Part shown: positions 1 through 64,000 of the stretch, piece after piece
Position numbering within the stretch: position 1 is the stretch's first letter
How the letters are laid out: each line of letters starts with the position of its first letter
Assembly: GCF_000002515.2 (NCBI RefSeq)
Contig: NC_006040.1
Span: 434,001-498,000, forward strand
Reading direction: 5' to 3'
Source of the DNA: Kluyveromyces lactis
Taxonomy: Eukaryota; Ascomycota; Saccharomycetes; Saccharomycetales; Saccharomycetaceae
DNA: 64,000 bases
Position numbers and translations under genes: made by a program
Notes under the pieces: model-generated
Seen by the model: only the letters and a program-made list of their open reading frames with translations
What the model was told of the DNA's origin: nothing
The model's database searches: none

Positions 1-1674
1 GACGTGGATTTTGAGCATGCTGCAACCAATGCGATTGGTAATGACGAAGATGATTTGAATGCGCTATTGAACGATGCGCTTCTCTTTGCTAATGATTTAT
101 TCTCCAAGCTGCCCGAAACAGACGCCGTGACCGCAAACCAAGGCCAACAGAAAAGTATCAGTTCTATCAATGATGACATAGGCGGGCCCGTGTTCAACAG
201 ATGGGAAGAGATCGAAGGAATGTTAGGAGAGGTATCAAAATCGGAATTATCATATTTGAAGATATTTTATGACAATGTATCATACTGGTTGATGCCGCTA
301 GCACAATCACCGGATTCTAACATTTGTAACCATATCTTATTCCAGCACGTAATAAGAGCAAATAAAAAACACGCCCGAGAAAAGTCTTACTTACAGAGTT
401 CGATGGTGTCAATCAGTGCTAAATATGTCTACAATGTTTACGGGAAAGAGCATGATAATATAATTAGGAAACATTTCTTGAGAAAAGCACTACAGCAATT
501 GTACCAAGAATTCGAATCTCTATCCCAAGAATCATTGGGGTTTTCACAGATAGACTCTTTGAATTTATGTGTGCTATTGTTGACATTGGATAGTTCAACG
601 TTTGGAACTCAAGAATGGAAATTCCATCTACGAGGAGCTAAGGATCTACTTATGAAATACAACGACAACAGAGAAATGGTGACTGGAAGCACTGGGAGCA
701 CACTTTTGCATAGGAGGACTGTAACACTAGCACGTAACTGGTTTTGTGCCATTGCTATAGTTGCTTGTGTAGCGAAAGGTAACCATTTTTTCAATGAAGC
801 AGAAATGGAGGAGATGTTAGATATTGGATCCAGTGATTCATCCATGAGCGACAATCTCATGAAGCAGATGGGATTCATATCAGGGAATAATTATAACACA
901 TTTCTTGGGTATTCGAAAGAGGGAATATTGCTTATCAAGGAAGTGATGAAATGTCTTAATGCAGATACTGGCCAAGACGATAACAACGATAGTTTCCTTA
1001 ACGTCTGCTCATTGTTACAAGCATCTCGAGAATACCAATTCTATCCAAACACGTACGGGAAAGTTGATACCGACAATTACTCCCTGATACCGTCATTCAC
1101 CTCAGATGTGGCATCCGTTGTGTTCCACAAGCTTTCTGTCTATTCTATATACGATTCCATCCACCAGACCCATGTGGAACTACTATTTGTCACCTATCTA
1201 CTAAGAAGCGCTAAACTACCTGAAGACTGTTCGCTAGTGCTAAACTCTTGCAAACGAGTTTGGAAAATGTTAGAGTGGATGTTTTCAGACTGTAATTTGA
1301 CAATAATGGAAATAAACATGCTGACAGAACAGTTAGAAGCTGGTGAAATATACAACTACCCAAGCCTAAGAGAGAAACTAAAATTTGAATTGACCTCCAG
1401 GTGCATCATCGTACCAATGCAGAAGGACTTCAGATTGATGATGTTCCAAAGTAGCGTGATTTTATGTGCTGAGAAGCTAATTTTATTGGATTCAAATACA
1501 CTACGGCTGACAAGATGCAAAATCCTAGCATACTTCATGACTATGGCAGAAAACTTGGGTGCTGAATCAGCAGCAATATCGATCGCATATCTGATTAGAA
1601 AATGGTATCCAAGACCAACGACCATGCTCTCACAGAATGAGGTGGACCTTGCTGATGCGCTTCCATTTTCTTGA
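1..1674 (+). CDS. Fungal Zn-cluster-type transcription factor, C-terminal part (5' truncated by window edge)
   Basis: The frame is open from the first base, so the N-terminus and any Zn2Cys6 DNA-binding domain lie outside the window. The visible ~557 residues are mostly helical. They carry the kind of region found in fungal-specific transcription factor domain 2 proteins (Lys14/Arg81-like): a segment around residues 185-220 with a W-K-F-H-L-R-G-A-K-D-L-L signature, and a long helical C-terminal half. An acidic, Asn-rich stretch lies near the visible start. The protein probably regulates transcription in the nucleus, but no target can be read from this part. It lies immediately upstream of TPN1 in the same orientation. 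I cannot assign an S. cerevisiae ortholog. A search with the complete gene would settle the family. Confidence 0.7.
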   Translation, partial: DVDFEHAATNAIGNDEDDLNALLNDALLFANDLFSKLPETDAVTANQGQQKSISSINDDIGGPVFNRWEEIEGMLGEVSKSELSYLKIFYDNVSYWLMPLAQSPDSNICNHILFQHVIRANKKHAREKSYLQSSMVSISAKYVYNVYGKEHDNIIRKHFLRKALQQLYQEFESLSQESLGFSQIDSLNLCVLLLTLDSSTFGTQEWKFHLRGAKDLLMKYNDNREMVTGSTGSTLLHRRTVTLARNWFCAIAIVACVAKGNHFFNEAEMEEMLDIGSSDSSMSDNLMKQMGFISGNNYNTFLGYSKEGILLIKEVMKCLNADTGQDDNNDSFLNVCSLLQASREYQFYPNTYGKVDTDNYSLIPSFTSDVASVVFHKLSVYSIYDSIHQTHVELLFVTYLLRSAKLPEDCSLVLNSCKRVWKMLEWMFSDCNLTIMEINMLTEQLEAGEIYNYPSLREKLKFELTSRCIIVPMQKDFRLMMFQSSVILCAEKLILLDSNTLRLTRCKILAYFMTMAENLGAESAAISIAYLIRKWYPRPTTMLSQNEVDLADALPFS

Positions 1675-1823
1675 ACACTATTTTTTATACATCCCATAGC
1701 ACTCTGATATAGCACATGTTTAGACCCACCAGAAATCTGTACGAATTAACTGTACGAACTAGTACAGAACGGCAGACTACTGTCAATATTGTACATCCTT
1801 TATTCATTTATCATAACGGTCAC

Positions 1824-1832
1824 ATGACTCAT
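1824..1832. promoter_or_regulatory. Gcn4-type site
   Basis: ATGACTCAT is the full palindromic Gcn4 consensus, about 500 nt upstream of TPN1. Its function is inferred from the motif alone. Confidence 0.35.
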
Positions 1833-2185
1833 ATTGATAAATCGTGCATATATTTTGTGAACGCCACACGCATCGACATATGTACCTTTTACACACATAC
1901 CGAATCTCACGTTGATGGTGAGAGTTAACTACTATTTACATAAGTTTCACAGACAGCAGAACAATTGGTGCGGCACCAGAGGACCTCTTTGTTCTGTAAC
2001 CTTCCTGTTCAAGAACAAAGGACGATTAAAAAGTGGACTTACCGTTGCACTATCTCCTGGATCCTCGTTCAGTGTGTATGCCGTTCCATCACTAGTTTTT
2101 TTTCTTTCTTTTCATTATCATCACATTCGCGATGACTTGGACTTTCAGTATGAAAAGCGTTCAAAATGCATGTAGTGAGATATGA

Positions 2186-2194
2186 TATATAAAA
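2186..2194 (+). promoter_or_regulatory. TATA box of TPN1
   Basis: TATATAAAA sits 141 nt upstream of the ATG at 2335. This spacing is normal for yeast and supports initiation at 2335 rather than at an upstream non-ATG codon of the same open frame. Confidence 0.5.
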
Positions 2195-2334
2195 GATGAA
2201 CCAAGATATGTCATTGCTAGATCAAAGCATAAGCCTGTTGTTTGGTAAGGCTGTTTACTGAGTTGCTTAATGCTGTCATAAACCTCAACAATAGTTGTGG
2301 TTCGAATAACAGGTACAGCTACGAATCAAGAACT

Positions 2335-3906
2335 ATGAAAAAGTCGGAGGTAGAGGTGACTGAAAGGTCAATCTTTGTACGTTCTGCATCGAGCATTCGT
2401 CAGTTTTCTGATAAGTTAGATGCGTTAGGTGTTGAAGCGCGTGGTATCCAGCGTATCCAGCCGTATGAGCGTGGCACCGCTAAACAGTTTTGGCATGTTG
2501 CTGGGTTGTGGTTGAGTGCAGCTGGTGGGCTTTCTTCTATGTCGTCATACTTCCTTGGTCCAATGGTATTCCAACTTACGTTTAACCAATGTCTTGTGAG
2601 TGGATTGATATCGATGTGGATCGGCTGTGGGGTTGCAGCTTACTGTTCTGTAATGGGTCCACAATCTGGTTGTAGACAAATAGTTACTGCTCGTTATCTG
2701 TTCGGTTGGTGGTTTGTGAAATTTATTGCCTTGGCTGCGATTGTCGGTGTTATGGGCTGGTCCATTGTGAACTGTGTTGTTGGAGGACAAATGCTAGCTA
2801 GTGTTAGTGACGGTAAGGTTCCACTTTGGGTTGGTATTATCATTGTTACTGTGGTATCGTTGCTTGTTTCCATTTTTGGTATCAAGCAGGTTTTAAAAGT
2901 AGAGACTCTGTTTGCAGTGCCCGTGCTAACTAGTTTCCTGTTGTTGTACATCTCAGCAAGTGACAAGTTCAAGTACTTGTACGAATTCAGTAATAGTGAC
3001 ATTGATTCACTGACTGTGAAAGGTTGCTGGTTATCCTTCTTTTCTTTGTGTTACAGTATCACATCAACTTGGGGTTCCATCACAGCAGATTACTATATCT
3101 TGTTCCCCGAGGACACTCCTCAGATTCAAGTCTTCTTATTGACATTTTTCGGAACTGCGGTACCAACCACTTTCGTTGGTGTATTGGGTCTTCTACTGGC
3201 ATCATGTTCACTGTCCTACGAACCTTGGCAAGCTGCATATGATGAATATGGGATGGGTGGTCTCATGAATGCTGGTTTCTCTCGTTGGAATGGATTTGGG
3301 AAATTTTTGGTCGTTGTATTGATCTTATCTTTAATCTCGAATAATATTGTTAACACATACTCTGCAGCATTCTCCATCCAATTATCAAGTGTGATGTTAG
3401 CCAAGGTGCCTCGTTGGATCTGGGCTATCGGATGTACCATCTTTTACCTCGTATGTGCGCTAGTAGGTAGAAACAGTTTTTCCACCATCTTGGGAAATTT
3501 CCTACCTATGATTGGTTACTGGATTAGCATGTACTTCATCTTACTCGTGGAAGAGAACGTCATCTTTAGAAACTGGTTCCACCATCTATATAAATTGGAA
3601 TTCCCCAATGACATAGAAGTGAAACCACATCATAAACTAAGGAAATTACCAAGGCACATCCACAGGTACAACTGGGATGAATGGGACAACTCTGAAGTCA
3701 TCACAAGAGGATTGGCTGCATCCGCTGCGTTCTGCATCGGTGTTGCTGGTGTGGTACTTGGAATGTGTCAAACGTATTACGTGGGGCCACTTGCCGCAAA
3801 GATTGGCGAGTATGGCGGAGATTTAGGTATGTGGCTCGGTATGGGTTTCGCAGGAGTATCATATCCACCACTAAGGTACTGCGAACTGAAGAAATTTGGC
3901 AGGTGA
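2335..3906 (+). CDS. TPN1: Plasma-membrane nucleobase/pyridoxine-type permease (NCS1 family), TPN1 ortholog
   Basis: This 523-residue protein belongs to the purine-cytosine permease (NCS1) family: about twelve hydrophobic segments, an N-terminal G-L-W-L-S-A-A-G-G stretch before the first helix, and a cytosolic C-terminus. In S. cerevisiae the family includes Fcy2 (cytosine/purines) and Tpn1 (vitamin B6 uptake). Assignment to TPN1 rests on gene order: TPN1 precedes COX4 in the same orientation in S. cerevisiae (YGL186C, YGL187C) and here. The open frame extends 5' to 2242, but only from a TTG; the first in-frame ATG is at 2335, downstream of a TATA box. Substrate (pyridoxine versus purine/cytosine) cannot be proven from sequence alone. 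Confidence 0.8.
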   Translation: MKKSEVEVTERSIFVRSASSIRQFSDKLDALGVEARGIQRIQPYERGTAKQFWHVAGLWLSAAGGLSSMSSYFLGPMVFQLTFNQCLVSGLISMWIGCGVAAYCSVMGPQSGCRQIVTARYLFGWWFVKFIALAAIVGVMGWSIVNCVVGGQMLASVSDGKVPLWVGIIIVTVVSLLVSIFGIKQVLKVETLFAVPVLTSFLLLYISASDKFKYLYEFSNSDIDSLTVKGCWLSFFSLCYSITSTWGSITADYYILFPEDTPQIQVFLLTFFGTAVPTTFVGVLGLLLASCSLSYEPWQAAYDEYGMGGLMNAGFSRWNGFGKFLVVVLILSLISNNIVNTYSAAFSIQLSSVMLAKVPRWIWAIGCTIFYLVCALVGRNSFSTILGNFLPMIGYWISMYFILLVEENVIFRNWFHHLYKLEFPNDIEVKPHHKLRKLPRHIHRYNWDEWDNSEVITRGLAASAAFCIGVAGVVLGMCQTYYVGPLAAKIGEYGGDLGMWLGMGFAGVSYPPLRYCELKKFGR

Positions 3907-4652
3907 ACCATTTTCCCCATTATCTGACATTATACACATATAATAGAAACACACATATATGTACACACATATATGTATATAACCTGTCACGCGACGCGCG
4001 CCAGATCAAATGAATAATCTCTTTAATATTAATGGCATGGCATTGCCTATATAAATCACATGACCTCTAGCCAACCATATCGCAGAATTCTCACTCAATT
4101 GACAACACCCACACTAGATCCTACTCTCGCCGGAAACAAAATAGAAACAAATACGAAAGACTACTCCAGCTAAAAAATGTGTACATCACTATGTACGAGT
4201 AGACACCTTTTTTGTATCTTTCCTTCTTCTCCCTGCTCCAATCATACTGGGAAACATGATGTGATTTTTGTACGTTTTTTGTTATAAGCGATAATTTTCA
4301 TTTCTTGATTTTCGCAGGATATTGGAACCGAATGTATATATATGAATAATATTTTCAACAGTGATTTCAGAGTTTTAGAAAGTAGCTAAAGACGTTTTAT
4401 CAAGTTTGTTCAAGAGAGTCATACGTTTGTTTCAGAGGGTTTTCTTTCGCCGATTACTTTCATTTGCGAATATATTCAACTGATCACCTTATCTGTCTCA
4501 GCTAGCTTACAGTATCCAAGTGGTTCTTTTTGTCATATATTGCTAATTGATTAGTTCATTACAATTCAAATATACCTTTGTTCCATCGTTTTAGATTCAC
4601 ACATCGGAGTATCTAAGTTATCACCTATCAATCCAATCACAAAGAAGAAATA
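3907..4652. other. Intergenic: TPN1 terminator and COX4 promoter/leader
   Basis: No gene seen. The region holds an ACACCCACACT stretch (4105-4115; weak Rap1-like), a CCAATCA box at 4238-4244 that could bind the Hap2/3/4/5 complex, and a TATATATA run near 4333. S. cerevisiae COX4 has a leader intron; I looked for GTATGT plus TACTAAC here and found no pair. Confidence 0.55.
4238..4244 (+). promoter_or_regulatory. CCAAT box (Hap complex candidate) upstream of COX4
   Basis: CCAATCA about 410 nt upstream of a nuclear respiratory gene. Hap2/3/4/5 control of COX4 is established in S. cerevisiae; use of this particular site is inference. Confidence 0.35.
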
Positions 4653-5117
4653 ATGTTGTCTCTACGTCAATCCCTATCGAAGTTGTTCGGCCCAGCATCC
4701 AGAGCTTTTGCTACCACCAAGGTTGCAGGTGATCAACAAGTTGTTAAGACTGCTACCAAGTTGGCTGAAGTTAACGGTGCTGACACTTTGATTGGTCCTG
4801 GTGCCAAAGACGGTGAAGTTCCAACCGAATTGGACCAAGCCACTGGTTTAGCCAGATTGGAATTGTTGGGTAAATTGGAAGGTATCGAAGTTTTCGACAC
4901 CAAGCCATTGGACTCTTCCAGAATCGGTACCATGGAAAACCCAATCATTGTTGAATCCTACGATGACTACCGTTATGTCGGTGCCACTGGTTCCCCAGCT
5001 GGTTCTCACAACGTCATGTGGTTGAAGCCAACCGACGGTCAAGTCGCCAGATGTTGGGAAACCGGTTGTGTATACAAGCTTAAGATGGTCGGTGTTCCTC
5101 AAGAAGGTCACCATTAA
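4653..5117 (+). CDS. COX4: Cytochrome c oxidase subunit IV (mammalian COX5B homolog)
   Basis: The 154-residue product (S. cerevisiae 155) is a nuclear-encoded matrix-side subunit of mitochondrial complex IV. It starts with a basic, hydroxylated presequence (M-L-S-L-R-Q-S-L-S-K) and then carries the family core with L-I-G-P-G-A, T-G-L-A-R-L-E-L and E-S-Y-D-D-Y-R-Y-V-G. The zinc-binding end is unusual. Yeast Cox4 uses Cys111, His119, Cys134 and Cys137, as I recall. Here position 111 is Ala, His119 and Cys134 are kept, 137 is Thr, and a Cys appears at 139 instead. The gene follows TPN1 in the same direction, as in S. cerevisiae. It should be repressed by glucose less strongly than in S. cerevisiae if the organism is a respiratory Kluyveromyces; that is inference. 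Confidence 0.95.
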   Translation: MLSLRQSLSKLFGPASRAFATTKVAGDQQVVKTATKLAEVNGADTLIGPGAKDGEVPTELDQATGLARLELLGKLEGIEVFDTKPLDSSRIGTMENPIIVESYDDYRYVGATGSPAGSHNVMWLKPTDGQVARCWETGCVYKLKMVGVPQEGHH

Positions 5118-5803
5118 GCATTTTAATCCTTCCTTCCATATCATTCCCACTTATCCTGGTAAAAAAAGGATTAACAACCAGTGTACCACTATATCATTCT
5201 AAAAATTCCAATACAAATGTCAAATACACAAACCTATTCTAAAATATTACAAAATAATAAATTACACAAGCTGAAGCAACAAATTACACAAAAAGTTTAG
5301 TGGGGACATATACTTGAACTGGTCCTGCACATAATCAAGATTTGTTTATATGTTTGGAAAGCGGGGAACAGGCCAGATCTATTGAATTTTAAAAGAATGA
5401 TTGATTCATATTTTATACCAATTGCCTCTATTTCTTTCCCCCCCCGGATCGTTTAAACCAATTAAAGACTTATGTTACACATTGTTTCTCTACATACTAC
5501 ATTTCACAGGTAAGAACTCATTATTTAAATTAAGTACGATTTTATCAATAAAATTTCAAAAAAAAAAGTCTTTGTTTCAAGGTGACACCGAGGGTCAGTA
5601 TGACAATTACCGATACAGAAGTAATTACCGAATATTCAAAACACTTAGTAGTTGCAAAGCAACCTTTTCAGATTATATGTATATCATCTATGAAGGGGAA
5701 TTACCCCAATGATAGATGGACTTATCGGCACTTTAAGGGTTTGTTCATTTTCAGGGACTGTTTCGAAGTGGTGTTGATGATAAAAGGAAAAACAAAAAAA
5801 TGT

Positions 5804-5816
5804 ACACCCATACATA
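5804..5816 (+). promoter_or_regulatory. Rap1 binding site
   Basis: ACACCCATACATA matches the Rap1 consensus ACACCCRYACAYM at every position. Rap1 is the main activator of ribosomal protein genes in this clade. The site is about 550 nt before the 5' splice site of the RPS26 leader intron. Confidence 0.6.
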
Positions 5817-5917
5817 CTCAAATATTAAAAAAGTTTCTCCCAAACAGTTGAAGCGAAAGAAAAGTGTAATTTAACGTATTAGGAAATTCCAAATTTACCA
5901 ATTTATCTAGGGAATAC

Positions 5918-6170
5918 TCCGCTCCTGTCTGGGAATGGCCCCTTCTAGAGACATACATGCCTGTGTAGGAAGAAGGGGTAGGCTCCATCTCTGCCTGCCA
6001 ATTGGAACCGCACGGGAAGCTAGTCCCAATCCATTGGTGTAGGTCCTACCATACCTCCGCCCAATTCCTCACTCTTCGCCTCAGCTCTCCCTCAACCCTC
6101 TGCCGTAAGCCACTGGTCCTTGCCAAATGGTATCGTTTGCACTTCCTTCGCCGTAGCGTCTAGGGTTAGC
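5918..6170. other. GC-rich block with inverted repeats, function unknown
   Basis: The block is clearly richer in G+C than its AT-rich surroundings and has no long ORF. It holds CCCCTTCT (5939-5946) facing AGAAGGGG (about 30 nt on), GGGA/TCCC around 6014-6027, and the near-palindrome GTAGGTCCTAC at 6039-6049. It could be a promoter architecture or a structured RNA; it does not match the U1, U2, U6, MRP or SRP RNA hallmarks I know. Confidence 0.3.
6161..6169 (+). promoter_or_regulatory. Tbf1-like site near RPS26
   Basis: TAGGGTTAG, close to the telomere-type TTAGGG/Tbf1 motif. Tbf1 regulates ribosomal protein genes in several non-Saccharomyces yeasts; a role here is inferred. Confidence 0.3.
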
Positions 6171-6352
6171 CCGTATTTTGTATGGTGAAATGCTCTTCCT
6201 AAATCACAGCTCTGGTATACTGAAAAATTTAAAGATAAGTTTTGTAATATATTAGAGAACTGTTTATTAGAGAGAGAGACTTTTGATATTACAGCTTAGC
6301 TATTTTGTTTGCTTTTGTGATAACACAGCCTAACCAAGACTAGTATATTCAA

Positions 6353-6880
6353 GTATGTTACCTATATCGTGGGCTGAATGATACGTGTGTGAGAAAGATC
6401 AAATGAGATAAGGATAGAATTGCAATTAATAGGAAACCAACAGAAACCTAAGCCTGAGGACCCAGAATGAATTGTATCTCCTGAATGGAAATCCGATGAT
6501 CTATTACAGAGAGCGAAGCGACATGGAGGGGAGAGAGAGGCTAATTAAATTTACAGACAATACTTCTTCGGAGCCAGTATGAATATCAAAAAGATGATAA
6601 TTCAACCTAGACAATGGAAGGGAAAGTGAGATAAATAACGGCCCATGAGCTTTAGTATCGGACCATCCTACAGTCCATGTTAGCATATGAGGATGGTCTG
6701 ATTTTCCACGATTATAAAGAAATGGAAAGATTTAGACAATACAACTTAACTTATCACTCTCACATACGAGGATTATTATTCGAATATTAATTTACTAACA
6801 TAAATTGTTATGATAATAATTTGTAAACGCACACTGTTGTCGTTGTACCAGATTATTATACATTGAATAAACTTTTACAG
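6353..6880 (+). other. RPS26: Probable 5' UTR intron of RPS26
   Basis: A perfect 5' splice site GTATGT at 6353-6358, a perfect branch site TACTAAC at 6793-6799 and a 3' splice site TTTTACAG ending at 6880 are in order. The branch adenosine is 82 nt from the 3' end, and the start codon follows one base after the acceptor. The 528-nt interval contains no competing gene. All three signals match consensus, but RNA data would be needed to prove use. Confidence 0.65.
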
Positions 6881-6881
6881 A

Positions 6882-7241
6882 ATGCCAAAGAAGAGAGCTT
6901 CCAACGGTAGAAACAAGAAGGGTAGAGGTCACGTCAAGCCTGTCAGATGTGTCAACTGTTCCAGATCTGTTCCAAAGGACAAGGCCATCAAGAGAATGGC
7001 TATCAGAAACATCGTTGAAGCTGCTGCTATCAGAGATTTGTCTGAAGCCTCTGTCTACGCTGAATATGCTCTTCCAAAGACCTACAACAAGTTGCACTAC
7101 TGTATTTCTTGCGCTATCCACGCTAGAATTGTTAGAGTCAGATCCAGAACTGACAGAAGAATCAGAGCTCCTCCACAAAGACCAAGATTCAACAGAGACA
7201 ACAAGGTTTCTCCAGCTGATGCCGCTAAGAAAGCTTTGTAA
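6882..7241 (+). CDS. RPS26: 40S ribosomal protein eS26
   Basis: This 119-residue basic protein matches eukaryotic eS26, which binds the 3' end of 18S rRNA at the mRNA exit channel of the small subunit. It shows [10 protein letters not shown] at the N-terminus and the zinc-binding cysteines in R-C-V-N-C and Y-C-I-S-C. Codon use is strongly biased, as in highly expressed yeast genes. In S. cerevisiae, RPS26A (YGL189C) is close to COX4 and TPN1, and the same order holds here. A leader intron ending one base before the ATG and a consensus Rap1 site farther upstream fit standard ribosomal protein gene control. Confidence 0.97.
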
Positions 7242-7826
7242 ATCTAACCTTAAACAATAGCAAGTCATTTAAATGAAGATATGAATTTATCTTTTTATTA
7301 TCATCAAAATGTATTCTTTTCTCTATGTTTAATGTTTAGATCTGTATAGTTTTATATCAATAACTAAAACGCACCCAAATAACTTCAAGAAAGTCAGTTT
7401 TAGCCTTAGTTGTGCTTGTTAGGATGCAGTATGCACTAGACCATCTGAGACCAATCTTTATTAGAAGAGCACCTAAAGCCATTTGGTTAAGCGGTGCCTT
7501 TGCTGGTCAATGGTAACGAGAATATCATAATACACGATTTGATCTGTTCAATTTTTCATGTATTACTGAAAATTGTTTTAAAGAGTAATTACGATCTCGA
7601 ATGATGCTAAACCATGTGTTAACTTTCAATATAAGGTTACGTTCGTTTTATCCTTTTAAAATTAGAATCCACTGATCATTAATTGGCTGTCGTTATTTAA
7701 CGGTTTCAGGCGACATATTTCCTACCAGATATATCCATTTTCAGCGTACTTTTATCTTCTTTTTGCTGGGGCATTTTATAGAAAATTCAGCTATTATTGT
7801 TAACTTTGTGATTCCTGATTAACAAC
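7242..7826. other. Intergenic between RPS26 and FRS1
   Basis: AT-rich apart from a 30-codon ORF at 7424-7516, listed separately. Relative to S. cerevisiae this is a synteny breakpoint: chromosome VII-type genes lie to the left and the YLR060/YFL034 block to the right. Confidence 0.5.
7424..7516 (+). CDS. Small ORF of 30 codons, unknown
   Basis: ATG at 7424 opens a 30-residue frame ending in F-A-G-Q-W-stop. It has an arginine-rich centre (I-R-R-A-P-K) followed by a mildly hydrophobic stretch, which resembles tiny mitochondrial membrane proteins in a general way only. I recognise no family. The surrounding DNA is AT-rich, whereas this stretch has more protein-like codons. It may be chance. Confidence 0.2.
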   Translation: MQYALDHLRPIFIRRAPKAIWLSGAFAGQW

Positions 7827-9614
7827 ATGCCTACCATTTCAGTTAACAAGAGGCAATTGTTTGAGGCCTTGGGCAAAAACTACACCAATGAAGAATTCGA
7901 TGAATTATGTTTTGAATTTGGTGTTGAATTAGATGAAGATACCACTGAAGAAGCTTTGAAGACAGGCGAGGAACCAGAATTGAAAATTGAAATCGGTGCC
8001 AACCGTTACGATTTACTGTGTATCGAAGGTATCGCTCAATCTTTGAATGAATTTTTGGGTAACGTTGAAGCTCCAGAGTATAAGTTGAGCAAACCAACTA
8101 CCAAGTTAATCATTGAAGAATCTACAACTCAAATTAGAAGTTACGCTTGTGCTGCCATCTTAAGAAATGTTACATTCACCGAAGCCAACTATGCATCGTT
8201 CATTTCTCTTCAAGATAAGTTACACTCAAACTTGTGTAGAAACAGAACTTTAGTTGCCATTGGTACACACGATTTGGATACCATTAAAGGTCCTTTCCAC
8301 TACAGAGCTGAAAAGCCAACTGACATCAAGTTTGTGCCCTTAAATCAAAGTAAGGAATACGATGGTGCAGAGTTAATCGAATTGTACAAACAACCAGAAC
8401 AAAAGAACAACTTGGGCCGTTTCGTTCACATTATCGAAGATTCCCCTGTTTTTCCTGTCATCTACGATGACAATAATGTCGTTTGTTCTCTGCCTCCTTT
8501 GATTAACTCTGAACACTCTAAAATTTCTCTGAACACCAAGAATATTTTTATCGAAGTTACTGCAACCGATAGAACCAAGTCCGAAGTTGTCTTGGACCAA
8601 ATCGTTGCTATGTTCTCCCGTTATTGTGAAGACCAATTCACCGTGGAGCCAGTGGAAATTGTTTCTGAACACAACAATCAATCTAGAGTAACCCCAAATT
8701 TCACTCCAAAAATTATGGACGTCAAGGTCGATTACATCAATTCTTGTCTAGGCCTAACCTTATCCCCAGAAGAGATCTCAAAGAACTTGAAAAAGATGTC
8801 GTTGAAAGCTACACCTTCCTCTGACGACCAAAACATCTTACATGTTGAAATTCCAATTACGAGATCTGATATTTTACATCCTTGTGATATCATGGAAGAC
8901 GCTGCTATCGGTTACGGTTACAACAACTTACCAAAAGGCAATCAATTGTCTAATGCTAACTTCGTTGCATCTGCGTTACCTATCAACAAAATTTCAGACA
9001 TTCTAAGGATTGCTTCCTCTCAGGCTTCATGGTTGGAAGTTTTGCCATTGACCTTATGCTCTCATGATGAAAACTTTAAATTCCTAAGGATGGAAGATGA
9101 TAACACAAAGGCTGTAAAATTAGCTAACCCAAAGACTTTGGAATACCAAGTTGTCAGAACTAGTTTATTGCCAGGTATTCTAAAAACTGTTAAGGAAAAT
9201 AGAAAGCACTCTTTACCTATCAAAGTTTTTGAAGCCGGTGATGTTGTTTTCAAGAATGATAAACTAGAAAGAAGAGCATTCAACCAACGTCATTGGGCCG
9301 CCGCTTATGTCGGAAAAACTGCCTCATTTGAAATTATTCAAGGTTTACTAGGGAAAATTATGCAGACTTTCAGAACTCAATGGCTACCTGATTATGGTGC
9401 GGGATCCACTGGCAGAGGTTACTGGATTGAAAAAGATGATACCCTCACTACCTACTTCCCGGGTAGAGGTGCAAAGATCATGTTCAGACACAAAGAAGGA
9501 GAAGAAGCTAGGCAGATCGGTCATATTGGTGTTTTACATCCTGAAGTAATGTCCAACTTCGACATTCCATATGCCGGTTCTTACGTTGAAATCAATTCAG
9601 AAGCTTTCTTATAG
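7827..9614 (+). CDS. FRS1: Cytosolic phenylalanyl-tRNA synthetase beta subunit
   Basis: The product is 595 residues, the same length as S. cerevisiae Frs1. With the alpha subunit Frs2 it forms the cytosolic alpha2-beta2 enzyme that charges tRNA-Phe. The N-terminus ([10 protein letters not shown]) and the segment [10 protein letters not shown] are typical of eukaryotic/archaeal PheRS beta; the central B3/4-type editing region and B5 region follow, and the C-terminal third holds the synthetase-like fold that binds alpha. In S. cerevisiae FRS1 (YLR060W) is next to RPL22A; here only MIL1, from the duplicate block, intervenes. Confidence 0.96.
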
Positions 9615-9726
9615 ATAGGTAGAGATAATACTTGCACTCTCATGTATTAATTCTATAAAATTTTGATATAAGTGTATATATACTTACCACTGCAATATTT
9701 TCATCACGCAAAAGTCAGTTGGACTT

Positions 9727-12465
9727 CTACTTCTCGACAATGTCTCGAGACGAGTGATCAATATCCTTCTGTACCTCGTCCTTGAGTTTTGAAATCTCTT
9801 GGATAAGTTGGTCTTTGTGCACATCCGTAGCTATGCCTTCTTCGGTATCCCCATTCACTTCTGGCCCTAATGTCTTGTCCTTTAGAGTCTGTTCATACAT
9901 TTCTTGCCATTCAACTTTCTGAGGTTTGAACCAAGAAGATTTAGATAACCATTTGTGCTTTCTCTTTTTCTTACCATGGGATTCATCAGAAAGTTTCTCC
10001 TGGGCAGATTCTAATTCAGCAACAAGTTTCCTCTGTCTAGCAACTTGTTCCGGATCCATTGGGTCTTCAATTTCTACGAACTCTTCACTGAGTACAGACA
10101 TACCAATGGCTTTAAGAAGTTTAGGCATTTTCTTTCTATAACTCATATGCCCGTCAACTATCTCACTGCAGTCCACATTTTCAATATCCGGAACACTATT
10201 TATTGGTGATATTCCTGCAACAGTACTCAACCCTCCACCTGTGGCTCTGAATAAATAACCTAAAATCCAATCTCTATTTGAATATCCATTCAAAAATCTT
10301 CCACTAACAACTGATCGGGCGAGAATCATTTCATCTCTTTTGTAAACGACAGGAGAACCAAACAAATAAGCATTTTCTATTATTCCGATAGCACCTTTTT
10401 TTGCTAACTCAACTAAACATGAATAAATGACACGAGATCCTAAGGAAAACCCGACTAAGGTAATTGGCCTGTCACCTAAGTTTTTGGCCATAAGCGTATC
10501 TGCTAAAACCAGCCCAGCAGCCCACGCCCTGTCAAGTGATACATTCCACGGATTATCAATTAAATATCCCAACTTTGAAAGTATGTTGGGTAGTTGGATA
10601 GCAGCCATCAAGGCAGTCAAAACTGTTGCGCCTAAGATTTGTTGAATAGTTTGAGTTACAATTTCACTAGCTAAGATACCCATCGTCTGACCCGTAGATC
10701 TTAGCATGTCTGGCTCCCAATACAACGAGTATAAATCACCGTTTATCGGATCTACGGTGCTGAAGGGTAATCTAACATCATCTTCATTACCGTTCATCCA
10801 GCCCGAAACCGATAGTATTAGGTTAAGACGTCTGTTATTCTGAAGAGGTCTAAACTCAAAAGTTCTAACACTCCCCATTCTCCTTTTCATAGATGTTGTT
10901 CCAATTTTTGCACCAATAGCAGTACTTGACACTGCAACAACTGTTGTACCTCCTACCCCCGTTAAGAAACCTGCGGCACCGGTTACACCGATTGTTGACA
11001 ATCCCGCAGCAAACCCAGCCCCAATAACTGGCGCAAGTAGACCACCACTCAAACCAAGAACTAAAGAGCCACCAAGAGTTGCTAAACCAATGTAGCACAG
11101 TTTTTTTCTCTTGATTGCCTTCCTTCGTTTGTCCATATGGGCTTTTTCATCCCATACCTGATCTTCTGTGCATTGTTCGAGTTCTAATGCTTCTATCACT
11201 CTTTTCTCAAATTGGCAGATCTCAAGCGGATCGATATTTAGCACCTTGGCAAAATTAATTAATAATGAACGTGACCTTGCATCATAATGAGAGTCCTGCA
11301 CTAATAAAAGAAATAAATCACAGATAATGGTCCAAGCAACATCAATGTCCAAACTCTTAGATGTCATTATATTCTCGTCAGTTTTAGATTCCGTTTTTAG
11401 TTCAGGTATATCACTTGTTTCTGCCAATGGATTGTCAATATGCTGTGTCACTTTCAAACAATTACATAAATCCGATAGTTCAATCCCGTCGTTTGATAGT
11501 CTTGATAACATTTTGATTTCTTCAGGTTCAATTTCCAAATGAGCGTAAAGTCGATTTAATATTAAGCTCCTCCAATGCCCCATATTCTTCTGTAGACTTT
11601 GCAACCGTTTCGCAAATTTCTGTTTGGAAGTCATATTATGCGATGATAATGCTATTGAAACCAAACGAGTACACATCTCGTTAACTAGCACAGTAATACA
11701 TGCAATATATGCAAACTTTTCTTTATCATTTAAAAGATCTTTCGTAATCGATAATTGATCCGTTGTTGTAATATTTTTAGAGCTTATTGCTTCCTCTTCT
11801 TCATCATCTTCTGACAGGAACTGGGAATCCGGTGTACCAGATGTTCTACTAAGTGACATAGAAAGAGATGCACTAGATACCGCTAGCTTCTTATGGTTGA
11901 ACAAAAAATCGGTCCTTTTGTTAGTGAGGTACGATCTCTGTGCTTGCTCCTCACCATCAACCTTGGTATACCCGAAAGTGCTCTTTTGATTTTGAGAAGG
12001 TGTACTATGTTCATTTAACGACAGAGTACTTCCTGTTCTATTCATGCCTTCTAACACAAGCTCTCCATTCTCATCATATACATCAAAGGAGGCAACAGTA
12101 GTCATTGGCTGCCACTCAAGGGAAGTATCAGAATCCGTAATAGAACCATTTTCATCTTCTTCCCGGATTATCTTCCCGACATTGCCAGTTTCTTGAGACT
12201 GCTGCCTTAAATCAACAGAACTATCAGCCTGTCGTACTGCGATCTCCTTGACAGCTTCTTCTCTTTCTTCTTCCGAACCATCGGATTCAGGACTAGAATA
12301 TATGGTCTGGTTAGGCTCTTCAGCAGCACTTTGTGTCCCAACTGACTCTATCATATCAGCTTTATTGTCTTTCCCATCTTGATTAGAAGTAAGCTTCTTG
12401 GTTAGCTTGAGCTCTTTCAAAGCAAACCCAAGGTCCTCTTCACTGTCTTCGTGACACTCAGACAT
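9727..12465 (-). CDS. MIL1: DUF726/TMCO4-type putative lipase-fold protein, MIL1 (YFL034W) ortholog
   Basis: A 912-residue protein with an acidic, low-complexity N-terminal third, a Gly/Ala-rich hydrophobic hairpin at about 457-520, and an alpha/beta-hydrolase nucleophile elbow G-F-S-L-G at 672-676 (Ser674). This is the DUF726 architecture. S. cerevisiae Mil1 binds the AP-1 variant containing Apm2 through a W-Q-E-M-type motif. Here W-Q-P-M lies at 118-121, followed by the conserved V-A-S-F-D-V-Y, and a second W-Q-E-M is found near the C-terminus. The tail after about residue 800 is charged and coiled-coil-like. It converges with FRS1 and diverges from RPL22, matching its S. cerevisiae neighbourhood (YFL034). 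Whether it is an active lipase is unknown. Confidence 0.85.
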   Translation of the reverse strand: MSECHEDSEEDLGFALKELKLTKKLTSNQDGKDNKADMIESVGTQSAAEEPNQTIYSSPESDGSEEEREEAVKEIAVRQADSSVDLRQQSQETGNVGKIIREEDENGSITDSDTSLEWQPMTTVASFDVYDENGELVLEGMNRTGSTLSLNEHSTPSQNQKSTFGYTKVDGEEQAQRSYLTNKRTDFLFNHKKLAVSSASLSMSLSRTSGTPDSQFLSEDDEEEEAISSKNITTTDQLSITKDLLNDKEKFAYIACITVLVNEMCTRLVSIALSSHNMTSKQKFAKRLQSLQKNMGHWRSLILNRLYAHLEIEPEEIKMLSRLSNDGIELSDLCNCLKVTQHIDNPLAETSDIPELKTESKTDENIMTSKSLDIDVAWTIICDLFLLLVQDSHYDARSRSLLINFAKVLNIDPLEICQFEKRVIEALELEQCTEDQVWDEKAHMDKRRKAIKRKKLCYIGLATLGGSLVLGLSGGLLAPVIGAGFAAGLSTIGVTGAAGFLTGVGGTTVVAVSSTAIGAKIGTTSMKRRMGSVRTFEFRPLQNNRRLNLILSVSGWMNGNEDDVRLPFSTVDPINGDLYSLYWEPDMLRSTGQTMGILASEIVTQTIQQILGATVLTALMAAIQLPNILSKLGYLIDNPWNVSLDRAWAAGLVLADTLMAKNLGDRPITLVGFSLGSRVIYSCLVELAKKGAIGIIENAYLFGSPVVYKRDEMILARSVVSGRFLNGYSNRDWILGYLFRATGGGLSTVAGISPINSVPDIENVDCSEIVDGHMSYRKKMPKLLKAIGMSVLSEEFVEIEDPMDPEQVARQRKLVAELESAQEKLSDESHGKKKRKHKWLSKSSWFKPQKVEWQEMYEQTLKDKTLGPEVNGDTEEGIATDVHKDQLIQEISKLKDEVQKDIDHSSRDIVEK

Positions 12466-12902
12466 ATGACTAACGAAGCTGTTATCCAGTATCTTGTCAG
12501 AAACTTTGAATTCTGTTAATAGTCCAATTCTTTCCGCACCCTACAGTCCGATTGTGTAAACACAACACTTTTAGTGCTAATTGAATCGATGCTGTTTTCA
12601 TGTTCTGAAGCCCTTTAATCTTGATGTCAGGACTGTTCAATGGTGTCCTGATGTTTATAAGAATATTGTCCTTCTGAACCCAGACATATTTTCAAAAAAG
12701 AACTGTCAATGAATGACTTCCTATTTCAGCTATTTCGAAGGTTGTTTTTCTTTGGCGAAACCACTTCGATGATCTCGAGATGCATGAAACTTTTCGGCAC
12801 AATAAACCTTTAACTTGGAAGATTATAGTTACATTTAACATCAACATTATAGCAGTATAGTTTAGTCAAGGCTAAAGAAACCACAAACAACCAATTACAA
12901 CA
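12466..12902. other. Divergent promoter MIL1/RPL22
   Basis: No gene. AACCCAGACAT at about 12679-12689 resembles a Rap1 half-consensus and would suit RPL22; the rest is T-rich. Confidence 0.45.
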
Positions 12903-13755
12903 ATGGCTCCAAATGTATGTACAAGAATGTTGTAAAATCGCTTGTTTTTAGAAGTGAATTGGTTACTATTTGCTAGAATTATAACATCAGAGAATTTGAA
13001 TATATTTCGTAAAGGATGAAGGACTGTAAACCAACGACTTCCTCTGTATCGTCTCAAACAAGATTTGGATGACAGAAGTTTCTAACAATGGAAAACTCAA
13101 CTTGGTGGCTATTCTGTTTTTTAATTATTCATCTTTATTCAGCAATTGATGATTGTTAATAGCAGTAGGCTGGTTTATTTTTTTTGTACAAGAGATTGTG
13201 TGGACTGCATACCTCATAGCAGCTTCAACAGATCAGTCGACCGATCTGTCTCTAGCTTCAAAGAGTGTATGCTATTCAGTTCACATAGCTTGATTGACAA
13301 AGCAATGCCCTCCCTTGGACTTTGATTTACTAACGTTAAAGCCATTCATCAAATTGAACGTTCGAATGTTCTTTTTGATTTGATCTCTATTCATACAGAC
13401 TGCTAGAAAGCAAAAGATCACCAAGACCTTCACTGTTGACGTTTCCTCTCCAACTGAAAACGGTGTTTTCGATCCAGCTTCTTACGCTAAGTACTTGATC
13501 GACCACATCAAGGTTGAAGGTCACGTCGGTAACTTGGGTCAAGCCATCACTGTTGAAGAAGATGGTTCCGTTGTCACCATTGTTTCTACTACCAAGTTCT
13601 CTGGTAAGTACTTGAAGTACTTGACCAAGAAGTACTTGAAGAAGAACCAATTGAGAGACTGGATCAGATTTGTTTCTACCAAGACCAACGAATACAAGTT
13701 GGCCTTCTACCAAATCACTCCAGAAGATGAAGAAGAAGAAGAAGACGAAGAATAA
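12903..13755 (+). CDS. RPL22: 60S ribosomal protein eL22 (spliced)
   Basis: Two exons, 12903-12914 and 13399-13755, encode 122 residues starting M-A-P-N-T-A-R-K-Q-K, close to S. cerevisiae Rpl22. The protein binds 25S rRNA on the large subunit; it has the core [11 protein letters not shown] and a C-terminal acidic tail of Glu/Asp. It is the single counterpart of the S. cerevisiae duplicates RPL22A (YLR061W) and RPL22B (YFL034C-A), and lies between MIL1 and BMT6 as expected. Rpl22 inhibits splicing of its own pre-mRNA in S. cerevisiae through an intron hairpin, and this intron also contains a strong candidate hairpin. Confidence 0.96.
12915..13398 (+). other. RPL22: RPL22 intron
   Basis: GTATGT at 12915-12920, TACTAAC at 13328-13334, CAG ending at 13398; 484 nt, branch to acceptor 65 nt. 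Splicing joins AAT to ACT and keeps frame. It contains nested complementary arms 13207-13212/13267-13272 (GCATAC/GTATGC) and 13229-13234/13243-13248 (CAGATC/GATCTG). Confidence 0.95.
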
Positions 13756-14205
13756 ATTCTTTGATCAAATCAAAAATTTAACTCGTTTCGCTTTCTTTCT
13801 TTCTTTTCAATCGCATTTTTGATTTATGCTTGACTGTCGAAGTTTTTACTACTAGAAACTGTTGAGAATGGTTGGAGGCTCTCAAAGCGCTCGACTTATT
13901 CGCATGTTTTGTCTCTTATATTAATATATATATAGTTCAACGACTGATCTTCCATGAATCTTTTTTAATAGGTTTTGTATATTAATTGGATAACAACTAC
14001 AGGTATAATTGATTAATATGCATAGTTAACATTGCAGCCTTCATATGTATTGTGCTCTCATCTAGGTTCGTTTTTCTGCTTTATTGAAGCAACTGTCTTT
14101 AATGGAGAATTATATGTATCAGTATATTTGCAACATCTAACAATCAAGAACATTAAGCGTCCTAGTAGAAGCCTGCTCCGTATTAACCAACGAGCAATAG
14201 ACCAA
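13756..14205. other. Intergenic RPL22/BMT6
   Basis: AT-rich, with a (TA)-rich run near 13920. The frame of BMT6 is open upstream to 14032 but only from TTG. No separate gene seen. Confidence 0.5.
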
Positions 14206-15249
14206 ATGGGTAAACATCAGCAGGACAAAACTAAAACTCTACCAGTGGTAAATAAAGACACCGTTCCAGGACAGGATATTTTGGATTTATTCAAAGTAAC
14301 CTTTCCTGATGAGTTGTATGGCGATGAGCTAGATTTGCATGAGTACGTTCAAGCAGTGAAAGCAGATCTATATGAAAGAGCATATACCAAGGCTTTTGAT
14401 TCGAGTAAAAAACGTGTAGCTTACTGTTGTAGGTGGTCACCGTCTAGAGCTGTGGCATACTCTTCGCTCTTCGCAAGCCTAAAGCCAGTGAAGAACGTGT
14501 TACAGTGTAAGAATCCAGATGATGACGATGAAGAGTATGATTCGGAAAGTGATGACGATACTCAAGAAATCACAAAACAACTCGAAAATCTAGACATTGA
14601 TCCAATATGTTCGAATGTCTTGTGTATTGGAGGTGGTGCCGGTGGAGAACTCGTCGCGTTGGCATCCATATTTGCACCATCAAGAGATTATAATTCAAAA
14701 TTCTCAGCAGACAAAAAAGACATGAAATGTAGTCGTATGAACGTTCAAGTTGTGGATATTGCAGATTGGAGTGATATTGTTGAAAGAATAGATGATTCCA
14801 TTAAATCCAATTGGCTACGGTCGCAATCTGACAATTTTGACATTTCTTTCAAACACGCAGACATTTTAAGTCTGACAGCTGAACAATTGAACTTAAGCAG
14901 TCTAAATTTAATAACGCTGCTATTTACTACCAATGAATTATTCATGGAAAACAAAGCGAAAAGCATCAGGTTTTTACAAAAACTGAATGCGCAATGTTCG
15001 TCTGGGACATATCTATTAATCGTCGAAAGCGCAGGTTCTTTCTCTCATATTGAAGTGGGATCGAAGAAATTTCCAATTCAATTCTTAATAGATACAATCC
15101 TTCAGGGGAAAAGAGGAGAAGAAGCAGACGGAAACTGGACGCTAGTAGGCATGGATGATTCGATTTGGTATCGTTGTGATGAGAAATTTGACTATAGACT
15201 CAAACTCGAAAACATGAGATTCTTCTACAGATTGTATAAGAAGAAATAA
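14206..15249 (+). CDS. BMT6: 25S rRNA (uridine) methyltransferase, BMT6 ortholog
   Basis: A 347-residue protein with a Rossmann-type SAM-binding motif V-L-C-I-G-G-G-A-G-G-E at about residues 142-152, an acidic Asp/Glu insert just before it, and a later hydrophobic strand L-N-L-I-T-L-L-F-T-T-N-E-L-F. S. cerevisiae Bmt6 (YLR063W, 365 aa) makes m3U2843 in 25S rRNA in the nucleolus. The gene lies next to RPL22, as YLR063W does in S. cerevisiae. The open frame begins farther upstream at a TTG; the first ATG, at 14206, is followed by the lysine-rich M-G-K-H-Q-Q-D-K start and is preferred. Confidence 0.85.
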   Translation: MGKHQQDKTKTLPVVNKDTVPGQDILDLFKVTFPDELYGDELDLHEYVQAVKADLYERAYTKAFDSSKKRVAYCCRWSPSRAVAYSSLFASLKPVKNVLQCKNPDDDDEEYDSESDDDTQEITKQLENLDIDPICSNVLCIGGGAGGELVALASIFAPSRDYNSKFSADKKDMKCSRMNVQVVDIADWSDIVERIDDSIKSNWLRSQSDNFDISFKHADILSLTAEQLNLSSLNLITLLFTTNELFMENKAKSIRFLQKLNAQCSSGTYLLIVESAGSFSHIEVGSKKFPIQFLIDTILQGKRGEEADGNWTLVGMDDSIWYRCDEKFDYRLKLENMRFFYRLYKKK

Positions 15250-15549
15250 TACACTACCGTACTCCTAATATCTAATAATTATCAATTAGCGTATATACAA
15301 GTGATCTTGGTAAATAGACAGAAACTTCATACCTGAGGCACGGTATTGGCATTGTATTCGAGGCGTTTGATTGAATTTGACGTCCACTACTGGAGATTCG
15401 TGTTAACGTTACCCTACCTAACTATTTATTTCGCATTTGTTTTCATTTAAATCAGCTTCGAGTTTGAAATGAAATCAACAATACGATTTTCACTTTATTA
15501 TGACAACAGAGATGAGACGTGACAAAGAACGCATCGAAACCTGCCAAGG
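15250..15549. other. Intergenic BMT6/MOB2
   Basis: About 300 nt with no gene or clear motif; serves as BMT6 3' end and MOB2 promoter. Confidence 0.5.
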
Positions 15550-16470
15550 ATGTCGTTTTTCAACTCGTTGAAGTATGTTATTTGGTTATAAATCATAACA
15601 CTTGCCTCTTGGTGGTGGTTTCAGTTCTTTTTACTAACGTATATTGGTACATTTTATTTTGTTCCGTTTAATTGCAGAGGGTTTGGTAGAAGTAGTAAGA
15701 AGACTAAGGCTATTAATGGACAGCAGCTACCGCAAAGCAACAATGGCATGTATGCCAGCTCTCAAAATTCGAATTCTAAGGCTTCACTGAGACGGACTCA
15801 GTCGCCTTCTAGACTGGCTATGATGTCTTCTGGCCATCAGCAGTCTCAGCAATCGAACAGCAATGTGAGCAATCCAGAGTCACAAGAGATAATGTTTTTG
15901 AGCGAACCATTTGTAAGAACAGCATTAGTAAAGGGTTCTTACAAAACGATTGTACAACTTCCTAAATACGTGGATCTGGGGGAATGGATCGCTCTTAATG
16001 TATTTGAGTTTTATACCAATCTAAATCAATTCTATGGTGTCATCGCAGAGTATGTCACAGCAGATGCTTACCCGACTATGAATGCAGGACCGCGTACAGA
16101 TTATTTATGGTTAGATGCAAATAACAGGCAGATATCTTTACCAGCTGGCCAATATATTGACCTAGCGCTTACGTGGATCAACAATAAAGTAAACGATCAG
16201 CAGCTTTTCCCGACGAAATCAAGCTTTCCATTCCCACCCAATTTCTTACGAGATATTCAACGAATCATGATACAGATGTTCCGAATCTTTGCTCATATCT
16301 ACCATCAGCATTTTGACAAAATTATTCACCTGTCGTTGGAAGCACACTGGAATTCTTTCTTCGCACACTTTATTAGCTTTGCTAAAGAATTCAATCTAAT
16401 CGACAGAAGAGAAATGGCTCCATTAGAGCTTTTGATAGAGAGTTTCGAACACCAGGGTAAAATTATTTAA
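15550..16470 (+). CDS. MOB2: Mob-family kinase activator MOB2 (spliced)
   Basis: Exon 1 (15550-15572) encodes M-S-F-F-N-S-L-K; exon 2 (15678-16470) continues G-F-G-R-S-S-K-K, giving 271 residues. This start matches S. cerevisiae Mob2, which begins M-S-F-F-N and also has an intron near the 5' end. A Ser/Gln-rich N-terminal region precedes the Mob1/phocein domain (about 75-265), which includes P-K-Y-V-D-L-G-E-W, N-V-F-E-F and the Y-H-Q-H-F-D-K-I metal-ligand histidines. Mob2 activates the NDR kinase Cbk1 in the RAM network at growth sites and in daughter nuclei. Reading only the exon-2 frame from its first ATG (15748) would lose 31 residues. RPO41 converges from the right. Confidence 0.96.
15573..15677 (+). 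other. MOB2: MOB2 intron
   Basis: GTATGT at 15573-15578, TACTAAC at 15632-15638, GCAG ending at 15677; 105 nt, branch to acceptor 40 nt. It interrupts the eighth codon (AA|A). Confidence 0.95.
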
Positions 16471-16768
16471 ACTTCATTAGACAACATACAGGTAACTAGC
16501 TCGACTTTCATGTAACTATAAAAAAAATTGGTTATTCCAAGTGATGAAATGAAATGTCATTTAATAGACGAAAATATTTATATACAAGGGATTGGTGAGT
16601 CCGAACTATTTACAGTAATTAATACCCTTAACCGAAATGAAATAAATATAACCGAAAAAATAGTAAGATATAAGCGTAGCGCTAGAATTGTCTTGAACTG
16701 AAGCATTTATCCCATTTGCCACAATTGTTCCTCAGCAATACACAATTGTATCGCTCCTCATTGGCTGT

Positions 16769-19700
16769 TTAAGAAAAGAAGTACTTGCTATGCAGTAACT
16801 CCTGCACGTCAAATTCACCCTTTGGAGGGATTTCTGGGAGTCTCAATGGGGTCAAGATAGTCAATTGTGAAACTTTGGTTTTACTTCTAGCTTCTTCTTG
16901 TTGCATGTCATAGTCAAGCGTACAAGAAACGGTGGTCACCATACTTGCAGCCTCCGCTTGATCTTCTGGTTTGTCTGATCTCATGAGTTCCACCCTCCTC
17001 TTCTCCATTCTAATTTCGTCAGCAATTGTCATATTTCTCCCCTCCTTTTTGGCAAAATCGGCTCTAACTTCTAAGATCTTTTGACCTAATGCAGAGTCTC
17101 TACTGATCTTAACAATTTCTAGGTAGTCTCTATAACGTTCGTCGAATTCATTCTTTAATCTTTCAATTAAATCGACCTCGTGAAGTTTGATGAATTCCTG
17201 TCTTAAGAGACGATTCATATTGTCAACTTCACTAGCATGAGTCCAATAAGAATCATGGACTGCAGCAAAATCAAGGCCAGCTTTGCCACATTGTATGGCG
17301 GAAAGAAGCATATGAGATGCATCTAGTGAATGGATGAAGTTAGGTGGAAGCCCTGCTTGTTGTCTCCTAGGATTAATTGGATTGATAGCGAACGGATCAG
17401 TGATAAAGACGGTTTGCAAGTTTGTCTGCACTTGTTTTTTTTTCAAATCTCTATATGGCTGCACAACAGGAAGCCCCAAAGGAGAGGTCCAGATGACAGA
17501 AGTCATTAGATCACTGCTGTTAATTGTCTTCGATTGATTGAGATCGAAATCTAGCCTGACAGATTTTGATATTTTTTTGGCACACTCACCTAACCAATCC
17601 TGAATCAAATGTGCTGCATGAAACAATTCGCGAATAGAGGCAAAAACATGTTTGGCCAAATATCTTGACAGTTCATTACTTTCTTCTGGCTTATCAAAAT
17701 ATTGGTCTAATTCTTTCATAATTTGATCAGCAGCACCAACAAAGGTGACACCATACACGTTAGTCATGACAGTTCTTTTAACGACTTTCCTCGAAATTAG
17801 ATCCTTGAGTATAGCAGCCTGTTCATCTCCAGCTGCTGCACTGTTTTCGAGTCGTTTAGTAACTAATTTGGCAACAAAAGCGTACACATCTTGTGGACGG
17901 TCACTTGGAACTAGATTGACTTGTCTGGCACCTTCAATGTCACCACCCAAAGCTGCATAATGTTGTAGACCATTACAGGTACCGTCCTGATGAACTGGCT
18001 GATGAGAAATGAAGTTTTCCGGGTTATCTAGTTTAAGAGCTTCATTTAACTCAATACAGGTGGCCAAAAATTGCCAAGGTTTATCTGCCTTTGTCCACCA
18101 GCGTGTTCCATCCAAGGGATGCTCCGCTGATTCCCTTATTTCTTTCAAATGTGTGTCTGCGAATTCCACTCTTTCTTCAAACGAACACTTATCCATACCA
18201 TACAAATTAGCCAAATGAATTTTTAACCATTGCAAACCGCTAGTACCCAACTTTTTACCGTTCCAGAAAATCAATAGGGATCTTGTCATATCATTACCTA
18301 AATGATTGAAATGAGGGGCTAATGGGTAAGCACGTCCTCTGAAATCCATATTGTGTGGGAAGTAGAATTTTTCCCCAAGGAAAGCTCTCGCAATTTCCAA
18401 TTTATAATTTGAATCACATCTATAAGATTTGAACCCTTTGAATTCGTTGCTCATCTGTCTACATTTATTTCTCCACTCCTTCAAGATCAAAGGATCTTCA
18501 CTTCTGGCAGGTTGAGGTGGAAACTCAAAGTTGTCTAGCACTGGTGGAATGTCTAAGAATCCTTCTCCCGTATTCCAAACTTCAGAGACGATATTGAATA
18601 GTTTTTCATTGATAGTCCATGGAGTGTTACCTAAGACATTTAACCCTTCGTAAACATTGTCAATTGAGCCCTGTTCCGACACAGCCTTTATGTAAGCAAT
18701 TTGTTCTGGAGAGTCACGAGATCTGATAAGCGTACTTTGAGAATAGTTATAACCACCTGAATTCCAGTTAGTCCAGGGTCTGGGCCTTACTAACATTGGT
18801 AAATGCTGTGGTTGAATATTAGTGGTCATTCTTTCCGCACTTAATTGGTTCACCAATGACCTATGAATCTTCAAAATACCAATTTTGGTACCAGATCTGT
18901 ATTGAAAAGTGTGGCAGAAGGCTGGTGCTTCACCGACAACTTTTTCTTTGGTGATGGGGTCCACTCCCTCGACGGTAACTTTAGAAACATGGATTAACAT
19001 AGATATTAAAATTGATCCGATTTTAGCTTTAACGTCAGAGGGCCACTGGATCATGTTTTCTTCAACATGCATATTCCTCAAAGCAGTCTTCGCGTTTTGA
19101 ACAAACATTTTGAATTCATGTGATCTCTTATTCACTTCTTTGAACATTTTATTCTCACTTCTTAATAACTTCTCTGATCTGAATTCCATTTCAATAGATC
19201 TTCCAACTGACAACACAGCCCTAGCTGTTCTCATACCCTCTGTAACTCCGCCACTTGATTGTAGTTTTAGCAATTCAAGAATTGTGATGACACACATTTT
19301 TTCCGGTTCCACCAACAATAGGTATGGGCCATATTTTAGCCTGTCGCTATTTTGTTTATTTGGAGCTTTCTGTTCCTTCTCAAGTAGATCTTGGCACAAA
19401 GCTACTTCTTGTCTAACAACGGGCAACATTTGTTGGTACCATTCCCATAATCTTACGTTAAGGTTTTTTTTCAATTTTAGACCACCTTGAGAGGCTGCCT
19501 GATCGAACTCATACTTCCAACGTTCTTTTGAAGCATCAAAAGATCTATTTTCTAATTCGCGTTGCCTTTCAACATTAATCATGTCCAAGAATTCATTAAA
19601 TGCCTCCTGCTCTTCTTCAGTTTTCAAGTTTTTATATATCTCGAAAAAGTTAATATTCTTTTCTGTAGTACCATTGATCATTGATTGCATGCTTGGATCA

Positions 19701-20560
19701 CTCAAATACTCATCGATACGTTCTCTTTGCTCTGGAGAAATAGACAACCCTTGTAAGGAAATTCTGACAGCCTTTAAACCAAAAGTGTCAACAGGTTTTA
19801 ATTCCACTGCATCTTTTGGCAACGTTTCTACGACACCTTTCTTGGCGGAAATCGTTAAAGAATTTGAAGGATCTTCAGATTCCTCGATGATGGATCTTAC
19901 CGCCTCCGGAATATCTGTGAGATTGATGAGTTTCAATTCTCTGAATAGAGTTGCGTAATCTGAAACCGTGAGGATATCCAAATTCTTCAAAATTGAGCGA
20001 TTACCGTTTAAGTTCATAGCCAAAAATTTTTGACAGTTATTGTACATGTTCTTGTCAAGACTGCTCAAAGATTTGTGTAATAGAATCGAGAGTGTCCTGT
20101 CGTCGTAAGAGAAGTCCTTGAAGACGTTATTTAAATCATTGAATAATTTCTCTTGCAAAGTATCAATATTGTCCACAGTTGTGCTATACTTCAATAGATA
20201 CTCATTATAATCTCTAATGAAGAACTTGGCATGCACTTTGCTTTCATATAAGGACTGTAAGATGGAAAATGCTCGGTCCATGTAGCCAGCATTTAGACAG
20301 GCCTCTAGCAAAGACCATAAGTTAAAGTAGGTAGTGCGCTCATGAGCCTCTACACCGGCAGTTGTGGAATCAAATGGCGTAAAATTGGGTTGGATGGAAG
20401 CCCTGCTAGATTTGGCAAATCCAAGATCAGTTACTGGCGAGTTCTCCACACTAGATGCTAATCGGAACGTCGTCAGTCTAACAGGCGACGATTGTAAAAT
20501 CCGTGGGTGGATGCGAACCGCCGTCCGACATCCTAGATTGGTCCTAGATATCCTGAGCAT
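16769..20560 (-). CDS. RPO41: Mitochondrial RNA polymerase
   Basis: A 1263-residue single-subunit, T7-like polymerase (S. cerevisiae Rpo41 1351). The basic N-terminus (M-L-R-I-S-R-T-N) is a mitochondrial presequence, followed by an N-terminal extension. The catalytic half shows D-F-R-G-R-A-Y-P-L near residue 737, the first catalytic Asp in Q-D-G-T-C-N-G-L-Q-H near 858, the O-helix K-R-T-V-M-T-N-V-Y-G, and the second catalytic Asp in V-H-D-S-Y near 1098. It transcribes all mitochondrial genes with the factor Mtf1. S. cerevisiae YFL036W lies between RPL22B and TUB2; the same order is seen here. Confidence 0.97.
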   Translation of the reverse strand: MLRISRTNLGCRTAVRIHPRILQSSPVRLTTFRLASSVENSPVTDLGFAKSSRASIQPNFTPFDSTTAGVEAHERTTYFNLWSLLEACLNAGYMDRAFSILQSLYESKVHAKFFIRDYNEYLLKYSTTVDNIDTLQEKLFNDLNNVFKDFSYDDRTLSILLHKSLSSLDKNMYNNCQKFLAMNLNGNRSILKNLDILTVSDYATLFRELKLINLTDIPEAVRSIIEESEDPSNSLTISAKKGVVETLPKDAVELKPVDTFGLKAVRISLQGLSISPEQRERIDEYLSDPSMQSMINGTTEKNINFFEIYKNLKTEEEQEAFNEFLDMINVERQRELENRSFDASKERWKYEFDQAASQGGLKLKKNLNVRLWEWYQQMLPVVRQEVALCQDLLEKEQKAPNKQNSDRLKYGPYLLLVEPEKMCVITILELLKLQSSGGVTEGMRTARAVLSVGRSIEMEFRSEKLLRSENKMFKEVNKRSHEFKMFVQNAKTALRNMHVEENMIQWPSDVKAKIGSILISMLIHVSKVTVEGVDPITKEKVVGEAPAFCHTFQYRSGTKIGILKIHRSLVNQLSAERMTTNIQPQHLPMLVRPRPWTNWNSGGYNYSQSTLIRSRDSPEQIAYIKAVSEQGSIDNVYEGLNVLGNTPWTINEKLFNIVSEVWNTGEGFLDIPPVLDNFEFPPQPARSEDPLILKEWRNKCRQMSNEFKGFKSYRCDSNYKLEIARAFLGEKFYFPHNMDFRGRAYPLAPHFNHLGNDMTRSLLIFWNGKKLGTSGLQWLKIHLANLYGMDKCSFEERVEFADTHLKEIRESAEHPLDGTRWWTKADKPWQFLATCIELNEALKLDNPENFISHQPVHQDGTCNGLQHYAALGGDIEGARQVNLVPSDRPQDVYAFVAKLVTKRLENSAAAGDEQAAILKDLISRKVVKRTVMTNVYGVTFVGAADQIMKELDQYFDKPEESNELSRYLAKHVFASIRELFHAAHLIQDWLGECAKKISKSVRLDFDLNQSKTINSSDLMTSVIWTSPLGLPVVQPYRDLKKKQVQTNLQTVFITDPFAINPINPRRQQAGLPPNFIHSLDASHMLLSAIQCGKAGLDFAAVHDSYWTHASEVDNMNRLLRQEFIKLHEVDLIERLKNEFDERYRDYLEIVKISRDSALGQKILEVRADFAKKEGRNMTIADEIRMEKRRVELMRSDKPEDQAEAASMVTTVSCTLDYDMQQEEARSKTKVSQLTILTPLRLPEIPPKGEFDVQELLHSKYFFS

Positions 20561-21260
20561 GCCGCTACCTTTATATCACCTATTCCAAGTAGACTGATCA
20601 ACTGGTAGTCCTTGGTTGTTGGTCTATTTTTGAGAGATGAGAGGGGAGATGAGCTTCAGTTCAATATTTCACATCAGTTTAGTTCCTTATTAATTTTTTT
20701 CTTCGGGTACTATTGTGAAAAATTTATTTCTTTTTGTTCTTGGTATGTTTCGTTGATCTGTGAAATGATTGATCAGGCCTGGGGAAGAGGATAAGTCATT
20801 GAAACATTCACATACTACTGTGTTGACATCTGAGTCAAATATATCATGAAGAATCACGTATTATAATGTGAAGACTAAAATTATGTAGTAAGATATGATA
20901 TTATTAAAAAAAAATAGAAACAAATACTAAAGAAATGTTTTGGGTCACATTGATAGTACATATCATTGAGCAGAGAAACAAAAAGCATATAAATTATAGT
21001 AAGGGTGGTATCATATTTCGAAATTTTCCGCTTCTACTAGTGGTGTGGGGAATAGTATTAGAATAGTAGAAGTAACGAAAGGAAAACTATAAGAAGAAAG
21101 AAAATATCTTTCTGAAGTACATTGTTTATTGTTTATCTCGTGTCCAAATAATTTGCTTTCAGTGGTACTGCTCTCAAAATGATAAACTTATCTTCTGTAC
21201 ACATCTGATCTTTGTTCCTTATTCCTTTTTTTTTCCTGCTGAAGTTTTCCTTTATATTCT
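20561..21260. other. Intergenic: RPO41 promoter and TUB2 3' region
   Basis: Seven hundred bases of AT-rich DNA with several A and T runs. No gene or clear regulatory site found. Confidence 0.5.
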
Positions 21261-22610
21261 TTACTCGAAGTTTTCAGCCATTGGTTGTTCGTCAACGAAT
21301 TCCAATTCTTCGTCATCTTCAACAGTAGCATCTTGATATTGTTGGTATTCACTTACTAAGTCATTCATGTTAGATTCAGCTTCAGAAAATTCAATTTCTT
21401 CCATACCTTCATTAGTATACCAATGCAAGAAAGCTCTCTTCTTGAACATAACACTAAATTGATCTCCGACCCTTCTGAATAATTCTTGGATGGATGTAGA
21501 GTTACCAATGAAAGTAGCAGACATGTCTAAGTCCTTTGGAGGTACAGAACAGACGGCTGTTTGCACGTTGTTTGGAATCCATTCTACGAAGTACGACGAG
21601 TTTCTAGTTTGAACCTTATGCATTTCATCTTCAACTTCTTTCACGCTTACTTTACCACGGAAGAATGCAGCAACAGTCAAGTACCTTCCGTTTCTTGGAT
21701 CAGATGCAGCCATCATATTTCTTGAATCGAACATTTGTTGGGTCAATTCTGATACAGATAGGGATCTGAAAGATTGGGCACCAATCGAGGTTAATGGAGC
21801 ATAACCAACCATGAAGAAGTGTAATCTTGGGAAGGGCACCAAATTCACGGCCAATTTTCTTAGATCTGAGTTCAATTGACCTGGGTAACGTAGGGATGTA
21901 GTGACACCAGACATGACACTTGAAACTAAATGGTTCAAGTTCGCATAATCTGGTTGTGGTAATTTTAGAGTAGTTTGACATATATCGTAAAGGGCTTCAT
22001 TATCGATACAGAAAGTTTCATCAGCGTGTTCGACTAATTGGTGTACAGATAGAGTGGCATTGTATGGTTCTACAACGGTATCTGAAGTCTTTGGGGATGG
22101 GACAACGGAGAAAGTAGCCATCATTCTGTCAGGGAATTCTTCTCTGATCTTAGAGATCAACAAAGTACCCATACCAGAACCGGTACCACCACCAAGGGAA
22201 TGGGCGATTTGGAAACCTTGCAAAGAGTCACAACCTTCAGCTTCACGTCTGACAACGTCCATGACAGAATCCACCAATTCAGCACCCTCAGTGTAATGAC
22301 CTTTAGCCCACACGTTACCTGCTGAAGATTGACCGAAAATGTAGTTATCTGGTCTGAACAAAGTACCAATCTTAGAGTTACGTACAGCATCAATGGTACC
22401 AGGTTCCAAATCAATGTTAACGGATCTTGGAACCCATTTACCAGAAGAGGCTTCGTTAAAGTAAACGTTCAATCTAGCCTTTTGAATATCATCGATACCG
22501 TGATAGTTACCTTCAAAATCCAAACCGTGTTCACCACAAATAGTTTCCCAAAACGCAGCACCAATTTGGTTACCACATTGACCTGTGGACAAATGAATGA
22601 TCTCTCTCAT
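21261..22610 (-). CDS. TUB2: Beta-tubulin
   Basis: The 449-residue product carries the N-terminal M-R-E-I that drives tubulin mRNA autoregulation in animals, the GTP-binding loop G-G-G-T-G-S-G at about 140-146, and an acidic C-terminal tail ending E-N-F-E. It pairs with alpha-tubulin (Tub1/Tub3) to form microtubules of the spindle and cytoplasm. There is no intron. Codon bias is moderate to strong. The tail is shorter than the 457-residue S. cerevisiae protein. Gene order RPO41-TUB2 matches YFL036W-YFL037W. Confidence 0.98.
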
Positions 22611-23871
22611 GTTTTAGAATATCTCTGAGCGCGTTATTGATCTGATCTCAAAAAATGACAATTGAAGAAACACAGCACAGGCAAATTGTAGAAAGACTTG
22701 GTGTTGATACAATCGAGGGGTATCTATAATCCAGTAATTGTTGATCCTTGTTCTTTCAAGAAAAAAAAATAATTATGCGATCTCTCTGTCCTTTACAAGA
22801 AAAAAGTGAAATATAATATGGGTAAAAATAGTAGTCTTGTCCACAGTATATTAAACAAACAAACTAACAAATCGAAATAGACGAGTTCTCACAGCTGTTA
22901 TCTATAAAGTTATCTCTAACCCGTGCAAGCCTGTTCACAATCACGTCTGTGTTCACTTATTTAACCACTTTAAATTGTTTATTTATTTGTTTTTATTTGT
23001 TTATTTTTTTCCTCCTTCTCTTTCCTCATATCTTTGTTTGTATTTTGATCTTTGTTTCACTTCTTTAGGCAATTTTCGAGCACGTCTATTTCCCTTTGTG
23101 GGTTGCTAAGTGTGCGGGTAATACGGGAAACGGAAACTTACATCGCGTGATTTGCACGTGACTGTGATGTGTGAATTCCTGCGTAGTGTCAGTTCATCTA
23201 AAGACAAGAGTTGAGGTTGCAAGTGAGCAACACATTCCCCTAAGATTTAGAATAGTTGTCGAAGTGTTCCATGAGTCCAAAGACTGAACAGACTATTTTC
23301 TCGGATCATTTTCTTCACAGCTGACTTTCCGTATATGATAGAATCATACGGAAACTGGAATACTGCAATTTTCCCTAACTTTCGATTCTAGCTGACATTT
23401 AAAGACGATGTGAAAATTTAAAGAGAAACGGATTTCAGGATTAGGAAATTTAAAGAGGGAAAAAACGTCCAGTACAGTTTGTTAAGAGAAGGAAACCTAT
23501 TAGTTGGAGAAGCGAAAGAGGGTTTGACTAGTTGGAATTGATCTGTCCAGTGCTACATTTTTATGTATATAGTAATCGGAAGGTTACTTTGATTAAGCTA
23601 CGGTATTCTATTTCGAACCGAATCGAATCGGATCAGGTTAGCAGGTCTCTTTTTTTTTTTTTTTTCTTATATTTTTGGCTATCAATTGATTAACTGATTG
23701 TGTATTGAAGACGAAAGCTGTTTACATATTTAGCTTTTCAAGGTGTTTTTGTCATCGTTGATTGTGAACTCTTAACTTAGCGGCTCAATAGCAGTTGATT
23801 ATCTCGTCTCCAAAAGAACTTTCGTGAGTTAGTTACTAAGGTTTCATTTTAAAGGTTTTCTTTTCAAGAAG
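22611..23871. other. Long divergent promoter TUB2/PER33
   Basis: About 1.26 kb without a gene. It holds a Reb1 site CGGGTAA at 23115-23121 and a Cbf1-type GCACGTGAC at 23154-23162, and a 16-17 nt T tract near 23650. Confidence 0.55.
23115..23162. promoter_or_regulatory. Reb1 plus Cbf1 sites, TUB2/PER33 promoter
   Basis: CGGGTAA (23115-23121) matches Reb1 and GCACGTGAC (23154-23162) contains the Cbf1 E-box. Both factors clear nucleosomes at yeast promoters. Assignment is by motif only. Confidence 0.45.
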
Positions 23872-24738
23872 ATGTCTGAGGGAAGTGGCAATGGCAGTGG
23901 TAATCGTTATTCCAATGCTGCCGGTCAAAATGGAGGCAACAGGCCTGCTCAGAGACCTGTAGCCCCTCTGAGTGCTGTGTTCCGTACGAAGTTGAAACAG
24001 CCTCAGTTCTATTGGTTCCTTGGTCACACGTTATGCTTATACTATTATATCCAATATATGCTCTCATTCCGAGAACAAAGTGTAAAGACAAATTACAGGA
24101 AGATCATGCTATACACAGTGATCAGTTATGGGATTGTGCTTCACCAATATGTGAAATCAAAACAGTTAAGATTCCAGTGGTCGAATTTAAAACAGCAGAT
24201 CAGACAGTTGGATAACCTACAATATTTTACACTTTCCATTGTTCTTTTGATATGTTCTCTATCAGGAGGGAAAACTTTAACTCAAACTGAATCATCTATG
24301 GTTATATACTCTTTGTTCCATGCATTGAATTATTTCAAAGAGAATGTATTGCCATTCATTCCAATGAACCCCATGTTAAAAGGTTCATTGTCAAATAAAA
24401 TCTCGTATTTCATCACCAATTTCAACGGGTCTTTCTTCCATGCTGCAGTGATGTCAGAACTTGTAACGATGTGCAAAGTGTGTCTCATGCTGCCCATACA
24501 GTTAATCTCTGTGCTTATCACATTCAATGCCAAGAGTTTATTCACACTTCTATCAATCTGGGCATACGCTATATTCTTTAAGTTAAGATACAATCAAAGT
24601 GAACAAATGAGGTTGCTATGTAACCAGAACCAAATGATGATTGAAAACTTCATCTCAACTCGTTTGCCTATGTTCATGGACAAATGGTTAGGCATTAAAC
24701 ATTTGGCTAAAGTCTTCTTTGATAGAATCCTTGCTTGA
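23872..24738 (+). CDS. PER33: TMEM33-family ER/nuclear-pore membrane protein (PER33/POM33 ortholog)
   Basis: A 288-residue protein with a Gly/Asn-rich N-terminus followed by several hydrophobic segments, beginning Q-F-Y-W-F-L-G-H and including a long block at about 120-145 and 205-235. This fits the TMEM33 family. S. cerevisiae has two members from the genome duplication, Pom33 (nuclear pore) and Per33 (ER, YLR064W). The single gene here sits between TUB2 and YPT1, on the YLR064W side of the merged order before SND2 (YLR065C), so it should be the pre-duplication ancestor type and may serve both roles in pore distribution and ER shape. Confidence 0.85.
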   Translation: MSEGSGNGSGNRYSNAAGQNGGNRPAQRPVAPLSAVFRTKLKQPQFYWFLGHTLCLYYYIQYMLSFREQSVKTNYRKIMLYTVISYGIVLHQYVKSKQLRFQWSNLKQQIRQLDNLQYFTLSIVLLICSLSGGKTLTQTESSMVIYSLFHALNYFKENVLPFIPMNPMLKGSLSNKISYFITNFNGSFFHAAVMSELVTMCKVCLMLPIQLISVLITFNAKSLFTLLSIWAYAIFFKLRYNQSEQMRLLCNQNQMMIENFISTRLPMFMDKWLGIKHLAKVFFDRILA

Positions 24739-25495
24739 AAACGCTAGAACCAGTTAGAAACTCGAAACTTAAGTTCATTCATAGAGTCTTCCTGCAAGTT
24801 AGTCAGTAGAGCATCTAGATATACACATGCATACATATATATGTATCTTAACTTAGAAAAAACTCATCCAAGCAAAGATTCTTGCATTCGCATCTTACAT
24901 CCTGTGAGATTTTGTAGAGTTTCACATCTCCCCTAAAGATTACTACGAATCATTCCTATCAGTTACCTGAACTTTGTAATGTCTTCATCCATTTCATTAC
25001 TTGTCCGAAATAGTTCAGTGTAGTGTAACAGGTTCATTACTGATCTATATCAACAACACTGTGTATTTCTGTGTCACGTGATGGTAATCTTTTGTGGAAT
25101 CTTTTCCGTTCAGGAGAACAAAATTCAAACAGTGAAACCTGGACCGAAATACATTCTATTAAGCAACAATAGCATAGTTTCAGTTATTCCAAATGCGGTT
25201 TGATAAGACGCTTGCTTTTTTTCTGGTTACTGTTGCATATTTACTGAAAGCTTAACTAAAGGATAGACTTTTATTTTGGGGTTGTTATCATATTTTATCT
25301 TATACTTCCTTTACTCATTTTCTTTAACGGAGAGATATTAACAACGAGGGATACAGAAAGGTGTGTTTAAAATAGAGAAATATTGTAAACTTACAACGCA
25401 GTCCATCCAATCACAACTTACAAAAGGAGCCCATATTTTTTAACAAACAGTCGAATCGTATCAGTCGCTATAAACTACAAGCAAACAAAGAAAAA
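24739..25495. other. Intergenic PER33/YPT1
   Basis: No gene. GTCACGTGAT (Cbf1 type) lies at 25073-25082, about 415 nt before the YPT1 start. Confidence 0.5.
25073..25082. promoter_or_regulatory. Cbf1-type site GTCACGTGAT, YPT1 promoter
   Basis: Full E-box with the preferred RTCACRTG flank. The same decamer recurs at 27159, 28138 and 31931. Confidence 0.45.
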
Positions 25496-26110
25496 ATGAA
25501 TACCGAATACGATTATTTGTTCAAATTATTGTTGATTGGTGATTCCGGTGTTGGTAAATCTTGTTTATTGTTAAGATTTGCCGATGATACCTATACCAAC
25601 GACTATATATCCACCATCGGTGTTGATTTCAAGATCAAGACTGTTGAGTTAGATGGCAAAACTGTTAAGCTACAAATTTGGGATACTGCCGGTCAGGAAA
25701 GATTCAGAACTATTACATCTTCTTACTACCGTGGTGCCCACGGTATAATTATCGTTTACGATGTAACAGACCAAGAATCCTTCAACAACGTCAAGACATG
25801 GTTGCAAGAAATCGACCGTTTCGGTACAGCTGGTGTGTTGAAGTTACTAGTTGGTAACAAGAACGATTTGACAGATAAGAAGGTGGTTGACACCGAAGTT
25901 GCTAAAGAGTTCGCAGATTCTATTGGAATTCCATTCATCGAAACCAGTGCACTAGATTCTTCTAACGTTGAGGAGGCCTTCTTGATCATGACCAAGCAAA
26001 TCAAGGAAAGTGTCGCCAAACAACAAAAAGATAATGGTAGAGCTGAAGACAAGTCCAACGTCAACTTAAAGGGCCAATCATTGACTGGATCCAATGGTGG
26101 TTGTTGCTAA
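25496..26110 (+). CDS. YPT1: Rab1-family GTPase
   Basis: A 204-residue small GTPase (S. cerevisiae Ypt1 206). All nucleotide motifs are present: G-D-S-G-V-G-K-S (15-22), the effector loop with [20 protein letters not shown] and E-T-S-A. The C-terminal G-G-C-C is the dual geranylgeranylation signal. Ypt1 directs ER-to-Golgi tethering and autophagy. The v-SNARE gene BOS1, which acts in the same transport step, is also in this window, about 37 kb away. YPT1 and ACT1 are neighbours in S. cerevisiae (YFL038C/YFL039C); here only SND2 comes between them. Confidence 0.98.
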
Positions 26111-26425
26111 ATTGGATAGCATCATCGCTATGTTACTATACACTAAGTGTCTGAAAAATCAGGAACTGAATTTAAGAACTGTCTGATAATTACCATATTT
26201 CGAAGAATTAATATCCCGTATACATCACAAACAACATTAAGCACCATTTGCCCCACATAGCTTTAACGAAAGAGCCGGTGGTTGTCTATTTAGAGCCTAT
26301 TATAGTTAGACTTAATTTCAATTACAATCATTATTCCTTTCTTTCTTACTTTCTCTATATATAAGAGAATGTATTCGTAGATATATGATGGATATAGTAT
26401 ATACAACCCCTTCTCTAACATTAAT
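26111..26425. other. Convergent intergenic YPT1/SND2
   Basis: Shared 3' region of two converging genes; AT-rich, nothing else seen. Confidence 0.5.
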
Positions 26426-26971
26426 CTATCGGTATCTTACCTGAGATTTATCACCACGTTTTTCCCTCTTCAATTGTCTCTTTGATTTGGAAGGTTCAGC
26501 GGGCGTTGTCTCTGCGAGATCCGCCTTTGAAGCTGAGGCACCGGGGAAATACTGTTGCTTCAAGTAGTACAACTTGTAGAAAATAAACGCAGGGCACACT
26601 AATACCAAGAACCACCATTTCATCGTGTTGAAGAAAACTGTTCCCAGGTTACAGAACAAGGAAACATACACGATATCTTTCATGTATTCAGTGAGTCCAC
26701 CAGATTCCAAATCGAACCCTTCATTAACTAGTTTATATTTTCCATGCGCAGCGTTACTGACTTCATATTTTGGTCTACCGGTACGTTCGAGAATATATAA
26801 ACATAACAACATCGGCACATTGAAAAGAATAGGTTTTAGGGTTGAAATCAGCCCATTACTGAACCATTTCCTCAATAACGTTAAAGATAGTATAGCGACG
26901 ACTAGTACGTGCAACTGCTTTAAGATGGCTGCGTTCTTTGCAGCAATCTTCTTGGACGATTTTCCAGCCAT
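26426..26971 (-). CDS. SND2: SRP-independent ER targeting protein, TMEM208 family
   Basis: The protein has 181 residues, the same length as S. cerevisiae Snd2/Env10 (YLR065C). It shows the family pattern: a lysine-rich N-terminus (M-A-G-K-S-S-K-K), two hydrophobic hairpins at about 20-60 and 98-135, and a basic C-terminal tail. Snd2 is the ER-membrane component of the SND route, which receives proteins with downstream hydrophobic segments independently of SRP and GET. The gene diverges from ACT1, sharing a promoter region with Reb1 and Cbf1 sites. Confidence 0.9.
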   Translation of the reverse strand: MAGKSSKKIAAKNAAILKQLHVLVVAILSLTLLRKWFSNGLISTLKPILFNVPMLLCLYILERTGRPKYEVSNAAHGKYKLVNEGFDLESGGLTEYMKDIVYVSLFCNLGTVFFNTMKWWFLVLVCPAFIFYKLYYLKQQYFPGASASKADLAETTPAEPSKSKRQLKREKRGDKSQVRYR

Positions 26972-27725
26972 TCTACAATGGGTGGGTGAGATTCTTCAGA
27001 GATAGAGATAGATGTACATAAATGTACTGTCGAATATTAACCTGATCTATTAATACCTTCCCGTTGCTTCAATGATAGTTGATGATGATCCACGTAACAT
27101 ATATTCACGTATAGATTTCAACTGCCGAGTCATTATAATCCGGGTAACGTACATATATGTCACGTGATTTTGAATATACACATTAATATACGGAGGATTA
27201 AGACGATATGCGGTCATAATGAATTGTAAAATAAACCAGATGTACTAACATCCAGAGATCGATAACTGCCTCATGAATACAATATACTACGATATAACTA
27301 TTCTACCGACAGCCTACCAACGTTATATCAAACTTCCAGCCTTCACAAAGCCTTCAATTGCAAGTCCGCCCCTCCAGCTGTACAGTGAATCCCACGTAAC
27401 CACTAGAAAACCATTACCGCAACTGCTCCGCCTCGTGGACAATGACAATCGTCTCCTATTTTTCATCAGAATTCTTTTTTTTTTTTTAATTTGTTTTTTC
27501 GAAATTTTCTCTTCTGTTTCTCTGGACAGCTAGTGCGATTTATTGTATGAGAGAGTTTGAAATTTGATTTAATTTACAAGAAAAATAAGAAATATCTTGA
27601 TTTGTTTCCTCCTTCTTTACTGTCTTTTACGATCCAAAGAGAAGAAAGGTTGTTTCAGAATAACGGTTTTTTTGTTGATTGCAAAAGGAATTGTACAACA
27701 TCTTCACGCGCTATAGTATAACAAT
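26972..27725. other. Divergent promoter SND2/ACT1
   Basis: No gene; an 86-codon frame at 27273-27533 ends in a T tract and looks random. The region contains adjacent Reb1 and Cbf1 sites (27141-27168) and a long T run near 27475, typical of a strong constitutive yeast promoter. Confidence 0.55.
27141..27168. promoter_or_regulatory. Reb1 plus Cbf1 sites, SND2/ACT1 promoter
   Basis: CGGGTAACG at 27141-27149 and GTCACGTGAT at 27159-27168, only 9 nt apart. They are about 560-585 nt upstream of the ACT1 ATG and 170-200 nt upstream of SND2. Confidence 0.5.
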
Positions 27726-29633
27726 ATGGATTCTGGTATGTGTGGAAACGTATATTTGATTACGGTGGGTTAATTGGGTGGTTAAAAAGTTTGGATATGT
27801 TTTATTACTTTGTTAGGTTTCCGGTTAAATGTTGGGAGGGAAAAGATAGGATAATGGCAGCGCTTTGCGCTGCCATTGTCCATTCTCTAACTCCCTAAAT
27901 CAGATTTAGAATTAGATGTACAACGCTAATTGAATGGGTTTTTTTTATATATAGGGGTTTGGATTAGAAGCTTTGTTCGAGAATTGGATCTTTCATTTCC
28001 TGGTTCTACCTTCTTACTATAACGTGTTTTTCTTGGGTTTTGGGTGACTAACTTTGGATTTTGGGTTTTTTTTACCTGATTTAGGAGGCGAATTGGAAAG
28101 AAATTTGGAAAATATAGGCAAAAAAAGATAATTTGATGTCACGTGATGATGTGATTTTATATTACAATGTTATTCCTTCCAGTCCAAGAAGGAATCAAAG
28201 TACACCTTTAAGTGGTGCAGGCATTGCCCCTCGTGGTTCGGTTGTCCCTATTTTTTTTTTGATTTATTTTTCTGGTTGCTAAGGTTAGCCCCTATTTTGT
28301 CCGCGACAGGACTTTTAGCGTTGAACAATCACATAACCTCATGATCACCCAAAATGCACCTGTTACTTTTGTTTTCTTATCTTATGTTACTAACAATTAT
28401 TTTTCTATTTGGGATGGCTGAATTCACTTTTTTGGAACACCTAACCTACCCAAACGTACGGTTTAGTTCCTTAATCTGCATTCTGCTACTCGTGATGGTT
28501 TTTTATTCTAAACAGAGGTCGCTGCTTTAGTTATTGACAACGGTTCTGGTATGTGTAAAGCCGGTTTCGCCGGTGACGACGCTCCAAGAGCCGTCTTCCC
28601 ATCCATCGTCGGTAGACCAAGACACCAAGGTATCATGGTCGGTATGGGTCAAAAAGACTCTTACGTTGGTGACGAAGCTCAATCCAAGAGAGGTATCTTG
28701 ACTCTACGTTACCCAATTGAACACGGTATCGTTACCAACTGGGATGATATGGAAAAGATCTGGCATCACACCTTCTACAACGAATTGAGAGTTGCTCCAG
28801 AAGAACACCCAGTTTTGTTAACCGAAGCTCCAATGAACCCAAAGAACAACAGAGAAAAGATGACTCAAATCTTGTTCGAAACTTTCAACGTTCCAGCCTT
28901 CTACGTCTCTATCCAAGCTGTTTTGTCCTTGTACTCTTCTGGTAGAACCACTGGTATTGTGTTGGATTCTGGTGACGGTGTTACCCACGTTGTTCCAATC
29001 TACGCCGGTTTCTCCTTGCCTCACGCTATCTTGAGAATCGACTTGGCTGGTAGAGATATCACCGACTACTTGATGAAGATCTTGGCTGAACGTGGTTACT
29101 CTTTCTCTACTACCGCTGAAAGAGAAATCGTCCGTGACATCAAGGAAAAGCTATGTTACGTCGCTTTGGACTTCGAACAAGAAATGCAAACTGCTTCTCA
29201 ATCATCCGCTGTTGAAAAGTCTTACGAATTACCAGATGGCCAAGTTATCACTATCGGTAACGAAAGATTCAGAGCTCCAGAAGCTTTGTTCCATCCATCT
29301 GTTCTAAGTTTGGAAGCTGCTGGTATCGACCAAACTACTTACAACTCCATCATGAAGTGTGATGTTGATGTCAGAAAGGAATTGTACGGTAACATCGTCA
29401 TGTCCGGTGGTACCACCATGTTCCCAGGTATTGCTGAAAGAATGCAAAAGGAAATTACCGCCTTGGCTCCTTCTTCTATGAAGGTCAAGATCATCGCTCC
29501 TCCAGAAAGAAAGTACTCTGTCTGGATCGGTGGTTCTATTTTGGCCTCTTTGACCACTTTCCAACAAATGTGGATCTCAAAGCAAGAATACGACGAATCT
29601 GGTCCATCCATCGTTCACTTGAAGTGTTTCTAA
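27726..29633 (+). CDS. ACT1: Actin (spliced)
   Basis: Exon 1 is ten bases (27726-27735, ATG GAT TCT G); exon 2 runs 28516-29633. Together they encode 375 residues, the universal actin length, starting [15 protein letters not shown] and ending H-L-K-C-F. The intron splits codon 4, as in S. cerevisiae ACT1. Codon bias is extreme, indicating very high expression. Actin forms cables, patches and the cytokinetic ring. The flanking genes YPT1/SND2 on one side and the YFL040W-like transporter on the other reproduce the ancestral order. Confidence 0.99.
27853..27877. repeat. Perfect 11-bp inverted repeat in ACT1 intron
   Basis: AATGGCAGCGC at 27853-27863 is followed by TTT and then its exact reverse complement at 27867-27877. 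In RNA this is a very stable, GC-rich stem close to the 5' splice site. Confidence 0.9.
28138..28147. promoter_or_regulatory. Cbf1-type site inside the ACT1 intron
   Basis: GTCACGTGAT, identical to the decamer in the SND2/ACT1 promoter. Its place inside a transcribed intron is unusual. Confidence 0.35.
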
Positions 29634-30199
29634 TCTCCTTCACTTTTTTTTACTTGACACTCTTATAAAAAGAATACAATTAAAATAAACGATGAATCGA
29701 TTCATATAGATGAACCCAAAAATTGAAGCTTATGAAACAAAAAACTAACAATTATTAAAACTTCATATAGGGACGATTTTACTCCAAATCTTCTTTGTTT
29801 TTATAATTTTGTTTTGTGTGTTGTTTTTATTTATCTTCGATCGCACAGTCATTATTCAAGTTCCAATCTTCTATCTTATGTTGTTGGAATATTCTACTTC
29901 ATATAAATGAAGTGGGTAGTTTAGTATGAAAGTTAATAAGTTAATAAGCCGAGATTATATACGAACGAAATTCAAATTCAACATTAAAATTAAACAACTC
30001 CAATTGAAAGTTATATACGGCAATTATTGAATATTCGTGCGAGGCTAATTGCTTAAGTTGATCATCTGATAATTTGAAAAGGATTTAAAATCATCATATG
30101 TTCCAGAACAAAGATTTTTAGTGTTGAAAGTTATTCTTAGTTTATGAAATAGTAAATTATTTAATATGTACAATAGATAAACAAGACTAAACTAATAAT
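29634..30199. other. Convergent intergenic ACT1/sugar porter
   Basis: Very AT-rich; holds the two 3' ends. No gene or motif seen. Confidence 0.5.
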
Positions 30200-31690
30200 T
30201 CAACGTTCCGTCACTTCAGTGGTAGTAGTGGTACACACAAATGAGTCAGGTTCTGGCGCACCAGACCTCTCGGGAATACTTTCAAAATCTGCACTTTGAT
30301 CCGACTCTATCTTTTCATATTCAACTTCTGCTGACAGCGCGTCTTGTTTGAATAGATTGTCAATATCGTGTGGTGACAAATCTCTCGTCTCAGGAAACCA
30401 CATAATTATAATGAAAGCTAAGGCTATTGTTGATGTTCCCAACATTACGAAGGTCCACCATTCTACGATTTGCATTAAATAAGGTGCCATTAATGCAAGG
30501 GCAAACCCTGTAAACCAACTTGTCGATATACAAACTGATAAGGCCACGGATTTTATGGATTCTGGTAAGATTTCGTTAGTATAGATAAAGCCAGCGCATG
30601 ACAATGATGAAGAGAATACCGAAACAAAGAGGAAACATAAGGCGACAACTATATTTCTCAAAACAACATCGCCGACGTGCCTTTCCCTTTCACCAATTAG
30701 GAATCCTATCAATAGCATGATACCACCTAAAAATACACTTGCCCACCCGATGAATACTTTGCGATTAAACTTGTCTAATAAAAAGACAGGGACTAAGGTA
30801 AATATCGTATTGACAATATAAGGTCCTGCGGTTAATTTCGAGCTGACATCATCATCAAAGCCAACCATTTCACATATGTAAATAGTGTAATACATCACAA
30901 CATTAATACCACTGATTTGAATTAATATCTGGACTATTATACCGAGACTCATGTGTTTCCAGTAACCTTTCTTGATAATATAGGAAAGCTTTGGCTTTTG
31001 CTTCGTTTCACTAACGAACTTCTCTCTGAGTTTCTCAACATCCTTCACTCTCAAAATCGCTAGCGACCGATCTATATCTTTGTTGGAATATCCATGCTTA
31101 TACAACCATCTTGGCGACTCCGGTAGTGCTTGAAATAGCATCAATAACAATAAACTGGGTATCACTTCTAACCCCCAAGTAATCTTAAATGCCAAGGGAC
31201 CTTGGATTTTATCAAGTAACATAGAGAGAAAGTATATGGATAGAATGGAGATTGTTAAAGCCATCTGCATTAAAGCTGTGGCCTGCCCCCTTATATTGCT
31301 TGAAAAAACTTCCATCAAATAGAATGAAGCAAGCACAGATAGAATACCTACTGCAATCCCTTTTACAAATCTACTCAGAGCCATTGTGTAAACTTCAAGC
31401 ACAAAAAAAGATCCGACAGATCCCATGGTCCAAATAACACTACAAGCACACAAACACCATTTGCACCCAATGAGTTCTATCAAAGACCCAGACATTAGGC
31501 ACCCCACAAACCCACCAATTTGGTTGGCCCCTGTCATCATACCTGTTTGTAGTGCAGTTGGCTGTTTGAAATACTCTTTGAAATAGCTCGTCCCAAGAAA
31601 CAATGATAAAGACGAAGTATCCATACCTAACATAAAACCGATACAAACTAACAGCCCGATCAACCTTTTCACTTCAAATGCATTTTTCAT
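30200..31690 (-). CDS. Sugar-porter family MFS transporter, YFL040W ortholog
   Basis: A 496-residue, twelve-segment major facilitator protein. The sugar porter signatures P-E-S-P-R-W-L (about 190-196), the helix-7 motif Q-I-L-I-Q-I-S-G-I-N-V-V-M-Y-Y and P-E-T-R are present. The loop 2-3 motif is degenerate (G-S-L-I-E-L-I-G-C-K instead of G-x-x-x-D-R-x-G-R), and loop 8-9 reads L-D-K-F-N-R-K. Its place next to ACT1 corresponds to S. cerevisiae YFL040W, a poorly characterised member of the family. Substrate cannot be inferred. The C-terminal tail is Glu/Ser/Thr-rich, a common target of ubiquitin-dependent turnover. Confidence 0.8.
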   Translation of the reverse strand: MKNAFEVKRLIGLLVCIGFMLGMDTSSLSLFLGTSYFKEYFKQPTALQTGMMTGANQIGGFVGCLMSGSLIELIGCKWCLCACSVIWTMGSVGSFFVLEVYTMALSRFVKGIAVGILSVLASFYLMEVFSSNIRGQATALMQMALTISILSIYFLSMLLDKIQGPLAFKITWGLEVIPSLLLLMLFQALPESPRWLYKHGYSNKDIDRSLAILRVKDVEKLREKFVSETKQKPKLSYIIKKGYWKHMSLGIIVQILIQISGINVVMYYTIYICEMVGFDDDVSSKLTAGPYIVNTIFTLVPVFLLDKFNRKVFIGWASVFLGGIMLLIGFLIGERERHVGDVVLRNIVVALCFLFVSVFSSSLSCAGFIYTNEILPESIKSVALSVCISTSWFTGFALALMAPYLMQIVEWWTFVMLGTSTIALAFIIIMWFPETRDLSPHDIDNLFKQDALSAEVEYEKIESDQSADFESIPERSGAPEPDSFVCTTTTTEVTER

Positions 31691-32108
31691 ATCTCAATTG
31701 CGTATTGTGAAACTAAGTCACCTTTATAAAACAGTGTATTCTTTGCTACTGGCTCCAATATTTACTCAGTTCTTAAGCTAAGTTGAAACCGGAAGTAAAG
31801 TAACTCTATAGCCCACTTTTATGACACGAAATATTTCTTACTGCAGTGCCGTATTTTGTACCATCGAAAAGTTGGTTCACGATGTGAACCACACTGACGC
31901 CCGTCGTATGACAGGAAAGAGAGGGTCTCTGTCACGTGATATTAAAACCCAATACCAGTCTCGAAAATTTCAACCTGATCCTGTTATAAGGTTCAACACG
32001 GAGAAGAACACCACCAGAGGAGTATTTGACTGGGAGAATGGAATCCTTCAGAGTGAGACGTGCTTTTCACTTTCCCTAATAATTGCAGCATAGTAGAGAT
32101 ATTGTCCA
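31691..32108. other. Divergent promoter sugar porter/SPC3
   Basis: No gene. GTCACGTGAT (Cbf1 type) lies at 31931-31940, about 170 nt before the SPC3 start. Confidence 0.5.
31931..31940. promoter_or_regulatory. Cbf1-type site, SPC3 promoter
   Basis: GTCACGTGAT, the fourth copy of this decamer within 7 kb. Confidence 0.45.
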
Positions 32109-32678
32109 ATGTTCTCATTAAACCAAAGGTTCCAACATGTATCGAGCCTTGCGCTATCGTGCAGTTTCCTTGTGATTGCATTGATTGCTGCAACTTCGTG
32201 GCTCCAGTTAGTTAAAGACAATGTGTTTGAATTAGAATCGCAGCTATCCCATATACGGTCCGCAACAAGATTTGCTAAGCAGAAGCGTTATGGCGGTTCT
32301 GCTGTAAATCCAACAGAGGTTTCGAAAATTCGTTTCAATGCCGACTTTGACTTCTCACGTCTTTTCAATTGGAATACCAAGCAAGTATTCGCATACGTTA
32401 CAGCCGAATATGAAGGCGATGAAAACCCTCACACCATGAATGAAATCACAATCTGGGATAAAATTATTCCAAGTCGTGATAATGCCACATTCACTTTATC
32501 AGACATAGATGCCAAGTATCAATTGTGGGATCTTGAATCTAAGATAACTGAAAGGCCCTTAACTTTCAAGTTGCATTGGAATATTCAACCTTGGTTCGGA
32601 TTTCTAATAAATGGCGAAACCACTGGTTCCAAGACCATCGAATTGAAGAAACCAGTTGACAAACAAAAAGGTAAATAA
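32109..32678 (+). CDS. SPC3: Signal peptidase complex subunit SPC22/23
   Basis: A 189-residue protein (S. cerevisiae Spc3 184) with one N-terminal signal anchor at about 14-34 and a lumenal beta-rich domain. Family landmarks are [22 protein letters not shown] and the tryptophan-rich [12 protein letters not shown]. Spc3 is an essential non-catalytic subunit that supports Sec11 in removing signal peptides in the ER. Neighbours match YLR065C-YLR067C with the YFL039-040 genes interleaved. Confidence 0.95.
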
Positions 32679-32942
32679 AACAGTTTAAAGTGATTATCTT
32701 GGGATTGAAAAATAAAGTGTCCTTTGTTGTATTTCGTATATATACATATATTTTTATACAGGGTACTAGTAATGCTACATAATCTATTCATTAATTAACC
32801 GAACATGATATTATTTACATGTGTTCGCTAAGTATGCAGATGATGTGTTTGCACACATCTATGAGGTTTTTTTTGGGCTTCATGGAAATTTGGACATCAT
32901 TATACTTTAGTCAATTCGTACTAATATACCTCAAGTCGAATT

Positions 32943-35792
32943 TCAGAACTCGTCCAATGGCACTAGTTCATAGGTACTTCTGAGTTTGCGTAAGTACGCC
33001 GAATGATTTTGTTCGATGATGTCCCAGTTGCTTATATCGTTTCTTGGCTTACGCAAATATTGTTTCATAACATAGGGATATTCAATAAGCAAGCGCTTGA
33101 CTTCACGCTCAAGGGTTTTGGAATTGTATCTCAAATATTTATCAATCTGAATCATGATTAAATCATAGATTTCGCTTTTTAGGTATAAATTTGTCTTGCT
33201 CTGTTCACTGGAAGAACTAGATGAACCATTAACGTTATATTTTCCGTCCTGGCGTTTCCTCAAAGACCTAGCTCTGTGAATCCAGGTATAGCCATGAATG
33301 AACATACCGTTGATTCTTTTCATAGCAAAATCAAATGTCGACTTTCTTCTGATCATTCTCCATAAGGCTTCATTCCACTCATTGTTACTTAGAATGTAAC
33401 CTTTATTTTCCAATTCCTCAATTAAAGATGGAAGACGATTAATCTCATTTAATTGTCTCATTCTTTTGATTTTGTACTCAAAGAGACCCACAAATGCTGC
33501 TTTCAATTGATTGTTGGGAACTACCGCACTAGGTTGATTTTGAAAGAAGGAGAGTTTGTCTTTATACCTGGTAAATAAAATATCAAAATCTTCCCATTTT
33601 CCGCTTTCAGCTGAAACTATTAACAAAGATCGCAGAACAACAAGCTTATTATTCCAATCTCTTGATCTAGGGAAGAAAAGTTTAACATATTTGGTAAAAA
33701 GATCGACGGCTTTCGACGGATCGTCATTCCTGGAAATAAAATTCATTGGCCACGTGACCACAGACGGATGAATAGTGCGCGTAGTGAAATTCAACTTGTT
33801 TTTAGCAATGCTCTCAAGAATTTCTTCTAACCAACCTAGCAAGAATTCAGGTGACTCGCGTTTCTTCCTGTTAAGCTCAAATCTTGACTTCACTAGGAAA
33901 TATAACGTCTTGGAGTTCATTGGAATTTGATTATCGACAATTTTCGAGATAATATTTGAGATACCTTCAAGATAGCCAATTCTATTGTACTCCTCAAGTA
34001 GTATGTTGAAATGGTCAGGTTTTATCAAGGACATATTGGCCCTGACTAGTTCATCCAAAACCTTTTCAGCTGCCACATAGTCTTTTCTTCCTGCCACCAA
34101 GTGTTGAAGTAGGATCATGTAAAAGTTGGAATTGACCTTATATTTCTTTCGGAAGTATATTTTGAGTTGCTCTTCTGCATTTTCAATATCACCAGTTAAA
34201 ACGTAGTACATGATCCTCTGTTGAACTATTTTGAACTTATCGACCGTTACAACATTTTCGTATTTTTGTATTAGTCGCCATGCTTCTTTGTATTTTTTTG
34301 ATTTTAGAAAGGTTCTTATCAATGCAGAAATGGTCAATCCTGTCGGTTGGATGAAATAATCAGTCGCCATGATATTAAATAATTCTTCAGCCACAGGATA
34401 ATTGTCAAGTTTTGCGCAAAGTTCTATAATTATTTTAAAATGTGTTTCGTTGAGTGGAATATTTTCGGCGCTCATAGTTTTCAATACTCTGAAGCAAGAA
34501 TCCAATGAGCCCATTTTTTTGTATGCCTTCAAAACTATCAAATAAGAAGCCGATGTGGGCCGTATGCCATACCTTTTAAATAGTGCAAACTCACGAACTG
34601 CTCCATTATAATCACCAACGTTATAATGTGCGTTTATTATGGACAAAAGCACTGCATATGATGGTGTCATATCTCTTCTTAATAATTGTCCATGCAATTT
34701 TTCCACCAACTCTAACTCCCCATGCATAGATAGGGCATACATTATAACACCGTAATGATTCACAGTTGGTAATTCACCAATGCCAAATAATGCATCAAAC
34801 TGGTGCTTAAGTCTATCCCAATCTTGCTTTTTCGCAAGAGCCACCAAAAGATAGTCAAATTGCATATAATCATCCTGAGCTAATGAGTATTTATGATGTA
34901 GATTAATAACGGTATCCCAATCACGGAAATGACATCTACTTCTCATCATTGCTGTTAGATCCGATGCTACAATTGGTAAATTTCTGTCAACTTTCCAGTG
35001 CCATATCCTTTCCACTTCTGAAAACCATCTGGACGAAGAAAAAAAAGTTATCAATGTCGATGCTAAATGTGAAGCGGGCATTATGCCATCCTCATTTTGC
35101 ATACGTTTTAACAACGGCAGGACACATTGATGCGATTCTTTGCTGGCCTTAAAGAAATAGTACAAATGATTTAGTATCGGCCCATATATATCCATACTAG
35201 TCAATTCACAATGTCCGTAGTAAACACTGACAAGTTTGGTCCAGATGTATAGGGCATCTTGAGGCGAGAAATTTTGATACAATTTAACGAACAAATAATT
35301 TACCATGTACACAGATGTTCCCTGCTTATTAATAGAAAACTGTGATATGTACTTAACAGCTTCTTCCGTTAACTTGTCAAGTTGCTTTGTCTGGATTAGA
35401 ACTTCGAAATAAACTTGAACGTTGTTCACAGTAGATGTTTCCAGAAAGTATCCGTCTTTATCAAATAAATGTAACTTGGCCATGGTTTCTACCATATCGT
35501 ACTCTTTCTTACCATACAAATATTTCAACAAGATGGACCTGTCAACAGTGGGTATTTCTGTTTCCTCGTGTGTTAAGTAGTCTTTTATCGTTAACCTTTG
35601 TTCTTCATCCAAAGGTACATCATCACTGCATTTGTGCACTACTTCCAAAACAGGCGTCGGCACAGCTGGTAATGATTTCGAAAGCTGCTCCAAAGATCGC
35701 CTCTTGAGCCACGGGTTCTTCGCTAAATGTATCGACCCATTGGAAAACCTTCTTATATACTGGTTTCCGAACAGCGTACTGACACGAAGCAT
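32943..35792 (-). CDS. PET309: Mitochondrial pentatricopeptide-repeat translational activator of COX1
   Basis: A 949-residue protein (S. cerevisiae Pet309 965) that begins with a basic mitochondrial presequence and then consists almost wholly of helical hairpins. Typical PPR pieces are seen in the middle, for example G-V-I-M-Y-A-L, Y-A-V-L-L-S-I-I-N-A-H-Y and S-Y-L-I-V-L-K-A-Y. Pet309 binds the COX1 mRNA leader at the inner membrane and supports its stability and translation. COX4, another complex IV gene, lies in the same window. Order SPC3-PET309-FYV7 equals YLR066-068. Confidence 0.92.
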   Translation of the reverse strand: MLRVSTLFGNQYIRRFSNGSIHLAKNPWLKRRSLEQLSKSLPAVPTPVLEVVHKCSDDVPLDEEQRLTIKDYLTHEETEIPTVDRSILLKYLYGKKEYDMVETMAKLHLFDKDGYFLETSTVNNVQVYFEVLIQTKQLDKLTEEAVKYISQFSINKQGTSVYMVNYLFVKLYQNFSPQDALYIWTKLVSVYYGHCELTSMDIYGPILNHLYYFFKASKESHQCVLPLLKRMQNEDGIMPASHLASTLITFFSSSRWFSEVERIWHWKVDRNLPIVASDLTAMMRSRCHFRDWDTVINLHHKYSLAQDDYMQFDYLLVALAKKQDWDRLKHQFDALFGIGELPTVNHYGVIMYALSMHGELELVEKLHGQLLRRDMTPSYAVLLSIINAHYNVGDYNGAVREFALFKRYGIRPTSASYLIVLKAYKKMGSLDSCFRVLKTMSAENIPLNETHFKIIIELCAKLDNYPVAEELFNIMATDYFIQPTGLTISALIRTFLKSKKYKEAWRLIQKYENVVTVDKFKIVQQRIMYYVLTGDIENAEEQLKIYFRKKYKVNSNFYMILLQHLVAGRKDYVAAEKVLDELVRANMSLIKPDHFNILLEEYNRIGYLEGISNIISKIVDNQIPMNSKTLYFLVKSRFELNRKKRESPEFLLGWLEEILESIAKNKLNFTTRTIHPSVVTWPMNFISRNDDPSKAVDLFTKYVKLFFPRSRDWNNKLVVLRSLLIVSAESGKWEDFDILFTRYKDKLSFFQNQPSAVVPNNQLKAAFVGLFEYKIKRMRQLNEINRLPSLIEELENKGYILSNNEWNEALWRMIRRKSTFDFAMKRINGMFIHGYTWIHRARSLRKRQDGKYNVNGSSSSSSEQSKTNLYLKSEIYDLIMIQIDKYLRYNSKTLEREVKRLLIEYPYVMKQYLRKPRNDISNWDIIEQNHSAYLRKLRSTYELVPLDEF

Positions 35793-36418
35793 CTCACAAC
35801 AAGCTTTGTAAACCGGTGCAAATATACGAGAGCCCTGTACGGAGTGTCAATATGTGGATATCTATTTGTCAGGTAAATTAATCCTCAACTGCACTTTAAT
35901 TCGGACTTTCAATGTCTGCGTATAATGTGCTCTTTGATCTTCAATTGGTCATTTCACCAAAGCTCATACCATACAAAACCTAGTATGAGATTCCAAGAAG
36001 ATTTCGGTACAACTTGAAAAATTTGTATACAACACCCAGACACTACACTATAAACATACTTCAAATATGTAAAGAATACTCTCCAAAGGCAGCCGTAAAA
36101 GGATGTCATATATCTAGGTGTGGCCAGCTCTTATGAACTACTGAGTTGTTAAACTGAATAATAATCTAACAGTACTGTACGTATTCTCTTTTATTCGAGA
36201 ATTGATATTTTGCCTATTTTTTCTCAATTCTTTAAAGATACTTTAACTCTGACTAGCTTATTTTCTCTGAAAAATTTCTAGCTCATCTCATCTCATCTGA
36301 ACCCATCGCTTGGGTATACTACAAACATTGTAGAAGGCGGATATCTAATACTGTCAACTAGTCATAATAGGTATAATCTTGACAAGTAACGAGAAGAAGA
36401 ATCACGTCCATCAGCAAT
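35793..36418. other. Divergent promoter PET309/FYV7
   Basis: No gene. ACACCCAGACAC (Rap1-like) at 36032-36043 and a (CTCAT)3 run at 36282-36298, about 120 nt before the FYV7 ATG. Confidence 0.5.
36282..36298. repeat. (CTCAT)n run, overlapping GATGAG PAC-type motifs, upstream of FYV7
   Basis: CTCATCTCATCTCATCT reads GATGAGATGAG on the other strand; GATGAG is the core of the PAC motif of ribosome-biogenesis promoters (bound by Dot6/Tod6 in S. cerevisiae). Confidence 0.5.
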
Positions 36419-36853
36419 ATGGCAAAGGTAGAGAAGAAAAAATTCACTAAGGAGTACAGACTGAAGGAGATTCAAAGGAATCTAACTAAGAAAGCTAGAT
36501 TAAAGAAGGAATACTTGAAAGTCTTAAAGGATGAAGGGTACAGCATTCCAGAGAAACCACAATACGAGAAACATGATAGATCTTCTGTAGAGGCTAAGAA
36601 AGCATTGAATAAGCAAAAAGTAAGAGATCAGAGAGAAGAGCATAAGCTGAGGAAACGTACTCAAAAGGAAAAAGAGCAATCGTTCAAGGAACAGGAGATG
36701 AAACGAATCCAGCTATCGAAGGAAAAACAAGTTGAAAGGGATAGAAGGGCAAAGAAGCTTACACAAAGGACGAAAAGGGGACAGCCTGTCATGGGCCCCA
36801 AAATTAATGATCTTTTAGATAAGATAAACAGTGATGAGACTTACACCAGGTAG
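36419..36853 (+). CDS. FYV7: Nucleolar rRNA-processing protein FYV7
   Basis: A 144-residue, highly charged, Lys/Arg/Glu-rich helical protein (S. cerevisiae Fyv7 151). It starts with K-K-F-T-K-E-Y-R-L-K-E-I-Q-R-N-L and ends with Q-P-V-M-G-P-K-I-N-D-L-L-D-K-I, both conserved in the family. Fyv7 takes part in small-subunit processome steps that mature 35S pre-rRNA to 18S. PAC-like repeats in its promoter fit a ribosome-biogenesis gene. It lies between PET309 and MEF1 as in S. cerevisiae YLR067-069. Confidence 0.92.
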   Translation: MAKVEKKKFTKEYRLKEIQRNLTKKARLKKEYLKVLKDEGYSIPEKPQYEKHDRSSVEAKKALNKQKVRDQREEHKLRKRTQKEKEQSFKEQEMKRIQLSKEKQVERDRRAKKLTQRTKRGQPVMGPKINDLLDKINSDETYTR

Positions 36854-37052
36854 AGGCATTCGTGCATTTTTGATAAAAACAGCCTTTCATCATTTCTGAA
36901 TATTTTCTCTTCGTATACTTCATTTCTAACCATTGAATTAAATTATAGAACAAGATAGTAATTATTTACAAGGTATTTGGCGATAGTTTTTCTTTTATAA
37001 TATATAAACAAGCACTTTTTTAAATTATATCTTTTATTGGGGAATCATGTTA

Positions 37053-39320
37053 TCATTTCTGTTGTTGCTTCTTTTGATAGTCCGCAATCAATTGCTTTTG
37101 TAGCTGTGGCGAAGCTGGCGCATAGTGCTTGAATTCCAACGAGAATTCACCTTTACCTTGAGTAGATGCTCTCAAAGACGTAGCGAAACCGAACATTGTG
37201 TTCAATGGACATTCAGCAGTGATGGTGAACTCGTCTTGACCATTTTCAGTATCTTGAATGACAGCTTGCAACTTGTTCATCAAACCGATGACGTTACCTT
37301 GGAATTCGTTTGGAGAAGTGACAGAGACGTTCATGATTGGTTCCAAGATGACTGGTTGAGATTCCAAAAATGCTTGGCGGAATGCGGCCATAGTAGCGGT
37401 TTTGAAGGCCAATTCGTTGGAATCAACAGCATGAATAGCACCATCGTTGATTAACATATTAACACCGAGCACTCTGTGGCCAATTAATGGACCCTTTTCA
37501 CAGGCTTCTTCGAATCCCTTGGCACAGGCAGCTAAATACTTATCCGGAATACGACCACCAACGATAGCAGTTTCAAAGTTGTTGGTATTGGAATTTTCAA
37601 TATGAGACAAATTACCCATAACTCTACCGTATTGACCAGCACCACCTGATTGTTTCTTGTGAGTGTAATCGAATTCGGCAGAAGATTGAATAGATTCTCT
37701 GTAAGAAACTTGTGGTTTACCAGTAACACATTCAACGTTATATTCACGCCTCATTCTTTCTACGTAGATTTCCAAATGCAATTCACCCATACCGCTGATA
37801 ACAGTTTCCTTAGATTCTGGGTCGAATCTGACTCTGAAAGTAGGATCTTCTTTTTGGAAACGATTTAAAGCCTTTGAAAAGTTTGTGGAATCTTTACTTT
37901 TTGGAGTGATAGACAAAGAGATAACGGCATCAGGAACAAACATAGAGGACATGGAATACTTCAAGGTACCATCTGTGAAGGTATCACCGGAAGAACAGTC
38001 GATACCAAAAGTGGCACATATTTCGCCAGCTCCAACTTCATCAACATCTTCCATATCATTGGAATGCATTCTCACTAAACGAGAAATCTTAACTTTTTTA
38101 CCGGTCTTAACGTTGGTGATGTAGCCACCTTTTCTCATTTTACCTTGGTAGACACGAATATATGTCAATTGACCATATTTACCTTCTTCCAATTTAAAGG
38201 CCAAACCAACAAATGGTTGAGTAGAAGATGGAATCAAATTGACCTTGGTTTCATCCTTAGCTATGTCGAGACCAGTGTTCAAAACCTCAGATGGATTTGG
38301 TAAGTACTCCACGATAGCATCTAAAACATTTTGAATACCAGTATTAGCCAAAGCGGAACCCATCAGGACAGGAGAGAACTTTCTAGCAATAGTGGCTCTA
38401 CGAATAGCAGCTTTGATTTCATCAACGGAAGGTTCCTTTTCCTCCAAAAAGATTTCTGCGATCTCATCATCGACATCAGCCAAAGTTTCGATCAATAAAG
38501 CTCTTTTTTCCTCAACCAAATCCTTTAAATCTTCTGGAACTGGGCCGGTAACAAGTTTTTCACCATTGCTACCCTCGTTGTAGATGGCAACTCTATCAAT
38601 AATATTGACAACACCCTTCAATTCAGATTCAGCACCAATAGGAACTTGAATGGCAGCAGCTGGAATTCTTAACTTATTGTTGATTTGTTCAATAGATCTG
38701 AAAGGATTAGCACCCATACGATCCATCTTATTGATGAAAGTAACTCTTGGGACATTGTATCTACGCATTTGACGATCCACAGTTACTGTTTGAGATTGAA
38801 CACCAGAAACAGCACACACAACTAACACAGCACCATCCAAGATTCTTAACGCACGTTCCACTTCGATAGTGAAATCAATGTGACCTGGAGTATCGATCAA
38901 ATTGAAATGATAAGATTCGTTGTCCTTATCCCAAGAACAGTAAGTAGCAGCAGATTGAATGGTAATACCCTTCTCTCTTTCCAAATCCATCGAGTCCATT
39001 TTAGCACCAACATTATCACGGCCTCTCACTTCGTGAATGGCCTTAATTCTACCTGTGTAATACAACACACGTTCGGTGAAAGTGGTCTTACCAGAATCAA
39101 TATGCGCAGAAATACCAATGTTACGTAACTTCTTGGATGCGTCGATATCCTTCTCCGATAGTAAAGGTTGAATCTCGTCCAATACTGCTCTCTCTTCCTC
39201 ATAAGTACATCTCTTACTTGAGGCAGAAAACGCTCTCTTTGAGAAACTCACCGCCGAAAAACGGGAGCTTCCAGCGACCGGACCAGCAATACCAGCAATA
39301 AGCCCAACCCTTTTGAACAT
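37053..39320 (-). CDS. MEF1: Mitochondrial translation elongation factor G1
   Basis: A 755-residue GTPase (S. cerevisiae Mef1 761). After a basic presequence come the G motifs A-H-I-D-S-G-K-T, the switch I G-I-T-I-Q-S-A, D-T-P-G-H and N-K-M-D, then the EF-G domains II-V with G-E-L-H-L-E and the C-terminal G-F-A-T-S-L-R. It translocates the mitochondrial ribosome. The open frame extends 51 nt farther 5' but only from a TTG; the ATG at 39320 (M-F-K-R-V-G-L) begins a standard presequence and is preferred. A Reb1 site lies 170 nt upstream. Confidence 0.96.
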
Positions 39321-39991
39321 TTTCAAAGCGATATACGGTATTACGTGGAGTTGTAGAGCAGAGTATAACAAACTTCATCCACAACTCAATGCATAGCTAA
39401 TATGTATCTCATCGATATTATCATTTCGATTTTTCGACCAAAATTTCATGGAAACTATCTCTCGAACGAAGCGATCTTTCCGAATAAATCCCGGGTAACA
39501 ATATTTGTGTAATTAACCTGACAGTTACTTTGTAGATCGGAAACTTGGATGATACGTGATACCGGGGTTCACTACAGTAACACCAATGATATTCGTTTCA
39601 AGATACTGTTCGGACGTTCATGTTGTGTTATCAGAGTGAAGAAATTGTGAGGACATAACATAATAAATCAAAATAAAAGAAATATGAACATTATGAAAAC
39701 AGCTTGTATATAAGAGTAAAGATAAAGCCATAATGACTATAGTGATATGCAACTTAATTAGAGGAAGAAAGATATAGGAAATGTTAGATCAGGAAAGGTA
39801 TCGAAGCCGACTCCGACCTGTGATCCTTGTTCTTTTTTTTTTTTTATTACTGATTTTTCTCATTAACTCTCTAACATGATTGTGGTTTCTTCTCTCGTCA
39901 GAGAAAAGGCACATTGTTAATAGCTTTAGTATAATATACTGATGAATTATAAGGGGCCAATAAGAATAAAGTCAGATTAATTTTTAACTAT
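39321..39991. other. Intergenic: MEF1 promoter and FET5 3' region
   Basis: No gene. Reb1-type CGGGTAAC at 39492-39499 suits the MEF1 promoter; a T run sits near 39835. Confidence 0.5.
39492..39499. promoter_or_regulatory. Reb1 site, MEF1 promoter
   Basis: CGGGTAAC, 172 nt upstream of the chosen MEF1 start. Confidence 0.45.
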
Positions 39992-41845
39992 TCATTTGTT
40001 ATTCAAGAGGGCTTTTAATTGTGCAGCTAACTCTTGATCATCTGGAACAACTTCGCCAAGACCGTATTGAGCGATGGTGTAGATACCCCATAGACCTACG
40101 GCAGTAGAGAAGAAAAATGCAACATATCCCTTGAAAGTAAATCCTGCTGGCAATGGCGCTGGTTGTCTTGGTAGACCCTCCAAATTAAACCAGTCTTTCT
40201 CGTTACCAACAGCATTACCCTTGGTTGGAATATTACCAGACTTACAAGTATTCAATACACTTTCTGTTAAGGTTTCTCTTTCCTGTAGCAACAATGGTGC
40301 TTCTATGAATACAGCAGCTAAACCTTGTTCTAAATGCCAGTCGACATGGCAGTGGAAGAACCATATACCTGGGTTTGTGGCTTGGAAACGTAAGACAACG
40401 TGACCCAAAGATTCGACTACAACAGTATCTCTTAGTACTGGGTATTCTGGGTATGCAGATACTGGGTTCTTCTCATCGTAGTCGATTGGATCTTCACCAT
40501 CTTCTCTACCTCCTGATTTTTGAACCACTTGGAAAACATGACCATGTAAATGGAACGGATGTTTACCAGCATCATGATTGTTCACAACGATTTCGACAAC
40601 TTCCCCATATTCTAGAACAAAGGCATTGATATTATCACCATAGATGGCTGGATTGGTGGCAAGTTTACCAGCGCTTAATGCTGTGAGTAAAGTTGGGACC
40701 TTTGGAGCCACATATGTGATGTTATTGAAGAAAGCATATTGAACACCATCACCCAAATTCTCCATCTCAACGTTTAGCTTAATTTGATAATCGTATGTAT
40801 CTAATAGTTCTGTCTTAGCTCGAGTAACCAAATGGAAATCATTCGTGAAGTGTTTGAAACTATCAATGTAAGCTTGCTTAGCTTCTCCGTTCTTTGAGCT
40901 GTATGAAATAGTATTCGTCCTATTCAATTCTAAGTCAGCTGGGATCACATCTAACATTTCATCATCCATTATTTGCATGAAAGCGAAGTTCTTAGACTTA
41001 GTATGCTTCGATTTAACCAATATGCTCATTCTTTGACCTGCAGCAATGTATAACAATTTTGCCTTCGTTGGATCAACGTAAACACCATCAACTTCCACAA
41101 TTGTCATATCATGATCTTCGATGAACAAGTACTGTGATACAAAGGTACCTCCATTTATCAACCTGATCAAGTAGGTTTTATCTGTATCGAAATGAATGGT
41201 ATTATTAGTTGTATGGTTGAACAATATATTTCTAGGGATCGGTTCGGCACCAGTTGGATTGTACTGACTTAGAAAGAAATCTGCAACTTCGTAATATGGT
41301 TTATCATAAAGATCGGAAACTAAAATGGTCATCTCTTCGTCATAATCAAATGGCATGTCTGGATCATGAATGACAAATGCACCTCTCATACCGTCTGTGT
41401 ATTGAGCTCCCGAATGGGAATGATACCAATAGGTGCCTACCTGGTCTGGCACGGTGAAATTGTACAAAAACGTATCACCTGGCTGGATTGGACACTGTGT
41501 AACCATCTCTGGACCGTCCATTTGATTTGAATTCCCAAGTTCAGTATTCATGAAAAGACCATGGAAATGTAAAGAAGTGGGCAAATCGTCAAAACCATTA
41601 GTCAAATAAATCTCAATTCGATCCCCCTTGTTAACGTGTATATCTGGAATTGGCCAGTGACCGTTAAATCCTATCATCTTCTTCTCACCTACACCATCAG
41701 GGTTAACATTAACCCATCCGGTGGTGAAATTGAAAACATGTGTAGTTTCTGCCCTGGCAAATGCAGAGAGCACCGCCAGCAGAACAAATACCAGCCTTAC
41801 GACGGACCGGACCCCGTATGCATCTTTCCTCGTACCAACAAACAT
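39992..41845 (-). CDS. FET5: Multicopper ferroxidase, FET5 ortholog
   Basis: A 617-residue, membrane-anchored multicopper oxidase (S. cerevisiae Fet5 622). A signal peptide (about 1-32) precedes three cupredoxin domains. Copper ligands are visible in L-H-F-H-G-L-F, W-Y-H-S-H-S-G, H-P-F-H-L-H-G-H and H-C-H-V-D-W-H. The segment G-A-E-P-I-P matches the region that holds an Fe(II)-binding Glu in Fet3. A single transmembrane helix lies near 565-590, with a short cytosolic tail. Such enzymes oxidise Fe2+ for uptake by an Ftr1/Fth1 permease. Assignment to FET5 (vacuolar) rather than FET3 (plasma membrane) rests on synteny with YFL041W. Confidence 0.88.
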   Translation of the reverse strand: MFVGTRKDAYGVRSVVRLVFVLLAVLSAFARAETTHVFNFTTGWVNVNPDGVGEKKMIGFNGHWPIPDIHVNKGDRIEIYLTNGFDDLPTSLHFHGLFMNTELGNSNQMDGPEMVTQCPIQPGDTFLYNFTVPDQVGTYWYHSHSGAQYTDGMRGAFVIHDPDMPFDYDEEMTILVSDLYDKPYYEVADFFLSQYNPTGAEPIPRNILFNHTTNNTIHFDTDKTYLIRLINGGTFVSQYLFIEDHDMTIVEVDGVYVDPTKAKLLYIAAGQRMSILVKSKHTKSKNFAFMQIMDDEMLDVIPADLELNRTNTISYSSKNGEAKQAYIDSFKHFTNDFHLVTRAKTELLDTYDYQIKLNVEMENLGDGVQYAFFNNITYVAPKVPTLLTALSAGKLATNPAIYGDNINAFVLEYGEVVEIVVNNHDAGKHPFHLHGHVFQVVQKSGGREDGEDPIDYDEKNPVSAYPEYPVLRDTVVVESLGHVVLRFQATNPGIWFFHCHVDWHLEQGLAAVFIEAPLLLQERETLTESVLNTCKSGNIPTKGNAVGNEKDWFNLEGLPRQPAPLPAGFTFKGYVAFFFSTAVGLWGIYTIAQYGLGEVVPDDQELAAQLKALLNNK

Positions 41846-42362
41846 AGCACTGTAATTAATTCTTTATCAGCGGGGTGATTATCAACCACTTGGTTCGTTC
41901 GGGATTCGCTTATTTGTATTGACGGAGACGATGTGTTTTGTGTAAAAAACCACTATTGCAACTTATCAGAAGTAGTCGCCTCAGAAGGAATCAAGAAAGA
42001 GCTAAACGAGTAAACAGCTTATCCCCAAAATTGTGGTAAGCTCTGAATAGAAGAATAAGTTACCTCTTCTCGCTTCTTCATGCTCTTTTCTAAAGCCTTA
42101 CCTCCAGATTTCAACCCATAATTGATTCTTTCTAAGTTCTTTTCTTTTATTTCGCTTTTGAACATTTTTTGCACCCTCGAAATCCTAGAACGCACGTGAC
42201 CGGTTTATCCTCCTCCGGCTCATCTTGTTGAACAGAGATGCAGCGAACCTTGGATGACCAAACAGTCGAGTTTGACAGTGAATAAAGACTAGGGCGTGGT
42301 TTCGGATCAAGATTTTTAATAATTACGTACTGATTTAACGTTCAAATCTATAAATGTGATAT
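41846..42362. other. Intergenic: FET5 promoter and XYL2 3' region
   Basis: No gene. TGCACCCT at 42170-42177 resembles an Aft iron-response site; GCACGTGACC lies at about 42192-42201. Confidence 0.5.
42170..42177. promoter_or_regulatory. Aft-type iron-response motif upstream of FET5
   Basis: TGCACCCT contains the RCACCC core bound by Aft factors and lies about 325 nt upstream of a ferroxidase gene. Confidence 0.4.
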
Positions 42363-43427
42363 CTATTCCGGGCCATCGATCATTGTCTTGACAACTTCGC
42401 TGCCATGCTCTAAGTTAAAGTTGTAGGCATCAATAGCTTCCTCAAACTTGAACGTATGGGTTATCATTTTCTTAACGTTGACTTTACCCTCAGAAATTAA
42501 CTTCACAGCAATTTTGTAGTCATTAAAATAGTATCTGAAGGACCCTAAAACACGTAATTCTTTGGCACCGATCATGGCAATTGGGAAATTAATATTGTCT
42601 TTACCCATACCTACTTGAACATAGGAGCCACCTGCCTTCAAGACTTTGATGGCAGTTCTAATGCAAATTTCTGCACCAGAACAATCAATGGCAATTTCGG
42701 GCTGTTCACCCTTCAATTCAGATTTGATGACTTCAGTCAATTCGTCTTCGGACTTGTATTTCGTAGAATTAATAGTATTGGTGGCACCAAAGTCCTTAGA
42801 TCTTTCTAATTTATTCTCAAAGACATCAACGTAAACGACAGCAGAGGCACCAAAGGCTGCAGCAACGGCACCTGTGACCAAACCCACTGGACCTGCACCA
42901 AAAACAACAACATTTTTCCCAAAACTGGTCTCAGCCAATCTGTTTGCATGAACACCAACAGCAAGAGGCTCAGCGCATGCACCTTCTTCGAATGAGACAT
43001 GATCCGGCAATTTCACCAAGAAATCCTCTGGTGCTAAATAATACTTAACTAAAGTACCGTCGTATGGTGGAGTTGCGGCAAATGCCATATGTGGACACAA
43101 GTTATAGTGTCCAGACTTAGTTTCATCGGAGTATCTGCTTGGAACGCCAGGTTCTATAGCAACACGGTCGCCGACTTGAACTAAAGTGACATCTTTACCA
43201 ACTTCAACAACCACACCACTAGATTCATGACCCAAAACCATTGGTTTCTTCACCACGAACTCACCAATTGAACCATGTGTATAATAATGTATATCTGAAC
43301 CGCAGATACCGGTCTTCTTGACGTGAATTTTGACATAATGAGAATCGGTGATCTCTGGAGCTGGAATATCTTCGAAGGTAATTTCTCCCTTCTTTTGAAG
43401 CACAACCGCCTTTTGTGTGCCTGACAT
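42363..43427 (-). CDS. XYL2: Xylitol/sorbitol dehydrogenase (zinc MDR family)
   Basis: A 354-residue polyol dehydrogenase (S. cerevisiae Xyl2 356). Catalytic zinc ligands lie in G-I-C-G-S-D (Cys42 region) and G-H-E-S-S-G-V (His/Glu near 67-68); the NAD-binding motif is G-A-G-P-V-G-L-V near 178. The structural-zinc cysteine cluster is replaced by S-G-H-Y-N-L-C, as in other yeast xylitol dehydrogenases. It oxidises xylitol to D-xylulose with NAD+ and probably also sorbitol. It sits between FET5 and RGR1; the S. cerevisiae homolog YLR070C also adjoins RGR1. Confidence 0.92.
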   Translation of the reverse strand: MSGTQKAVVLQKKGEITFEDIPAPEITDSHYVKIHVKKTGICGSDIHYYTHGSIGEFVVKKPMVLGHESSGVVVEVGKDVTLVQVGDRVAIEPGVPSRYSDETKSGHYNLCPHMAFAATPPYDGTLVKYYLAPEDFLVKLPDHVSFEEGACAEPLAVGVHANRLAETSFGKNVVVFGAGPVGLVTGAVAAAFGASAVVYVDVFENKLERSKDFGATNTINSTKYKSEDELTEVIKSELKGEQPEIAIDCSGAEICIRTAIKVLKAGGSYVQVGMGKDNINFPIAMIGAKELRVLGSFRYYFNDYKIAVKLISEGKVNVKKMITHTFKFEEAIDAYNFNLEHGSEVVKTMIDGPE

Positions 43428-44453
43428 ATTTGTACAAGGCCGTGTTTCAACTATCTTGATCTATATACTTGAAGAGGCTGACAGAACGTTTACATCAAGA
43501 CAACAGTGAATAATTGAAACATGTCTGACAGACTTTAGGCCTTATATATATATATATGTATGCATTTCGGCATGAATGCTATTCTTAAAAAAAAACGGCC
43601 AATGTAAACACAGCTTATCAAAAGTCGATTGCTATTACACTTGTTTGAAAATTTTTTGCAAATAAGAACCATTTATAATATGGTGAGTAATTGCGGTCTG
43701 GGTGGTATTTGTACTATAAAAGAGTGTTATAGACTGCAATTCAGATGGAGAAACGGGAAGAGTTTCAAAAGAAAATATGAGAATTAACAACGAAAGCGCA
43801 ACAATATGCGATTCCGCCACAGGAACATTTTATGTTCCCATGAAGAAACCGTGCACTTTTTCCGTTTCCCCAGGAAATGAAACTGGCCACCACAATTCCT
43901 ACTGTAAATAAACTAATTCCACAGCATCAGTAAGTCTTTCCTGTTCCACATCGGTTTTATGCTGCTTGTTTCTACTGGCAAAAAACTTGCATCTATCGGT
44001 TAGAATCTACGGAGAAATAAACCTGTACAAGTTTAAGGTTCTGTTTTTTCCTTTTCTGTGATATTTCTCCGGAAAAAATAACTTTCAAAATAAACACCGA
44101 GGCGATCAACTGAAACCATTGGATACTTAGAATCTGGGGTAAAAGCGGAAAAATTCTTTTCAGGTAACAGTTTTCATACCAGCTATTGTTTACAGAGAAT
44201 TATACCATATTATTTAACTTTCTCTTTATAGTAATGTCCTTTGAAAATCCTTTTTTCTGTTTTTGTGCGGTGTACATCGACGAGAGAAATGGCATGAGCC
44301 ACAAAGAATAGAAATAGGAATTAGATACTTTCAACGATGAAGAATTTCTATGTATGATAACGTTGAAGGGGTAATGTTCTCTTGTTCTTACGCCTTGCAC
44401 CATTTCTCTTTTTGCTGTCTTTTTATGTATTCATTGTGTTACATGGCGGAAGG
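43428..44453. other. Intergenic: XYL2 promoter and RGR1 3' region
   Basis: Just over 1 kb without a supported gene. A (TA)-rich run near 43543-43558 may serve as TATA element for XYL2. Short minus-strand ORFs here lack protein-like features. Confidence 0.5.
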
Positions 44454-47450
44454 CTAGCAATCTGAGATCGATTTATGGAATTGTAGTAATAGTGGTAGAA
44501 TTTGGTCGTGTGAACACGCCAATGCCGATCCTAAGCGGACACATTTGATACTGGACCAATCTACAGCAGCATTTGTTGGGGAGGAGTCCTGGAGGTCTAA
44601 AAGTTTATTGGAGGATGCAGTAGATATCATGGTGGCACCTGCCGTCGCAGTACCAGCGGTAGTGGTGCTAGATGTAGTATTGGAATTCTGTTCCTTCAAT
44701 AGAGCCAACGAGAATGCATTCTTTTGAATTTCAGCAATAGCTTTCGATAGCGGATGTTGTTGCTGTAACTGTGGTTGCGAGTAATCCTGTGCAAATCTGA
44801 CGAAATACTGCGTGTTTTCTTGATGTCTTGTTCGTACAACGGATCTCAATTGAATAATGAAAGACAATTCGCCTCCAACTTTGTGATTCCTATATAGAAA
44901 ATGGAACTCCTGCAAACTATGCATGAATAAGTGCATTTTGACGGTAGAGGGGGAAGATGAGGTATAATCGGCTTCTTTTGATGCACGGAATAAGGGTAAC
45001 GTGAATTGTAAATAATGGAAGATAAAGTTATGGGCAAAGCCTTCCTTTTCATCCAAAAACCTTTGTATCATTGCCTGTGGATTATGTTCACTTAGCTTGA
45101 TATCAAGTTTCTCAACTTTTTCTTGATTTGTGACAATTCTGATGACACAATCTTCATTATCTGGGCTATCCTTCATCGGTAAATATTTGAATCTTATTTC
45201 ATTGGGTCTTAATTCAACAACACGGAAATCCATTGATTGGAAGTTGCTGTGTAAAGTGTCCATCACATCTGTGAGTGCAATCAATTGTGTCAATTTCTTT
45301 CGGAATTTGGATAGATATAGCATGATATCATTCAAGTTTCCGAAATTCTCACTCATGAAAAAAGACAGCGAGTCTTCTTCGAGGAACTTTATCGAAAGCT
45401 CGTCACATTGACAACGAATCATTTCATTGTCTGTTTTAAACTTTCCATATAATTCAATATCCATCTTTTGATAATCTATTTTTAATAACATTGATGATTC
45501 TAGAATAGTGTTCAACGCCTTTGAACCTTCTAGGAATGATTCCAAACCTAGAGCTATGACGGTAATATTATCAGTATTTTCCTTCCCGTCTTTACGGATA
45601 ATGTATGGTGGTAGTATGTTACTATCCTCTGTGGTAAAAGTACAAATTTTATTTTTGATTTTCAACTCATTCAATGAATCGATTATCATGTGATTCACAA
45701 TCTTATTCAAAATTGATATCTGTAGTGTTAGCATTTTCGGATAAGTCATAGTGTCTAGTTTGGAGGTTATTACGTTTTTCTTATCCATATATTTTAGTTT
45801 CCATACTCCTTTTACGGAAAGTATCTTGCCGATTCTTTTCTCCACTATGCATGTATTAGTTGATGAGATGATTGTAAGTACCAAAAACCAGTTGGAAGGC
45901 CAATCTTTTAGTTTCACAAAAATGTCTTTAGAGAATGTAGAGTCCGTCGATGGCACAATAGAGCTTTTTAGCCTCACAACATCAGAGCAAATCCAGCCTG
46001 TCTTGTCCAACATATGGCGAAGAATGCTATCAACTTTATCCAGTTTCAATCGGCCTAGTACAGTGATCAAGTCTTGGGTATTTGAACTTTGATTAATTTG
46101 TCTAGCGTACGACAATAAAAGATTAGATGGATTATGGAAATAGAATATACCACTGACCTGATCAATTTTCAACTGGATTTGAGAAACAGTTGCACATGTA
46201 GTTGGTATCTGGAATAATAGAGAAGTGGAAGTGGTATCTTCGTTATCCTCCTGGAAGGTGTCTGTCCTAAGTAAATCCGCTCTTATCATTTGAGCATGAT
46301 TGAAAGTGATTTCATCGATTATTGATTCTATATTATTCAACAATCCATGATACCTAGTGGTTACAGTCTCCTTGTTGACATCTGGGTTTTGCCATTCTAA
46401 GACTATGGATTCAGTTTCTTTATCCATGCCTACTACGCACTTACATGTATTGGCAATCTTGCTCTGTAGCCAATACTTGATGGTGATAATTTGTTTCTTA
46501 GAATCATAATTGTGTACCAGATGCCCACCTGAATATTTACCATTCAATCCTAATGCATTTAGTTCGACGTGAATCATGTACATCTGCAACGTTAATATGT
46601 ATTTGTGAAGGAACTGATAAACAAGACAGAGTGGATTTGTAGACTTGAATAGAATTTCATTGATATGCTTCTCTAATCTTGCCAAGTTCAAAGGCAAGCG
46701 TTCATTAAACAGAAGATTAATGTTCACAAAGAATAACGGTGAGTTCTGATCGATTGTAGATAGTTGCAACTCAAATTCATCTTTTACTGTGAAAACAATT
46801 CTTCCGTCTTTGATTTCATACTTTGCCAATTGAGAAGGAATTGTCATCAATGAAATCTTAATTGATAAACATGTGTTTAGGTCCCTCAATCTCTTGAGTA
46901 TCAGTTTGTTAGGTATTGTCAAGTTATCGGATTGGCTACCGTTTAAATTAAATCCGTGATTCGGCAAATTCGGTCTTCCAAGCATTAAAACTTCTAACGA
47001 TGTGGCTAGATCTGGATTGGGTAACTTTGCTCCAGCCATCGTTCCTAAGATTTGCTTCAAAGCCATAGTACAGTTGTTTACTTGCATGTTAGCATTTCTA
47101 AACCAATTCAAAAGATCAATTAGCGAATGGAAATTATTCTGTTTTAAAGTCTTTGCCCATTTAACCAAGACGTAAAGTTTCAAGAATTGGTTTCTCAAAA
47201 AAAGGATCATATTAAGTAGCTCTAGTTTCTTCTCAAATGGTGTTTTCCCACCTGTGTGGACGTTTAGCTTGAAAAACTGACTTATCTCTTTGGCGGTAAA
47301 TACTGTCAAGTTTCGTAGCAATAAGGACAACGGAAGCTGATTCATTTCAACGTGTGGGATGGGCGGTGGCACATACGCAGCTTTATGCTTCAAAGACATC
47401 ACCTTAGATGTCTCATTTTCCATAGTGCCAGGTGCAACGTCGGTAGTCAT
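44454..47450 (-). CDS. RGR1: Mediator tail/scaffold subunit Med14
   Basis: A 998-residue protein (S. cerevisiae Rgr1 1082). The N-terminal block with L-P-L-S-L-L-L-R-N-L-T and A-K-E-I-S-Q-F-F-K-L is the diagnostic Med14 domain, followed by K-W-A-K-T-L-K. The remainder is a long alternation of strands and helices with no enzyme motif. Med14 links the head, middle and tail of Mediator and is needed for regulated RNA polymerase II transcription. A Thr/Ala-rich low-complexity stretch lies near the C-terminus. It diverges from LAM5/6, as YLR071C does from YLR072W. Confidence 0.93.
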   Translation of the reverse strand: MTTDVAPGTMENETSKVMSLKHKAAYVPPPIPHVEMNQLPLSLLLRNLTVFTAKEISQFFKLNVHTGGKTPFEKKLELLNMILFLRNQFLKLYVLVKWAKTLKQNNFHSLIDLLNWFRNANMQVNNCTMALKQILGTMAGAKLPNPDLATSLEVLMLGRPNLPNHGFNLNGSQSDNLTIPNKLILKRLRDLNTCLSIKISLMTIPSQLAKYEIKDGRIVFTVKDEFELQLSTIDQNSPLFFVNINLLFNERLPLNLARLEKHINEILFKSTNPLCLVYQFLHKYILTLQMYMIHVELNALGLNGKYSGGHLVHNYDSKKQIITIKYWLQSKIANTCKCVVGMDKETESIVLEWQNPDVNKETVTTRYHGLLNNIESIIDEITFNHAQMIRADLLRTDTFQEDNEDTTSTSLLFQIPTTCATVSQIQLKIDQVSGIFYFHNPSNLLLSYARQINQSSNTQDLITVLGRLKLDKVDSILRHMLDKTGWICSDVVRLKSSIVPSTDSTFSKDIFVKLKDWPSNWFLVLTIISSTNTCIVEKRIGKILSVKGVWKLKYMDKKNVITSKLDTMTYPKMLTLQISILNKIVNHMIIDSLNELKIKNKICTFTTEDSNILPPYIIRKDGKENTDNITVIALGLESFLEGSKALNTILESSMLLKIDYQKMDIELYGKFKTDNEMIRCQCDELSIKFLEEDSLSFFMSENFGNLNDIMLYLSKFRKKLTQLIALTDVMDTLHSNFQSMDFRVVELRPNEIRFKYLPMKDSPDNEDCVIRIVTNQEKVEKLDIKLSEHNPQAMIQRFLDEKEGFAHNFIFHYLQFTLPLFRASKEADYTSSSPSTVKMHLFMHSLQEFHFLYRNHKVGGELSFIIQLRSVVRTRHQENTQYFVRFAQDYSQPQLQQQHPLSKAIAEIQKNAFSLALLKEQNSNTTSSTTTAGTATAGATMISTASSNKLLDLQDSSPTNAAVDWSSIKCVRLGSALACSHDQILPLLLQFHKSISDC

Positions 47451-48278
47451 CCCAAATGATGTGCCTGCAATAAAATGGTTGGTTCTTTTGCGGCCTCTTT
47501 CTCTAGTGAAGTTAAATGAAAAAAATGTAATTACCAGCTTCAGTAATGAAACCTCTCCAATTAATTCACCAACGAACTAAACAGCAATTGAACCTGACGA
47601 TTGAAGCTTGTCTTCTGATTGATTATCCACCTTGACTCAAATTGTTTCACTCATTTCATTGAATGTGTGAATTCGAGAGTTAATAGATATTTCGTTTTCG
47701 CAGGTATTTACATTTCAATGTTGCCGAAAGTAGGGTAATGTAAGGTTCTTAACTACGTACTCTATATTATGGCCACAAGATTTGACTATATAGATAGCAT
47801 TGCTGATAGATTTAGCTACCAAGTAGTTGAACTACATCAATATAGTGGACTCTGTTTTGTATAGGATGAAGTTTATGTGTGTTACGACTTCCAACAGTCT
47901 CCTCAAGTTCTGTTATTTTCCTTTTTACCTTTAATATGCCCAACTTTTCATTTCATTATTATGAGAAACGCATAATATTTCCGGAATATCTACTGAAATA
48001 AGGAAATGATGAAATAAGAATAATAAACGATAAGCATATAATACCATTTGAATCGATATCCTCTTTATAATTCTTCTATTAGTTTTGATCAGTGAGGTAA
48101 AATCGAAAGTAGCTTCATATTTACCCTCCGGAAAAGGATTTAGCTGTAGCGTATGGAACAGGGTGCTTTCCTATTTATCCAATAACTAAATCGGAACTGT
48201 GGTAAAATAACAGACCTGGCAAATATATTGTCCCAACATTAGTGGTTTCCAACAGAAAATCCGAGAACTCCCAGGTCA
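47451..48278. other. Divergent promoter RGR1/LAM
   Basis: No gene found; AT-rich with no motif I would assign. Confidence 0.5.
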
Positions 48279-50453
48279 ATGACTGATTCAGATATGGAAA
48301 TACCGTCAAGGGTGAATACAACTGAAAATGACAGAAGACAATCTACTTCTTCATCAGTGTTTAGAACGCCCCTGCGGAGAAGCAGAAGTGGTGAAACATC
48401 TTCTTTGAAATCAACGCCTGCTGATCCGCAATTGACAGAAACAAATGGCCAAAGCACCTCGCTACGAAAGTATGAGGAATGCTCCGATAAGCGTAGTACG
48501 AAAGAACATCTTTCAAATATTATGATACAGGACCAATCTTCCTTTGATTCTCAGGCACAATCTCAATCAAATAGCTTCTTTAAAGATATGGTAAGCACTT
48601 TCAGTTCGAGTAATAACTCTGTGACTGAGCCAGAAATATTAGCACACAGAAGGGAGAATTCTGGTACCATCACGGTGTCGAAATTAAGACCGAAAAGTGA
48701 ACTTCCAGTAGGGAAGCCTTCTTTACCACTTTCAGAGCTGGATTTGTACGACTCCAAGCTGTATGTCAATGAGTTCTACGCTGACACACATTACAGATTT
48801 GCAAGTGATAAAAGGAATAATGATTTCCATCAACTGTTCCCTAAAGTTCCAGCAAGTGAACGTCTTTTAGACGACTTCAGTTCTGCATTGAATAGAGAGT
48901 TTTTGATTCAGGGGCGTGTTTACATTACCCCCATGCGTGTATGCTTTAATTCAAATCTTTTGGGCTGGGTTACGTCATTAGAAATTGATATTAAGGATAT
49001 TGTAAGCTTAGAGAAAACATCAACCGCAGGGTTATTTCCCAATGGAATATGTATCCACTTGCCCACCGAAAAGCATTATTTCGCAAGCTTCATCTCCAGA
49101 GATACGACTTTTAAGTTCTTGGAAATAATATGGCATACTAGAAAGGAGTTAGATTATCTTACTTTGAGACCTGACCAACTCTCCCTGAACCGAAGTCACT
49201 CACTCAATGACTTCTTAACTGGTACCAACAGCACATGCCCTCCCAGCCGATCATCATTTGCAGAAGCGGACAGTGCTATCGAAAGTGCAATAATGTCAGT
49301 TGACGATTCATACCCTACAAACAAATCGTTATCTAACCTGCATGAGGAAGACGGCGACTCTGCTGGAGAAGATGAGTCAGGAGACGAGGATGATTACGAA
49401 GAGGAAGATGACGACGCTGAGGGAGAGAAACTCACCAGTGGAGACGATTATTATTACGATGAAGAGGCGATTGCCAGTGATTATGAGGAAAAATCTGTTC
49501 GTCGCGTTTACAAATTGAAGAAGAAATCCAAATTTCATTATGATGGGCCTTATTACTTCAAGGCTACCGAATTCATGTACAATCCGGAGGAAAACAAAGA
49601 GACTGTTCTTGCAGAATTAGAATTAAATGCTCCTCCAGGTCTAGTTTACCAACTTATGTTCAGCGAGGAATGCCCAGATCTCATCTTGGAATTCTTGAAA
49701 GCGCAAAATTCAAGTCAATGTTCCGATATACCTCCTTTTGACCAAGTTAACCCCGAAGGACAGCACTATCGTAAATATACCTATGCTAAAGCCTTGAACT
49801 TTCCTGTTGGGCCAAAATCAACAAAATGTTTGGTATCAGAACATATATTATACTGTGCATATGACAACTATATCAACATAGTAAACACTACTAAGACACC
49901 AGATGTACCAAGCGGTAATAGCTTTAGCGTCAAAACGAGATACATGTATCGCTGGAAGGACAATACTAGTTGTGTATTAAAAATTTCCTACTGGGTGGAT
50001 TGGACTGGGAGTAGTTGGATCAAATCTATGATTGATAATAGTGTAAACTCTGGTCAGGTAGAAGCAACTGAAAAACTTCTCACAATAGTCGAAGAATTTG
50101 TGAAGAATAACGTGGAGGAGTCAGAAATGAAAGTCAACATCCAACCAAGAAAAAGCCTGCCTCAAAGTAGACGTGTTAGCAAAATATCAAAAAAATCATC
50201 TAAGCTTGCTGTCCAACAACCTTCAACTCCTAGCAATTTAGAGAACAAGGTACACGCAGCATTAACAAAAGAGAATATAATACTTTCTCTTTTGTTTATA
50301 ATTACATTGATTATGATGTTCAACACACTATGTCAAGTGAGGATACTAAGAAAGCTCAACAAGTTGATGAACACGAATAGTGCTTCCGTGATTGAGGAGA
50401 TTAAAGATATACTCAATGTTTACAACGAACTTCCAATGTCCAACGAGGAATGA
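48279..50453 (+). CDS. LAM6: ER-anchored sterol transporter at membrane contact sites, LAM5/LAM6 ortholog
   Basis: A 724-residue protein with a Ser-rich N-terminus, a GRAM domain at about 178-285 (F-P-K-V-P-A-S-E-R-L, then G-R-V-Y-I-T), a very acidic linker at about 350-400, a VASt/StART-like domain at about 415-600, and a C-terminal membrane segment at about 665-687. This is the Lam/Ltc family, which moves sterol between ER and vacuole or mitochondria. It is the single counterpart of the duplicates LAM5 (YFL042C) and LAM6/LTC1 (YLR072W), flanked by RGR1 (YLR071C) and RFU1 (YLR073C). The symbol LAM6 is a convenience; the gene is equally LAM5. Confidence 0.9.
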   Translation: MTDSDMEIPSRVNTTENDRRQSTSSSVFRTPLRRSRSGETSSLKSTPADPQLTETNGQSTSLRKYEECSDKRSTKEHLSNIMIQDQSSFDSQAQSQSNSFFKDMVSTFSSSNNSVTEPEILAHRRENSGTITVSKLRPKSELPVGKPSLPLSELDLYDSKLYVNEFYADTHYRFASDKRNNDFHQLFPKVPASERLLDDFSSALNREFLIQGRVYITPMRVCFNSNLLGWVTSLEIDIKDIVSLEKTSTAGLFPNGICIHLPTEKHYFASFISRDTTFKFLEIIWHTRKELDYLTLRPDQLSLNRSHSLNDFLTGTNSTCPPSRSSFAEADSAIESAIMSVDDSYPTNKSLSNLHEEDGDSAGEDESGDEDDYEEEDDDAEGEKLTSGDDYYYDEEAIASDYEEKSVRRVYKLKKKSKFHYDGPYYFKATEFMYNPEENKETVLAELELNAPPGLVYQLMFSEECPDLILEFLKAQNSSQCSDIPPFDQVNPEGQHYRKYTYAKALNFPVGPKSTKCLVSEHILYCAYDNYINIVNTTKTPDVPSGNSFSVKTRYMYRWKDNTSCVLKISYWVDWTGSSWIKSMIDNSVNSGQVEATEKLLTIVEEFVKNNVEESEMKVNIQPRKSLPQSRRVSKISKKSSKLAVQQPSTPSNLENKVHAALTKENIILSLLFIITLIMMFNTLCQVRILRKLNKLMNTNSASVIEEIKDILNVYNELPMSNEE

Positions 50454-50696
50454 CAGTTTAGTAAAGATATGACCCTAACATGAAATGAGAGGTTCTAGTC
50501 TTCATCATCCGAAACACTGTATCTGGTATCTAGTTCAAAGGTAATAACATTTTTCTCATAGTATTTGTAACATTTATGAATATCTGTAATGACTGATGAT
50601 GAAACTGAAATGCGTAAATGTTAAACGCGGAAAACAAGGTAAAATTAGTGTATAGGTGACTATATGCAAGGAGATGCTAAATTAGTAAAGATAAAT

Positions 50697-51266
50697 CTAT
50701 AATGCTGGCATGGTATATGTGACCGACGTGGATGTCGCATTGAGTTCTGGTAATTCGGGATATTCATTGTTAGAGTCTGACTGTGCTGAAAAATGCTTTG
50801 AACTGTGATTAAACCAACTTATAGATTGGTTGAATTTTTGTTCATCAAAGGAACTCGGAAGATTAATTTCATCCGAAGGATTTGTCGTCATGACAGCCGG
50901 CGATCTCACGTAGGTCGATGTCGCAACATTGTTTGCCAATGACTTGTATCTTGCATCTATTTTGATTTTCAATTCCTCAGTAATCTTCATGATAGCAGGG
51001 ACTTCCAACTTCAGCAGTTGGAAGTATTCTCTTTTGTATAACGATTCCACTGATGTGTTAACTTCTGAATGATGCACAAGTCTATTCAGACAAAGATCTA
51101 AGTATCTAATATAAAGAAGATATGCGCGCTCCATATTATTGCACCTGGCACTATTTTGAGCTTCCTCGACAATGCTAATGCAAGTTGTCAGATACAATTT
51201 CAGAGGCACATTTGAATTGAATCTATAATTAAGAGCTTCTTGCTTTAAGTGTGAACTGGATTTCAT
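50697..51266 (-). CDS. RFU1: Inhibitor of the deubiquitinase Doa4, RFU1 ortholog
   Basis: A 189-residue protein (S. cerevisiae Rfu1 200). The N-terminal helical region (about 1-110), with A-R-C-N-N-M-E-R-A-Y-L-L-Y-I-R-Y-L-D-L, is a MIT/USP8-dimerisation-type domain. Near the C-terminus is Y-P-E-L-P-E-L, the short motif through which Rfu1 meets Bro1 and controls Doa4 at endosomes. The family sets free-ubiquitin levels. The gene diverges from OTU1, another ubiquitin-pathway gene that came from the other ancestral-block copy (YFL044C). Confidence 0.88.
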   Translation of the reverse strand: MKSSSHLKQEALNYRFNSNVPLKLYLTTCISIVEEAQNSARCNNMERAYLLYIRYLDLCLNRLVHHSEVNTSVESLYKREYFQLLKLEVPAIMKITEELKIKIDARYKSLANNVATSTYVRSPAVMTTNPSDEINLPSSFDEQKFNQSISWFNHSSKHFSAQSDSNNEYPELPELNATSTSVTYTMPAL

Positions 51267-51752
51267 TGTATCAGATGGAGTAGCAGTGTTTAATTAATTC
51301 GGGTACCGTATATTCTTTCGAGTAAAAGGAAAAAGCTGGGATTTAAAAAGATTATTCAGTTTAACGGGTTCTTCTCCTATTTTCCAAATCGCATCTATAA
51401 CTCAAGCTGACACAACGCTTGCCCAACAGCAGCTGATCCACCACTGGTGCCAATAAACTAAAAGTTCCATTATTTCTTCATGCACTCAACCTGTCATCTC
51501 ATCTCATCTCGTTGTGGTTTTGACGTTTACTGTTCTTGCATGCAAAGAAAAATGTTTGCTGTGATGTACGGGTTAATTTCACTTGAGCATGTGATCTGTT
51601 TTTGGAATCCTCTAAGTGCCTAAGCAATAAGGGGAAAATCGGATAGAACAACAGACTATCTATCCATCCCCAAGAGGATAGCCATAGCATTTCCATATAT
51701 ATCTGTCGAATAACCACCGCTAAACGAGACTTAATATATTTCCTATTCGCAG
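51267..51752. other. Divergent promoter RFU1/OTU1
   Basis: No gene. CATCTCATCTCATCTC at about 51493-51508 repeats the CTCAT pattern seen upstream of FYV7 and BUD20. Confidence 0.5.
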
Positions 51753-52712
51753 ATGAGGGTCAAGGTATCTATTTCTGGGAAGAGCGACAAAGTTTTAACT
51801 GTCGAAGCCGAATGTGATTTGGAAACATTTCAGGGACTCATTCTGTCCTCATATGAAGATGATCTATCATTGCAGAGTATGCGGTACGGATTCCCACCTC
51901 AGAGTATACTTTTTCAGGGGAATGAGGCTAAGACACTTGAAGAGCTAGGAATATGCAATGGGGAACGGATCATAGTGAGCCTGAGTAAAGCCGATGAAGC
52001 TATTGCCACCAGAACACAACCAAGTATTAATGCCAGTAAAGCAAATACACTACCCAATAAAGAAGTGAAAAAGAAGCCCACTGGTAAATCTGAAAGTGTA
52101 CAGATAGATTCAACTAGAGCACTACAACTCCATGAAGTGCCCGATGACAATTCGTGTCTATTCCATGCTATATCCTATGCTGTCTACAAGAACATTTCAC
52201 TGTCATCAGAACTACGGGGAGTTGTGGCGTCAGAAGTCCGGAGAGACCCATTTGAATATTCAGATGCTATTCTTGGCAGGCCGAATCATGAATACAGTGA
52301 GTGGATAATGAAACATTCTTCATGGGGAGGTGGTATCGAGATTGCAATATTATCGAAACATTTTCAGTATGCGATATACGTGCTCGATGTGGATGCACGT
52401 AAATTCGAGAAATTCAACGAGGATTTATACGATAAATTTATTATTATAGCATATAACGGAGTTCATTATGATACGGTAGAGATATTTGATGGAACTCAGC
52501 ATCAAACTGTATTTGACATCGGAGAGAAAGATACTGAATTCCTTTTACAAAAAACACAGGAGATCGCGAAGAAGATGAAAAGAGAGGGGAAGTCTTTCAA
52601 TACTGCAAGAGATTCAATTTTATGCAATACTTGTGGCACCACCTTGATTGGAGAACGAGAGGTGAGCAAGCACGCTGAGAAAACTGGTCATGTTGATTTT
52701 AGGCAAAAATAA
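51753..52712 (+). CDS. OTU1: OTU-family deubiquitinase
   Basis: A 319-residue protein (S. cerevisiae Otu1 301). Order of parts: an N-terminal UBX-like domain (about 1-80) that docks on Cdc48, an OTU protease domain with D-D-N-S-C-L-F-H-A-I holding the catalytic Asp and Cys (about 130-136) and the catalytic-His strand N-G-V-H-Y-D near 232, and a C-terminal C2H2-type zinc finger C-N-T-C-G...H-A-E-K-T-G-H. Otu1 trims ubiquitin chains from Cdc48 substrates. The ATG at 51753 directly begins the UBX-like fold. Confidence 0.95.
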   Translation: MRVKVSISGKSDKVLTVEAECDLETFQGLILSSYEDDLSLQSMRYGFPPQSILFQGNEAKTLEELGICNGERIIVSLSKADEAIATRTQPSINASKANTLPNKEVKKKPTGKSESVQIDSTRALQLHEVPDDNSCLFHAISYAVYKNISLSSELRGVVASEVRRDPFEYSDAILGRPNHEYSEWIMKHSSWGGGIEIAILSKHFQYAIYVLDVDARKFEKFNEDLYDKFIIIAYNGVHYDTVEIFDGTQHQTVFDIGEKDTEFLLQKTQEIAKKMKREGKSFNTARDSILCNTCGTTLIGEREVSKHAEKTGHVDFRQK

Positions 52713-52878
52713 AACAAATATAACCATTGAATAATATTGAAGAAAGAAATAGCACTTAATATATGAGCGTCTGTATATCTACCAGTTTATATAATTGCAC
52801 TTTCGGTGTATTTCTCTTGTGTTAAATGATAATATACATTGAAGAAAAAGCACAGGAAGTGAAAATGTTTTCCTGCAT

Positions 52879-53382
52879 CTAATCAGCCATTTGAATTTCC
52901 CCTTCAGCAACTACAGCTTCTTGCTGTGCTTGTTCCTGTACTGCACCATCAAGGTATGGCAAAGTGGATTCTGTTGTGCTGACGTTGGCCAAAGTGGTAT
53001 CAAGATGTGAGGTTAATATCTTTTCGTTTTCCTCCTTTTGAGGACCAATTTGAGATTTGATCTGCTCTACTCTAGCCAAGAACGAGTTCACACCACACCC
53101 AACAGCAGCATCTGCTACCTGTTGAGTGTATGGAACACCTTTCAATTCCTTCACCCTTCTCTTATGGATTTTAGTCTTCAAATGAGTCTTTAAGGCATAT
53201 GCAGTTTCGAAATATTTAGCACAGTGTATGCAGTAGTATTGCCCTAGACCCGGTTTAGTTTCATCTATCGGCTGATTCAGGAGACTATCAATTTGCTTTT
53301 GAGATGTAAGCTCTTCATAGATCAAATCAAGATCCTTTGTTCTTCTCTTCGTCTTGTAACGTTTAACAGAATATCTTCCCAT
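52879..53382 (-). CDS. BUD20: 60S pre-ribosome export factor BUD20
   Basis: A 167-residue protein (S. cerevisiae 166). The basic N-terminus is followed by a C2H2 zinc finger (Y-Y-C-I-H-C-A-K-Y-F, then K-T-H-L-K-T-K-I-H) of the U1-like type and an acidic/Gln-rich tail. Bud20 is a shuttling factor needed for nuclear export of the large ribosomal subunit. It shares a divergent promoter with RPL10, itself a 60S maturation protein, as YLR074C and YLR075W do in S. cerevisiae. Confidence 0.95.
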   Translation of the reverse strand: MGRYSVKRYKTKRRTKDLDLIYEELTSQKQIDSLLNQPIDETKPGLGQYYCIHCAKYFETAYALKTHLKTKIHKRRVKELKGVPYTQQVADAAVGCGVNSFLARVEQIKSQIGPQKEENEKILTSHLDTTLANVSTTESTLPYLDGAVQEQAQQEAVVAEGEIQMAD

Positions 53383-53573
53383 TTTCCTTTCTTACCTTCT
53401 CCTATATTTCTGACAGGCTGGTACCACAGATTAACTTAAACTATCAAACAAAACCAATGAGTATCTAAGTCTCATAGAGAAAGAGATTCAATGATGTGTG
53501 TTTGTACTTCTTTCTTCGCACTTGGCTTTATCGTAGAAACACCGAGTACATAAAATTTTCTGCAATATCATGT

Positions 53574-53600
53574 CTCGTCTCATCTCATCTCATCTCATCG
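53574..53600. repeat. (CTCAT)n run with overlapping GATGAG motifs
   Basis: Four tandem CTCAT units after CTCGT. Read on the BUD20 strand this gives repeated GATGAG, the PAC core, about 190-215 nt upstream of its ATG. Confidence 0.55.
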
Positions 53601-53630
53601 ACTTGGAAAAGAAATGAAATTTCAATCAGC

Positions 53631-53681
53631 ATCACGTGCATAACAACGCATCTGGGACTGCTATCCCCAACACCCAGACAC
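53631..53681. promoter_or_regulatory. Cbf1 and Rap1-like sites, RPL10 promoter
   Basis: ATCACGTGC at 53631-53639 and ACACCCAGACAC at 53670-53681, which differs from the Rap1 consensus at one position. Both lie 340-390 nt before the RPL10 start. Confidence 0.5.
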
Positions 53682-54020
53682 TATTACATATTGGCATTCA
53701 ACATATTTTTATGATACAAAAACAACCACAATAGGAAATAGAGCACGTGATTAGTAACTATTTTCTTTGATTTGTTTTCACAGTAGTTTCTTACCGTGTG
53801 ACTTCGCTACGACTTTCCAATCTTTTTCAAGTTTCTGACAAATGCAAAAGCTTCCTGCAATAGTTGGTGGTAATCATCGAGATTTTCAAATGTAATAAAA
53901 AGAGAACATAATTTAATGATAATTATCGATATCTTTAACATAAGGTTTGATCATTCGCTTCAATTTTGTTTATTATTTACAGGAACACCGATCACCTATC
54001 ACCGTCCAAAGTAATTCAAA

Positions 54021-54683
54021 ATGGCTAGAAGACCAGCTAGATGTTACAGATACCAAAAGAACAAGCCTTACCCAAAGTCTAGATACAACAGAGCTGTTCC
54101 AGACTCTAAGATCAGAATTTATGATTTGGGTAAGAAGAAGGCCACTGTCGATGAATTCCCATTGTGTGTCCACTTAGTTTCCAATGAATTGGAACAATTG
54201 TCTTCTGAAGCTTTGGAAGCTGCTCGTATTACTGCTAACAAGTACATCACCAAGATGACTGGTAGAGATTCTTTCCACTTAAGAGTCAGAGTCCACCCAT
54301 TCCACGTTTTGAGAATCAACAAGATGTTGTCTTGTGCCGGTGCCGATAGATTGCAACAAGGTATGAGAGGTGCTTGGGGTAAGCCTCACGGTTTGGCTGC
54401 CAGAGTTGCCATTGGTCAAGTTATCTTCTCTGTCAGAACCAAGGACAACAACAAGGACACTGTCATTGAAGGTTTGAGAAGAGCTAGATACAAGTTCCCA
54501 GGTCAACAAAAGATCATTATCTCTAAGAAGTGGGGTTTCACTTCTTTGAACCGTGAAGAATACGTTAAGAAGAGAGACGCTGGTGAAATTAAGGACGATG
54601 GTGCTTTTGTCAAGTTCTTGTCCAAGAAGGGTTCTTTGGAAGAAAACATCAGAGAATTCCCAGAATACTTCGCTAAGGCTTAA
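54021..54683 (+). CDS. RPL10: 60S ribosomal protein uL16
   Basis: A 220-residue protein (S. cerevisiae Rpl10 221) that starts [10 protein letters not shown]. It contains the conserved loop region with [15 protein letters not shown] next to the tRNA/A-site, and the C-terminal extension. It joins the 60S subunit late in the cytoplasm, where it triggers Nmd3 release. Codon use is extremely biased. KAT1 converges from the right at 226 nt. No coding intron. Confidence 0.98.
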
Positions 54684-54908
54684 ATTTTTTATGTGTTGAA
54701 TCAATAATAATTTCATCGTCATTTTAAGTAACCTAACCTACATACTATTTTAGCTTACCATTATGTTTTGGAGTTAATTCAATATCATTTTTCTTTCCTT
54801 CTCTTTAATCTCAAGTATGGACAATTCTCCCGAATAAAATGATACAAACCTATCCTTTGGCAATTACAATCATACGTAAATAATACATATAGATCCGCTT
54901 GGCAAAAA

Positions 54909-57772
54909 CTAGGATTCTGTTTTACGTACAAATAATATTTGATCCAATGATGTACTTTTCAAGTCGAATTTATGGTAATTTCCAAGTGCCATATATGCAA
55001 TCTTAGCCTTCATCCTTTTTTCTAAACTTGTAGGTGAGATTCTTCCTCTCCCTTTACTTGTAAGGATCGACGATATGCTGAAGATATGTTCGATATGAGT
55101 CGATGAAACAGCAATGCTGTCCATTAGGTGATTGAAAAGTGAAAGGATGGGGCAGTTTTTGATATCAGCCCAAATCTTGTGATGAACGTCCCGCATAGTC
55201 AATAAGAGATATTCATATTCACTTAGTTTGGTTCCATTAGAAAGTTTGAACATACCAATAGTCTCTTCATAAACGGTACCGTTACAATTCATATGATCTT
55301 CAGTATACTGAACGTGCATTTTATTGTATTGGCCATTGAAGCTTTGGACTTCTTTTAGAACCATTGAATAGAAAATGTACCGGAAATGTGATTCATCTAT
55401 CCTTTGGTCATCGATGGTTTCACTGCCATCATCAAATACAATACTCATAATACCAGGTATACGTGGCTGAGATGTTGTGTCCATCCCGTTTTTCACTTGA
55501 ATATTTAACATGGGAAATAAGATATCTGTAACAGCGTCACTGACACATCTTGACAAAAGCTCGTTATTCTTTTTATTGTTGCCCTTTTCGTACTGAAGGT
55601 TTAGTTTTTGCATGAGGTATGGCAAATTTCTGTACCCACAATTGAAATAACTAGCAACTACCAATAATCGTTCTTTCTCATAGGACTCAGTGTACTGTTC
55701 AATTTTACTCAAAAATCTCTCTATTTGAGTTAAAACCACAGTTATTCTGTCGTCATCCTTTGTAAAACCTAATTGTTTCCTATTAAGTTTGGCTTTCAAT
55801 TTGATAACATGTGGCACTACAGCGTCTTTATAACTGCTTAAGGCAGAAAGCAAATACCTCGATGTTGTCTCTGGACTATTGAAAAAAGCTGTTATCGTCT
55901 GAAATGGTTTCAAAAGAATAATATACACTCTGATGCATTCAAAGTCGAATTCATCAAGCAATGAACTTAACGATCCCTCTTTGATCAACTGTAGCAGACA
56001 TGGTGCCAATAGCGTTGCTCTTTCAAAACATAACACAGAATATGTCCATCTTGTTCTAACATAAGGAATTAGCCCATCAATGTCACCTAATCGTTTATCA
56101 GTACAGTATTTCTTAATGGCCTTTCGATTGACCGGCCTTCTGCATTCGATTTCCAACTTATTAATCGATTCTAGTAGTTTATGTGCTCCTGAGACCCTCG
56201 TATCCATTGAATCTGCTCCGAATATCTCGTTAAAAAATATATCATGGACGTCAGAGTAGTCAGGTAATGAAGCGTCATCATCATTCAAGTCAACTTCTTC
56301 TACTAACGTATCCCCTTCAATATCAGTATCAAGATCTAGATCACCAGCGTCAACCTTTGGGGTCATATTGACAAGTTTATTTTCTGGAACAAAAGTCGCA
56401 GTCTCGACGTCTGGAATTGGCCCCTGCAAAACCCCGACAGCGAACCATAATCAAGAATCTTGACTTTAAGTCTTTCTTCATGTTGTTTAATAACTTGTTG
56501 CTCAATTGATCTAGAACTGGGCTCGGTGACTAGCTTACTATGAACGACATTCAATGAATGATTAACACAGCTTAAATGAAGTAAGCGATCTGGGCACTGT
56601 GATGTCAAACCCAGACATGCATTTTTTACAGAACTAGCGTTATCTGCTGCAGATGAAATTATCATTTTATTGAGGCCTGGATAATGCTGGATGACTTGCT
56701 CGAGTTGATCTTTGATGGCAGCTGAAGAATGGTTCACAGTTTCAGGCATACCAATTACGAAACTTCTTTGCTTTTTTTGGTATTTATCCCAAATCACAAT
56801 AACAACACCAATAAAAGACCTTAACCTTGTGTCTGACCAATGATCTAAAACTAATGAAGCAAAATGAATATTCGATAACTCTTTCATTCGAGTAATACAT
56901 TTGTGCTCGAATTCTTGCTTATGATTTATTACCAGCGGTGTTGAAAAAACTGTATTGCCTTTCTTAAACTCCCTCGAAAGCAGGGTTTCGATATCGGCGA
57001 CATTGCCATCAAGCAATTTTTTCATATTGTTAGAGTTACAAGCAGGATGTTTTGAGTGAGGTTCTAATTCTTTCAGCTTTTTGGAAACTTCTATAACTGC
57101 CCTGTCATCAGCGAAGCACATCGGTTGATTCGTAGAATTCATCATGAACCAAATGTAATCATTTGGGGACATCTTCTTCAGATTTGGATTGTGGGACAAT
57201 GTTTCCGTGTTGACATGCTCGGGATCCTCCCAGTGACAGGGTCCGACATATACTTGATCCGGATTACAACCAACGGGGCACCTATAGTATTTTGATCCTG
57301 ATTGAGAGAGGTGCTTTTTCAATATTCTTACTGTGTTACCATTTTGATGCTTTTCCACTTTTAACACCATGGAGCATAGCATACATCTGTACAGATTATT
57401 ATCTGCATTCTCCTTGAAATAGCTCCAAACGGCTTGGACAGTACCTTTGTATGGTCTTGATTTGCAATGCAACCACTGCATTCCATTTACGCTACCCTTG
57501 TAGACTTTGACATTGGATAGGTTCCCAACCAACAAATCACGATCAAATGATTGTGGATGGCTGCAGCTACGGTTCACGTTTTCGAAATCTTCTTCATCCA
57601 GATACAATGACATGGCCTTGTCATGATCAATTTTTTGTAATTTTGTAGGTCTATCGCTAATGCTCTCTTTACCACAGTTATCTGCAACTTCTGAGACCGG
57701 ACTTAGCATTTGTCCAGAGTCATATACTCTCTTCTTTGAAGGTGTCAAATTATGTAAACTCGATGATATCAT
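54909..57772 (-). CDS. KAT1: Domesticated hAT transposase, KAT1-type, in two overlapping frames joined by -1 shift
   Basis: ORF1 (57772-56363, 469 aa) begins at an ATG and ORF2 (54909 to about 56450, read from the right) lies in the -1 frame. ORF1 holds a BED-like zinc finger (Cys130, Cys133, His154), the first catalytic Asp in L-V-L-D-H-W (Asp310), the second in S-A-A-D-N-A-S (Asp377) and C-V-N-H (402-405). ORF2 holds the hAT R-W motif (V-R-T-R-W) and, near its end, the Glu in I-E-H-I-F-S of the dimerisation domain. Only both frames together give the complete DDE enzyme, about 950 residues. This is the known organisation of K. lactis Kat1, whose translation needs a programmed -1 frameshift and which makes hairpin-capped breaks in MATa to start switching to MATalpha. 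Inserted between RPL10 and SEC53; no S. cerevisiae counterpart. An alternative is an ordinary decayed hAT gene, less likely given long intact frames. Confidence 0.88.
56363..56450 (-). other. KAT1: KAT1 frame-overlap window with candidate slip site
   Basis: The -1 frame opens after a TGA at 56453-56451 and ORF1 stops at 56365-56363, so the shift must fall in these 88 nt. At 56435-56428 the minus strand reads GGGG TTTT; in ORF1 phase it is tcG GGG TTT Tgc. A tRNA on GGG can re-pair with GGG after slipping back one base, but the A-site TTT would meet GTT, so this is not a perfect X-XXY-YYZ heptamer. ORF2 has no ATG in the overlap; its first is about 22 codons past the TTG at 56429. Confidence 0.6.
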
Positions 57773-58706
57773 TTATTCTGGCAGCGTCACAGACTTAGTA
57801 TTGAAAAAACCCTGTAAAATACAACAATTGATCGATAGGCTTGAGGTCTGAATCGATTACTCTATAAGTGTATTAATCGAATACATGATTGATCCGTTAC
57901 TAGGTTGCCGATGAGCGTCTACTTTATATTCTTTTCATCCAACGAACCTCAAAAAGTGACACTGTCGCAAGACGCGAAATGAAGTGACAGTAAGTAAAAC
58001 TTTACAGGTATGAGAAGTCCATAAATCTTTAGACAACGAATATCATGAACAAGATCAAGAACAGTACCTTGGCAGCGGCAGGCCTGTCGATTCTTATTTT
58101 TTTTCTGCCGTTAGTCCCATGTTTCTGATAATGAGGTTATGCACTTTTGGCGAGCCTAGTTTGAATAAAACCAAGTAAAATCGAAGTAGTGATGGCGTAA
58201 CCATGAAAAAAAAAGAGTCAATCGTGGACTATTGATCCACAGGTAACCAATCGGTCAACGAAACTGCTCGACTAAGTACCATTTCCATTCCCCATTTGGC
58301 AATTTGATTACTCTGAGCTCGCGGAATTACTGAAAACTCCATGAGCCGTTACCAACTACCACTTCATCATCCGAACTGGCACATACATATAGATAATCAC
58401 GCCTATATTGCATTGCAGTACATTGTCAAGATCCTTTGGCCGTTCTCTTCGTTTTCTTTACGTGATTTTTTTCACGTTTCTACATTCTTTACACGTAGTT
58501 CTAAATGAAAAATTGATGAAAAAAACCATTTCGTGGCATTTTATATTTAACACAGTTGACATCTAAAGAAACAAGAAAGCCAAATATTTCTTCCCACATC
58601 CTTTCATTGAAGTATCCTCTTCAAGTAACCATCTGTGATTAAACTTAATAGCTCCGTTTTACAGAGGTAAGATACAATATCTCCATCGATAAAAATAGAT
58701 CAAGAA
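57773..58706. other. Divergent promoter KAT1/SEC53
   Basis: About 930 nt with no gene. On the KAT1 side lies an Rme1/Mts1-type site (57944-57954) and a weaker one (57839-57849). I saw no long terminal inverted repeat flanking KAT1. Confidence 0.55.
57944..57954 (+). promoter_or_regulatory. Rme1/Mts1-type binding motif upstream of KAT1
   Basis: GAACCTCAAAA fits the S. cerevisiae Rme1 consensus GWACCTCAARA at all positions and lies 172 nt upstream of the KAT1 ATG. K. lactis Mts1 is the Rme1 ortholog and is reported to activate KAT1 on nutrient limitation. Binding at this exact site is inference. Confidence 0.55.
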
Positions 58707-59471
58707 ATGAGTGTTTCAGAGTTTTCGCATAAGGAACAGCCAACCACTTTGGTTTTGTTTGATGTTGATGGTACTTTGACTCCAGCCAGATTGACCGTCT
58801 CAGACGAGGTTAGAGACATCTTGAAGAGATTGAGAGAAAAAGTTGTTATTGGTTTCGTTGGTGGTAGTGATTTATCCAAACAGTTGGAACAGTTGGGATC
58901 TGATGTTTTGGATCAATTCGACTATGCCTTCTCTGAAAACGGGTTGACCGCTTACAGATTGGGTAAGGAACTAGCTTCTCAATCCTTTATCGAATGGATC
59001 GGTGAGGAAGAATACAACAAGTTGGCCAAATTCATCTTGCAATACTTGGCTTCCATCGATTTGCCAAAGAGAAGAGGTACTTTCTTGGAATTCAGAAACG
59101 GTATGATTAACGTTTCACCAATTGGTAGAAACGCTTCTACTGCTGAAAGAAACGAATTTGAACAATTTGATAAGGAACACCAAGTCAGAGCTAAGTTCGT
59201 CGAAGCTCTAAAGAAGGAATTCGCTCATTTGTCCTTGACCTTCTCAATCGGTGGTCAAATTTCATTTGACGTTTTCCCAACCGGTTGGGATAAGACTTAC
59301 TGTTTGAGACACGTCGAAGCCGACGGTTTCAAAGAAATCCACTTCTTCGGTGACAAGACTTACAAGGGTGGTAACGACTATGAAATCTACGTCGACGACA
59401 GAACTATCGGTCACTCTGTAGAATCTCCTGCTGACACTGTCAGAATCTTAAAGGAATTGTTTGATCTATGA
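58707..59471 (+). CDS. SEC53: Phosphomannomutase
   Basis: A 254-residue HAD-superfamily enzyme, the usual length for Sec53. The catalytic motif F-D-V-D-G-T-L-T places the nucleophile at Asp19 and the acid/base at Asp21. F-V-G-G-S-D-L and G-R-N-A-S (substrate loop) follow, and [14 protein letters not shown] holds the metal ligands. It converts mannose-6-P to mannose-1-P for GDP-mannose, hence N- and O-glycosylation and GPI anchors. Codon bias is high. S. cerevisiae SEC53 (YFL045C) lies next to FMP32 (YFL046W), as here. Confidence 0.98.
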
Positions 59472-59686
59472 ATAATGGTTTCTACGACTTTGTAGTATCG
59501 TGTATCAATTAGAGATCATTTGTACCTATTCCTGTCGGGCTTTGCCCCATAATTAAAGTTAAATTAAATACCGAAGTTACTTTTGAAAGCTAACACGTCT
59601 TTCCATGGCAACATACCTATGATTGCAGCCTTGTATTATGATACGCATGTATATACATCCACTGAAAGAAAACAATGGACAAAGGT

Positions 59687-60325
59687 TCAAGTTAGAAGCC
59701 TGACATACGCCAAGACAAGTGCAAATGTACCAGTGCATACACCTATTAGCCATTGCATGACTTGCGTCTTCACAGAATCAATTTGCATCTTCATGTTCGT
59801 CACTTCTTGATCAATTCTGGTATCGATTTCTTTAATCTGCATATCATGGTGACTACTTTCCTCCCTTATACGACCTTTCTCCAAGGACAAATCCAATTTA
59901 AAACCGGCATTGGCCTTCGTGATTTCTTCTCTGAGCTTATTTCTCATCGTTTCCAGATCTTTACGTATCCTTTCGTGTTCATTCTGTAAATTATGGATTT
60001 CACTACGGTCCGCTGTAAGCAATTGTTCCCTAAGTTTTGAAAAGTCAACCCTTTGTTGGTAGGTAAGTTTGGTAAGCTTTTCTCTTGAAGCAAGATCTTG
60101 TGACACATGTGCCACCCCACCTCGTAACGCATCAATCATTATATTCACTATCACATTAGATTGCTCCTCAGAGAACTTACCTTCATCCATTAAACGCTGC
60201 CTGAAATGGTTCGTATCCCTAATGTGCACAGTCTCCATATCATTGTAAAGGATACGAGATGTATGAAGGGTCCGTAATCCTAAAAACCCACGAGGATAAG
60301 ATGGGAAAGCGAAAGATCTTATCAT
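59687..60325 (-). CDS. FMP32: Mitochondrial DUF1640/CCDC90 (MCUR1-like) inner-membrane protein
   Basis: A 212-residue protein (S. cerevisiae YFL046W about 207). It has a basic N-terminal mitochondrial presequence, then F-S-E-E-Q-S-N-V-I-V-N-I-M, a long coiled coil (about 90-185) and a C-terminal transmembrane helix W-L-I-G-V-C-T-G-T-F-A-L. This is the DUF1640 layout. The yeast protein (Fmp32, also called Put7 as I recall) has been linked to proline metabolism and cytochrome oxidase assembly. It converges with SEC53. Confidence 0.88.
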   Translation of the reverse strand: MIRSFAFPSYPRGFLGLRTLHTSRILYNDMETVHIRDTNHFRQRLMDEGKFSEEQSNVIVNIMIDALRGGVAHVSQDLASREKLTKLTYQQRVDFSKLREQLLTADRSEIHNLQNEHERIRKDLETMRNKLREEITKANAGFKLDLSLEKGRIREESSHHDMQIKEIDTRIDQEVTNMKMQIDSVKTQVMQWLIGVCTGTFALVLAYVRLLT

Positions 60326-60750
60326 TGATATCTTTTTCAGTTGTTAAACAAATTTAGAAGACCCCAGTTATTGACAAGATATCGGAGATTTATCGGATAT
60401 GGAATAACAACAATGTAAAACTTGAAATCGTACTGTTTAGGTATTCAGAAGGAGTTAGCCCCGAAACCAGTGGAATTTAACGTTAGTTGTTTCACCTTTG
60501 AGATTGCCATTGAATTTCTATACATATATATATTACATGTTGTTGGAAATAGCCATGTAAAGAGTAAAACAGACGAAACCTTTGAAATTAATGCTAATGA
60601 AACTAAAAAAAAAGCCAAAATGAGCTGTCAAATGCTTGATGAGGAAGCGAAGAAATATAGAAAGATTTATTTATAAACAGTGTGCTATATAACGGTGAAG
60701 GCGTACCAGTTTGTTAAGGTGTTTCTTGGAAACTGCAAAGTGTTAAAGAG
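60326..60750. other. Divergent promoter FMP32/FMP25
   Basis: No gene; an 84-codon frame at 60422-60676 starts from TTG and is poly-Lys rich from A runs, so I treat it as chance. Confidence 0.5.
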
Positions 60751-62592
60751 ATGTTCCGCCCAATAGTTCGTTGCGGTGCGAATCAAGCTACAAAGATCAG
60801 CTATTCTCGGTGTGGTCATCAATTTGTTAATGGGTTCCATTCATCTGCTGTGACACTACTAGGGAAGGAACCTAAGTATGACGATGCAGAAATTATGGCT
60901 GAACGCTTGAACAATGCGAATTATGTCGGTAAACGTGTTAAGACAGACTACCAATGGAAGGACAAGTCAGAGGCGCAATCTGAAAAAGAGTACTTTGATA
61001 GGATGGAAAAGTTAGCTAAATTGTATGCTGTTCTTCAAGGTCTCCTATTTGTTGGTGGTGTCAGCGCTATTGGTACCGCATATATGATGTGGCCTCAAAT
61101 CAAGAATTGGTGGATTACTGAAGACATTCATGTAAGTGACGATGTGATTGAAAAATTAAAGGAAAAAAAAGAGCGTAGGAAACTGACCGATATACCTGTA
61201 GTTCCAGCTGACTCGGCTGATAGTTCAGTTGTGGGGTTGTATTATTGGGGACAAAGATTGGGAACTGATTCCAAAAAAGCCGTCACCAAGTTCCCATTGA
61301 GAGTTCCATTTTTCGATGGTATGAAACTAAGAGATGTTTGCTTAACTGATGATGGAAGTTACGGAAACCTAGCCGTAGACAAGGACGGAAATCTATTTGA
61401 GTGGGATAATAGTAAATGTAATTTACTGTTGAAAGATCAAAACTTGGTACAAATCAAAGTTTCGAACGATGTCGCTTATGGTTTGAATAAAAAAGGTGAA
61501 GTGCTAGTCATTCCTTTAAAGGATAAGAGCTTATTTTCAGATAAAATTAGTTGGTCAAGGTCACTGTTGCTTCCTTGGAAAACGTACTGCCGTTACTCTT
61601 GGAAGCTAGACACAAGATCTGCGTTCCGTTACTCTGGTGAAAAAAAAGTGATCCAATTTGACGTTGGTTCAAACCATTTGGTTCTTCTTTCGAATAAAGG
61701 GAAAGCTTATACATGCGCGACTGGTACTAAACACGTTGAAAATGAAAGATCTAAAGGACAATTCGGTATCCCAACGTTCTCGCAATTTGATCCATACCCC
61801 GAATTGAATAGGGTATACGAAATCGAACTATTAAATACCGGTATTGCTGGTGATCATGTCACATCCAGATCAATTTCCAAAATCGCATGTGGAGACTATC
61901 ACACCCTTGCTTGTGACTCAGTCGGGGAACTTTATTCTTTTGGTCTAAATACTTATGGCCAACTCGGCCAAAGCATTAGCTACGATATGGAATATGTACC
62001 GTTCCCAAAGAAGGTTAGCAGCTTTAGCGGACACTTTGAGAAACATGATTTCTTGAAGTGTGTCGAAATTAATTGTTCTGGAAACACGTCCTTTGTTAGT
62101 ATACTTCCACAGGATGTTCATAGATATTTCAAAAACAAGGACTTTGCAATTGATATTGACAATGACAAGGATAACATCACTTATTTTGCCTTTGGTAATG
62201 GTATCCAAGGGCAATTAGGTAATGGTCATTTCAAGCATTCGCAATCTACTCCTACTCGAATGAAGGTGATAAACGATCTCAAGGATAATACCGTAAATTC
62301 TGATAAGCGCATCTTGATCAGAGATTGGTATTGTGGAGAGCAGCATGCTTTTGTAAGATTAAAGAATGGTGAGATTATGTGCTGGGGTTATAATGAAAAT
62401 GGCCAACTTGGTAATGGGAAGAAGATCAAATGGGACAAACCAGCTTACATTCCTAGATTGTTAGAACCAGGTGAAAGGTTCAACGGCAAGAACCTAGACA
62501 TATTGTACGACGAAAATAATAAACTAGTTATTTCAGACGAACAGAGTCTAAGAGCTGGTAAGGAAGCATCTTGTTTATTCTGGAAGGCATAG
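60751..62592 (+). CDS. FMP25: Mitochondrial RCC1-repeat protein FMP25
   Basis: A 613-residue protein (S. cerevisiae 583). It starts with a basic presequence (M-F-R-P-I-V-R-C) and has one membrane segment at about 93-113 (V-L-Q-G-L-L-F-V-G-G). The rest holds RCC1-type propeller repeats, for example S-F-G-L-N-T-Y-G-Q-L-G-Q, A-F-G-N-G-I-Q-G-Q-L-G-N-G and C-W-G-Y-N-E-N-G-Q-L-G-N-G. Fmp25 supports assembly of the cytochrome bc1 complex in S. cerevisiae. Neighbours match YLR077W-YLR078C. Confidence 0.92.
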   Translation: MFRPIVRCGANQATKISYSRCGHQFVNGFHSSAVTLLGKEPKYDDAEIMAERLNNANYVGKRVKTDYQWKDKSEAQSEKEYFDRMEKLAKLYAVLQGLLFVGGVSAIGTAYMMWPQIKNWWITEDIHVSDDVIEKLKEKKERRKLTDIPVVPADSADSSVVGLYYWGQRLGTDSKKAVTKFPLRVPFFDGMKLRDVCLTDDGSYGNLAVDKDGNLFEWDNSKCNLLLKDQNLVQIKVSNDVAYGLNKKGEVLVIPLKDKSLFSDKISWSRSLLLPWKTYCRYSWKLDTRSAFRYSGEKKVIQFDVGSNHLVLLSNKGKAYTCATGTKHVENERSKGQFGIPTFSQFDPYPELNRVYEIELLNTGIAGDHVTSRSISKIACGDYHTLACDSVGELYSFGLNTYGQLGQSISYDMEYVPFPKKVSSFSGHFEKHDFLKCVEINCSGNTSFVSILPQDVHRYFKNKDFAIDIDNDKDNITYFAFGNGIQGQLGNGHFKHSQSTPTRMKVINDLKDNTVNSDKRILIRDWYCGEQHAFVRLKNGEIMCWGYNENGQLGNGKKIKWDKPAYIPRLLEPGERFNGKNLDILYDENNKLVISDEQSLRAGKEASCLFWKA

Positions 62593-62778
62593 CGAGTGAC
62601 TCTCATTAGACCTGATTTTTAAAATCTTGTAAATACATCCTCTTCTCAGTATACGTTACTACGTTTTCATGAGAACATATTACGTCTTTATTTTTATAAT
62701 GGTGGTAGTTACAAAGAAAGTCTATATTTATTAATATATCTCCGAGTTACTTTGATAAATCTTTATTACAAACATTGA

Positions 62779-63640
62779 TCAGCCGAACCATTTTAGGACG
62801 AAATAAATTCCTAAGATTAACAATAGGAGACCAATGTAAAAAATGAGTTTGTCCTTGAACAACCTCTTATTAATCTTTTCGATTGTTTCATTTGATACTC
62901 CGAGTACGTGTAGAGATTTTGTCATCTGAGACTGCAATCTCTGAAGGACCCTGTTCTGTTCCATGATATCTTCCAAAGATTCCTGTCCCATCTGTAATAT
63001 TCTGTCCAAGTGCGCGTTGCCTCTCTCAAAGATCGAGTTCTCTTTCCTCAATCCTTCATATAGTGGTAAACCAGCCGCCGAATTGATAGTCATTCTTTCA
63101 CTGTTCTGATCTAAGGCGCCTATTCCGAAAGATGTTTGCGGAGGAGCATTGATGTTCCTTTTATTCATCACGGTCTCTTCCACCATTGATGCTTGCTGGT
63201 TGAACAACTGATCTCTCGCATTAATTTCTGAGTATTTTTGCTTCAATTCGGTAAATTTCTCTTTTGCATCTTCGTAATCCTGTGTTAAGGTCTGAAGTCT
63301 CGTCTCATACTTTAGTTTAGTTTCGTCGTTGTCATCTGAACTATTTATTTGATATTGCTTGTATTGTTCCTTGTACTGATGAAGCGTTTTCTCGAAAGAA
63401 ACAAGGGTTGTGGCGATCGCCCCTTGCAAAGAGATCGGCGCTGTTACGAGCTCTTTCTCAAATTTACCCAAGTCTTTATTTAGAAGACTTCGCTGCTTGA
63501 TGGCATGATTATACAACGCGTTCTAGTGATATCGTGGGAAACAATAATTAAGGTAAGTTAGTAAATAAGTAACACATACGCGACGCGTGTCTATAAATGT
63601 AGAAATACAATTAGAGCAGCGCTCCAGCGAAACATACCAT
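62779..63640 (-). CDS. BOS1: ER-Golgi v-SNARE BOS1 (spliced; first exon is the start codon only)
   Basis: Exon 1 is ATG alone (63640-63638); exon 2 (63522-62779) begins N-A-L-Y-N-H-A-I-K-Q. The total is 248 residues (S. cerevisiae Bos1 244, which begins M-N-A-L-Y-N-H-A). The N-terminal helical region contains the conserved T-A-P-I-S-L-Q-G; a SNARE helix lies at about 155-218 with a central Q/R-type layer, and the C-terminus is a tail anchor L-I-F-Y-I-G-L-L-L-L-I. Bos1 pairs with Sed5, Bet1 and Sec22 for ER-derived vesicle fusion, downstream of Ypt1. Confidence 0.94.
63523..63637 (-). other. BOS1: BOS1 intron
   Basis: On the minus strand: GTATGT directly after ATG (63637-63632), TACTAAC at 63563-63557, acceptor CTAG ending at 63523; 115 nt, branch to acceptor 35 nt. 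Confidence 0.93.
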
Positions 63641-64000
63641 CTTAGCCCTGTTGTGATCGCAAAAATTCTTGATCGCTAATGAAGATCCAAAAGATTCAAG
63701 AAAGGAATACTCTTGAGAAATACAGGAAAATGCTGAGTCAAACGTTGAGCGTCAATCGTCAATTCTGATCGATCTGAATTATCCCAATGCGTATGAATGT
63801 TCCATAAACTTTCTTAGTTTCCAGTGGTTCCACTGCTCACAGACGCAATCCTTGTTTAGAAGTTATTTACTGCTACTCAAGTATGACTGCTAAATTGTTG
63901 CTGGTTCAATATTATTAGTGGTTCACATTAAAAAAAAAATTAAAGATGCTGGTTTTGAGTCTCACATATATCTATATATAAAGATAGTTTAACAGCGAAC
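63641..64000. other. BOS1 promoter side, to window end
   Basis: No gene begins here that I can support. An A run lies near 63930 and a TATA-like stretch at 63965-63980. Confidence 0.45.

Follow-up and report, generated by a model that had tools for sequence, protein, structure and literature searches.

Kluyveromyces lactis KAT1, a single-copy hAT-type transposase gene kept as two overlapping frames in a -1 relation

The gene described here is KAT1 of Kluyveromyces lactis, frameshift included, and it is already known. Almost certainly, a minor -1 ribosomal slip in the overlap between its two reading frames yields a 954-aa nuclease that cuts MATa for mating-type switching. KAT1 can then be seen as a transposase that its host has kept to serve as a mating-type nuclease and that is rationed by ribosomal frameshifting, and it should be annotated as one gene and not as a pseudogene. 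The programmed -1 frameshift is not a new claim, since PMC4763223 (2016) and the review PMC5499181 both state it, citing a 2014 PNAS paper. The split in relatives, the private residue G908 and the assignment of D377, which we describe below, are refinements of this known gene and mechanism.

Reading frames, catalytic residues and identity

We analyzed a 64-kb window, the whole stretch C4:434001-498000 of a 10,729,447-base genome in 7 contigs. KAT1 lies on its minus strand and has the following parts, in window coordinates; residue numbers are those of the joined frames, "in register" refers to the published Kat1 numbering, and P0001 to P0008 are proteins found by searching with the two frames.

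56363-57772, minus strand: KAT1 ORF1, the zero frame, 469 aa from its ATG, carrying the BED finger, D310, D377 and CXXH
57311-57433, minus strand: BED zinc finger with C130 and C133, both in register; limits approximate
56843-56845, minus strand: D310, the first catalytic aspartate, in register
56642-56644, minus strand: D377, the probable second catalytic aspartate, in a DNASS motif ahead of CXXH
56558-56569, minus strand: CXXH motif, C402-H405, in register
56363-56450, minus strand: overlap of ORF1 and ORF2, 88 nt, within which a -1 ribosomal slip must fall
56428-56436, minus strand: candidate slip site C GGG GTT TT, zero-frame codons TCG GGG TTT, with GGG at 56434
54909-56450, minus strand: KAT1 ORF2, the -1 frame, 513 codons stop to stop and 485 aa from the ATG at 56366, with the R-W motif, E895 and the hAT C-terminal region; its relatives are P0002-P0005
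56046-56048, minus strand: W576 of the R-W motif, in register
55089-55091, minus strand: E895, the catalytic glutamate, in register
55050-55052, minus strand: G908 (codon GGG), Arg in P0001-P0004 (4/4; P0005 ends earlier)

A sequence-only reading of this stretch had described two long, overlapping minus-strand frames in a -1 relation, with the DDE aspartates in the first frame and the glutamate and R-W motif in the second. Our analysis confirmed this layout: ORF2 opens at an offset of 1322 from the ORF1 ATG, which is phase 2, or -1, and the catalytic residues are divided between the frames as described. The length of 469 codons given for the first frame also stood, but the second frame, put at about 506 codons, has either the 513 or the 485 listed above, depending on whether it is counted from stop to stop or from its ATG. 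The two frames are open beyond chance: when these 2,864 bp were simulated 500 times with a first-order Markov model and read in the three frames of a single strand, the longest stretch without a stop averaged 87 codons and never exceeded 178.

We then compared the phases with a codon-preference model trained on 26 ORFs of the window. Before the overlap, phase 0 leads with 0.024 bits per codon, the other two phases scoring -0.153 and -0.126; phase 2 leads both within the overlap (0.299 against -0.43 and -0.306) and after it (0.106 against -0.198 and -0.12). The score of ORF1 is low, -0.002 over the whole ORF, compared to 0.02-0.51 for the 26 reference ORFs, which were scored by the model that they had trained. 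Across the last 150-nt windows of ORF1, with starts at 56632-56482, phase 0 scores below zero (-0.06 to -0.28) and another phase outscores it, although the other phases contain stops there.

Joining ORF1 and ORF2 at the GGG at 56434 gives a protein of 954 aa with a calculated mass of 108.97 kDa. PMC4763223 gives the mass of Kat1 as 109 kDa and places the end of the protein at residue 958, as opposed to 954 here. Among 21 residues named in the mutational study of Kat1 in that paper, 19 are in register across the joined frames: C130, C133, D310, W312, W328, C402, H405, W576, Y578, F624, W868, S886, E895, F898, S899, S906, K907, R909 and R911. The two that are out of register are D328, where the window has W328 followed by D329, and R908, where it has G908. 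Since both D328 and W328 are named in PMC4763223, one of the two published 328 labels must be off. We considered whether the misfitting residues point to another gene and rejected this, since the other 19 agree and P0001 does have Arg at 908. According to PMC4763223, the D310A and E895A mutants are both inactive.

The likeness to K. lactis Kat1 thus takes in the residue register, the mass, the -1 frameshift and a target with GTATAC ends and six TGAATT repeats in the same genome. We base the identity of the gene as K. lactis KAT1 on the register, on its single copy and on the presence of the published target in the same genome. The sequence-only reading had proposed K. lactis Kat1, the domesticated transposase of mating-type switching, and the 19 of 21 residues in register bear it out.

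The published label D328 does not fit the sequence, and the second catalytic aspartate is probably D377. Conservation cannot choose between D329 and D377, since both are equally conserved in the available rows (4/4 for D329 and 3/3 for D377, P0008 ending earlier). In the hAT/DUF659 order, the second aspartate comes after strand four of the RNase H fold, ahead of CXXH. D377 is preferred over D329 for this reason.

The order of motifs in Kat1, with a putative BED finger, D...D, CXXH, R-W and E, is that of Hermes and other hAT transposases such as Ac, hobo and Tam3; yeast Rover (PMC9897184) is a further hAT element. For the Hermes equivalences of individual Kat1 residues we relied on PMC4763223. 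Membership in the hAT superfamily would rest on this motif order and the published Hermes comparison, since no profile reaches significance with the window protein: the DUF659, BED and dimerization scores all lie below cut-off. In Pfam, DUF659 matched residues 282-415 of the window ORF1 with an E value of 0.0099 and P0007 with 1.1e-06, both below cut-off. We scanned six of the eight relatives as well, leaving out P0001 and P0006. The BED profile PF02892 matched P0008 (E 0.0014, 19.1 bits against a cut-off of 20.6), and the window protein and P0007 were unmatched; PF05699, the hAT dimerization profile, matched P0002 (E 0.03) and P0003 (E 0.021) below cut-off and was unmatched in the window ORF2, P0004 and the short P0005. 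A search of the PDB by sequence with ORF2, ORF1 and the alignments A2 and A1 found no hAT structure (best E 2, 7 or no match). Unlike Hermes and other hAT transposases, KAT1 was found in one copy, is without flanking GTATAC ends and is split by a -1 shift.

The slip site and other ways of joining the frames

The slip would most likely take place at C GGG GTT TT (56436-56428), with the GGG at 56434 as the slip codon, through slippage of the P-site tRNA-Gly. Among 30 zero-frame codons examined across the overlap, this GGG is the only one that allows 3/3 re-pairing in the P site after a back-slip of one base; in the A site, TTT would meet GTT. No X XXY YYZ heptamer was found in the zero frame, and GGGTTTT (56434) and CCCAAAG are present in other phases. 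Downstream of the slip run, no nested RNA fold went beyond shuffled sequence in nine windows (z -0.54 to 0.65, nested folds only), and a search of Rfam around the junction (56100-56700) returned no match up to an E value of 1.

We propose that most ribosomes would stop at the end of ORF1 and release a product of 469 aa that has the BED finger, the first two catalytic aspartates and CXXH and lacks the catalytic glutamate. This unshifted protein is presumably the major product. A minority of ribosomes would slip back one base in the overlap and continue into ORF2, producing the 954-aa hAT-type nuclease. Between MATa1 and MATa2 lies a fossil element, and full-length Kat1 cuts at both of its GTATAC ends, leaving hairpin-capped breaks; repair from HMLalpha then completes the switch from a to alpha. 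The cutting by Kat1, the hairpins, a programmed frameshift that limits expression and control by Mts1 have been published (PMC4763223).

Could the two frames be expressed as two polypeptides instead? Here ORF1 would end at its TGA, translation would restart at the overlapping ATG (ATGA, 56366), and the products, Kat1-N and Kat1-C, would assemble in trans. The ORF1 stop does overlap the first ATG of ORF2 (ATGA, 56363-56368), but this is weak evidence of a restart signal, since a TGA stop becomes ATGA whenever an A happens to stand before it. Each of P0001-P0005 likewise has a Met start at or within ~40 residues of the opening of its frame. Given that PMC4763223 reports programmed frameshifting and an active full-length protein after a one-base correction, we consider two polypeptides improbable.

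An even smaller chance goes to a joining of the frames in RNA, either through splicing of an intron or through an extra G that polymerase slippage adds at GGGG. A run of four G's is short for polymerase slippage. Between 56000 and 56900 there are only weak splice-like words, GTA[AT]G at 56751 and 56538 and NCTGAC at 56264 and 56255, but no GTATGT, GTANGT, NACTAAC or TRACTRAY. The corrected allele is named KAT1+G in PMC4763223, which is compatible with an added G. Least probable of all is a decaying pseudogene with an accidental frameshift, which would account for two frames with no single ORF and for the low codon score of ORF1, but relatives have long open frames at 57-75% (ORF2) and 52-61% (ORF1) identity, random substitution to those identities left 0/200 simulations stop-free at each of six settings (substitutions only, the relatives being open by ascertainment), and both biochemistry and switching are published (PMC4763223).

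Relatives of the two halves and the sequenced allele

The sequence-only reading had advised searching for relatives of both frames. In addition to the K. lactis proteins, this returned four ORF2 clusters and a near-complete ORF1 relative, P0007, and these too are separate proteins. With ORF2 as the query, five proteins were found, P0001-P0005, after scoring the 8,000 candidates that shared most words. P0001 is 99% identical to the window ORF2 and starts at the same ATG. The others are stand-alone C-terminal halves of 385-506 aa, with identities in the alignment of 75% (P0002), 72% (P0003), 57% (P0004) and 60% (P0005), and their divergence suggests that they represent four lineages. P0005 is a short protein (385 aa, longest contig 2,214), and its end differs from those of the others.

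With ORF1 as the query, three proteins were found among 3,323 candidates, P0006-P0008. P0006 (469 aa, 14 members, 11 contigs) is 99% identical to the window and differs from it at three residues. It too stops where the window ORF1 does, which makes an error of this assembly an unlikely cause of the break. P0007 has 484 aa and is 52% identical to ORF1; P0008 has 297 aa, is cut short and is 61% identical. The longest contig is 66,632 bases for both P0004 and P0007, and from this shared figure they are probably the two halves of one gene. P0007 has LSGF at the slip site, with 6/9 residues identical at positions 440-448 and then 4/18 at 449-469; its similarity to ORF1 drops ahead of the slip site, from 81/120 at 301-420 to 11/26 at 421-446.

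A full-length query returned no relative of 525-1670 aa from the 8,000 scored candidates that shared most words, and no ORF1 half to go with P0002 (longest contig 131,023) or P0003 (4,986) turned up among the 3,323 candidates. The protein search returns open frames only and would miss broken relatives. No relative came to light when viral_contigs was scanned with ORF2 (28 stretches) and genome_contigs with ORF1 (5 stretches). As far as these proteins go, the results suggest that relatives keep KAT1 split too. A split kept by relatives makes its origin testable: frameshifting may have arrived with the transposon or may have been acquired as regulation. KAT1 has been described as specific to Kluyveromyces (PMC5499181, PMC6692504). 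In K. marxianus, an orthologous Kat1 is reported that was found by BLASTp against predicted ORFs, and its inactivation together with that of ALPHA3 stabilizes mating type (PMC6156195).

The window differs from the K. lactis proteins P0006 and P0001 at six residues. G908 may reflect either allelic variation between strains or a mistake in sequencing. F276 (L in 3/3 others) and H411 (N in 2/2) are also private to the window. At 279 it is the other K. lactis protein that deviates, at 772 that protein has M and the rest have I or V, and 661 is variable. PMC4763223 reports that a KRRR-AAAA quadruple mutant, in which 908 is among four residues changed together, is inactive. G908 is a warning that the reference KAT1 allele may behave unlike the allele studied at the bench.

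In IS1 (InsA/InsB') and the IS3 family (OrfA/OrfAB), a -1 frameshift in the transposase gives a long enzyme in addition to a short, N-terminal product that binds DNA. It is conceivable, though doubtful, that the split of KAT1 is old in the genus and has been kept by selection as a two-product device, resembling InsA/InsAB' of IS1. The unshifted ORF1 protein, which has the DNA-binding finger and lacks the catalytic glutamate, would then be a standing inhibitor of cutting at the MATa ends, and the cutting would be left to the rare shifted protein. The same tentative proposal holds that the allele of the sequenced strain is weakened (G908 and the private F276 and H411), so that variation in KAT1 could underlie the classical allele-specific determinants of homothallism reportedly described by Herman and Roman in 1966. 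Unlike IS1 and IS3, KAT1 is eukaryotic and domesticated and is without an A-rich slippery run, and repression by its short product is putative. A built-in inhibitor would be compatible with the finding that the first 200 residues bind DNA more strongly than full-length Kat1 (PMC4763223).

Copy number, target locus and neighborhood

One copy of KAT1 was found in the genome, both by DNA search and with each frame separately, rather than the many near-identical copies that the sequence-only reading had named as grounds for rejecting it. Near the gene, GTATAC occurs only within ORF2, at 55303 and 55457. Among the 25 listed of 36 short pairs of inverted repeats in the 4 kb around KAT1, none has GTATAC ends, and the listed pairs that run from flank to flank are short, for example, 15 nt at 80%. 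KAT1 is present as a domesticated transposase would be, in a single copy without flanking terminal repeats.

We next turn to the target. Forward GTATAC...GTATAC pairs with 370-400 bases between them number 16 in the genome, compared to 11 in a backward-read control. TGAATT was counted in both orientations in 15 of the 16 pairs, the sixteenth being left out. Two pairs, C2:1279566-1279951 and C3:280813-281198, contain six TGAATT repeats each; among the remaining 13, two pairs contain two repeats and eleven lack them. The two six-repeat loci are identical over 1373 + 386 + 1245 bp (flank, core and flank). They fit MATa and HMRa and the published target, for which PMC4763223 also counts six repeats. 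In locus L006, a homeodomain ORF adjoins the target (E 3.7e-15), and for the ORF at the opposite end of the target (2035-2871), Pfam brought no meaningful support for a2. The genome that carries KAT1 also has what is expected of a Kat1 target: a GTATAC pair with a spacing of ~385 bp and TGAATT repeats, adjacent to a1.

Two motifs lie upstream of the KAT1 ATG:

57944-57954, plus strand: Rme1/Mts1-like motif that matches GNACCTCAARA as no other site in the 64-kb window does, ~170 bp upstream of the ATG
57840-57847, minus strand: second, weaker Rme1/Mts1-like motif, ACCTCAAG, ~70 bp upstream of the ATG

We take GNACCTCAARA to be the Rme1 consensus. As motif matches, the two are consistent with the control of KAT1 by Mts1/Rme1 that has been published (PMC4763223, PMC5720833).

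KAT1 is flanked by a ribosomal L16p/L10e gene (54021-54683) and a phosphomannomutase gene (58707-59471). Elsewhere in the window, a 119-aa plus-strand ORF (6882-7241) that by eye resembles a small-subunit ribosomal protein lies inside an antisense open frame (6795-7268, minus strand).
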